The translations under genes and the position numbers were made by a program. Source: a virus. From it: DNA of 36,744 nucleotides. Below the pieces are notes generated by a model. The model saw nothing but the letters and a program-made list of their open reading frames with translations, did not search any database and was not told the origin of the DNA. Below, one piece after another: positions 1-36,744 of the stretch; the stretch's first letter is position 1; the number at the start of each line of letters is the position of its first letter. The DNA is taken from the IMG/VR virus record IMGVR_UViG_3300025769_000346, positions 1-36,744 of that record; one strand, given 5' to 3'.

Positions 1-2
1 AT

Positions 3-206
3 TGTTCTGATGTAATGCCTGAAGTTGCTTATCCCATGCCACAAGCAGGGGATACTTCAAGCTTAACAAATGGTGTTCCTCTTAGAAATAAAGGCATTTA
101 TTTAGAGAAAGGTGACCGTATTTATGTTGGCGTGGTTCCTGATGGTCCTTTCCCCAGTGGTTATACCAACGGTCTTCATGTTTCAGCGCAAGGCGGTTTC
201 TTCTAA
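3..206 (+). CDS. C-terminal end of a probable virion protein (5' partial)
   Basis: The frame is open to the left edge of the window, so the true start lies outside it and the ATG at 15 is probably internal. The visible 67 residues are hydrophobic and beta-rich, with Gly-Asp-Arg-Ile-Tyr-Val and a Gly-Gly-Phe-Phe end. I do not recognise the family. It ends two bases before the 545-aa probable structural gene, so the two are likely co-transcribed; a virion role is inferred from that context only. Confidence 0.6.
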   Translation, partial: CSDVMPEVAYPMPQAGDTSSLTNGVPLRNKGIYLEKGDRIYVGVVPDGPFPSGYTNGLHVSAQGGFF

Positions 207-208
207 TC

Positions 209-1846
209 ATGGGAAAAAAGAACGGAAACTCCTTCGGTTCTTTTAATTCATTTGCTAAATCAAAAAGTATTGAACCTAAAGGCATAACACCAATCAGAAC
301 TGAGTTTTCTAAAGGCTCAGTTCCTGATTCAATTTATAGTTCTAATAGAGAATCAGCTTGGTCACGCTGGAGAAGAGGTTTTGAAATTTATTCAAATAGT
401 TCTATAGGGCAAGTCTATAGTTATCCATTTGATTATATTGTTCCTGTAGGCACTGTTCCAACAACAGGACAACAACCAAGAATACCAGGTGTTTTTCAAG
501 GTTTTCCAACTAAGAACAAAGAACTTGGCATGCACTGGGCCGGTGTAAGACTAGGCGGAAGTTTACGTTTAGATAATATTAATGATGGCTTAGGGACTAA
601 AGCATCTATATTATCAGTAACAGAGGACAAAGATTATTGGTATGTTAAATTAGCAGGAAACTGGAGTATTTTTAATCCTTTACCAGCCCCTTTATACGTG
701 TTTACAGGACCTGGTAGACCACCCCTTTATCCAATGAATGGTGAAATATTTGAAACCAGAATAGTCGTTGATGGTGGTGCTCCAATTACTTCAGAAACAA
801 TTGATCCAACAACACAAAAAAGATATGGTTATATTCAAGCCGTTGTTGTAGAAACGCAAGAAGCAACTGGAATTATTAAATTACAAAAACAAGGTTCAGT
901 TGAATCAACCACGGATGCTGTTTTTGTTACACCAGCAAGAACAAGTCCTCAACTAGGTCGATTCATGATGACTGGAACAAGATATTGTTGTTCATGTCAA
1001 GACTTTACAAGAAGAGATTACGCTTATATTTCCCAGCTTGGGAGCACGAATAATAATAAAATTTTTCCACGTACTAAAGCATCAACCGTAAAACCAGGTC
1101 GTTTTGAAAGAATGTATAAAGGTGAAGTTGTTACTGGTGTTGGCCCTATACCTACGGTGCGCCCACAACTAGATCGTTTTGGAAATCCAATTCCTGATGA
1201 TCGAGCAATGTCAAAAGGAACTGAAGATAGAGCAATGGAAGTGGTTGCTCCATCTGCTGAATACGAAATACCACCTCAGGTTACTCCAACCAGTGATACA
1301 CAACGAGGTGCGTTAAGAGATCGCCCTGGCATGTTTAGAGATTTTGGTGGTGTATACACAAGAAGTACTCCTTTACCTTCTATTGAAGGTGCAAGGTCAG
1401 AAGGCATGCCCAGCTATAACGATTATGACAGTTCAAGAAATCCAGATGGATCTTATAACATAACTTCAATTACAGACTTTTGGACTCCTTTATTGGATGA
1501 AATTCGATATTGCAAACATATCTATGCAATGAAATTTGCTGAAAAAGTATTTCCGCCAGAGCCATCCGATTTTCCGGTTGGAACAGCAGAAGGTTTAACA
1601 GAATGGGAGCAAAAACTGGTAGAGCAAACCAATAAAGATAATCAAAAAGCTGAATATGAAATTGTAAAAAATGGGTTATCTAAAATGGATGTACCACCTT
1701 ATAACTGTGGTGCTCCAATGATGATGCCAATGGCACAGAAACTATTTAATATACCAAGTGATTTTGTTCAAATGTCGAGCTTTAGAATGTATGATAAAAA
1801 TGGTAAAGAATACATTCCATATCAAGGTGGGAGACCTGGAACGTAA
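209..1846 (+). CDS. Probable virion structural protein, 545 aa
   Basis: Large soluble protein without signal peptide or membrane segment. It is rich in Gly, Pro, Thr and Tyr. Features seen: a basic Ser-rich N-terminus, beta-type segments in the first half (for example YWYVKLAGNWSIF near residue 145), a Cys cluster YCCSCQDF near residue 260 that could bind metal, a Pro-rich middle, and a C-terminal part with MMMPMAQKLFNIPSDFV. No catalytic motif was found. It follows another virion-like gene by two bases and its stop overlaps the next start (TAATG), which suggests a structural operon. I do not recognise a named family; the virion call comes from size, composition and neighbours. Confidence 0.6.
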   Translation: MGKKNGNSFGSFNSFAKSKSIEPKGITPIRTEFSKGSVPDSIYSSNRESAWSRWRRGFEIYSNSSIGQVYSYPFDYIVPVGTVPTTGQQPRIPGVFQGFPTKNKELGMHWAGVRLGGSLRLDNINDGLGTKASILSVTEDKDYWYVKLAGNWSIFNPLPAPLYVFTGPGRPPLYPMNGEIFETRIVVDGGAPITSETIDPTTQKRYGYIQAVVVETQEATGIIKLQKQGSVESTTDAVFVTPARTSPQLGRFMMTGTRYCCSCQDFTRRDYAYISQLGSTNNNKIFPRTKASTVKPGRFERMYKGEVVTGVGPIPTVRPQLDRFGNPIPDDRAMSKGTEDRAMEVVAPSAEYEIPPQVTPTSDTQRGALRDRPGMFRDFGGVYTRSTPLPSIEGARSEGMPSYNDYDSSRNPDGSYNITSITDFWTPLLDEIRYCKHIYAMKFAEKVFPPEPSDFPVGTAEGLTEWEQKLVEQTNKDNQKAEYEIVKNGLSKMDVPPYNCGAPMMMPMAQKLFNIPSDFVQMSSFRMYDKNGKEYIPYQGGRPGT

Positions 1847-2058
1847 TGGCTGACTTTGGTGATATTGTTGATGGTGTTTTTGTTCTTTCGGAAGAACAAA
1901 TTAATGTTCGCAAATACGGATTTAGTAACATTAAAGCTAGTGGAGTACCCACTGTATACCATGCTGGTGATGTAGTTAATTTACCTTATGAGAGTGGTGA
2001 AACATCAACTATAGAAGCCCTAGGAGCTTGTTGGGCAGCCTTTGCGAGTGGCGTTTAA
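1846..2058 (+). CDS. Small conserved-type phage protein, 70 aa
   Basis: Starts with ATG inside the stop of the preceding structural gene (TAATG), so translation is probably coupled. Acidic N-terminus (MADFGDIVDGVFVL), then a Gly- and Val-rich region ending in WAAFASGV. No membrane segment strong enough to call and no motif recognised. A role as minor virion partner of the 545-aa protein is inferred only from the coupling. It is the last gene of the first plus-strand block. Confidence 0.5.
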   Translation: MADFGDIVDGVFVLSEEQINVRKYGFSNIKASGVPTVYHAGDVVNLPYESGETSTIEALGACWAAFASGV

Positions 2059-2124
2059 TTAATTAGTGTATACTAATAATAAGCTCAGATACCAAAGCAA
2101 TACTAATGGTTCTGTAGCAATGGT

Positions 2125-2153
2125 TTGACCAGTATATACAGTATGGTTAATAC
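2125..2153 (+). promoter_or_regulatory. Candidate sigma-70-type promoter upstream of the integrase-like gene
   Basis: TTGACC at 2125-2130 and TAATAC at 2148-2153 are separated by 17 bases, matching the bacterial -35/-10 pattern (TTGACA / TATAAT) at the preferred spacing. The predicted transcript would start near 2160, giving a very short leader before the ATG at 2167. It lies in the 108-base gap after the structural block, which also holds a short palindrome TTAGTGTATACTAA near 2065. Confidence 0.4.
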
Positions 2154-2166
2154 CGATTAAAGACCT

Positions 2167-2604
2167 ATGGAACTCGCTCCTCCTACTGATCAACGAATTG
2201 TAAACGATTATTTTAAACTACTTTCTTTTAGTAAATTAAAAAACGTTGCGTGGCTTTATGGCATGATTGCCACTTATGGCGTTAAGCCAGATAAACTATG
2301 GGACTTTAAATGGGGTCCTGATAATACTATTTTTATTAAAAATAAAAAACGTCCTATTTACCCACTGCATCCACAGTGGGTTATTTTATTTAATTTAAAA
2401 GAAAAACGACCCCAAAAATTATGGGGCCGTATTAGAACACTGTGCTATAACTTGTATCAAGAAATGGCTAATCAACGGATTGAATTAAATATTACAGATT
2501 TATTATTAGCTTATAAAATCAGGAAACAATACTATACAAGTATTAAGCAGCCATTGGTTGCTGATCGCTTGCTTGTGTCTGCAAGAAGCGCTGAACGGCT
2601 TTGA
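2167..2604 (+). CDS. Degenerate tyrosine-recombinase (integrase)-like protein, 145 aa
   Basis: Residues 29-76 (WLYGMIATYGVKPDKLWDF, then KKRPIYPLHPQWVILFNL) follow the start of the catalytic domain of cyanobacterial-type phage integrases, where the usual pattern is a TYGLRxHE motif followed by a conserved Trp-Pro-x-Tyr-Pro-x-Trp-Val segment. The first catalytic Arg is Lys here (K40). YKIRKQYYT near 116-124 sits where HxLRHxxAT is expected; the Arg is kept but the His is not. The protein ends before the GHS...Y segment that carries the nucleophilic Tyr. So the fold may survive but strand cleavage is unlikely. Its 3' end overlaps the convergent excisionase-like gene by 62 bases. Family assignment is by eye; a DNA-binding role without catalysis is an inference. 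Confidence 0.55.
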   Translation: MELAPPTDQRIVNDYFKLLSFSKLKNVAWLYGMIATYGVKPDKLWDFKWGPDNTIFIKNKKRPIYPLHPQWVILFNLKEKRPQKLWGRIRTLCYNLYQEMANQRIELNITDLLLAYKIRKQYYTSIKQPLVADRLLVSARSAERL

Positions 2605-2779
2605 CATTCCAGTAATAGCTGTCTCGTGACCAGGTTTTCCCAGGAAATGCTGTAAAGTGGGTGCCAAGCTTAAGGGTTCCATCATCACGGAAACGGAAAA
2701 GAGTTTTGCGGTCTAAGCCAAGCATCTCCTCTGCTTTGTTGATTGAAAACCATCCGGTTGACTCAGGTGCTTTTGCCAT
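2543..2779 (-). CDS. Excisionase/MerR-like winged-helix DNA-binding protein, 78 aa
   Basis: WFSINKAEEMLGLDRKTLFR (residues 10-29) is a helix-turn-helix of the excisionase/HTH_17 type. It is followed by a wing with GTLKLGTHFTAFPG and a Trp-Asn before a final helix (AVQRFLQ). Length fits phage Xis proteins. It is encoded opposite the integrase-like gene and the two 3' ends overlap by 62 bases, a typical neighbourhood for an integration module. It could act as a recombination directionality factor or simply as a transcription regulator. The ORF continues to ATG at 2779; the 123-base region upstream (2780-2902) is AT-rich and holds no other gene. Confidence 0.65.
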   Translation of the reverse strand: MAKAPESTGWFSINKAEEMLGLDRKTLFRFRDDGTLKLGTHFTAFPGKTWSRDSYYWNVKAVQRFLQTQASDQQPMAA

Positions 2780-2902
2780 AGAAGAATTTGGCTTGCATAT
2801 TTAAAGTACATAGAAAAACAAACTTATTAATGGCTTTAATAAACATTTCTTATTTTTATACGAATTTAGGAATCTTAAAATAAAGTAACCGCAACTGAAG
2901 AG

Positions 2903-3280
2903 ATGTTCAATGACGAGAAGGAACCCCTCTCTATGCTCATTGAAGTCACTCCTCGGTTAGCCAAAAAACGTTATCGACAATCAATATACGAAGCCTGGAA
3001 CCACTGTTGTGGTTATTGTGGTAGACCAGCAACATCTTTAGATCATATTATTCCTCGTTTTAAATCAGGCTCTAGTAATCGTAATAACCTGGTTCCATCT
3101 TGCCAACGTTGTAATAGTAATAAAGGTAGCTGCAATATGGAGGAATGGTTTCGTGAACAAAAATACTTTTGTCAAGAAAGACTAGAGAGAATTAAAGACT
3201 GGATGGATGTATCTTACATTTCTTGCAGTATTCAATCTTATAATGTAAATAACTTGTCTCCAGATCCAGAAGCTGCATAA
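2903..3280 (+). CDS. HNH endonuclease, 125 aa
   Basis: Classical HNH nuclease core with zinc knuckles: CCGYCG (C36, C39), the LDHIIPR motif with the general-base His 48, an Asn pair at 61-62, and CQRCNSNKG (C67, C70). A basic helix (RLAKKRYRQSIYEAW) precedes the core, and a charged C-terminal extension follows. Such free-standing HNH genes in phages act as homing endonucleases, nicking enzymes or packaging aids. It stands directly ahead of the 1247-aa probable virion gene, four bases away, so it is likely on the same transcript. The substrate cannot be told from the sequence. Confidence 0.85.
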   Translation: MFNDEKEPLSMLIEVTPRLAKKRYRQSIYEAWNHCCGYCGRPATSLDHIIPRFKSGSSNRNNLVPSCQRCNSNKGSCNMEEWFREQKYFCQERLERIKDWMDVSYISCSIQSYNVNNLSPDPEAA

Positions 3281-3284
3281 ATAA

Positions 3285-6200
3285 ATGACGGGTCCAATTA
3301 TTATTTTTAATCCAGGGATGACAGCAGGGATTCCTGTGCAAAATATTCCCAATGTATCTGTTCAGCCCACAATTCCACACGGAGGTACTTTAACAACTGA
3401 ACAAGCCATAGAACAAGTTTTAAAAGAATTAGAGGAACAAAAAGCAGCCTTAGCACCACCACCTGAAGCAGAAACTATTATTAGTAGTGATCTAGATTTA
3501 ATTCAAGAAAATACTTTTTTAGATAATGAAATATCAGAAGGACAAACTTACCCTAGCTCTGTAATTAATAGTCAAACAAGTACAACAACTACTGCAGATT
3601 ATCCATCTACAAGTTTGTACTATGATCCAAATCTTGATGATAATGAAAAACTTAGTTATACAAGAAATAATATAGCTTTACTTTTGCCTTTTAAATTAGG
3701 AGGAAATATTCCCCTAACTCCTGTTTATCCAACACTTGAAACTACTCAAAGTGCTGTTGTCCGAGCACACGTTCCATCAGCATCTGCAAATAACTGGAAA
3801 GCCGCAGAAGTTAGATATACAGCACCTGGAGGTGCTGTACCGCAAGGAAGTACAGAGATTGCAAGTTATGGTTATGAAGCTGATGGGAGAGCAGTAAGTG
3901 TTGGTGCATCAGGCGCAAAAAATGCAGAAGCAAATGAACAAGTAAATAGTGCTTTAAAAAACACACAACCACAAGTAACTAAAATAAATACAGAAAATGC
4001 CGAAAAAAGAGGCAGAAATCAAGAAAAAATAAACAATTACGATGCTGAGGTTGCTATAGCAAATAAAAGAAATAAAGTTTTAGACGCTGCTCATCAAGCT
4101 TTTCTTGATCAAAGAAATAATATCAATGGAAATCAAACGGGTAATTATTTAGAAAATAGAGATGGTTTATTAAAAGCATTAACTTCTTTAAATGTTGCAG
4201 ACCAAAGAGGCTATGAAGAGTTATTTAGAACTTTTTATATTAAAGAAGGTTTAGCCCCTGAAGCTTATAATTCTTTTAAAGAGCCGCCCTATGGAAATTT
4301 TAATAAAAATTATTATGAAACTCAAGATATTGAAGCAAAAAATAAATTTGACAATATTGTTGCGCTTGATGATGTTGATCTTTTAAGCAGATATGGAGCA
4401 GTTAGTAAAACTGATTTTGCATCTAAAGAAAACAAAGAAGACTATGATGCTACTAATTTTTACAGATTTAACTATACTCAACGAGTATTAAATGGTGAAA
4501 ATGTTAGAGCAAATGAAGCAGAAGATCTAAAAAAATACGAAGGAGAAAATTTACAAGCAGAAGATATTATTACAGATGAAAGTATCCAGACGATAAGAGA
4601 TAAACAGTTAGGTGTTACCTTAGATGAAAACTCTGAATTAGATGTTATAAAAAACAATGACTATTGGAAAAAACAATATGAAGCAGCTTTATCAGGAGAT
4701 GAAAAAAACGCAGACTATCGCTATTGGCAAGAATTACAAAACGATCCTGCGTATTCAACAGAAAGTTTAGCTGGTGGTCGTATCCCTGTTTTTGAAATTA
4801 GTAAAGATAAACCAAATGATTTTGTTAGTTTGTTTTTAAAATCTCAAAGAGAAGCTGATACAACAGCAATAGAAAATATTCAAAGTGAAGCCGGAAGCGA
4901 TGCTTACATAACAGAATTTGAAGATATGATCAATAATTTAATTGGTCAAGAAAGACTTCAACAGGTTAGTCAATTTGGTAATCTAACAAAAGACGCATTA
5001 CAGCAAACAGTTGCTGAAATTCAAAACCAAAAAGCCAAAGAACAAAACATTGCTTTTTATCAAGGATTAGGTTCTTTTTCTGAAGTTTTTAATGCTGGAA
5101 AAACAATTGCTGATTCATTTTTAAATGACAGCGGCATTGGTGGAATACTACCAATGTCAAATAGGGGTAGAGATTATGCAAAAAGATTAGAAGATAAATT
5201 AGAAGGTTCAATATCAGGTTTAAAGAACAGTGTTGAATATAACTGGGAAACATGGTTTAAAGATACACTAAGCAAGAGATATTCGCCTAACTATGAAGAA
5301 AACAAAGAACGCTATCAACCCTATGAAATAAAAGAAAATATTTTAACCGCATTTAATAAATTTTTAAACCGCAATCTAGGTGTTGATCCATACAATCAAG
5401 AAGAAGGTGAGTTTAATGCGGTATTTTTAGATGCAGCAGGATTTAATGACACAGCCGAGTTAATTAATTATTTAAATGATCAAGCAATAAAAGAAGAAAA
5501 AATACTTGAAAATCCAGAAAGTTTAAACGCTTTGACGGAAGCAGAAAGAGCCGCATTAAGTACATCATCTTTAGACATATTAAATTTAATACAAGAAACA
5601 AGTCCAACAAGAAATGAAGTTTCTGAATATAGTGAATTTATAAAAAAAATAGAAAATTTAATTACTAATCAAAGAAATGCAATCGATTCTCTTGATGAAG
5701 AACTAGGAAACAACTTAACTATTGATGGAATAGATGAAACAGTTGCTGGTAGATTTGCCAGGGATTTTGTTAATGATTATTTAAAACCAAGATTTGATAC
5801 ATCCAGATCAATGGATGAATTTGTTGAATATATGGATGTTCGCCAAGAAGAAAAAAATCCTTTTCAAACAGAAGATTTAGCTTTTGCTTTAAGAAATGCC
5901 GGACAAATTCAAGCCAATGCTTATTTAGAAGAACTTGAAAAGAGCATTGGAGAAACATCTAAATTTAATACTGATTTTTATTTTGATCCTATGGGAAATG
6001 GAGCAAGAGTAAACCCGCAAAAAGAACAAGAGTTGCAAAATCAAAGTGAGACAGTTAATAAAGATTGGGAAGATGCACAAGAAAATAATTTTAAAAATGA
6101 AATTCCAGGTACAACCATTGGTGATACATGGTATTCACAAGCTTATAGATATGGTTTAGGTGGATTTAATGAAGAAGGAAAGTGGACGTTAAGTAAAGAT

Positions 6201-7028
6201 GATTTTGCGCAACTACATTACTGGACTCTTGGCCAATACAAAGACTATGATCCAGCACTTGATTTATTAAATACTACTATTATTACCGATAAAGCACAAA
6301 ACATTATTGATACTTATTTAAAAGATAAAGCAGCAGCAATTGATTCTCCTTTCGGTCGTTTTATTACACCTGAAGAATTTGCAGATGAACTACTAGAAGG
6401 AGTAGATTTTGCCGATGAAAAATACGATAAAATTTTAAAAGATTTAGGTTTAGAAGATTTTACAGGTACATTAGATGATTTAAAAGGATACATTATTGAT
6501 ATCATGAGAACAGGATCAGCCCTGGAAATTAGAGAAAATATTAAATATCTAAATGAACAACGAGAAGATCCAAGCCAAGAAATTTTAGGAATTACATATA
6601 TTGATCGCCCTGAAGATTTTACAGATGAAGCACCCAAAGGTAAAACATGGTTGTTTGAAAGTTTTCAAAAGTCTGGTTATCAAGGGACAGAAGATGAATT
6701 TTATGAATCATTTTTACCTGATGTAGATCGTTCTGAAATGGAATTACTTGGTGAAGTACAAAGTGGTAAAGGTTTAGAATTTGGTTTTGGATTGCAAGAT
6801 GCATTAAGTGATCCTTTAGCAGCATATTCAAATATCAGTTCTTTTCTTGATTTTGGAAAAGATGAAACGGATGGAACGAATGAAAATCAAACAACAACAA
6901 AACAAACAACTCAAAAAGAAACAAGTGTTTTTAATGTATTTGACTTAGGATATGATGATGAAGACACTTATACAAAATCAAAAAGTGCTCAAGAATTTTT
7001 AGGTGAATTTGCTCCTTACTTTAAATAA
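3285..7028 (+). CDS. Very large acidic probable virion protein, 1247 aa
   Basis: The longest gene of this block. The N-terminus (residues 1-70) is Pro- and Gly-rich with a short helical segment (TEQAIEQVLKELEEQ). The rest is strongly charged, rich in Glu, Asp, Asn and Lys, with long predicted helices and coiled-coil-like stretches and few Cys. There is no signal peptide and no recognised enzyme motif. The C-terminus is Thr/Gln-rich before a final FLGEFAPYF. Size and place between structural and lysis genes suggest an internal virion or tail-associated (ejection or tape-measure-like) protein. It lacks the hydrophobic segments usual for a tape measure, so the exact role is open. Followed by a small basic protein gene after two bases. 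Confidence 0.6.
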   Translation: MTGPIIIFNPGMTAGIPVQNIPNVSVQPTIPHGGTLTTEQAIEQVLKELEEQKAALAPPPEAETIISSDLDLIQENTFLDNEISEGQTYPSSVINSQTSTTTTADYPSTSLYYDPNLDDNEKLSYTRNNIALLLPFKLGGNIPLTPVYPTLETTQSAVVRAHVPSASANNWKAAEVRYTAPGGAVPQGSTEIASYGYEADGRAVSVGASGAKNAEANEQVNSALKNTQPQVTKINTENAEKRGRNQEKINNYDAEVAIANKRNKVLDAAHQAFLDQRNNINGNQTGNYLENRDGLLKALTSLNVADQRGYEELFRTFYIKEGLAPEAYNSFKEPPYGNFNKNYYETQDIEAKNKFDNIVALDDVDLLSRYGAVSKTDFASKENKEDYDATNFYRFNYTQRVLNGENVRANEAEDLKKYEGENLQAEDIITDESIQTIRDKQLGVTLDENSELDVIKNNDYWKKQYEAALSGDEKNADYRYWQELQNDPAYSTESLAGGRIPVFEISKDKPNDFVSLFLKSQREADTTAIENIQSEAGSDAYITEFEDMINNLIGQERLQQVSQFGNLTKDALQQTVAEIQNQKAKEQNIAFYQGLGSFSEVFNAGKTIADSFLNDSGIGGILPMSNRGRDYAKRLEDKLEGSISGLKNSVEYNWETWFKDTLSKRYSPNYEENKERYQPYEIKENILTAFNKFLNRNLGVDPYNQEEGEFNAVFLDAAGFNDTAELINYLNDQAIKEEKILENPESLNALTEAERAALSTSSLDILNLIQETSPTRNEVSEYSEFIKKIENLITNQRNAIDSLDEELGNNLTIDGIDETVAGRFARDFVNDYLKPRFDTSRSMDEFVEYMDVRQEEKNPFQTEDLAFALRNAGQIQANAYLEELEKSIGETSKFNTDFYFDPMGNGARVNPQKEQELQNQSETVNKDWEDAQENNFKNEIPGTTIGDTWYSQAYRYGLGGFNEEGKWTLSKDDFAQLHYWTLGQYKDYDPALDLLNTTIITDKAQNIIDTYLKDKAAAIDSPFGRFITPEEFADELLEGVDFADEKYDKILKDLGLEDFTGTLDDLKGYIIDIMRTGSALEIRENIKYLNEQREDPSQEILGITYIDRPEDFTDEAPKGKTWLFESFQKSGYQGTEDEFYESFLPDVDRSEMELLGEVQSGKGLEFGFGLQDALSDPLAAYSNISSFLDFGKDETDGTNENQTTTKQTTQKETSVFNVFDLGYDDEDTYTKSKSAQEFLGEFAPYFK

Positions 7029-7030
7029 AC

Positions 7031-7330
7031 ATGTCAGAAAAAAGAAAGAAAGCAGCTAAAGCAGCTAAATTAGCAAAGGATGAAATGGCTTGTAATAAGC
7101 CTAGAAAAACGCCAGGACATGCCACTAAATCACATGTAGTAAAAGCATGTAAAGATGGTAAAGAAAAAATTGTACGGTTTGGCCAACAAGGTGTAGAAGG
7201 AGCTGGCAAGAATCCTACCACTGAAAAAGATAAAGCAAGAAAAAAATCTTATTATGCTAGACATAATGCACAAGATCCGAATCCCGATAAATTCTCTGCA
7301 CGCTATTGGTCGCATAAAGTTAAATGGTGA
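7031..7330 (+). CDS. Small basic conserved phage protein, 99 aa
   Basis: Lys/Arg-rich throughout: KKAAKAAKLAKDEM at the N-terminus, then CNKPRKTPGHATKSHVVK, a KIVRFGQQG motif, and a C-terminal signature RKKSYYARHNAQ ... FSARYWSHKVKW. This ending with YARH and SARYWS is a pattern I associate with short phage proteins of unknown function, often found near virion or packaging genes. The charge suggests nucleic-acid contact. It starts two bases after the 1247-aa gene, and its last codons overlap the start of the next small gene. Confidence 0.6.
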   Translation: MSEKRKKAAKAAKLAKDEMACNKPRKTPGHATKSHVVKACKDGKEKIVRFGQQGVEGAGKNPTTEKDKARKKSYYARHNAQDPNPDKFSARYWSHKVKW

Positions 7331-7503
7331 TTCAATGTGAATTTGAAACTACTGATGTTAGAAATCTATACGATGCAGTTTGTGATGCAATTGAAAATTG
7401 GCCTGGCTATCCGGGAAGACCAGTTCAACAACAGGAAGACTACTTGCGGTTAAAAACGTTTTTATTTAGTATGTTATGTGAAATGATCTTGAGGGACCAA
7501 TGA
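7324..7503 (+). CDS. Small protein, 59 aa
   Basis: Starts at ATG 7324 inside the end of the preceding gene (7 bases overlap) and stops with TGA at 7501-7503, overlapping the next ATG. The translation begins MVIQCEFETTDVRNLYDAVC, then contains NWPGYPGRP and ends LCEMILRDQ. It is acidic with two Cys in the first half and is not recognised. Tight packing with genes on both sides and sensible codon use support it as real. Confidence 0.5.
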   Translation: MVIQCEFETTDVRNLYDAVCDAIENWPGYPGRPVQQQEDYLRLKTFLFSMLCEMILRDQ

Positions 7504-7613
7504 GAAAAGGCGGTGGTTACATTCAGGGTGCTCCCAAAAAAACCAAACAAGGCCAAGGAAAACATTCAAAATCTAATCACGGAAGAAAGAAATTACGTGG
7601 TCAAGGCAAGTAA
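7500..7613 (+). CDS. Very small Lys/Gly-rich protein, 37 aa
   Basis: ATG at 7500 overlaps the previous stop (ATGA). The peptide starts MRKGGGYIQGAPKKTKQGQG and ends GRKKLRGQGK: 12 of 37 residues are Lys or Arg and there are no acidic residues. Such peptides in phages may bind DNA or RNA, for example as internal or core proteins; this is a guess from composition. It is the last gene before the lysozyme, 37 bases away. Confidence 0.5.
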   Translation: MRKGGGYIQGAPKKTKQGQGKHSKSNHGRKKLRGQGK

Positions 7614-7650
7614 ATTGTTATATTATTGGTAATGATTTACCAGTAGTATT

Positions 7651-8271
7651 TTGAACTTTTCAAAGGCAATACAGTTAATCTGTAAATATGAAGGGTTCAA
7701 TGAAAAGGCGTATCCCGATGTATGCACTGGGGATGCGCCTTTTACTATTGGCTATGGAACTCAGTACTATCCAGATGGACAACCTGTATGTAAAGAACAC
7801 TGTTGCACTAAAAAAAAGGCATTAGAGTATGTCAAAGATGAAATTAATTTAATAGAAAATGATTTAAATAAATTAAACTTACATTTAGACAAGTCAATGA
7901 AAGAAGCTTTAATTTCTTTTATTCATTCCATTGGTTGGTCTGCTTTTATTTTTACAGGTCTTCCTGAATATATTGAAAATGAGAACTGGTCAGAAGTCGC
8001 TGATCAATTTTCTCGTTGGATTTTTGATTGCGAACACAATGTTATTGGAAATTTAGTAGATAGAAGAAGAGAAGAAATTCATTTATTTTTTCAAGAAATT
8101 AACGAATCTCCCTGGGGATCAACTGAAATTCTTTTACGTGCTTTTCGTAATTATGTTGCTTCACCAAATCAAGTACGTGCAATCAAAAAACTAGAAGAAA
8201 ATATAAATCCTCAAATACTAGCTGATTTTGGAAATGAATTCGATATCAATAAAGGCTTTTGGTTGGATTAG
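7651..8271 (+). CDS. T4-type lysozyme (GH24 muramidase), 206 aa
   Basis: Cleaves the beta-1,4 bond between MurNAc and GlcNAc in peptidoglycan. The catalytic triad of T4-type lysozymes is visible: Glu14 in ICKYEGF, Asp23 in KAYPD and Thr32 in FTIGYGT. The middle part (ALISFIHSIGWSAF) and VDRRREEIHLFF match the helical lobe of the family. About 50 extra residues follow at the C-terminus with no recognised domain. There is no signal peptide, so export would need a holin or delivery by the virion. The start is TTG at 7651; no in-frame ATG exists upstream before a stop. A small hairpin TGGTAA-TGAT-TTACCA lies just before the start and might affect initiation. Confidence 0.9.
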   Translation: MNFSKAIQLICKYEGFNEKAYPDVCTGDAPFTIGYGTQYYPDGQPVCKEHCCTKKKALEYVKDEINLIENDLNKLNLHLDKSMKEALISFIHSIGWSAFIFTGLPEYIENENWSEVADQFSRWIFDCEHNVIGNLVDRRREEIHLFFQEINESPWGSTEILLRAFRNYVASPNQVRAIKKLEENINPQILADFGNEFDINKGFWLD

Positions 8272-8296
8272 AATAATATAAATAAAACGGAGGCTA

Positions 8297-8584
8297 ATGG
8301 AAAACACGCCTGAACCACAAGAATTTGTTCTTCCATTAGAACTTCAGTTTTCAATGCGAAAAGCAGAGATACAAGCTAAAGACATGACATGGGAAGAATT
8401 ACATTCAGCCCTATTAACTCTTTATTATCAGCGATTATTAGAATGGCAAGCAGTAAAAGAGATTATGGATAATGAAAATATTCAAATTGATTTTGATGTT
8501 CCAACTGATTTAGAATTAGCAGAACTTGCTGCTTGCGTTGCCCCAGAGGAAGAAGATGGCGAAGATCCTTTTGAACCCTTTTAA
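8297..8584 (+). CDS. nblA: NblA-like phycobilisome degradation protein, 95 aa
   Basis: Residues 12-55 follow the NblA family pattern: LPLELQFSMRKAEIQ matches the conserved L-x-LE-x-x-F-x-x-R start of helix 1, then DMTWEEL and ALLTLYYQRLLEWQAVKE match the M-x-x-E ... L-x-x-LY-x-Q helix 2. NblA recruits Clp protease to phycobilisomes, which are then degraded under starvation. Known phage versions occur in Microcystis phage Ma-LMM01 and in uncultured marine cyanophages. Family members are about 60 residues; this one has an extra acidic tail of about 30 residues (LELAELAACVAPEEEDGEDP). A strong GGAGG ribosome site lies three bases before the ATG. Located 25 bases after the lysozyme and 12 before another small gene. 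The match is by eye; homology is probable, activity untested. Confidence 0.72.
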   Translation: MENTPEPQEFVLPLELQFSMRKAEIQAKDMTWEELHSALLTLYYQRLLEWQAVKEIMDNENIQIDFDVPTDLELAELAACVAPEEEDGEDPFEPF

Positions 8585-8596
8585 TAAATAAAAACC

Positions 8597-8914
8597 ATGT
8601 TATCTACAGAATATCGTTTACGGTTGCAATTTATTTGCAACCGTATTGCAAAACAACAAGAAGTTCAATTAACCGATGTTATTTGGGCTGAAAAATTAGC
8701 AAAAGCAAATCGATCTGCTGCAGAGCTTTTAAGAAAAGCTAGAAGATTTGCTTGTAATCCAGAAATCGAAACAAACAGTTTAGATAGTTTGCTCAACGAT
8801 TTAGACCTAGGTGATCCTGACCCAAGTAATCACAGAACAGGTTTTAAGAGCGCAGATGATATTGTCGATTGGTTTAGCCAAGAAAAAACAGATGATTGGA
8901 GACAAAGAGATTAA
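8597..8914 (+). CDS. Small conserved-type cyanophage protein, 105 aa
   Basis: A helical first half (YRLRLQFICNRIAKQQEVQL, then WAEKLAKANRSAAELLRKAR) and an acidic second half with DLGDPDPSNHRTGF and a C-terminal DDIVDWFSQEKTDDWRQRD. The ordered, motif-like C-terminus suggests a conserved family, but I cannot name it or a function. It follows the nblA-like gene by 12 bases and is the last gene before a shared terminator-like hairpin, so the two are probably co-transcribed. Confidence 0.6.
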   Translation: MLSTEYRLRLQFICNRIAKQQEVQLTDVIWAEKLAKANRSAAELLRKARRFACNPEIETNSLDSLLNDLDLGDPDPSNHRTGFKSADDIVDWFSQEKTDDWRQRD

Positions 8915-8915
8915 T

Positions 8916-8936
8916 AAAACCTTTTAAAAAGGTTTT
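8916..8936. terminator. AT-rich hairpin between convergent genes
   Basis: The inverted repeat AAAACCTTTT / AAAAGGTTTT has a one-base centre at 8916-8936, with further A and T runs on both sides. It lies between the stop of the 105-aa gene (+) and the stop of the DUF3310 gene (-), exactly where a bidirectional intrinsic terminator is expected. The stem has only two G:C pairs per arm, so its strength is uncertain. Confidence 0.5.
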
Positions 8937-8946
8937 AAAAAATTAA

Positions 8947-9186
8947 TTAAGAATTAAGAAGTCGCGATAGGTACCATTGTGCTTTCTTCAAAGACTCAGT
9001 ACCCCCTTTTTGTTTTTCTCTCCACAAATATTTTGCGACGTTACCTTTTAGGTATCCTCTATATTCTTCTTTGGTTAACTGTGCTTCGATTGCTTGGATG
9101 CATTCAACACCATCTCCCAAATAATGTGGGGGATGATTAACCATATCAACAAGTTCTGGCATAACGCCAGAAAGAGTCACAACCAT
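8947..9186 (-). CDS. DUF3310 (SaV-like) phage protein, 79 aa
   Basis: Residues 15-78 match the DUF3310 family: MVNHPPHYLGDGVECIQAIE, then LTKEEYRGYLKGNVAKYLWR and KGGTESLKKAQWYLSRLL. The family is widespread in phages and has no established activity, though some members are annotated as nucleotide-kinase-like. I chose ATG at 9186 because the preceding gene ends at 9198, leaving an 11-base gap; a longer frame to 9405 would run through that gene in a different frame and reads as low-complexity sequence. Confidence 0.8.
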   Translation of the reverse strand: MVVTLSGVMPELVDMVNHPPHYLGDGVECIQAIEAQLTKEEYRGYLKGNVAKYLWREKQKGGTESLKKAQWYLSRLLNS

Positions 9187-9197
9187 TGGAGGCTCGT

Positions 9198-9554
9198 TCA
9201 ATTCGCTAAACCACGGCGCTGAAGGGATCTCAGGCCCTCTAGCGTCAGCTCCGCAGGTGGTAAGTTCATGCCGATCTTCTCGCTCGCCATCGGCAATGTT
9301 CCTGGATACAGGTGAGCTTCCTCTACTGACGGAATGTAACCAGTTTTCCCCGGTCTCTTCATTCCCTCCAAAGCCAAGTTTTTTCTCTCCATCCCTGTTT
9401 CGCATGCTGAAAGACCACGATTGTACATATCATACAAAGGTACATCATTATCTGCATTGTCTAAAGGTTGCCCAAAAGTTTCTTCGCTTAAGCAACGACA
9501 ATCAATTTCATCTTTTACAAAACTGTCTAAAAAATTAGATGCATTCATCAACAT
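9198..9554 (-). CDS. Hypothetical protein, 118 aa
   Basis: Upstream partner of the DUF3310 gene, 11 bases away. The N-terminal half is acidic and helical (NFLDSFVKDEIDCRCLSEET); later segments include VPLYDMYNRGLSACETGMER and a C-terminal PPAELTLEGLRSLQRRG. No family recognised. Two start codons (9554 and 9548) are possible. It diverges from the plus-strand gene at 9612, so the 57 bases between them should hold promoters for both directions. Confidence 0.55.
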   Translation of the reverse strand: MLMNASNFLDSFVKDEIDCRCLSEETFGQPLDNADNDVPLYDMYNRGLSACETGMERKNLALEGMKRPGKTGYIPSVEEAHLYPGTLPMASEKIGMNLPPAELTLEGLRSLQRRGLAN

Positions 9555-9611
9555 TTTTTTAATTGATTTATTCCTCTTACAATAATACTATGGCAAAACT
9601 AGATAAAGACC

Positions 9612-9944
9612 TTGTTTGATTTAAACTACGATCCTTTAAAAGATTCAGCTAGCTCTGGAAGTGAAGTCACAGACTTAAATCCAGGTCGAATTTATAATAC
9701 AGATTTAAGACGTTTAGAAGAAGAAGATATTGATATTGTTGGTCCGTCAAATCAAAAACAAATTACTAGTTATATGAGAGCAGCTAAAGCAGCTGGTAAA
9801 TATAGAAAAAAAATGGAAATTGATTATCCATTAGGTCCTGGTGGAGATGTGCCAGGTTACTTTTCAGGAGATCGTTTTGGTAAATCAGGTGGAACCAACT
9901 ACGCTGAAAAACCAAAACGATTTTCTGGAAAACCTTATGGTTAA
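9612..9944 (+). CDS. Hypothetical protein, 110 aa, possible frameshifted start
   Basis: Isolated plus-strand gene between minus-strand genes. The sequence is acidic at first (DLNYDPLKDSASSGSEVTDL), has IVGPSNQKQITSYMRAAKAAG in the middle and a Gly- and Lys-rich end (FSGKPYG). Not recognised. The only in-frame start in reach is TTG at 9612. Nearby, ATG at 9590 opens a nine-codon frame (MAKLDKDLV then TGA) offset by one base, so either TTG is used, a +1 shift at GTT-TGA joins the two, or one base is wrong in the assembly. Its last four bases overlap the convergent dCTP deaminase gene. Confidence 0.55.
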   Translation: MFDLNYDPLKDSASSGSEVTDLNPGRIYNTDLRRLEEEDIDIVGPSNQKQITSYMRAAKAAGKYRKKMEIDYPLGPGGDVPGYFSGDRFGKSGGTNYAEKPKRFSGKPYG

Positions 9945-10531
9945 ACTTTAGAAAAAACAACTTCTTTTTTCTGACTTTGATACTTACCTTTTCTATCCTG
10001 GTAGCTAGTTTCACATGGCTTTCCCCGATGAAAAATTAATTGGGTAATACCTTCATCGGCATAGATACGATTAAATAAACCAGTACAATTACTAATTTCC
10101 AAAGTAAGATAACCTTCCCAACCAGCTTCAGCTGGAGTGATATTAACAAGAATACCTGAACGAGCGTAAGTTGATTTTCCAACAGCAACAACTGTCACAT
10201 CTCTGGGCAGTTTTAAATGTTCTTGAGCCACACCAAGGCAATAGCCATACGGGGGCAAAATAAAATACTGGCCATTTTCATCTTCTAACAGTTCAGCAGC
10301 TTTTAAAATATCATCTGAATTAAAATTTTTTGGATCACAATCTCCTCTTTGAGTGCCACCAAAAATTAAACATTGGCTAGGAGATAGACGAATATCATAA
10401 CCATAAGAACCAAGTCCGTAGCTAAGAATACGTTTCCCATCTTTTTCCTTACATGAATAATCAATAAAAGGAGAAATCATGTCCTGCTGTTCAGCCAGCT
10501 CTTTGATTTCCCAGTCTGACAACACCGACAT
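9941..10531 (-). CDS. dcd: dCTP deaminase, 196 aa
   Basis: Converts dCTP to dUTP and ammonia, feeding dTTP synthesis. The trimeric dUTPase-fold signature is clear: SYGYDIRLS (42-50), GKSTYARSGI (118-127) with the Ser and Arg that contact the phosphates, ITPAEAGWEGYLTLEISN (131-148) with the catalytic Glu in GWEG, and EGITQLIFHRG (160-170). Length is normal for Dcd (about 190). It would serve an AT-rich phage genome. Upstream on the same strand is the Dam-like gene, 29 bases away; the gene overlaps the convergent 110-aa gene by four bases. Confidence 0.93.
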   Translation of the reverse strand: MSVLSDWEIKELAEQQDMISPFIDYSCKEKDGKRILSYGLGSYGYDIRLSPSQCLIFGGTQRGDCDPKNFNSDDILKAAELLEDENGQYFILPPYGYCLGVAQEHLKLPRDVTVVAVGKSTYARSGILVNITPAEAGWEGYLTLEISNCTGLFNRIYADEGITQLIFHRGKPCETSYQDRKGKYQSQKKEVVFSKV

Positions 10532-10560
10532 AAATTTTGAATTTTCTTGGTATAACTACA

Positions 10561-11151
10561 TTAAACAATTATGCGCCCCTTTGGGGAATAAATGTCAATA
10601 AATTTTTCTGTAAAAAATGTGGTGTCTTGTTTTGGCTGCAGATAAACCAAAAGAGAAGTACAAGTCCGTTGTATGCCAATTCCTTCACTGGTATGTTTTA
10701 TTAGTGTTGGCGCTGTTTTTAAAATACAAACAGGAAAATCAAAAATCTTTTGTTCATAACGAATCATATCAGGACAGTTGGTAAAATAAAGACCTTGTTC
10801 TATATCTCCTTTCCACCAAGACCTGTAAAGCTTACGGAACCAAACAGCGTGAGATGAAGTTAAAGAAGGAGAAGAGGCCCTAGTCATTTTCCAGCGATCT
10901 TCTTTTTTATTCCAGAAATAAGCACCAGAAGGTGGAAATAAATAAACACGACCGTACCAGTCCTGTACATTTAAACCATCATCGGTAGGAGTAAAAAAAT
11001 TTTCTGCCTGGATATATTCATTGGCAACTTTAGAACTTGCCACGTCTAACTCAATGCCGCCCAACAATTGATGAGCAGCAGAAGTCAAGTCATAATTTGT
11101 AATATATTCTCGGTCTTCATTCAAACCTTTGCGAACATTAGGTATTGCCAT
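10561..11151 (-). CDS. Phage Dam-like adenine methyltransferase relative with altered catalytic motif, 196 aa
   Basis: Matches the layout of phage DNA N-6-adenine methyltransferases (PF05869 type): EYITNYDLTSAAHQLLGGIE, then LDVASS (35-40), FFTPTDDGLNVQDWYGRVY (52-70) and the catalytic site. In active enzymes that site reads Asp/Asn-Pro-Pro-Tyr/Phe; here it is LFPPSGAYFW with Phe72-Pro-Pro-Ser75. Both flanking key residues differ, so methylation activity is doubtful, and the protein may bind DNA or SAM only. The ATG overlaps the stop of the upstream gene (TAATG). It could instead be a diverged active subfamily. Confidence 0.7.
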   Translation of the reverse strand: MAIPNVRKGLNEDREYITNYDLTSAAHQLLGGIELDVASSKVANEYIQAENFFTPTDDGLNVQDWYGRVYLFPPSGAYFWNKKEDRWKMTRASSPSLTSSHAVWFRKLYRSWWKGDIEQGLYFTNCPDMIRYEQKIFDFPVCILKTAPTLIKHTSEGIGIQRTCTSLLVYLQPKQDTTFFTEKFIDIYSPKGRIIV

Positions 11152-11531
11152 TAATCTTTGTCTTTTTCGTAATCTACTTCAAAATAACGAATTCCTTCAT
11201 TGTCATTAATAATATAACCAGCTTTTTCTTCTGGGTTAATTTTTTGTGCTGCAGCCAACACTCTTCTAAATGTTTCAGCTAAATCGCCATTATTTTGTGT
11301 CTCACATTCTTCTTGTGCGGCATGAAGTTCTTTTAAAGTTAAAAAGAATACCGCACGTTGACCAGTAGGTTGAAAGCAAAGAACACCAGGCCCCTCAATA
11401 GCCCAGAATTTTCTATACATTTCACACATGTCACCCAAAATAAATTTGGATGTTGTGTCTAGCATTTTAAGCTTTTCCTCATTAATGTCTTCACCTAAGG
11501 TCGCACGAATTAATTTTTCTCTCTTGTTCAT
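11151..11531 (-). CDS. Hypothetical protein, 126 aa
   Basis: Helical N-terminus (NKREKLIRATLGEDINEEKL), a more hydrophobic middle (IEGPGVLCFQP, AVFFLTLKELHAAQEECE) and an acidic C-terminus ending YEKDKD. No family recognised and no membrane segment. It overlaps the upstream gene by 41 bases and the methylase-like gene by one, so it is part of one minus-strand operon running from the helix-turn-helix gene to dcd. Confidence 0.55.
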   Translation of the reverse strand: MNKREKLIRATLGEDINEEKLKMLDTTSKFILGDMCEMYRKFWAIEGPGVLCFQPTGQRAVFFLTLKELHAAQEECETQNNGDLAETFRRVLAAAQKINPEEKAGYIINDNEGIRYFEVDYEKDKD

Positions 11532-11985
11532 GTTTAATTAAACCTTGTTTTGATAAAGAGTCTAATAGTTTTGGGAGTGGTTTGTATATTACAACAAGTT
11601 TGCCGAGGTTGCCACGTTTTTTAATTAGCTTTCCGTTTTCATCTTTTAACTTATCAAATTCTCCCGATCGAATTAAGTATTCAGCTACGCACCGCAGTCG
11701 TCTTTTTAAAGGTAGTTCTGCAAGTGGAAATTTACCACAAATTGTATCTGCTTGCATATCTTTAAAAGCCAACCTTAATCGGTTGGCTAAAGTCATGCCT
11801 AAACCTTCATCTTCTTCCTCATAATTTTTTATGTTTTCTAGATACCGTCTAAGACATCCATCATCAAAAGAACCAAAAGGAGGTAAAAAATATAAAACCT
11901 GTTTAACTAAAGATTCTGGCAATATTTGTTTATAGTTTTTAATTGTAAGAATTGAAAAATCAATTCCATCAAAACGATGTGCCAT
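11491..11985 (-). CDS. Hypothetical protein, 164 aa, possibly replication or regulation
   Basis: Starts MAHRFDGIDFSILTIKNYKQ, continues with LVKQVLYFLPPFGSFDDG, and ends with a basic segment that looks like a winged-helix (KLVVIYKPLPKLLDSLSKQG, with KKRGNLGK just before). I chose ATG 11985, one base after the upstream gene's stop, over ATG 12048, which would add residues translated from inside that gene. No named family. Its place directly after the helix-turn-helix gene suggests a shared regulatory or replication task; that is inference. Confidence 0.5.
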   Translation of the reverse strand: MAHRFDGIDFSILTIKNYKQILPESLVKQVLYFLPPFGSFDDGCLRRYLENIKNYEEEDEGLGMTLANRLRLAFKDMQADTICGKFPLAELPLKRRLRCVAEYLIRSGEFDKLKDENGKLIKKRGNLGKLVVIYKPLPKLLDSLSKQGLIKHEQERKINSCDLR

Positions 11986-11986
11986 A

Positions 11987-12394
11987 TTATAAAGTATCTT
12001 TGTGAGAGGTTTTGTATAAAGCGCTTTTGAAAAAATCGCTTGACTCAATTTTTTTATTCTTACTAAAAGATTGAATCAATTGATTCCAAGGAATACGAAT
12101 AATCGCTTTTTTTCCAGGATCAGGCGCAATATTTATATAGTGTATACCTTCTTTCCATCCTTTGTCAGCTTTATTTCGGCCGACTGCGATCCAATTTCTA
12201 ATTGTTTGATCAGATACATTTAAACGGCGTCCGCATTCTTCCGTTGAAACGTACTCATCGGCATAAGCATCAGGACATAAAGAAATAGTTTTATCGTCTT
12301 TAGTTTTTTCAAACCATAAAGAATTAAGAATATTTTTAATTCCTTTTAGTTCATGAGCAACGTCTTCTATTGCTTTTCTAATTCCAGTCATCAT
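11987..12394 (-). CDS. Helix-turn-helix DNA-binding protein, 135 aa
   Basis: The N-terminal helix (RKAIEDVAHELKGIKNIL) may form a coiled coil. Residues 48-70 (YVSTEECGRRLNVSDQTIRN) are a clear helix-turn-helix of the excisionase/HTH_17 type, followed by a wing and WKEGIHYI ... KKAIIRIPWNQL. The layout resembles the 78-aa excisionase-like protein at 2543, with a longer N-terminus. Being first in the minus-strand operon (to dcd) and divergent from the plus-strand tail block, it is a candidate switch between the two blocks. Its binding sites are unknown. Confidence 0.7.
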   Translation of the reverse strand: MMTGIRKAIEDVAHELKGIKNILNSLWFEKTKDDKTISLCPDAYADEYVSTEECGRRLNVSDQTIRNWIAVGRNKADKGWKEGIHYINIAPDPGKKAIIRIPWNQLIQSFSKNKKIESSDFFKSALYKTSHKDTL

Positions 12395-12441
12395 GCAGTT
12401 TGTTTTAATTAATGCTAGTGTATAAAAAACAAAATTGTCAG

Positions 12442-12771
12442 ATGGAAAGCCAAGTTCCTTCCAGTCAGCCTCAGCAACAGATCACCCCAGAAATGCTGGA
12501 GCAGCTGAAGAAACAAGCTAAAGAACTTGCAATTCAACAGGCTTTGCAGCAAAGATTAGCATTTGAACAAAATCAAGTTCAACAACAAATGCAACCCCCC
12601 GCTCAAAGCAAAACTGTTAAAACCCCCTTGGTAAACAATAGAAGAAATCTTACAGTCGCAGAAATTATTTTAATGTTTGCAATTTCTTGCGGATTAGTCT
12701 TTGGGGTGCAATCTTGCTGGAACTATGCAACAAATATTTTACCTAAAATTGAAATCAAAGTACAAAAATAA
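12442..12771 (+). CDS. Small Gln-rich membrane protein, 109 aa
   Basis: The N-terminal 60 residues are very rich in Gln (ESQVPSSQPQQQITPEMLEQ ... AIQQALQQRLAFEQ) and likely helical or disordered. A single membrane segment follows, VAEIILMFAISCGLVFGV, then Trp and a short C-terminal tail ending in basic residues. ATG 12442 is preferred; an in-frame ATG at 12412 would add ten residues. A single-pass membrane protein beside the tail fibre could be a holin- or spanin-like factor or a membrane anchor, but no diagnostic motif is seen. Confidence 0.55.
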   Translation: MESQVPSSQPQQQITPEMLEQLKKQAKELAIQQALQQRLAFEQNQVQQQMQPPAQSKTVKTPLVNNRRNLTVAEIILMFAISCGLVFGVQSCWNYATNILPKIEIKVQK

Positions 12772-12792
12772 ATCAGATACAGGGGATTTATA

Positions 12793-12819
12793 ATGATGAA
12801 ACAGGTTGTATGTAGTTAA
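12793..12819 (+). promoter_or_regulatory. Eight-codon leader ORF abutting the GTG start of the tail fibre
   Basis: ATG at 12793 (a second ATG follows at once) opens the peptide MMKQVVCS, and its TAA at 12817-12819 is directly followed by the GTG start of the tail fibre. AGGGGA at 12781-12786 gives a good ribosome site for the leader, while the GTG itself has none. This arrangement would allow translational coupling, with ribosomes terminating and re-initiating at GTG. It may also be chance. Confidence 0.4.
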
Positions 12820-15800
12820 GTGGCCGATAGAAAGATTACAGAACTAGGCGCTATTAATGCCTCTAGTATTGCAGACGATGATCTGTATACGCTTGTTGAT
12901 GTTTCTGAGGTTGACCCTGGTTTAAAAAATAAAAAATTTACGTTTGCTTCTTCAAAAGAATACTATAATTTTTACTATCTTCAATTAACTGGCGGAACTG
13001 TTTCCGGTAACTTAACGGTCACCGGAAATCTTTCTGTTGGAGGAAATTTTTCTCCCGCAAATATTGATGTTACAGGTGTAAGCACTTTTAATCGTTTAAA
13101 TTGTACAGGAACTGGTACATTTACTAGTCTATTAAGTGGCGCGAATATTACTGGAGCAGTTGTAAATGTTGGTAATCTTTTTACCGATACCGGAAATATA
13201 TTAGATTTAACAGTTACAACTATAACTGGAGGCAGCGGAAATTTTGTCAGACTTTCTGGTCAAACTGTTACGGGCGCCACAGGTGCTTTTACTAATGTCA
13301 CTGGTCAAAATATAAGCGGTACTACTGCCAGTATTACTACGATTTCTGGCACAAATGCCACAGTTACAAGCACCATATCAGGTGCAACAATAACAGGAGA
13401 CACTGGTAATTTTACTAACTTTACTGCGACCAATATTACTGGCGCTACAATTACAGGTGCTACTGGCCAGTATTCTGTATTAGATGCAGGCACTGGAAAA
13501 TTTACGCTTGTTTCAGGCGCAACAGTTACCGGAACAACAGGTCAATTAGGAACATTAACAGGAGGTACTGGTAATTTTGTTCTGGTATCAGGAGATACGG
13601 TAAAAGGAACAACAATTACTGGAACAACTGGACAAATTGTTAATTTAACTAGTACGTCAGGATTTTTTACTTATGTTTCAGGAGGAAATGTTACAGGAGA
13701 CACAGGTAACTTTAGTAATTTAACAGCAGACACTGGAAGTTTTACTTACTTAACAGGCACTACTATTTCTGGTGCAACTGGTAATTTTAATAATTTAAGT
13801 ACCGATACAGGCACATTTACTCTTATAAGTGGAACTACAGTCACTGGCGATACAGGAAACTTTACATCAATTACAGCAGCAACAGGTACTTTTACAAGCT
13901 CTTTAAGTTTTCCTAGTTTAACTCTAACTGGCGATTTAACTGTTGGCAAAAAATTATACGTTGGCGAAGATGCGTTAATTACAGGAATTACAACAGTTGC
14001 TAGAGCAACTGGTTATGACTTTATCGTAAATTCAACTACATCAGGAGATGTAATTACTGTTGAGCCAAGTGGTGTTGTTTATATTCAAGATCCATTAGTT
14101 ATACCTGTAGCCAATAGAGCAAGTGGTGCTGGTTACTATATAAATACAGGGACTACAAACATTACAGGTAATAACACAACACTAGATTACAGTGGTGGAA
14201 ATGGTTTTAATTACGAAGGCAATAATGCAAGTGGTTACTATGGAAATTTAGTTGTACCCAATTTAATTTCCACAGATACAATTACAGGTTCTGCAGCTAC
14301 CTTTAGCAATTTAACAGGTAGTACTACTATTTCAGGTGGAACAATTTATGGCGGTACTATTACCGGAACTACTGGTCAATTTCCAACACTAACAGGTGGA
14401 ACTGGTACGTTTACGCTTGTTAGCGGAACCACCGTTACAGGCGCTACTGGTAGTTTTACCCAAGCAACGGCAGGAACAGGAACCTTTACTCTAGTCAGTG
14501 GAACAACTGTAACGGGAGGCACTGGTAACTTTGCTAATTTAACTGGTGGAACTGGTACATTTACTCTTGTTACCGGAACTACTGTTCAAGGTGCCACAGG
14601 GGATTTTGATACCATCAGTGGAACTAGTGGAATAATCACTACTATTTCTGGAGTTACTTTAATTACTGGTGTTACCGCTAGTTTCACAACAGGTAACTTT
14701 ACAGTTGCTAATTTCGTTATTGAAACAACAGGTAACATTACAACTACTGGTGGCTATGTTTCAGGTGCTAGTGGTTTATTTACTGATGCAAATATAACAG
14801 GTTTAATTATTTCAGGTAGCGGTGGTAATTTTGATGTATTAACAGGTGGCACAATCACAGGCACCACTGGGGATTTTGCAAGGGTAAATGTAGACACTGG
14901 TGTATTCACTTTTGCAAGTGGGACATCAGGCGCATTTACAACTATTACAGGCACAACAGGACATTTTGTTACATTAACTGTTGATACTGGTATTATCAGG
15001 GAAAAATTAACTGTTACTGGTGACGCATATTTTACTGAAGATATTTTTATTACAGGATCAGGTGACTTTGGATCTGGTATTGGCTTAAAAGCAACAGGTG
15101 AAGTTAAATTTTATGACGCAGATTCAACTCATTATGTTGCTTTTAAATCTGCTGATACAGTTTCTACTAATGTTACTTGGGTCCTTCCAGCTACTGATGC
15201 AACTACTTCTGGGGATGTACTATTAAGTGACGCAGCTGGTACATTAAGTTGGGGTGCAGTTGCGAGTCTTAGTGGTATAACAGATGATGCCGCACCTTTT
15301 ACTACTGCATTAGGTGCAGGAGCTGGAACAGGTATTACTTCTAATGGTACTGGAAATACTGCGGTCGGTTATCAAGCATTAAATACTAATACCACTGGAA
15401 AATACAATATTGCAGTAGGTTATAATTCAGCCATTAGCTCAACTGGTAATTATAATATTGTTATTGGACATGAAGCAGCTAGTGGACTTGTTAATAATGG
15501 TACTATTGCCATTGGTTCTGGTAGCGCAATAAATGTTTCGGGTAGTGAAATACTTACTATTGGTAATGGCAATTTAATTTCAGGTTTTGGTGGTAGTAAT
15601 GTTATTGCTATTGGTAATAATATTCTTGTAACCGGTCAGTTTTCTTCAGGAACCCAGCTTACCGGCGTAATTGCTATTGGTAATAATATAAATTTTCATA
15701 ACGCACTTAGTAGAAACCTTATTGCTATAGGTGAAGGCGCTTTAGAAAATAGTTCTCCATATCATGCAGTTGCAATTGGTTCCGGTGCTGGTAATCGTAT

Positions 15801-17853
15801 TTCTGGAACTGCTTCTCAAATTGCTTTTACTACTTTAGTTGGAGATGAAGCAGGTAAACATGCAAATGGTGATACATATGGTACAACATTTATTGGTGCT
15901 GCTGCAGGTTTTCAATCAGCAGTAACATCTTCTTATCCATTTAATACTGCAATAGGTAACAATGCTTTTAACAACGGTTCTGGCGATAGAAATACTGCAA
16001 TAGGTGCTTATGCTATAAATAAGGGCTCTGGTGATAGAAATAATGCAATAGGCAATTATGCTTTTCTGTCAGGTCTAGGTTCTGATAATGATGTTTTAGG
16101 TTATGGTGCTGGTCAAGCTATTAATGGAGACTATAATGTTGCAATTGGTCATCGAGCAGGTAGAGACTTAAGTGGAGATTATAATATTGCAATTGGATAT
16201 TTAGCATTAAGTGGAACAACAAGTACTGGTAATATTGCAATTGGTTATGAAGCACTAAGATCTGATAACACTGGAAGTGGTAATACTGCAGTAGGTTATC
16301 AAGCATTAACAGCTAATACTTATGGCTTCTTTAATACTGCTATTGGTTATCAAGTACTAGATGCTAATATTTCCGGGTATTACAATACTGCAGTAGGTTA
16401 TCACGCATTAACTGCTAATACTACTGGCTCAGCTAATACTGCTGTTGGTTATGAAGCATTAAAAACTAATACTGTTGGTGTTATAAACACTGCAGTAGGT
16501 TATGCTGCACTGAAAAATAATACTACTGGCAACTATAATTCTGCATTTGGTAATGATGCATTAGGTGATAACATTGGTGGATCCAAACTTGTTGCGATAG
16601 GTAATAGTGCGTTAAGCAGAAATACATATGGCGAATTTAATACTGCAATAGGCTATGACTCACTTTATTACAATACTACTGGCAGCCGTAATACTGCGTT
16701 AGGTTATCAAGCTGCATATAACAATACAACTGGATTTCAAAATACTGCAGTAGGTTATCAAGCTGCATATAGCAATACAGTTGGAGTATATAACACTGCA
16801 GTAGGTTACAAAGCACTGTCTGGTAATACTAATGGTGTAGGTAACACTGCAGTAGGTTATACTGCTTTAAGAGATACTATAACTGGACGAGATAACACTG
16901 CAATAGGCTACGGAGCACTGTCTGGTAGTACCAGTGGAAATTCTAATGTTGCAGTTGGTTCGGAAGCATTAAGCAGAAATACTAGTGGCGACGCTAATAC
17001 TGCATTAGGTTATCAAGCTTTATATAGCAACACCTATATATCAGGAAATACTGCAATTGGCTATAAAGCTTTATACACTAGTAGTGTTGGAAATTTAAAT
17101 GTAGCAGTGGGATATGAAGCACTAACAAGTCTTTCAAGTCAAAGTCAAAATGTAGCAGTCGGCTATCAAGCTTTAAGCGCTTGTATTGGGAATTATAATA
17201 CTGCAGTTGGTTATCACGCACTTTATAACACTACTACTGGTAGAGACAATGCTGCATATGGCTGGGGTGCATTAAAAGACAATACTATTGGCGAAAGAAA
17301 CTGCGCACTAGGTAGTGAAGCTTTATTAAATCATATTACTGGAAGCTACAACATTGCAATAGGTTTCCAGGCAATGAGAATGACTGAAACAGGAAATCAC
17401 AATATTTGCATTGGACATAACGCAGGACGGCTTTTAGCGAAAGACGACAATACTATTATTGGATATATTTCAGGCGTAGCAACAGACAGTGGAATCATTA
17501 GAATTGGTGCTGGTAGTACTGAAAGAATTTATGTTGATACTGTAGGTGTTGTTAGCGGCAATGCATTTGCACAAACAACTGCAACAATGCCAGCTAATGA
17601 AATAAATCCAGCTAATGGTGGTATTCAGTACAAAACAGTAAGTGCAGATACAACATTTACTGAAGCCCTGGTTTCTGGTGAATCTGTCTTAGTCCATTTA
17701 ACTTCTGGCTCAAGCCATACTTTGACATGGCCCACAATTACCTGGGTTACTTCTGCTGGTAACAGTGCTCCAACATTTACTGATGACGATATACTAGTAT
17801 TCTGGAAGTTCGGCACCACACTTTACGGTGCATATGGCGGGAGCTTTGCATAA
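12820..17853 (+). CDS. Giant tail fibre / host-recognition protein, 1677 aa
   Basis: Three parts are visible. Residues 1-85 (DRKITELGAINASSIADDDL ... LTGGTVSGNLTVTGNLSVGG) look like the virion-attachment end of phage tail fibres. Residues about 90-830 are Thr/Gly/Ser-rich repeats around GTFTLVSGTTVTG, typical of extended beta-helical shafts. Residues about 840-1540 hold repeats of NTAVGYQAL type, mostly 17 residues, related to head-type repeats of trimeric adhesins. The last 140 residues (PANEINPANGGIQYKTV ... GTTLYGAYGGSFA) are a distinct tip. No S74 chaperone motif was seen. Start is GTG after an eight-codon leader; the stop overlaps the next gene (TAATG). Trimeric, host-binding function is inferred from the architecture. 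Confidence 0.88.
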   Translation: MADRKITELGAINASSIADDDLYTLVDVSEVDPGLKNKKFTFASSKEYYNFYYLQLTGGTVSGNLTVTGNLSVGGNFSPANIDVTGVSTFNRLNCTGTGTFTSLLSGANITGAVVNVGNLFTDTGNILDLTVTTITGGSGNFVRLSGQTVTGATGAFTNVTGQNISGTTASITTISGTNATVTSTISGATITGDTGNFTNFTATNITGATITGATGQYSVLDAGTGKFTLVSGATVTGTTGQLGTLTGGTGNFVLVSGDTVKGTTITGTTGQIVNLTSTSGFFTYVSGGNVTGDTGNFSNLTADTGSFTYLTGTTISGATGNFNNLSTDTGTFTLISGTTVTGDTGNFTSITAATGTFTSSLSFPSLTLTGDLTVGKKLYVGEDALITGITTVARATGYDFIVNSTTSGDVITVEPSGVVYIQDPLVIPVANRASGAGYYINTGTTNITGNNTTLDYSGGNGFNYEGNNASGYYGNLVVPNLISTDTITGSAATFSNLTGSTTISGGTIYGGTITGTTGQFPTLTGGTGTFTLVSGTTVTGATGSFTQATAGTGTFTLVSGTTVTGGTGNFANLTGGTGTFTLVTGTTVQGATGDFDTISGTSGIITTISGVTLITGVTASFTTGNFTVANFVIETTGNITTTGGYVSGASGLFTDANITGLIISGSGGNFDVLTGGTITGTTGDFARVNVDTGVFTFASGTSGAFTTITGTTGHFVTLTVDTGIIREKLTVTGDAYFTEDIFITGSGDFGSGIGLKATGEVKFYDADSTHYVAFKSADTVSTNVTWVLPATDATTSGDVLLSDAAGTLSWGAVASLSGITDDAAPFTTALGAGAGTGITSNGTGNTAVGYQALNTNTTGKYNIAVGYNSAISSTGNYNIVIGHEAASGLVNNGTIAIGSGSAINVSGSEILTIGNGNLISGFGGSNVIAIGNNILVTGQFSSGTQLTGVIAIGNNINFHNALSRNLIAIGEGALENSSPYHAVAIGSGAGNRISGTASQIAFTTLVGDEAGKHANGDTYGTTFIGAAAGFQSAVTSSYPFNTAIGNNAFNNGSGDRNTAIGAYAINKGSGDRNNAIGNYAFLSGLGSDNDVLGYGAGQAINGDYNVAIGHRAGRDLSGDYNIAIGYLALSGTTSTGNIAIGYEALRSDNTGSGNTAVGYQALTANTYGFFNTAIGYQVLDANISGYYNTAVGYHALTANTTGSANTAVGYEALKTNTVGVINTAVGYAALKNNTTGNYNSAFGNDALGDNIGGSKLVAIGNSALSRNTYGEFNTAIGYDSLYYNTTGSRNTALGYQAAYNNTTGFQNTAVGYQAAYSNTVGVYNTAVGYKALSGNTNGVGNTAVGYTALRDTITGRDNTAIGYGALSGSTSGNSNVAVGSEALSRNTSGDANTALGYQALYSNTYISGNTAIGYKALYTSSVGNLNVAVGYEALTSLSSQSQNVAVGYQALSACIGNYNTAVGYHALYNTTTGRDNAAYGWGALKDNTIGERNCALGSEALLNHITGSYNIAIGFQAMRMTETGNHNICIGHNAGRLLAKDDNTIIGYISGVATDSGIIRIGAGSTERIYVDTVGVVSGNAFAQTTATMPANEINPANGGIQYKTVSADTTFTEALVSGESVLVHLTSGSSHTLTWPTITWVTSAGNSAPTFTDDDILVFWKFGTTLYGAYGGSFA
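15345..17430 (+). repeat. In-frame ~51-bp repeats encoding TAVGYQAL-type adhesin repeats
   Basis: The DNA repeats a 51-base unit, with some shorter or longer, encoding about 17 residues with a core Asn-Thr-Ala-Val/Ile-Gly-Tyr-x-Ala-Leu. The most regular stretch is 16270-16520. The core codons (aatactgcagtaggttat) are strongly conserved, which should favour slippage or recombination and so rapid length change of the fibre. It is coding, not a CRISPR array. Confidence 0.85.
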
Positions 17854-19235
17854 TGAGTTTGCTTGCATCTTATTTATTAGCTGAAGCTGGCAGTCAATCA
17901 TCACCAGAAAATTGGTGGGTTGTTTTAGATAATTCCAATACTAATCACGGTTTTCAGTATATGGTTAAAATAGCAGCTGATTCAAATGGAAATCTTTTAG
18001 TAGCTGGATCAACAGATAATAATACAGGTATTGGTAGAGATAATTATTTTATTGCAAAGCTTGATGATACAGGCGCATTGCAATTAGATAGAGAGCTAGG
18101 TATAACAAACTATCATGTATTTTTTGATGATATAGCAGTTGATGGCAATGATGATGTTTACTTAACTGGTTATTATCACAGCAATCATACAACAGCATGT
18201 GTGAAGTTAGATTCAGGACTTACAACCAATGACCATGTTATTAGTGCTAACCTTTCAAACAAAGATGTAAAATATAGAGCAGTAACAACAGATAGTAGCA
18301 ACAAAGTTTATCTTGCGGGAAGAGTAGAAGAATTTGCTTTTAACGATGAAGCAGTGGGAATTGCTGCATGCAATGCAGGTACAGGTGTTAAAGATTGGGC
18401 AAGAACATATGCAGGAAGCAAAGATAATTTCCAAGCTTTTGGCATCTGTATCCATGATAATTCAGGAACAGATGAAATTTTTGTTACAGCATATGATGAC
18501 ACAAATAATGTAGAACGTGGTTATTTATTGGAATACAACCTATCAGGAACTTTACAACAGCACTTTGAATATCGAGGATTTGCAAGTTCATCTGATAGTA
18601 CATACAAGCGTGTAAATTTTGGTAATATTGTTTCAGATGGAACATCTTTATATGTTTCTTTTGAAATTGATCAAGATATAGGAATTGCTAAAATTGATCC
18701 TAATGGTGGTACTATTTCGTGGCAAAAAAATTATGATACAAATGGACAATCTATTTATGGATATCATACAGCTTGTGCTGTGACTCCCGATGGCAATTAT
18801 GTTTATGTAGTTGGAAGAGGTCGTAGCGGCAATAGTACTAATGCAGGTCGATCGGGTTGGCTTGCTAAATTTGCAACATCAGATGGAACCCTTCAATGGC
18901 AAAGAAATATTTTTATTGATAGAAGTTCATACACTTATGTAAATGCCATACATGCTACAAATGATAATGTATACATTGCAGGTATGAATGAGTCAGGTAA
19001 TAATGATTATGTATTTGTTGCCAAGCTACCAGGGGATGGATCTGGCACTAATACATTTACAGGAGATGCATTAACTATTACGTATGAAGCAGGTACAGGC
19101 TCTGCAAATAGTATGGTTCTAAGCAGATATACGCCGTCGTACGGTACAGCAACATCCTTTGTAAGCTTTGGAACTACACTTACAATGAGTAACGTAGAAG
19201 GAGGAATTGAAGTTGATCAAACCAATAGATTTTAA
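17853..19235 (+). CDS. Beta-propeller-type tail protein, 460 aa
   Basis: About seven degenerate repeats of a four-strand blade are seen, each with a pattern such as NLLVAGSTDNN then DNYFIAKLDDTGALQLDREL, DVYLTGYY, KVYLAGRV, YVYVVGRG and NVYIAGMN. These resemble SBBP/delta-60-type propeller repeats found in phage tail spikes and bacterial surface proteins. The last 60 residues (TFTGDALTITYEAG ... GGIEVDQTNRF) form a separate beta-rich end. The start overlaps the fibre stop, so it is likely co-translated with the fibre and could sit on the same appendage. No catalytic residues recognised; polysaccharide binding is a guess. Confidence 0.75.
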   Translation: MSLLASYLLAEAGSQSSPENWWVVLDNSNTNHGFQYMVKIAADSNGNLLVAGSTDNNTGIGRDNYFIAKLDDTGALQLDRELGITNYHVFFDDIAVDGNDDVYLTGYYHSNHTTACVKLDSGLTTNDHVISANLSNKDVKYRAVTTDSSNKVYLAGRVEEFAFNDEAVGIAACNAGTGVKDWARTYAGSKDNFQAFGICIHDNSGTDEIFVTAYDDTNNVERGYLLEYNLSGTLQQHFEYRGFASSSDSTYKRVNFGNIVSDGTSLYVSFEIDQDIGIAKIDPNGGTISWQKNYDTNGQSIYGYHTACAVTPDGNYVYVVGRGRSGNSTNAGRSGWLAKFATSDGTLQWQRNIFIDRSSYTYVNAIHATNDNVYIAGMNESGNNDYVFVAKLPGDGSGTNTFTGDALTITYEAGTGSANSMVLSRYTPSYGTATSFVSFGTTLTMSNVEGGIEVDQTNRF

Positions 19236-19277
19236 TTAAAAATTTAATGTTATTATTTAAACAAGGAGATTAAAGCA

Positions 19278-19733
19278 ATGAATTACGCTTTCATTAATAA
19301 CGGACAAGTTGAACAATATCCTTTTGGCATCAATGCGCTTAGGAAAAAATTTCCCCAAACAAGCTTTCCTAAGGATATTAGTAAAATTAATCTGTCTGCT
19401 TACAATGTAGTCGTTGTCGAAGCAACCGATCCACCTGAATTTGATTCATTAACTCATTTTCTTTCAGAAGGTAATCCAACAAACGTAGAAGGAATCTGGA
19501 AGCAAGTTTGGATACTTAATGAATTAACAGAAGAACAAAAACAAGAAGTTTTATTAGCAGCTGAGAAAAACGAAAGAGAAATTAGGAATGATTTACTTAA
19601 AGACAGTGATTGGACTCAGTTAGCTGATTCAAGTGTTGATAAAACAGCATGGGCTAATTACAGACAACAGCTAAGAGATATACCAAATCAAAGTGGTTTT
19701 CCAAGAAATATTAATTGGCCAACAAAGCCATAA
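19278..19733 (+). CDS. Phage tail assembly chaperone-like protein, 151 aa
   Basis: The C-terminal 50 residues (RNDLLKDSDWTQLADSSVD, then WANYRQQLRDIPNQSGFP and WP-x-KP) match the phage tail assembly chaperone family (PF16778), recognised by the DWTQL and YRQ-x-LR motifs. The N-terminus (MNYAFINNGQVEQYPFGINA) also fits tail-fibre assembly proteins. Such proteins help fold or attach tail fibres, which suits the two tail genes upstream. A good ribosome site, AAGGAG, lies 10 bases before the ATG. Confidence 0.82.
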   Translation: MNYAFINNGQVEQYPFGINALRKKFPQTSFPKDISKINLSAYNVVVVEATDPPEFDSLTHFLSEGNPTNVEGIWKQVWILNELTEEQKQEVLLAAEKNEREIRNDLLKDSDWTQLADSSVDKTAWANYRQQLRDIPNQSGFPRNINWPTKP

Positions 19734-19769
19734 TGTTAGTTAAAATAAAGGTTGCAAAAAGATTTATTT

Positions 19770-20087
19770 ATGTCTTTTCAATATGCAAGTGGTGCTACTA
19801 AAGCACTTTCAAAGACCATTCCAACCATTAAAGCTAATGGTAAAGTTAAACAATGGGAGTTAACCGTTGTTTATACGTGCAATAACTTAACTCGTGATTT
19901 TGACACGATTGTTGATGTTGAGTATCTTGAGAAAGTTCCTACTGGTTTTACTAAAGCAGAGCTTTTTGATATGTGTGATATCGCACACTTAGATCAAATC
20001 TTTGACAGCATGTATGAAAGCATTACCAACCTTTCTACGGAACAACGTGATAACAACTTTGATATCAATACTTTAAAAAATAGTTGA
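19770..20087 (+). CDS. Hypothetical protein in the tail/lysis cluster, 105 aa
   Basis: I prefer ATG at 19770 over an in-frame TTG at 19752. Features: a beta-type first half (KQWELTVVYTCNNL, DTIVDVEYLEKVP) and a helical second half (TKAELFDMCDIAHLDQIFDS). No family recognised. It lies between the tail chaperone gene and the endolysin gene, so a tail or lysis accessory role is possible. Confidence 0.6.
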   Translation: MSFQYASGATKALSKTIPTIKANGKVKQWELTVVYTCNNLTRDFDTIVDVEYLEKVPTGFTKAELFDMCDIAHLDQIFDSMYESITNLSTEQRDNNFDINTLKNS

Positions 20088-20115
20088 TATAATATTGATG
20101 AGATAAGGAATAGAG

Positions 20116-21234
20116 ATGACAATTAAATTCACTGATGCTGCCAAGTATTATACTGCTGAACAGCATCAGATTGATGCATGGAATTGGCTACAAACTAAAG
20201 TATCGCCTGAAATTTTAAATATTTTTGCATCTAAATATAGAGAAACAAAAAATAATACTGATGACAATAGCTGGGATGCAGTCTTTAACTCAGCTGAAAA
20301 AGCAGGTGCTATCTATCCAGAATGCGTAGCTGCTCAATGGGCTCTAGAATCTGGATGGGGACAACATGTTTCAGGTCAACACAACTACTTTGGATTAAAA
20401 GGCCCTGGTGGATCAGACTGTATAACAAATGAATTTATTGATAATAAATGGATTACTATTAAAGATGGGTTTTTAAATTTTGATTCATTAGACGAATGCG
20501 TAAACTACTTGGTAAACAGATGGTATAAAGATTACAAAGGCTATAAAGGAGTTAATAGAGCAAAAAATAGAAATGAATGCGCTGAATTATTAGTGCAAGA
20601 AGGCTATGCAACTGATCCAGATTATTCAAAAAAATTAATTCAAATAATGGACAAACAGTTGCAGGTACCTGGCTGCAACTTAGAAAATGTTATAAATGAA
20701 TTAGTTTTAGACATTCCTTATGAATATCAATTAGACAACAAATCAGGTACTGGCTTTAGAGAATGTTTTTCTTCTACTTGTGCCATGATTGCACGTTATT
20801 ATGGCGTTATTGATACTGATGATGAGTATAACCACATTAGAAGCAAGCATGGAGATTCAACTGAATATGTTGCACAAGTAAAAACATTACAACAATTAGG
20901 ATTAAACGCAAAATTTATTACTAATGGAAATCCTGCGGTACTTGAAAATGAAATTAGAAATAAACGACCAGTAGCAGTTGGTTGGTTACACAAAGGTCCT
21001 GTTTCTAAACCTCAAGGAGGTGGGCATTGGACCTGTGTGATTGGTTTTGACAAAGATAATTTTATTCATCATGATCCTTATGGCGATGCTGATATGATTA
21101 ATGGAGGATATATCAATACTGATTATGCTGCTGGAAAAGCTATTTCTTACAGTCGAAAAAATTGGTTAAAAAGATGGGAATGCGATGGCAATGGTACTGG
21201 TTGGGCATTACTTGTTAAAAAAAATGAAACCTAA
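20116..21234 (+). CDS. Bifunctional endolysin: GH73 glucosaminidase plus C39-like peptidase, 372 aa
   Basis: Residues 55-180 are a glucosaminidase domain: CVAAQWALESGWGQ with catalytic Glu78, HNYFGLKG, and YLVNRWYKDYKGYKG. Residues 197-370 are a papain-like C39-type peptidase: catalytic Cys217 in RECFSSTCAMIARYYG, His304 in GGGHWTCVIGF and Asp320 in HHDPYGDA. The two domains would cut the glycan strand and a peptide bond, either in peptidoglycan or in another target. There is no signal peptide. The ribosome site AAGGAA lies eight bases before the ATG. This is a second, unrelated wall enzyme beside the GH24 lysozyme at 7651. The peptidase target is unknown. Confidence 0.88.
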   Translation: MTIKFTDAAKYYTAEQHQIDAWNWLQTKVSPEILNIFASKYRETKNNTDDNSWDAVFNSAEKAGAIYPECVAAQWALESGWGQHVSGQHNYFGLKGPGGSDCITNEFIDNKWITIKDGFLNFDSLDECVNYLVNRWYKDYKGYKGVNRAKNRNECAELLVQEGYATDPDYSKKLIQIMDKQLQVPGCNLENVINELVLDIPYEYQLDNKSGTGFRECFSSTCAMIARYYGVIDTDDEYNHIRSKHGDSTEYVAQVKTLQQLGLNAKFITNGNPAVLENEIRNKRPVAVGWLHKGPVSKPQGGGHWTCVIGFDKDNFIHHDPYGDADMINGGYINTDYAAGKAISYSRKNWLKRWECDGNGTGWALLVKKNET

Positions 21235-21385
21235 AAAAGATAAACCAATCAAAGTAAATATTTGTTGGGAAGTAGGAAAAGAAAAAAAATGCGTAACCCT
21301 TGATAAAGACAAGGCTTACGCTACAAAACAATGGGTTGATGAACAAGGAGGTGTTGTTTTTTGGTTTCAACCTGTTGAAAATTAA
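21224..21385 (+). CDS. Small basic protein, 53 aa
   Basis: ATG at 21224 lies inside the last codons of the endolysin gene (11 bases overlap). The peptide starts MKPKKDKPIKVNICWEVG and ends GGVVFWFQPVEN. Not recognised. I rejected the longer frame from 21185 because its first residues come from the endolysin region. Its stop overlaps the stop of the convergent 54-aa gene. Confidence 0.6.
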   Translation: MKPKKDKPIKVNICWEVGKEKKCVTLDKDKAYATKQWVDEQGGVVFWFQPVEN

Positions 21386-21546
21386 CGTTGTTTGGCCTTA
21401 CCAACAACAAGTGCAATAGTTTCTAAAATTTTATAAAATTTTGAAACTAACGCATCATCTTTGGGAGTAGGCGTTAAAGCAGTAATAACACTGGCAGTTG
21501 CATGTACTGCTAACAATGCTTCTAAATACTGATTTAAATGTTCCAT
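21382..21546 (-). CDS. Small lysis-associated-type protein, 54 aa
   Basis: Peptide MEHLNQYLEALLAVHATASV, then ITALTPTPKDDALVSKFYKI and a C-terminal GKAKQR. The pattern TALTPTPKDD ... KxYKIxE ... GKAK is one I have met in many short phage proteins near lysis genes, sometimes annotated as holin-like. It has a moderately hydrophobic first half but no clear membrane helix. Convergent with the endolysin block; the stops overlap by two bases. Function not proven. Confidence 0.6.
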   Translation of the reverse strand: MEHLNQYLEALLAVHATASVITALTPTPKDDALVSKFYKILETIALVVGKAKQR

Positions 21547-21565
21547 AAAAATACCATACACTCTT

Positions 21566-21841
21566 TTATTCTATATGCATTGGTTTATAGTAAAAAAATG
21601 TTTTTATATCTTCTTTAATTATCCAGTTGGAATCTTCATTCTTTTGGAACCATTTTTTCCAAATACGAAATTGTTTTTCTTTTTTTGCTGAGTCACACCT
21701 AAAAGCCAAAGAATCTCCCGCAGGTATTAAATTAATCCACTCACGTAAAATTTTTACGCCTATTAATTGTAATTTCATAGCTTCTTTACCTGTCAAATTC
21801 AATCTCAATTGACGGCTTCTTTTGTTTTTTCTTTCTTGCAT
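21566..21841 (-). CDS. Basic hypothetical protein, 91 aa
   Basis: Starts MQERKNKRSRQLRLNLTG, continues KEAMKLQLIGVKILREW, and ends in a Trp- and Lys-rich segment (RIWKKWFQKNEDSNW). Strong positive charge suggests contact with nucleic acid or membrane. It overlaps the upstream 74-aa gene by 56 bases, in another frame. I chose ATG 21841 because residues read further upstream in this frame come from the coding part of that gene. Confidence 0.5.
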   Translation of the reverse strand: MQERKNKRSRQLRLNLTGKEAMKLQLIGVKILREWINLIPAGDSLAFRCDSAKKEKQFRIWKKWFQKNEDSNWIIKEDIKTFFYYKPMHIE

Positions 21842-22010
21842 CCAATCGTTTACTTGTCTTTTGGATCGGCAAACGGCCATGCTGACTAACCACACACAAC
21901 CATTCGTCGTCCTCACCCATGGAATTAAGCGCAGCTTGATAAATTGTTTCTGATTTATTTTTATTGATTGAGTTATCTTTTTGCGTTTTATTCTGTAACT
22001 CATCACTCAC
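21786..22010 (-). CDS. Hypothetical protein, 74 aa
   Basis: Highly charged peptide (MSDELQNKTQKDNSINKNKS ... MGEDDEWLCVVSQHG ... RLDARKKKQKKP). Its ATG overlaps the stop of the preceding gene (ATGA), giving a likely coupled pair. No family recognised. The 56-base overlap with the next gene's 5' end is unusual even here. Confidence 0.55.
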   Translation of the reverse strand: MSDELQNKTQKDNSINKNKSETIYQAALNSMGEDDEWLCVVSQHGRLPIQKTSKRLDARKKKQKKPSIEIEFDR

Positions 22011-22720
22011 GGTCTAGTCGCATATGGTAACAAGATAGCAGGAAAAGGATGTGTTTGTTGGTGTTCTCTTTCCCAAGCAGTCTTCCATTCAGACAAAGAA
22101 TGGTTATGTCTATCTAACTCTACATAACCAGGATCAGTATCTGCTTTTATGTAATCACCATTTTCAAAAATAAATTTATCAAAGTTTTCAAGTATTAAAT
22201 CAAAAGTTGTAGCAGGAAATTCAACAACCATACCTACTTCGTAGTCAAGTTTTTCATTTCTTGTTGATGAAATACATAATAAATAACCACCTGTTTGCAA
22301 GGGAAAATAACGATCATCTCCGCCATCAAGTCTTAACCTATCAAAGTTATTATATAAATCAGAACCTGCACTCATTACTTGTCCTTCATAGGGATAATAA
22401 ACAGTACCATTTTCTATTTCTTGGACACTATCTCGATCAAATATTCCTCGACTTGCAATAGGAACTAAATTTAAATCATAAACAGAAAGGTCGAGATATT
22501 TTTTCTTTTGCCCCCCTTTGGCAAGAATAATCCATGCAGGTGATGCAATATCAATACGAAACCAATGATTATAAGAACCTCCGCCATAGCCGTTGGGAAC
22601 GACTTTATTAACAGGCCCGAGAGTACCAGTGAGTAAACGTATAGATAACTGATTAAAGGGACCAAGAGTTAATGGATTGTTTTGTGTTCTTTGTCTTTGT
22701 GCAGTAGATAAACGAGGCAT
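22007..22720 (-). CDS. Probable virion-associated protein, 237 aa
   Basis: Beta-rich sequence with aromatic and Gly residues: GYGGGSYNHWFRIDIASPAW, YLDLSVYDLNLVP, TGGYLLCISSTRNEKLDYEV, and a C-terminal ELDRHNHSLSEWKTAWERE. The layout resembles carbohydrate-binding or tail-tip proteins, but I do not recognise a family. It lies near the tail/lysis cluster on the other strand, which supports a virion role weakly. Confidence 0.5.
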   Translation of the reverse strand: MPRLSTAQRQRTQNNPLTLGPFNQLSIRLLTGTLGPVNKVVPNGYGGGSYNHWFRIDIASPAWIILAKGGQKKKYLDLSVYDLNLVPIASRGIFDRDSVQEIENGTVYYPYEGQVMSAGSDLYNNFDRLRLDGGDDRYFPLQTGGYLLCISSTRNEKLDYEVGMVVEFPATTFDLILENFDKFIFENGDYIKADTDPGYVELDRHNHSLSEWKTAWEREHQQTHPFPAILLPYATRP

Positions 22721-22755
22721 TTATTTTAAATATTTAAATCATTATTTCTATTTTA

Positions 22756-23352
22756 CTATTCTGCAATGTTCTTATGCTCCAAAGGATTAGCTATATTCAT
22801 TTTCATTCCTTGCATTGACAAATCAATATCTTCTTTATTGTTAGCGTATACCATTAATTTTTGAGCATCAAAATCTAAAACCATTTGATTAATTGTTTTA
22901 GGTGGTAATGTACGATTCCAAGAAGAAATTAAATGCAAAGGATTAGCACATCTGGAGTTACCACAGGTTTTTGTTACTCTATATTTACCAATATCTCCCC
23001 AGGCACATTGATAAATTGCTTTGTGTAGGTTCATATTTTCACAAAGATCTCTACTGTATTCACTTCTATAGGAAGGCATCTTAACCCTTTCTGGAAGGTA
23101 AACACTATCGCTTTTAATTTCCCAGCATTCTTTAAAAGAATTAATTTCAACAAGCCGCCAGAGTTTTTGGTATTTCCATTTATAAGAAGAATGTAAATAA
23201 TTAATATCAAATCCACAAGTATTGGAAAGAATTTTTTGCACGCAAAAGTAACACCAATGCTTTTCCAGGCTTCTGATGGTGTGTCCATGAGCGCACGGAA
23301 AGCCCTGGTAAAACCCCAAAGCCTTTAGTTCTTCTTCAGATTTGGTGGCCAT
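22756..23352 (-). CDS. HNH-like treble-clef zinc protein, 198 aa
   Basis: The N-terminal part has a possible treble-clef: C20 and H24 in FPCAHGH, then C34-x2-C37 in KHWCYFC. The C-terminal part carries CGNSRCANPLHL (C130, C135, N137, H140), very like the Cys-Asn-Pro-x-His-Leu core of His-Me-finger HNH nucleases, which often act as homing or nicking enzymes in phages. ATG 23352 is preferred because GGA lies just before it; the longer frame to 23529 runs through inverted repeats and reads as non-protein-like. Function as nuclease is probable, not certain. Confidence 0.6.
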   Translation of the reverse strand: MATKSEEELKALGFYQGFPCAHGHTIRSLEKHWCYFCVQKILSNTCGFDINYLHSSYKWKYQKLWRLVEINSFKECWEIKSDSVYLPERVKMPSYRSEYSRDLCENMNLHKAIYQCAWGDIGKYRVTKTCGNSRCANPLHLISSWNRTLPPKTINQMVLDFDAQKLMVYANNKEDIDLSMQGMKMNIANPLEHKNIAE

Positions 23353-23463
23353 TCCAGGATCATAACGAAAATTAGTCTCATAAGACAAGGATTGAGAGAT
23401 TCTGTGGAGGTTGGCCATGCAGAGATGCAGACTTTGGGGGTAATTTTTCTTTAGTATAGTCTT

Positions 23464-23489
23464 CCGTACATTAAAAAGATATTGTACGG
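23464..23489. promoter_or_regulatory. Inverted repeat CCGTACA / TGTACGG, candidate operator
   Basis: Two perfect 7-base arms separated by 12 bases, with a third copy of TGTACGG at 23557. Sites with this spacing are typical for dimeric repressors. They lie about 110 bases upstream of the HNH-like gene's ATG on the minus strand, where a promoter should be. No binding protein is known; the helix-turn-helix proteins at 11987 and 2543 are candidates. Confidence 0.4.
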
Positions 23490-23618
23490 GAAATTTTTTA
23501 ACACAATTAAATATACAAAAGGGACGCATCTTTTCAACAGTACACTATTTTGTTAATGTACGGAACGTCACGGTTAGGATAAAAAGGGCTAAAAGTCTGC
23601 AAGTCTGCACTGATGGGC

Positions 23619-23651
23619 AAAAAAAAAGGGCTGATGGATGCCCATCAACCC
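23619..23651 (-). terminator. Intrinsic terminator after the glycosyltransferase gene
   Basis: Read on the minus strand, a GGGTTGATGG / CCATCAGCCC stem with one mismatch and a four-base loop is followed by nine T. It lies 32 bases after the stop of the glycosyltransferase gene. Stem, loop and T run fit the standard Rho-independent pattern. Confidence 0.8.
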
Positions 23652-23682
23652 TCGCCCCAGTACCCAGCGGATTATAAAAAGA

Positions 23683-24942
23683 TCAGACTCCGAGTGCGAC
23701 CTTTTCCATTTTCTTTTTAGGTTTAATGATTTTTGGCTTAGCTTTCTCTTCCACTTTCAATACTTCCTGGAAGACCTCATCAAATTGAGACGCGACAGTC
23801 TCCCAATCAAATTGAATATCGGTCACGCGATCGAAGCAAGCCTGGCCGACCTGAGCCAACAACTCTCTGTTTTCGTAATAGGTGCCCAGAATTTCAGCCA
23901 GATGGTTATCGTCTGGACAAGGCATGATGCGTCCAAGGTTCGTGTCTACGTCCCAATGGAGCGATCGAATTAGCTCTCCCGTACCATCAAAGATCTCTTT
24001 GCATGAGGTATGGTCAGGAACGATCTGGGCGACCTTACAGGCTGCATGCTCAAAATTAACAAGGCCCCAACCCTCTCCTTTACAGGTGTTTACCCCTACA
24101 TCAGCTGTGTTGTAAATCACGTTAAGCAGTTCAAAAGGAACAGCAGGAGCACCCCCCTGGGGAGTAGTCATAATAATTCTGTTGTTGGCATCCAAACCTT
24201 GTCTTGCCATTTCTCGTTTAAATAATGGCATGACATCCCAACCCATATCTTTCATCCCCATGTGAAGATAAAGTTTGGTATCAGGACGACCAACAGCAAA
24301 CTTAGCAAATGCACTAATCGTAATATCAATTCGTTTGCGGAATTGATTACGGTTACCATTGAAGACAATAAAATCATCTTCGTTTAAACCAAGTTTTTTT
24401 CTTGCTTCTTTTTTGTCAATAGGAAAGAATTGGTTTTGAGTTAAACCATGGGGGATCACAGTGACAGGCTTTTGGAAGCCTGCATTAATTGTTTCTTGTG
24501 CTCCAAATTCGGTATAACAAACAGCAGCGTCCCAGTTATTAATGGTATCTAGCAATCCTGCATACCATTCATAAGAATCCATGGGATAGTAGCCCACGAA
24601 TTTAAATTTAAGTTGTTCTTTTAAATCTTGAATACGTTTCCATTGTTCATTGATAATCCAGATGTCATTAATAGTACAGATAACATCTGGTTTAATGCGT
24701 TCAACAATTTCTCGAATGCGATCTTCACCAAAAGGAGCTTGTTGAAACCTGTTGGATGCCGGATATAAATAATACTCTTGTTGAAGAGGAGTTGTATCAC
24801 CGTGCCAATTACAACCAAGCACATGAATTTCGTAATTACCAGTTTCCTTTAGTCGTTTAAGAACATTTTCAGAAACCCTGGCAAAACCAGTAGTTGCTAC
24901 TACATCACCAATCCAAAGAAGTTTAGATTTGGTATCAACCAT
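23683..24942 (-). CDS. GT-B glycosyltransferase (GT4-like), 419 aa
   Basis: Two-domain GT-B enzyme. The N-terminal acceptor domain begins LLWIGDVVATTGFARVSENV. The C-terminal donor domain starts near residue 190 (FIVFNGNRNQFRKRIDITI) and has the E-x7-E motif of GT4 enzymes in GEGWGLVNFEHAA (E290, E298). The final 20 residues are Lys-rich (KPKIIKPKKKMEK). It would transfer a nucleotide-activated sugar, perhaps to phage DNA, to a virion protein or to the host surface; the sequence does not tell which. Only one such gene is present and no base-modifying gene stands next to it. Upstream lies the 26-bp repeat array, which could control it. Confidence 0.85.
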   Translation of the reverse strand: MVDTKSKLLWIGDVVATTGFARVSENVLKRLKETGNYEIHVLGCNWHGDTTPLQQEYYLYPASNRFQQAPFGEDRIREIVERIKPDVICTINDIWIINEQWKRIQDLKEQLKFKFVGYYPMDSYEWYAGLLDTINNWDAAVCYTEFGAQETINAGFQKPVTVIPHGLTQNQFFPIDKKEARKKLGLNEDDFIVFNGNRNQFRKRIDITISAFAKFAVGRPDTKLYLHMGMKDMGWDVMPLFKREMARQGLDANNRIIMTTPQGGAPAVPFELLNVIYNTADVGVNTCKGEGWGLVNFEHAACKVAQIVPDHTSCKEIFDGTGELIRSLHWDVDTNLGRIMPCPDDNHLAEILGTYYENRELLAQVGQACFDRVTDIQFDWETVASQFDEVFQEVLKVEEKAKPKIIKPKKKMEKVALGV

Positions 24943-25001
24943 TTGTTTTAATTAACTTCAAATACTATACTCATTTTTTAAAAAAAATGTGCCATAATGC
25001 G

Positions 25002-25100
25002 ATATCAACTATTCCGATAAAAGCCGTATATCAACTATTCCGATAAAAGCCGTATATCAACTATTCCGATAAAAGCCGTATATCAACTATTGCGATAAAA
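25002..25100. repeat. Iteron-like tandem array, 26-bp unit, about 3.8 copies
   Basis: Units start at 25002, 25028, 25054 and 25080. The first three are identical over 26 bases; the fourth is cut short and has one change (G for C at 25092). The core is CTATTCCGATAAAAGC, preceded by ATATCAA. Within each unit TATC and GATA form an imperfect inverted repeat with nine bases between. The array fills the gap between speD and the glycosyltransferase gene, upstream of the latter. Perfect repeats of this size suggest protein binding, either as a replication-origin iteron or as a multi-site operator. Confidence 0.85.
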
Positions 25101-25106
25101 TGACCA

Positions 25107-25478
25107 TTAAAGAAGCTCTGAAATCTGAAAAGGACGTTCAATAAATAAACCCATATCTTTTTCTTCATCTGTGGTTGAATTTAATTTTTGTTTAAACATA
25201 TCTTTGATAGCAACTGGATCAAAATCTTTACCACAAGTATACAAATCAATAGCTGCAAAATTGTATTCAGGCCAAGTATGAATAGAGCAATGAGACTCAG
25301 CAAGCAAAGCTAATAAGGTTACACCTTGAGGATCAAATTTTTCCCCAATCAACCTTAAAAGTTTTGCGCCTATTAAATTCAATGCTTCGTACATGATACA
25401 CTCAAGACGATCATAGTCATTTAAAATTTCAGGGTCACAGCCATGAATATCTAAAATAAGATGCTTGCCGTTTTTCAA
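25107..25478 (-). CDS. speD: S-adenosylmethionine decarboxylase (SpeD), 123 aa
   Basis: Makes decarboxylated AdoMet, the aminopropyl donor for spermidine. The bacterial class signature is intact: LLAESHCSIHTWPEYNFAAI, with Ser62 as the self-cleavage site that becomes the pyruvoyl group, His67 and Cys82 in DLYTCG as processing and catalytic residues. Length fits the small bacterial type (about 120-130). speD is known as an auxiliary gene in cyanophages. Its ATG overlaps the stop of the primase-helicase gene (ATGA), so it is translated as part of the replication operon. Confidence 0.95.
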   Translation of the reverse strand: MKNGKHLILDIHGCDPEILNDYDRLECIMYEALNLIGAKLLRLIGEKFDPQGVTLLALLAESHCSIHTWPEYNFAAIDLYTCGKDFDPVAIKDMFKQKLNSTTDEEKDMGLFIERPFQISELL

Positions 25479-28078
25479 AATTCTTCCTCGGGTGCTTCTA
25501 TATTTTGATTGCTCTTATTAAAAAGAGTTTCTCCATACATACTAATCCACTTTTCTTTATTTAAACCAACTTCAATAATAGAAGGAAAATCTTTGTATTT
25601 TTCCCCATTGCTTGCCCTAGGAGCAATGTTATTAACTCTAAAGCCTCTTCCTGTCGGCATTTTATAAACATTTAAATCTAGTTGATGGATACAGATATCT
25701 AAAAGCAAAGATTCAAATCTGCTACGGCCAAGTATGTTTGTATTGCTACCACGAGAAAACTCACAATAGCTGGCATACAACCACTTATCAGAATTTTTAT
25801 AAACGATATCAGTACCACCAGGTGCAAACTTAGCTAAACCAACTGCACTGGAAACACCAGGATCAAAGATTAAACAGTGGCTCATCCAATCCATAATTTG
25901 ATTGGACTTAAGAATTTGTTCACGATGGTGTTTAGCAAAGAAAGGAACTTTTTTATTTGTTTCCATCAGATATTCGCGCATTTCATCTGCGCTCATATCA
26001 AGTAACCAATTAACAAGACCTGGTAACAAAGGAGCAAACTCACCGAACGGACGACCTTTATCATCCATATCAATAAGAGTTTTTTGTTCTGCAGAAGAAC
26101 CTTTGAATGGTCTATCAAATGGTAAAGTCAAACGACGACGAGCCAAACCAGAAGTTGGGTCAGTAGTTTGGATAGGCTCATTAGCGGTAATAATTACAAG
26201 GCCATTAAATTTAAATGGCTTTTGTGAATTACTTTGAAACTTTCTTTCATTACGAATTAAATCTCCACCTGTGATAGCTTTCAGGATAGAAACGGAACCA
26301 CCATAACGTTCAACATCATTAAACAAAAGAAGTTTTTTCTTATACAAATTAGAAGTTTCAAATCTATTTTTTTCTAAATGTTCAAGACTAGAGATCATTG
26401 CATTTTCATCTCCAACTAATGCATGTGCAAGGTTGGAATAAGTAGACTTACCAGACTTACCTGGACCAACGATTTCAACAAATTTTTGAATCTCTGAATG
26501 ACCCAAGAGAACTGCACGAAGCCAAGCTCTTAAGACTTGAGTGCGACCCCAACTGTTTTCTTGTGTGTTTTTAAGCCATTGAATAATAGGTTCACAATCT
26601 ACGTTTGGATCGTAGTCATAAGGCAATTGTTGAGTCAAATAAAGATCACGATTAAAATCAAAAAATTCTTTTGTGTCAACATCTAATATGCCATTAGTAA
26701 ATAAAAGTAAATCTTTATCTTCATACCAATCTTCAAATACCAAACTAATTTTGAGTTGCTCAACAACATCATTGATCATATTCATGCCATAACCATTTGG
26801 CAGACTACCTTTCAACAGTTCTAAATTCTGCTTAACACTTCCTTTGATTTCAATATCAGAAAGCTTAGACCACAGTCCTTTTGATTTATATTCGTACATT
26901 AAGAATGCATTTTCTTGCTGGCTGTACTGCAAATTACCTTTGTAGATTTGTAATAACAACTCAGTAATTTCATTGGAAGAAGAATTTCTTGGTCGTTGTC
27001 TTTTACCTGTACCTTCTTTAGGTTTACTGGTGACCTTAAGATTATTTTCTTCAAGATGAACTTGTTCTAATACTTCAGCCATGTCAGATAATTTAGATAA
27101 ACGATCAAGATCTTTGTCATCAATGGGCAGAGCTTTATAATCTTGTGGCGGCTTCCAGCCTCCAAATTCTTTTGCGTAATGGAATATTGTTTTTAATGTT
27201 CTACCATTACCTTTTTCAAAAGATATCCATTTTTTATAACATTCACCTTCTTTATATTTATCAGATTGTTTTGACCACTCGTCCCATACGTCTAAAAGGC
27301 TATCGTCAACACTATGCAAACTTTGGCCAACAGCAATCCAGATGTCATAATCATCAACACCAACAGAGACCACTTCCCACATGGCCTGAATAGCATCTTG
27401 TATGTCTTTTTCTAAACCAATTTCACAATTAACAGCAAATGTTGGACCAATATGACGTGTGATTTGTTTAGCGGGAACACCTTGCTTAACATTTTTATTT
27501 GTAATAGCTGCGTATAACCATTCGGGAAGATCAGGCAAAGAGTTTATTAATTCAAATCCCATTTCAGAAGCTGTGTAATAACCATCAGTTTCTGGATGTA
27601 AACCCATCAACACCCCCTGGTGGCGGGACCAAAGAACTTCTAGTTTTTCTTTGCTTTCGTTTGCGTACCAGACGTATTTATTTCTAGTAAAAACTTTTTG
27701 TTGATCTCTAGAAACTTTATATAATTTTCTTTCACGGCCCGGCTTACCACTGCAAATAGTTAAAGTTGGTGGTAATGCTTTGTCGAAATCTTTTTGTTTT
27801 GCTAAATCAGTAACTAATGAATAAACACTAGATCCATCAACATCCACCCAAACCAAACCGTAGGGTTTGTTGTAAACAGGGCCTGACATAAGACCAACTG
27901 CTTTGCAACGACCTGATAAAAGTTCTACTTCGATTTCATCTTTTGTAAATGGTTTGTTTTGCCAACCTATGATATAAGGATCTTTATGACTACCTAAAGG
28001 AGTTAATGGCAAATCAATAGGAATAAAATCGAGTCTAATTTCACCTGGCTTGAGTGCTTGTTGGTTCTGGTTGGTCAT
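25475..28078 (-). CDS. Primase-helicase (prim-pol plus SF3/D5-like helicase), 867 aa
   Basis: Residues 1-200 look like a primase-polymerase domain (IIGWQNKPFT near 36, WVDVDG 77-82, SGKPGRERKLY 110-120). Residues 223-305 match a PriCT-type linker (VDDYDIWIAVGQSL ... YKKWISFEKGNGRT). The helicase half has Walker A GPGKSGKST at 538-546, Walker B LLLFNDVE at 583-590, sensor 1 VIITANEP at 628-635 and an Arg-finger region GLARRRLTLPF near 644. It would unwind DNA and make primers for phage replication. This is the central gene of the minus-strand operon; it overlaps the upstream 79-aa gene by 38 bases and speD by four. Confidence 0.92.
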   Translation of the reverse strand: MTNQNQQALKPGEIRLDFIPIDLPLTPLGSHKDPYIIGWQNKPFTKDEIEVELLSGRCKAVGLMSGPVYNKPYGLVWVDVDGSSVYSLVTDLAKQKDFDKALPPTLTICSGKPGRERKLYKVSRDQQKVFTRNKYVWYANESKEKLEVLWSRHQGVLMGLHPETDGYYTASEMGFELINSLPDLPEWLYAAITNKNVKQGVPAKQITRHIGPTFAVNCEIGLEKDIQDAIQAMWEVVSVGVDDYDIWIAVGQSLHSVDDSLLDVWDEWSKQSDKYKEGECYKKWISFEKGNGRTLKTIFHYAKEFGGWKPPQDYKALPIDDKDLDRLSKLSDMAEVLEQVHLEENNLKVTSKPKEGTGKRQRPRNSSSNEITELLLQIYKGNLQYSQQENAFLMYEYKSKGLWSKLSDIEIKGSVKQNLELLKGSLPNGYGMNMINDVVEQLKISLVFEDWYEDKDLLLFTNGILDVDTKEFFDFNRDLYLTQQLPYDYDPNVDCEPIIQWLKNTQENSWGRTQVLRAWLRAVLLGHSEIQKFVEIVGPGKSGKSTYSNLAHALVGDENAMISSLEHLEKNRFETSNLYKKKLLLFNDVERYGGSVSILKAITGGDLIRNERKFQSNSQKPFKFNGLVIITANEPIQTTDPTSGLARRRLTLPFDRPFKGSSAEQKTLIDMDDKGRPFGEFAPLLPGLVNWLLDMSADEMREYLMETNKKVPFFAKHHREQILKSNQIMDWMSHCLIFDPGVSSAVGLAKFAPGGTDIVYKNSDKWLYASYCEFSRGSNTNILGRSRFESLLLDICIHQLDLNVYKMPTGRGFRVNNIAPRASNGEKYKDFPSIIEVGLNKEKWISMYGETLFNKSNQNIEAPEEEF

Positions 28079-28280
28079 GAAATTCCTGGGAAGAAAAGAG
28101 TCGAGTAGTAAATTTTTTATTAGTTGCTAATAATTCTAGTGCAACATAGAAAGCGTGAAGATGCATTTCGGAAGGCAATAAAAAAATTGAACCATCAGAA
28201 GCTTCTTCGATTCTTTTTAACAAAGCACAAATCCATTCCCCACTAGAAATTTCGATTTCCATGGGGACTATTGCAAACAT
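28041..28280 (-). CDS. Hypothetical protein, first gene of the replication operon, 79 aa
   Basis: Starts MFAIVPMEIEISSGEWICAL and continues with LLKRIEEASDGSIFLLPSEM and a helical HLHAFYVALELLATNKKF. No family recognised. It overlaps the primase-helicase start by 38 bases and is preceded by GGATAAAGAG before the ATG, a fair ribosome site. Being promoter-proximal in the replication operon, it may regulate or assist the primase, an inference from position. Confidence 0.6.
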   Translation of the reverse strand: MFAIVPMEIEISSGEWICALLKRIEEASDGSIFLLPSEMHLHAFYVALELLATNKKFTTRLFSSQEFHDQPEPTSTQAR

Positions 28281-28292
28281 CTCTTTATCCTA

Positions 28293-28325
28293 TAGCCAGG
28301 TGTTTAAAAAATAGCTAGGTATTTG
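28293..28325. promoter_or_regulatory. 14-base direct repeat in the replication-operon upstream region
   Basis: ATAGCCAGGTGTTT and ATAGCTAGGTATTT (12 of 14 identical), starts 19 bases apart, lie directly upstream of the 79-aa gene's ribosome site. On the minus strand they read AAATACCTAGCTAT and AAACACCTGGCTAT. Spacing of about two helix turns suits a bound dimer or two protein copies on one face of the DNA. They may overlap the promoter of the replication operon. Confidence 0.4.
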
Positions 28326-28369
28326 TTTCAGTTTTTTTACAAAAAACATGGGGTACCTGGGGTTTGGGC

Positions 28370-28430
28370 AATGCCAATCTAAACCTGTTTTATGGGCTGA
28401 AAGCTAAAGTTGGCATTTATTCTTGGCATT
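28370..28430. promoter_or_regulatory. AATGCCAA / TTGGCATT inverted and direct repeats
   Basis: AATGCCAA at 28370-28377 is the exact reverse complement of TTGGCATT at 28410-28417 and again at 28423-28430; the last two are 13 bases apart. They fill the gap between the RecB-like gene and the 79-aa gene. They may be operator half-sites or part of a weak hairpin terminator for the RecB-like gene, since T runs follow on one side. Confidence 0.4.
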
Positions 28431-28431
28431 T

Positions 28432-29232
28432 TTAAATTAGATCAGGATCATAAACATTACAGTTTTCAATTTGTTTGTAATACTCTTCGACAATCTTGAG
28501 CCAGTCTTTATGTAAGATGTCTAAGAATCGTCTTGATATTTTAAATATTTGTGTTCTTAATGGCGTTGAAACAAGAATTGCAGCCTGATCTACTGTGATC
28601 CCTAGCGTTTGTTGGATGGCGATATCGTATGCTGCCAATTGTTTACATGTTTTTTTAAACTTCATGTGACCACCTAATAAGTCACGCCATTCTTGTGAAC
28701 CTTTTTCTACATCTTTTGGCCAACGTCTTGAATAAGGTTTTACTGATGTTTTGAGGTCAGCAAGAGTAAGTTTATTGTTAGCAACTGCAATAATATCAGG
28801 AGCGCCAGCCCACGAACGTCCCTCGTCATCACTGCCCCATACACGAGCAACGTCATCACCACCGATAGTGAAATTGAACTTTTCCAAAACTGGGGTCTCA
28901 GCCCATAGTACTTCTTGAAACTGGTCAAGTACAGCCGGCATACCCTGCCAAAATTCCTGGTACTCCGTTTCAATTTCTGGATTCTTATTGCCTTTAAGAT
29001 ATTGTTCCATTCCATAGTGGATACAAGTTCCTCGATGAGCTGCTAGTTCTTTTTGTCCAGGGTTGGCCTTAGACCACATCTCTAATTTTCTTTTGTTTGC
29101 TTCTGAAGCTGTCTCAGAAATAATTGTAGTAACTGATGGAGCTGGGCCGGTAGCAAGTGGTGTTGTGTAATGACGCCTACCATTTAATGTGATACGTGCA
29201 GCAGATCTATTTAATTCTTTTAGCTTTTTCAT
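28432..29232 (-). CDS. PD-(D/E)XK exonuclease, RecB/Cas4-like, 266 aa
   Basis: Nuclease motifs in order: HRGTCIHYGMEQYL (His72, Glu76), GAPDIIAV (Asp146), LTLADLKTS (Asp159-x-Lys161) and the family's KQLAAYDIA (Gln198, Tyr202). This is the layout of RecB/Cas4-type and phage exonucleases used in DNA recombination, end processing or host DNA breakdown. No iron-sulfur Cys cluster as in Cas4 is visible. Its promoter region faces the plus-strand 29-aa peptide gene. It likely works with the primase-helicase in replication and recombination. Confidence 0.87.
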   Translation of the reverse strand: MKKLKELNRSAARITLNGRRHYTTPLATGPAPSVTTIISETASEANKRKLEMWSKANPGQKELAAHRGTCIHYGMEQYLKGNKNPEIETEYQEFWQGMPAVLDQFQEVLWAETPVLEKFNFTIGGDDVARVWGSDDEGRSWAGAPDIIAVANNKLTLADLKTSVKPYSRRWPKDVEKGSQEWRDLLGGHMKFKKTCKQLAAYDIAIQQTLGITVDQAAILVSTPLRTQIFKISRRFLDILHKDWLKIVEEYYKQIENCNVYDPDLI

Positions 29233-29274
29233 TTGGGTGTGTATATTAGTATTATCTTAACTGATTTTAAAAAA

Positions 29275-29364
29275 ATGACAGGTTTTACAAACGCCATTGC
29301 CGTTATCCTTGGCTCCATTTTTTTTGTAAGTGCTGTAGACTTATATCTACATTTCGTTAGATAA
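29275..29364 (+). CDS. Single-pass membrane micropeptide, 29 aa
   Basis: Peptide MTGFTNAIAVILGSIFFVSA followed by VDLYLHFVR. One membrane helix (residues 5-25) with a short basic C-terminus. The TAA is followed at once by the ATG of the methyltransferase gene, so the two are coupled. Size and shape resemble small subunits of photosynthetic complexes or phage membrane peptides, but no specific match is claimed. Confidence 0.5.
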   Translation: MTGFTNAIAVILGSIFFVSAVDLYLHFVR

Positions 29365-29949
29365 ATGGCAGACTCTTGGAATAAGTATTTCAATACAATA
29401 AAGACTCGCCTTGCTAATAGAAAAGAAGGATTTGAAAAAATTTTTAATTATTTAGATACAATTGAAAACCCTATTATTGTTGAAACAGGTTGCTATAGAG
29501 AAGAAAATAATTATGAAGGTGATGGATGTTCAACACTTTTATTTGATTCTTACATTGATTTCAATGGTGGATTTTTTTATAGCGTAGATATTGATCCCAA
29601 GGCATGTGAATTAACTAGAAAAAATACAAAACATGCTAAGGTTACCGAATCTGATTCTATTGAATTTCTTTCAGCACTTGATGGTGAAATTGACTTGCTT
29701 TACTTAGATTCTTATAACATTGAAAATTGGAAATTTGATTGGCCTGCTTCTGCACACCATCTCAAAGAATTATTTGCAGTACGCAATTGCTTAAAAAACG
29801 GTACTCTTATTGTTGTTGATGACAATATTTCTCAAAATGACATTAGACTTGGTAAAGGCCGTTTAATTTATGAAGTCATGGATTCTTTAGGAATTAAACC
29901 ATTTTTAGATAGCTATCAAGTTGCTTGGATTTGGGATGATTCAATTTAA
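29365..29949 (+). CDS. SAM-dependent methyltransferase, class I fold, 194 aa
   Basis: Motif I PIIVETGCYRE (36-46) at the glycine-rich loop position, motif II acidic FYSVDIDPKAC (Asp75, Asp77), then ESDSIEFLSAL and the motif IV-like IDLLYLDSYN (Asp115), followed by LIVVDDN. This fits the Methyltransf_24-like group, which often acts on small molecules or sugars rather than DNA. It could modify a glycan together with the glycosyltransferase at 23683, but that is speculative. It follows the 29-aa membrane peptide gene with no gap. Confidence 0.8.
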   Translation: MADSWNKYFNTIKTRLANRKEGFEKIFNYLDTIENPIIVETGCYREENNYEGDGCSTLLFDSYIDFNGGFFYSVDIDPKACELTRKNTKHAKVTESDSIEFLSALDGEIDLLYLDSYNIENWKFDWPASAHHLKELFAVRNCLKNGTLIVVDDNISQNDIRLGKGRLIYEVMDSLGIKPFLDSYQVAWIWDDSI

Positions 29950-29986
29950 TTTATTGTGCGAAAAAATTAAATCAATCTTTTATTGC

Positions 29987-30046
29987 ATGCAAGGGTTGTT
30001 ATGGCCGAACAAAAAGTCCGGCATTCCCCACAAGCATAAAAAATAA
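29987..30046 (+). CDS. Possible basic micro-ORF, 19 aa
   Basis: Peptide MQGLLWPNKKSGIPHKHKK in the 160-base gap before the 69-aa gene. It is strongly basic, with a Pro-His-Lys-His-Lys-Lys end. An in-frame TTG at 29954 would extend it by 11 residues. It is too short to judge by codon use; reported because nothing else fills the gap and the basic peptide at 7500 is similar in character. Confidence 0.3.
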   Translation: MQGLLWPNKKSGIPHKHKK

Positions 30047-30109
30047 ATCCATGCAATGATTAAATAAATCATGTAGTATGCATTCATGTTAGTGGTTAAA
30101 GAGTCTCAG

Positions 30110-30319
30110 ATGAGTTTATCTACACAAGTAAAAGATTCTGTTACCGAAGCTTCTAAGTTATTGCGCGAAGCAATTGCTTTTGCGGCTCGTTCAGAACATC
30201 CGATTGTTTTAGTTTCTCTTTCAGACATTGTTCATAAGTTAGATCAGTTAGATTCTATGGATGAACTAATGAGTCATTTAGATGGAATGCGAAGAGGAGA
30301 ATACAAAGAAGTCGAATGA
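30110..30319 (+). CDS. Small conserved-type phage protein, 69 aa
   Basis: Helical peptide MSLSTQVKDSVTEASKLLRE, then AIAFAARSEHPIVLVSLSDI and an acidic end. ATG 30110 is chosen because AAAGAG precedes it; ATG 30086 would add eight residues. Not recognised with certainty. The next gene starts inside its 3' end (38 bases overlap). Confidence 0.6.
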   Translation: MSLSTQVKDSVTEASKLLREAIAFAARSEHPIVLVSLSDIVHKLDQLDSMDELMSHLDGMRRGEYKEVE

Positions 30320-31121
30320 ACAGGAAAGGTTTGACAAGTTTTTTAAAGACCTAGAAAATTTAATTCCTGAACCTGACTTTATTTTTGTAGACGACATGAG
30401 TACTCTGATTGCAAACGTACCTCCAATTAAAGTGTGGGTCAGACGAGAATATTTAAGAGATTTTCGTGATGGCCATGGTGACTATACACCAGGATACTGG
30501 GTTACTTGTAAGTCTTTGACAGGACGTGCCCTTTATTTTGAAACATATTTAACTGAGTATGGTGCGCTTTATGACAAACTTCCTATTAGTGCTTTTCTTG
30601 CTTGGGATAGTGACCATCCCGACTGCCCCGTGGATCCTACTCCTGATCTCCCGTTAACGGATCTACAGTTTTGGAATGGATTCGATACTGGAATTACTGT
30701 TGTAGAAAAGAATTTAATTTATAATATGGAGTTTGAAGTAATGACCAGATCATCTGGTACATTAAAAGGAACGTATTTATTTACAATAGATAACTATCAT
30801 CCTCATAGAAACGAGGCTGATTTTTATTTTTCAGAAGTACCTGATGAACACAAATCTCACAACATTATTGAATTAGAAAATGGACAAATCGGAGCTTATC
30901 CAAACAACCGTTGTCGTATGTTGGATCCTTCTCTTACTCATAATGAATTAAAGAACCCTGATTTCAAAGTTTCAACACGCTATTTTAATGTAGAGCATGC
31001 TCCTAAATGGGGTCGGCTCGGTGAAACAGACGACTACTTTTGGAGGACTCCACAAGAAAATGGATCAACACACATTCGACAATTGGAAAAAGATCAAGAT
31101 AGCCCTGGAGGAAGCAAATAA
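30282..31121 (+). CDS. Hypothetical conserved-type phage protein, 279 aa
   Basis: A charged N-terminus (ECEEENTKKSNEQERFDKFF), then a well-ordered globular part: KVWVRREYLRDFRDGHGDYT, WVTCKSLTGRALYFETYLTE, AFLAWDSDHPDCPVDPTPDL and a C-terminal FNVEHAPKWGRLGETDDYFW. Many aromatic and Asp/Pro residues, no membrane helix, no enzyme motif that I recognise. Its start overlaps the preceding gene by 38 bases, in another frame, and no other in-frame ATG fits the gap. Confidence 0.65.
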   Translation: MECEEENTKKSNEQERFDKFFKDLENLIPEPDFIFVDDMSTLIANVPPIKVWVRREYLRDFRDGHGDYTPGYWVTCKSLTGRALYFETYLTEYGALYDKLPISAFLAWDSDHPDCPVDPTPDLPLTDLQFWNGFDTGITVVEKNLIYNMEFEVMTRSSGTLKGTYLFTIDNYHPHRNEADFYFSEVPDEHKSHNIIELENGQIGAYPNNRCRMLDPSLTHNELKNPDFKVSTRYFNVEHAPKWGRLGETDDYFWRTPQENGSTHIRQLEKDQDSPGGSK

Positions 31122-31233
31122 AACAGATTGCATGTTTTATAAAAGAGCTTGCTCTATTATTGAAACTAAAAGAGATCCATTAGAACATGTGTTTAGAGAA
31201 AACAGAAAAGAAATACAAGAAAACAAAGAATAA
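31060..31233 (+). CDS. Small charged protein, 57 aa
   Basis: Starts MDQHTFDNWKKIKIALEEAN, continues KTDCMFYKRACSIIETKRDP and ends in a Glu/Lys-rich helix. ATG 31060 overlaps the previous gene by 62 bases; the longer frame from 30997 is less protein-like. It overlaps the following HNH gene by 47 bases. Not recognised. Confidence 0.5.
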   Translation: MDQHTFDNWKKIKIALEEANKTDCMFYKRACSIIETKRDPLEHVFRENRKEIQENKE

Positions 31234-31441
31234 ACTATTAGAGTATAAGAAAAACTTATCATGCAGTCATTGTGGACTCCAAGATCATAGAGTCTTGGAG
31301 TTTCATCATTTAAACGATAAAAAATATACTGTTTCAAGAATGCCAGCCAAAGGTTATAGCTGGCAGACTATATTAAATGAAATTCAGAAATGTATTCCTT
31401 TGTGTTGCAACTGTCATAGAATTATTCACTACGAAGCATAG
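31187..31441 (+). CDS. HNH endonuclease-like protein, 84 aa
   Basis: Compact HNH domain: C26-x2-C29 in LSCSHCGLQ, LEFHHLND with the His pair 40-41 as general base, CIPLCCNCHRIIHY with C73 and C76 closing the zinc site and H77/H81. A basic N-terminal helix (KKYKKTKNKLLEYKK) could bind DNA. Small stand-alone HNH proteins are frequent mobile or nicking genes in phages. Its 3' end overlaps the convergent Dps-like gene by 20 bases. Confidence 0.8.
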   Translation: MCLEKTEKKYKKTKNKLLEYKKNLSCSHCGLQDHRVLEFHHLNDKKYTVSRMPAKGYSWQTILNEIQKCIPLCCNCHRIIHYEA

Positions 31442-31928
31442 CTTTAATAAACCAAGCAGCTTTAAATGCTTCACCACAAAGCTCAGCCATGTAGTTTTGA
31501 ACATCAATTGCTTTAACTTTAGCAGCTTGCTGTTCCAACTTTTTGGTCATCATGCCAAGGTCTTCTAAGTTTTTATAGTAAACGCCCAACATATCGTTGG
31601 GCTTATAACTTTTTACATGGTTAAATTTAGGAGAAGCATCCATCAAACCTTCATGGCATATAGGCATAAGGTAATCCATGGAGCGAATAAATTCTCCTAG
31701 CTTATCAAATTGTTCTGTATGTGCTTCGTATTGGTCTTTAAGGAACGCATGCACACCCAAGAAGTTACCAGCTTCATAATTAAAATGCATCAGATGAGAT
31801 TGAACCTGAAGCTGGTGAACATAAGCAGAGAGTTTAATCAGATCTCTAATAAAATTATTAATATTAGTTTCTTTCTTCTTAGGTTCAGGTGTTTGTTCTT
31901 CCGGTGATTCTGTATAAGGTGTGTACAT
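31422..31928 (-). CDS. dps: Dps-like ferritin-family protein, 168 aa
   Basis: Dps proteins store iron at peroxide-consuming ferroxidase sites and bind DNA. The full Dps ferroxidase spacing is present: His48 (LMHFNYEAGNF), His60 (LGVHAFLKDQ), Asp75 and Glu79 (TEQFDKLGEFIRSM), i.e. steps of 12, 15 and 4 residues, as in Escherichia coli (H51, H63, D78, E82) and Listeria Dps. The auxiliary acidic residue at His+4 is Lys here. Overall it is a four-helix layout with a last helix CGEAFKAAWFIKAML; an acidic, Pro/Lys-rich N-terminus of about 22 residues precedes it. ATG 31928 shares a base with the stop of the 426-aa virion gene (TGATG). Confidence 0.8.
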   Translation of the reverse strand: MYTPYTESPEEQTPEPKKKETNINNFIRDLIKLSAYVHQLQVQSHLMHFNYEAGNFLGVHAFLKDQYEAHTEQFDKLGEFIRSMDYLMPICHEGLMDASPKFNHVKSYKPNDMLGVYYKNLEDLGMMTKKLEQQAAKVKAIDVQNYMAELCGEAFKAAWFIKAMLRSE

Positions 31929-33208
31929 CAAACTTCCTCCCAAGTAATTGTAGCTAGTATATCAGCACCAGCAGTATCTGATTCTGCTGCAAGAGTTAAT
32001 TCATACATTGTACCAGCTTCTGAATTTCTGCATAACTGATATTTAAAGACTTCACTTTGTGGAATATCAACTACAACATTTCCCTGGTTGGAACCAGCTG
32101 CATAGCCTTCTAATAAATTTTCACCTTCTGTGTATCCAGTTGCAGTGATGTTGTATTCAACAGAAGAATCATCACCAGCAGATACCCAAGTACCACCAAG
32201 AGAAGTACCAGCTCTTTCAATATGATAACGATAGTTTACGTTGTTGGTAATACCAGCAAGAGATAAATGATTAAGTACTACAACAGCATCTGGTCTAGCA
32301 GATTTAAGACGCAATGAGATAATAGAATGAAGATCACCCGTCGTTGGCAAATCTTTTGGTTGAGATGGATGTAAACCAATTGCTTTTGATTGACCTTGTA
32401 ATTGATATCCACCTTCTGAAATTACAGTAGAACAGATTTGTTTCATCTGTCCAGTTACAGTTGTAGTATCTAAGTTTTCAATCTCATAACGAATAGGCAA
32501 TGATGCCGTAGTCATGTAGGTTGATTCAATTTGATTTGCATTCTGAAAAGAATGACAATGAATTTTTTTACCATCAATAATAAAACCAACTCTAACAGTA
32601 CCAACACCTAGCCATTCCATATCAGACCAAAAGACCTGAGCCTTGGTGGGATCCAAAGTAATAGAAGAACGACCTGTTCCATCAAGAGGATCAATATTCC
32701 AATCTTCTTGATTAACAATTGTATTTCTTACATCACCTGTAACTGAATCGCGCTTAACAATTGATACGCCACTAATACCACTTTGTTCAAAATAAATACC
32801 ATTATCTACACTAAAGTATCCAACTCGCTGTCGTCTATTAGCAACACCAGAGTTAAAAACAAAAGTATTTAGGGAGAGCAAAGACTTACCAGGCTGGTAA
32901 GAAAATACTTTTTTTGTTTCACGAATAATTTTATCGCCTGATGCGGTCGTTACATTTAAATCTATCAAACCTCCACTGGAATTAAAAGCAGTAGTTGCAC
33001 TACCACCAGTGGTCGTTACCCATGACCCGTTGTCGTAATAACGATGTTTAGAATCAAATAAAGTAAAAACTGTAGATACTCTTTGACGACCAAAGGCATC
33101 TACAGCAGTTGTAAGAGGAGAAGTAGTAACTTCTAGTGGGCGACCACTAATTGTTTCAACTTTACGAACAGTATAAATACAACCACCGTGATCAAAAGCA
33201 TTAGCCAC
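31928..33208 (-). CDS. Conserved phage virion protein, 426 aa
   Basis: Recognisable block: VDAFGRQRVSTVFTLFDSKH, RETKKVFSYQPGKSLLSLNT, NRRQRVGYFSVDNGIYFEQ, KAQVFWSDMEWLGVGTVRVG and STYMTTASLPIRYEIEN. This pattern recurs in structural proteins of many aquatic phages and is usually annotated as virion or tail-associated. Beta-rich throughout; the last 100 residues (GTSLGGTWVSAGDDSSVEYN and onward) form a separate Ig- or jelly-roll-like end. Start is GTG at 33208. It is directly followed by the Dps-like gene. Confidence 0.8.
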   Translation of the reverse strand: MANAFDHGGCIYTVRKVETISGRPLEVTTSPLTTAVDAFGRQRVSTVFTLFDSKHRYYDNGSWVTTTGGSATTAFNSSGGLIDLNVTTASGDKIIRETKKVFSYQPGKSLLSLNTFVFNSGVANRRQRVGYFSVDNGIYFEQSGISGVSIVKRDSVTGDVRNTIVNQEDWNIDPLDGTGRSSITLDPTKAQVFWSDMEWLGVGTVRVGFIIDGKKIHCHSFQNANQIESTYMTTASLPIRYEIENLDTTTVTGQMKQICSTVISEGGYQLQGQSKAIGLHPSQPKDLPTTGDLHSIISLRLKSARPDAVVVLNHLSLAGITNNVNYRYHIERAGTSLGGTWVSAGDDSSVEYNITATGYTEGENLLEGYAAGSNQGNVVVDIPQSEVFKYQLCRNSEAGTMYELTLAAESDTAGADILATITWEEV

Positions 33209-33229
33209 TTCTTTAATATATAACTTTAT

Positions 33230-33541
33230 TTATTCTATTCCCAGTTGTTTAGCAATAAAAGAATATTTTTCGTATTCAGATTTGGCGTAATCAAGGGAGG
33301 AACTACAGGAGGAACGGAGGCAATCAACAATGTCCTCAGGAGAAAGGGTACTGGTAAAACAATCAGAAAAATACTCAACAAGCTGTTGTTTAAGCGCTTG
33401 ATTAAGTTGTTCTTTTTCTTCATTAATTTTTTCTCTGATTGGATCATTTAATTCAACTACTTCATAAGGAAGGTTAGCTGAAGAATTGATGTCATGTTCT
33501 TCTGTGTACCAGTCAGAGTCTTGAGAATTTTTGAAAGTCAT
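33230..33541 (-). CDS. Hypothetical protein, 103 aa
   Basis: Acidic N-terminus (MTFKNSQDSDWYTEEHDINS) followed by a helical part (REKINEEKEQLNQALKQQLV), a Cys-containing segment (DIVDCLRSSCSSSLDYAKSE) and a C-terminal helix. Not recognised. It lies 21 bases upstream of the 426-aa virion gene. CACTCA stands directly before its ATG, a motif that recurs upstream of three more genes of this block. Confidence 0.55.
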   Translation of the reverse strand: MTFKNSQDSDWYTEEHDINSSANLPYEVVELNDPIREKINEEKEQLNQALKQQLVEYFSDCFTSTLSPEDIVDCLRSSCSSSLDYAKSEYEKYSFIAKQLGIE

Positions 33542-33566
33542 TGAGTGAAGTTGTCACAAGGTTACG

Positions 33567-33794
33567 CTAGCTCTCTTTTGCTTGCTTTTCTTGTCCTTCA
33601 ATAAATTTTTGTAATCCCTCAATCCTTTCAAAATACATATTGCGACAATAAAGACCTGCCTCTTCTAAACAAAAACGCTTCCAGAGTCCAGTGTATAAAC
33701 CATTACCTGGTTTGTAACAATGATAAACATATTCAAGGAAGTCAGCTTTCTGCTGTTCTTCTTTAACATTCCAGCCTGTCAAATCATTCGGCAT
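33567..33794 (-). CDS. Small conserved-type phage protein, 75 aa
   Basis: Starts MPNDLTGWNVKEEQQKADFL, then EYVYHCYKPGNGLYTGLWKR and a C-terminal helix (RIEGLQKFIEGQEKQ). It has three Cys. ATG 33794 overlaps the preceding gene by 11 bases; the longer frame to 33875 begins with hydrophobic residues translated from inside that gene. Function unknown. Confidence 0.6.
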   Translation of the reverse strand: MPNDLTGWNVKEEQQKADFLEYVYHCYKPGNGLYTGLWKRFCLEEAGLYCRNMYFERIEGLQKFIEGQEKQAKES

Positions 33795-33975
33795 CAGTTT
33801 GCTCAATATAGGTAATAGAAGTAAACACACCAACAACATTTTGACTAGCTTCAAAAAGCAAATCATCAAGCTCATCCTGGAGAGAATAAGCTATGTCGTC
33901 TGGAGTTTTACCAGTAAATGAATTATAGTCAAGCTCTAAATCGACTGCAAAGGAAACAGTTAACTTGTCCATCAA
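33784..33975 (-). CDS. Hypothetical acidic protein, 63 aa
   Basis: Peptide starting MMDKLTVSFAVDLELDYNSF, continuing GKTPDDIAYSLQDELDDLLF and ending VFTSITYIEQTDAE. Mixed beta and helix, strongly acidic. Either of the first two Met codons could start it. Overlaps the next gene by 11 bases. Not recognised. Confidence 0.55.
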   Translation of the reverse strand: MMDKLTVSFAVDLELDYNSFTGKTPDDIAYSLQDELDDLLFEASQNVVGVFTSITYIEQTDAE

Positions 33976-34006
33976 AGTTTTTAAGATGGTTTAATTATAA
34001 ACCAAA

Positions 34007-34345
34007 TTAAACAACACCAACACCAAATGTAACAGTTGCATTTATTCCGCCTGTTTCACTAATAAACTCGGGTTTAACGTATTTAAAAGCACCAGTTCCT
34101 GTTGATTGATGAGTGCCATTTACAGTAATGGTTTCACTTGTAATAGTTGCCCAGTTAATATTATCCATTGAACCTTGAAGCCGAACAAATACATTAGTAT
34201 CAATAGAAGCAACAGTCGTAACTAAAGAATAGGTAGAAGGTGCATAAACATGAACATCAATACTACTGCCAGCAGCTGGCGCTGTTAAAGTATCGTATGT
34301 TTGATAAAAACCACGCTTGTTGGGATTACCCTTAAGTAAAGTCAT
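34007..34345 (-). CDS. Beta-rich probable virion decoration protein, 112 aa
   Basis: Starts MTLLKGNPNKRGFYQTYDTL and is almost wholly beta-type: SSIDVHVYAPSTYSLVTTVA, VFVRLQGSMDNINWATITSE, TVTFGVGVV at the end. The SxxxxDxNVFVRLQGSxDxxNW layout is common in small phage structural or head-fibre proteins. No Cys and no membrane segment. The virion role is inferred from composition and from the 426-aa virion gene in the same strand block. Confidence 0.55.
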   Translation of the reverse strand: MTLLKGNPNKRGFYQTYDTLTAPAAGSSIDVHVYAPSTYSLVTTVASIDTNVFVRLQGSMDNINWATITSETITVNGTHQSTGTGAFKYVKPEFISETGGINATVTFGVGVV

Positions 34346-34374
34346 CTTTGTTTTTAATTTTTTATTATTCTAAT

Positions 34375-34629
34375 TTACAAAAGCTTTTCTAGTGAATGTG
34401 TTTGGTTTTGTGTATAGTACCCCAACCGTTCTTGAATAACATTGTAATAGTTAATCGCAGCGTCAACCATTTCTTCTGCCGTCATTTGACTAGCAAGGTT
34501 TTCATTGGCAAGCATTGCTGAAGTAAGAATAGTGACACCCCACTCTAATTTGTTACCAACTATTGCAGGTAACGGAGTCCCATCTCCACTAAACCTACTA
34601 AATAATTGAGTAAGCTTTTCGTCAGACAT
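34375..34629 (-). CDS. Hypothetical protein, 84 aa
   Basis: Helical peptide MSDEKLTQLFSRFSGDGTPL, then NKLEWGVTILTSAMLANENL and AAINYYNVIQERLGYY. A clear AGGAG ribosome site lies five bases before the ATG, better than for most genes in this block. Not recognised. Confidence 0.6.
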   Translation of the reverse strand: MSDEKLTQLFSRFSGDGTPLPAIVGNKLEWGVTILTSAMLANENLASQMTAEEMVDAAINYYNVIQERLGYYTQNQTHSLEKLL

Positions 34630-34663
34630 GAGACTCCTGATAGTTAAATATCAATACTTTATA

Positions 34664-34912
34664 TTAAATGTTTAAATCTTCGTTTGCTTGAACTAAATAA
34701 TACCAATAAGCATTGCGAGCATTGACATGATGTTTTTTGCCCCAGTATAAACGTAAGCGATGTTCTTCTAATTTTGCAAGTTTATCTTCTAAGTACGCAG
34801 TCATTTTGTCGTCAGTTGTTTCTTCTAATTCTTTTTCTGTTAATTCAATTTCAAGTTTATTAATTTCTAACTGAAGCTCAATGTCCTCTACAGTTTGAAC
34901 ATGGCAATGCAT
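34664..34912 (-). CDS. Coiled-coil-like hypothetical protein, 82 aa
   Basis: Starts MHCHVQTVEDIELQLEINKL and continues with heptad-like ELTEKELEETTDDKMTAYLE and LAKLEEHRLRLYWGKKHHVN, ending NAYWYYLVQANEDLNI. The long charged helix suggests a coiled coil. ATG 34912 is chosen; the 201-residue frame to 35269 overlaps the Gp157-like gene in another frame and looks non-coding there. It follows the Gp157-like gene by 34 bases. Confidence 0.55.
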   Translation of the reverse strand: MHCHVQTVEDIELQLEINKLEIELTEKELEETTDDKMTAYLEDKLAKLEEHRLRLYWGKKHHVNARNAYWYYLVQANEDLNI

Positions 34913-34946
34913 TTTAATTTGGGCATCCTTGAGGTTAACAGGAGGA

Positions 34947-35648
34947 TCAACCTTCTGGAAGAACGAGACATGTAGATTCGGATGCTTGAATATCCAGGTC
35001 CCGTGAGACAATTCGTTTTGTTCGGACTGAATATTGTTGTCTGACGTTAACCCCTTGGGGTAGGGGTTGACTTGATTGATAGGCAAATTCGATTGCATTG
35101 AGGTTTGGGATTGTAGTTGTTTTTGTTTTGACTGAACCTTCATCATCATTGATGATTGTTCCTTCCATTGAACGTAACACGGTTCGCTTTGAAATGGTAA
35201 CTTCTTCGATGGCGCAGAATTTAAGTTGGTCTTCAACTGACCAAAGGAGCGGATCCGATTCGATTTCAATTGTTAATTTAGGATTACGAACAATTGTGAA
35301 CTGATAATTCTTGCCCGTAATGTGATTGGTGTCTTTGGGCAAGAACGTTCGTAGATATATTAGCAGCTGTTTGCAGCGTTTAATCTGAGACTCAGCATGC
35401 TTTTGTGCAGCTACTAACATTTCCTTTTCTTTTTTGATTTGCTCTAGGTCACGCTCATGACTAGACATGACATAGTACAAGCGATCTACTTTTTCTGATC
35501 TTGTTTCAAGGCAAGCTTCCAGTTCAGCCTGGAGCATTGGCCGAGATTCATCAGTGAGCAAAGGAAGAGAGTGCTCCAAGGCAGCATGATGCTTGTATAA
35601 ATCAATGATGTTTAACTCATCTAAGTTAACAGAAGTAACTTGAGTCAT
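34947..35648 (-). CDS. Gp157-like phage protein, 233 aa
   Basis: The N-terminal 100 residues follow the siphovirus Gp157 pattern: a helical ELNIIDLYKHHAALEHSLPL, a central EKVDRLYYVMSSHERDLEQI and a coiled coil KKEKEMLVAAQKHAESQIKR with LLIYLRTF, then a beta-type NYQFTIVRNPKLTIEI. Members of that family are found in early or DNA-metabolism regions of phages and one is linked to resistance; biochemistry is unknown. The C-terminal half (SKRTVLRSMEG ... SQPLPQGVNVRQQYSVRTKR) is beta-rich and ends near a low-similarity tail. Upstream is the 12-bp repeat array. Confidence 0.65.
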   Translation of the reverse strand: MTQVTSVNLDELNIIDLYKHHAALEHSLPLLTDESRPMLQAELEACLETRSEKVDRLYYVMSSHERDLEQIKKEKEMLVAAQKHAESQIKRCKQLLIYLRTFLPKDTNHITGKNYQFTIVRNPKLTIEIESDPLLWSVEDQLKFCAIEEVTISKRTVLRSMEGTIINDDEGSVKTKTTTIPNLNAIEFAYQSSQPLPQGVNVRQQYSVRTKRIVSRDLDIQASESTCLVLPEG

Positions 35649-35651
35649 GGT

Positions 35652-35702
35652 TAGAGTGAAGGGTAGAGTGAAGGGTAGAGTGAAGGGTAGAGTGAAATAA
35701 AA
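35652..35702. repeat. 12-bp tandem repeat TAGAGTGAAGGG, 3.75 copies
   Basis: Copies start at 35652, 35664, 35676 and 35688, the last cut short and continued by ATAAAA. Read on the minus strand the unit is CCCTTCACTCTA. The array starts three bases upstream of the ATG of the Gp157-like gene, so it occupies its whole 5' leader. The terminal 15 bases TAGAGTGAAATAAAA (35688-35702) occur again at 36269-36283, ten bases upstream of another gene start. Confidence 0.85.
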
Positions 35703-35709
35703 GCATTCC

Positions 35710-35871
35710 TTATCTTTTTTTACTCTTCAGATTGTCTAGTGCTTGTAATGCCATGATAGATTCAACAAGATCTATGATGGTATCATTCTTGTCTAACTTT
35801 CGTGGGCGAGAAAATACTTCATCCCACCAATCAGCAATGACATCATAGAGTTGTTGTTTGTATTCAGTCAT
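35710..35871 (-). CDS. Small protein, 53 aa
   Basis: Peptide MTEYKQQLYDVIADWWDEVF, then SRPRKLDKNDTIIDLVESIM and a Lys-rich end (LDNLKSKKR). ATG 35871 overlaps the preceding gene's 3' end by eight bases, which suggests coupling. Helical and charged, no family recognised. Confidence 0.6.
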   Translation of the reverse strand: MTEYKQQLYDVIADWWDEVFSRPRKLDKNDTIIDLVESIMALQALDNLKSKKR

Positions 35872-36259
35872 TGTTGAAACATCCATCAACTACAGTATCT
35901 TCGACAGGCCTTAAGTTGATCCTCTCTTCTTCATCTTTTTTCCATTGTTTAAATTTATCAGGCAAGTCTTCATTCATAGTTAGATCATATTCTTTACAGG
36001 CTTTAACTTGCTCTCCTTTGTTAACCCAATCACTAAAAACCAAAGACAAAGCACCTAATCGAATATTACTGGGAGACATACCTATTCCTAACATAAATTT
36101 TTCAAACAATTTAAAATATTGTTGAATGTTAAGATCAGCAGCAGGTGCTTTTATGGTGAAATGCTCTTCTGGAAGAAAATAATCGTCGGGAATTTCAGGA
36201 CCATAAGTATGTTCGTAAGAAGAATCAAACTTGAATTCGACATTTGCTTTGTAAGACAT
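35864..36259 (-). CDS. Conserved-type cyanophage protein, 131 aa
   Basis: Starts MSYKANVEFKFDSSYEHTYG, continues with a DYFLPEEHFTIKAPAADLNI region and the ordered segment QQYFKLFEKFMLGIGMSPSN then IRLGALSLVFSDW. The C-terminus is acidic. The sequence looks like a conserved family, but I cannot name a function. A TAGAGTGAAATAAAA element lies ten bases upstream of the ATG, on the minus strand TTTTATTTCACTCTA. Confidence 0.6.
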   Translation of the reverse strand: MSYKANVEFKFDSSYEHTYGPEIPDDYFLPEEHFTIKAPAADLNIQQYFKLFEKFMLGIGMSPSNIRLGALSLVFSDWVNKGEQVKACKEYDLTMNEDLPDKFKQWKKDEEERINLRPVEDTVVDGCFNND

Positions 36260-36277
36260 TTGCTTTAGTAGAGTGAA

Positions 36278-36309
36278 ATAAAAAAAGTGTAGCCTACAGG
36301 CTACACTTT
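36278..36309 (-). terminator. Intrinsic terminator of a minus-strand transcript
   Basis: Perfect stem AAGTGTAGCC / GGCTACACTT with a four-base loop at 36285-36308, extendable by one A:T pair. Read on the minus strand the stem is followed by a run of seven T (36284-36278). It lies just after the stop of the 39-aa gene, and the TTTTATTTCACTCTA element of the next gene begins where the T run ends. Confidence 0.9.
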
Positions 36310-36319
36310 AAACAAACAA

Positions 36320-36439
36320 TCAAATCATTTGAAACTTTTGTTGAATAGCATTCATTGCATATGCAGCAATCGCTACAGCAGCCGTAATCAAAATGTCCTT
36401 AACAATAGGAAGAACAGTTGCAAGAATGGATTCAATCAT
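36320..36439 (-). CDS. Small membrane-type peptide, 39 aa
   Basis: Peptide MIESILATVLPIVKDILITA then AVAIAAYAMNAIQQKFQMI. Most of it is hydrophobic or amphipathic (residues 4-30), so it is likely membrane-inserted. It stops ten bases before a strong terminator, which supports it as a real last gene of a transcript. A holin or small virion-membrane role is possible, but no motif shows it. Confidence 0.55.
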   Translation of the reverse strand: MIESILATVLPIVKDILITAAVAIAAYAMNAIQQKFQMI

Positions 36440-36514
36440 AATTAGAAATGTTTGAGTGAGTAGGTGAGCAGTTTAGCGTCATGCTCAGGACGGCACCCTC
36501 GGGGATCAGAAGGG

Positions 36515-36744
36515 CTAGCTCTTCTTGGAGAACTGAGGCAATGATACACCAGAATATGGGACGTAGCCAGCATCAAGCATGTTAAAAAATAAATCCCACG
36601 CATCATCTTGAGTAAAGGAAGACTCAGGCTTGTAATGGCGCCAGTGAGAAGCAGGAGCCTGTGCTCCATAGGACGTGTGGAAAATCTGGAAGGTCCCCTT
36701 ATCAGATGGATTGGAAGGAGGAGCGTACCACCAAGCACAGCATT
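36515..36744 (-). CDS. C-terminal end of an unknown gene (5' partial)
   Basis: The frame is open to the right edge of the window. The last 75 residues read AWWYAPPSNPSDKGTFQIFH, then SHWRHYKPESSFTQDDAWDL and FFNMLDAGYVPYSGVSLPQF. This frame is rich in Trp, Tyr and Pro and looks protein-like, unlike the overlapping 36442-36738 frame. I do not recognise the family. The 75 bases after its stop, before the 39-aa gene, hold no other gene. Confidence 0.65.
   Translation of the reverse strand, partial: CCAWWYAPPSNPSDKGTFQIFHTSYGAQAPASHWRHYKPESSFTQDDAWDLFFNMLDAGYVPYSGVSLPQFSKKS

Follow-up and report, generated by a model that had tools for sequence, protein, structure and literature searches.

A lineage-specific Dps-family protein with a variant iron site in a phage related to Synechococcus phage S-EIV1

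Does a phage that carries a gene for a Dps-like ferritin use the product in its virion or inside the infected cell? The question is raised by an open reading frame of 168 codons on the minus strand (31422–31928) of a 36,744-nucleotide stretch of viral DNA, IMG/VR record IMGVR_UViG_3300025769_000346, which is referred to here as the window. An initial annotation, made from the letters alone, described the gene as a Dps-like ferritin 'fused by overlap' to a virion gene.

Identity and position of the gene

From its profile matches and predicted fold, the product of 31422–31928 is a member of the Dps (miniferritin) family and not a chance resemblance. It matches Pfam Ferritin (PF00210) with an E-value of 6.8e-12, at 46 bits against a gathering cut-off of 24.5 bits, and PHROG 3636 over the whole core (E 1.4e-30); the label of the latter, 'DNA binding protein', is a name only, for a predicted function. 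The sequence match in the PDB is 3KWO (E 2e-8). An AlphaFold2 model of the monomer, built from a 54-sequence alignment (pLDDT 85.6), predicts five helices in the Dps order, at residues 21–50, 56–83, 92–97, 110–137 and 141–166, with the short extra BC helix typical of Dps between the halves of a four-helix bundle; residues 1–19 form a disordered Pro/Lys N-terminal tail. The best 50 PDB fold matches listed by Foldseek were all Dps, with an rmsd mostly of 1.4–2.3 Å and about 13–24% identity. The fold is shared with, among others, Campylobacter 3KWO, HP-NAP (1JI4), Listeria Dps (2IY4) and Bacillus MrgA (2CHP). Together, the Pfam, PHROG, 3KWO and fold matches bear out the reading of the protein as a Dps-like ferritin.

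The gene starts with an ATG at 31928 and its stop ends at 31422; these coordinates were given correctly in the initial annotation, as were the residues that it named (H48, H60, D75 and E79, at spacings of 12, 15 and 4, and K64). Base 31928 is indeed shared with the stop of the adjoining upstream gene (TGATG), which encodes a 426-aa protein (31928–33208, minus strand) matching PHROG 1645, labelled virion structural protein. The one-base overlap is real but there is no fusion, as dps encodes a separate protein with its own Shine–Dalgarno-like GGAGG seven bases 5′ of the ATG. At the other end, the last 20 bases of dps are overlapped by a convergent 84-aa HNH-endonuclease-like open reading frame (31187–31441, plus strand).

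Phage-encoded Dps as such is not new. Several are present in the viral structure library, and Dps proteins with a proposed role in coping with iron and oxidative damage have been described in Lactobacillus plantarum phages (PMC6669764) and in the 'Gratiaviridae' gut phages (PMC8008677), which have other hosts and are unrelated to the window phage. No study of a cyanophage Dps was found in the literature searched. In the viral structure library (BFVD), some phage proteins that bear the name prohead protease also contain Dps-fold domains (ranks 7, 10 and 17).

The iron site

H48, H60, D75 and E79, which correspond to the Dps ligands H51, H63, D78 and E82 in E. coli-type numbering, are invariant in all 66 distinct sequences in an alignment of relatives, so that the spacing H48-12-H60-15-D75-4-E79, noted initially as a copy of the Dps ferroxidase centre, is exact and fixed throughout the family. 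3KWO and HP-NAP have the same spacing. The canonical Dps centre, however, has five ligands, of which the fifth, an Asp or Glu at position 67, binds site B through water (PMC6675082). This residue is missing from every phage sequence, and the five-residue centre with it: the corresponding position 64 is Lys in 45 (including K64 of the window) and Gly in 21, and is never acidic, while the residue that follows is Asp in 48 of the 66. The Lys that had been singled out after the second His is therefore a fixed trait of the lineage, as Lys or Gly, and no quirk of the window copy.

Other features of the site are equally constant. None of the 66 has the Trp found next to the first His in Dps (the Trp52 position), its place being taken by Leu, Phe or Val; 3KWO and HP-NAP have this Trp as well as a Glu four residues after the second His, and the window protein has neither. 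Four residues after the first His, all 66 sequences have a Glu (E52), in contrast to the Lys of the aligned solved Dps relatives. H70 and C91 are invariant within the phage family, and H45 of the window protein is common to HP-NAP-like Dps. The position-67 acid is likewise absent from the cyanobacterial His-type proteins NpDps4 and TeDpsA (PMC6675082); NpDps4, from Nostoc, has Asn67, and its Asp68 is unused. NpDps4 has His78, whereas the window protein keeps Asp75 at that place, as do all 66 sequences, and the phage family is therefore not of the His type. Since Lys or Gly at position 67 and the lack of the Trp hold for 66/66, we regard the iron site as a lineage-specific variant.

Nostoc Dps4 has no acid at position 67 either, yet it binds two irons and uses O2, although not H2O2, to oxidise Fe2+ (PMC6675082). 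By analogy, iron oxidation by the window Dps is likely in spite of the missing acid, with O2 or H2O2 as the oxidant; the Dps identity and the four retained ligands agree with the plausibility that the initial annotation had given to this activity. Loss of the carboxylate at the K64 site and of the Trp could lower the activity or alter the preference for oxidant. The altered site offers a precise biochemical test of the role of the position-67 carboxylate in Dps.

Distribution and selection in the S-EIV1-like lineage

Gene by gene, the window, from a freshwater-type phage, matches Synechococcus phage S-EIV1 in order, at roughly 35–80% protein identity. This collinearity makes a cyanobacterial host plausible, although the G+C content is 36% in the window and 46% in the S-EIV1 stretch compared; for the 'illuminated host' assumed initially, the support is only indirect, through kinship with a Synechococcus phage. 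The S-EIV1 orthologue (KJ410740; AHV82153, 'DNA-binding ferritin-like protein') is about 62–71% identical to the window Dps and lies in the same genomic neighbourhood. It has the same ferroxidase residues, but with Gly at position 64 instead of Lys. The immediate flanks differ: S-EIV1 has no PHROG 1645 gene upstream of dps, and, unlike in the window, a 489-aa gene overlaps the dps stop.

A profile scan of viral contigs gave 188 Dps relatives, of which 80 were kept. S-EIV1 was the only match for the phage Dps subfamily in the phages collection. Among bacterial and archaeal genome contigs, a scan with two lineage-specific peptide patterns, which misses ordinary Dps, found a single relative, on a contig from a metagenome-assembled genome (MAG). 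This phage-type dps (2938–3465 of locus L096) lies on a contig that was binned as a Euryarchaeota MAG and is probably viral. No plasmid match to the phage Dps was found. Recent capture of dps from a host is disfavoured, given one MAG-contig match with the lineage-specific patterns, no plasmid match and only 13–24% identity to solved Dps.

Presence of the gene was surveyed independently by anchoring on an exonuclease-like gene (window 28432–29232). Of 54 lineage loci that extend 8 kb or more into the relevant flank, 50 contain dps, as do all 16 contigs of near-complete size (76–85 kb). The seven lineage contigs without dps are fragments of 28–69 kb and so are uninformative on absence. Ratios of dN/dS between related pairs were 0.03–0.09 for the whole gene and 0.02–0.08 for the core. 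The gene is also kept where the 426-aa gene is not: in S-EIV1, in locus L016 and in a divergent GC-rich group (L008–L012), the last with dps in a different gene setting. We conclude that dps is a near-universal core gene of the S-EIV1-like lineage, under strong purifying selection. Such retention by nearly all members of a widespread lineage suggests that control of iron and peroxide is a core need of infection by these phages and no optional extra. The annotation of dps in S-EIV1 was already known; its core status in the lineage, the variant iron site and the non-basic tail of the window copy are new.

Expression context and role of the protein

PHROG 1645 is common in cyanophages; the 426-aa protein is modelled as beta-rich and resembles lectins weakly (TM about 0.3 over the query). 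In 45 of the 65 evaluable non-redundant loci, a co-directional homologue is located no more than 1 kb upstream of dps, at a median gap of 37 bp, which overturns our own view from 11 loci that this neighbour is not conserved. It is missing from S-EIV1, L016 and about a third of relatives, all of which keep dps, and the one-base overlap was seen in the window only among the loci listed. In the window dps is co-directional with the primase and exonuclease genes; in S-EIV1 it shares the direction of those for DNA polymerase, SSB and primase, whereas terminase is encoded on the other strand. Expression with virion proteins, which had been drawn from the shared base, does not follow from it. With dps on the strand of the replication genes, neither late expression nor packaging is implied. 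Gene order would allow co-expression with virion proteins in many relatives, but the retention of dps in the lineage does not depend on such co-expression.

The N-terminal tail bears on a further function. Most relatives begin with MYTPGPQ, followed by a variable linker and then by a Lys/Pro-rich KPKAPGKSK; the MYTP start is found on essentially no other open reading frame in the loci examined. In classic Dps, DNA is bound by a basic tail at the N terminus (PMC7762939). Here, the net charge of the tail has a median of +1 among relatives and is −2 in the window copy, as is that of the core. Since the tail of the window copy carries no net positive charge, DNA binding by this Dps is doubtful, and binding mediated by the tail would be weak at best.

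We think it probable, on sequence and structural modelling, that the gene encodes a lineage-specific Dps, a 12-mer miniferritin that handles iron and peroxide inside the cell and is made with replication and metabolism genes. Twelve of the modelled monomers would assemble into a cage, Fe2+ would be oxidised at intersubunit sites, with a site B altered by the loss of the position-67 carboxylate, and the ferric product would be stored inside. Free iron and peroxide, harmful to phage DNA and replication enzymes, would thereby be removed within the infected cell. The protein would most likely be produced with the replication and metabolism genes of the same strand, and not as a part of the virion. 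Against this reading count K64 in place of the fifth ligand, the missing Trp after the first His and, in most relatives, the virion-labelled homologue just upstream, which is compatible with late expression.

That homologue, directly upstream in 45/65 loci, also favours a late Dps, co-transcribed with the PHROG 1645 gene, that is packaged with the DNA or delivered along with it and shields it at entry or afterwards, as do the conserved MYTPGPQ start and the Dps-fold domains within proteins named prohead protease. We nevertheless hold a virion-associated Dps to be rather unlikely: the neighbour is absent from S-EIV1, L016 and others with dps, the gene lies opposite to terminase, the overlap is peculiar to the window, the 426-aa fold is only weakly lectin-like and no known capsid-targeting signal is in evidence. 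The KPKAPGKSK tail of most relatives, together with the precedent of classic Dps, could instead point to a protein that mainly binds or condenses DNA, to take over the nucleoid or to pack phage DNA during its replication, the iron site being of secondary importance. The charges of tail and core and the invariance of all four retained metal ligands make this quite improbable. More improbable still is a Dps whose catalysis weakened when the position-67 carboxylate was lost and which has been retained for another purpose, such as metal sequestration or scaffolding. The Lys or Gly at position 64, the missing Trp and the invariant E52, where solved relatives have Lys, would fit such a protein; yet the Nostoc enzyme with Asn67 retains both irons and its activity with O2, and H48, H60, D75 and E79 never vary.

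Downstream of dps many relatives have a variable slot, which is empty in the window. In 35/63 evaluable relatives, a co-directional open reading frame of at least 85 aa begins on the dps stop or immediately beyond it, and in 28 of these the overlap is one base; the variable gene often stands between dps and the HNH-like frame, which marks the far edge of the slot. Slot genes start on the dps stop, overlapping it by one or four bases, and their products are mosaics (L034, L036, L044, L045, L065, L066, L068, L069, L077, L085, L093 and others), in which leaders or C-terminal modules are exchanged, so that unrelated bodies bear either a common leader (~37 aa) or a common C-terminal module (~120–150 aa). 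Profile searches assigned the slot proteins to no credible family, and two of them, searched against the phages collection, had no relative there. By eye, kinase-like motifs are seen in the slot proteins of L065, L068 and L069, and HExxH in those of L025, L043, L066 and L085. One may picture dps as the constant middle of a cassette, between an adhesin-like virion gene and an exchangeable effector-like gene coupled to its stop, with Dps and the mosaic proteins delivered by the virion; we give this little credence. If true, the phage would possess an iron and peroxide shield for its entering DNA along with swappable effectors.

Several names given to neighbouring genes deserve caution. The S-EIV1 'sulfate adenylyltransferase' (KJ410740 17153–18619; L001 15444–16910) has no NCBIfam support, Pfam gives no match to its relative in L077, and unrelated slot proteins carry its C-terminal module as well; on these comparisons the name is doubtful. 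Equally doubtful, from profile searches, are both names of the product of window 30282–31121 (plus strand), which matches PHROG 3704 'ferredoxin' (9e-97), is called PurM in S-EIV1 and has no significant Pfam or NCBIfam support. Elsewhere in the window, 12820–17853 (plus strand) encodes a 1677-aa fibre-like protein, in which TGTFTLVSGTTVTGATG-type repeats are followed by NTAVGYQAL-type repeats resembling the heads of trimeric adhesins.
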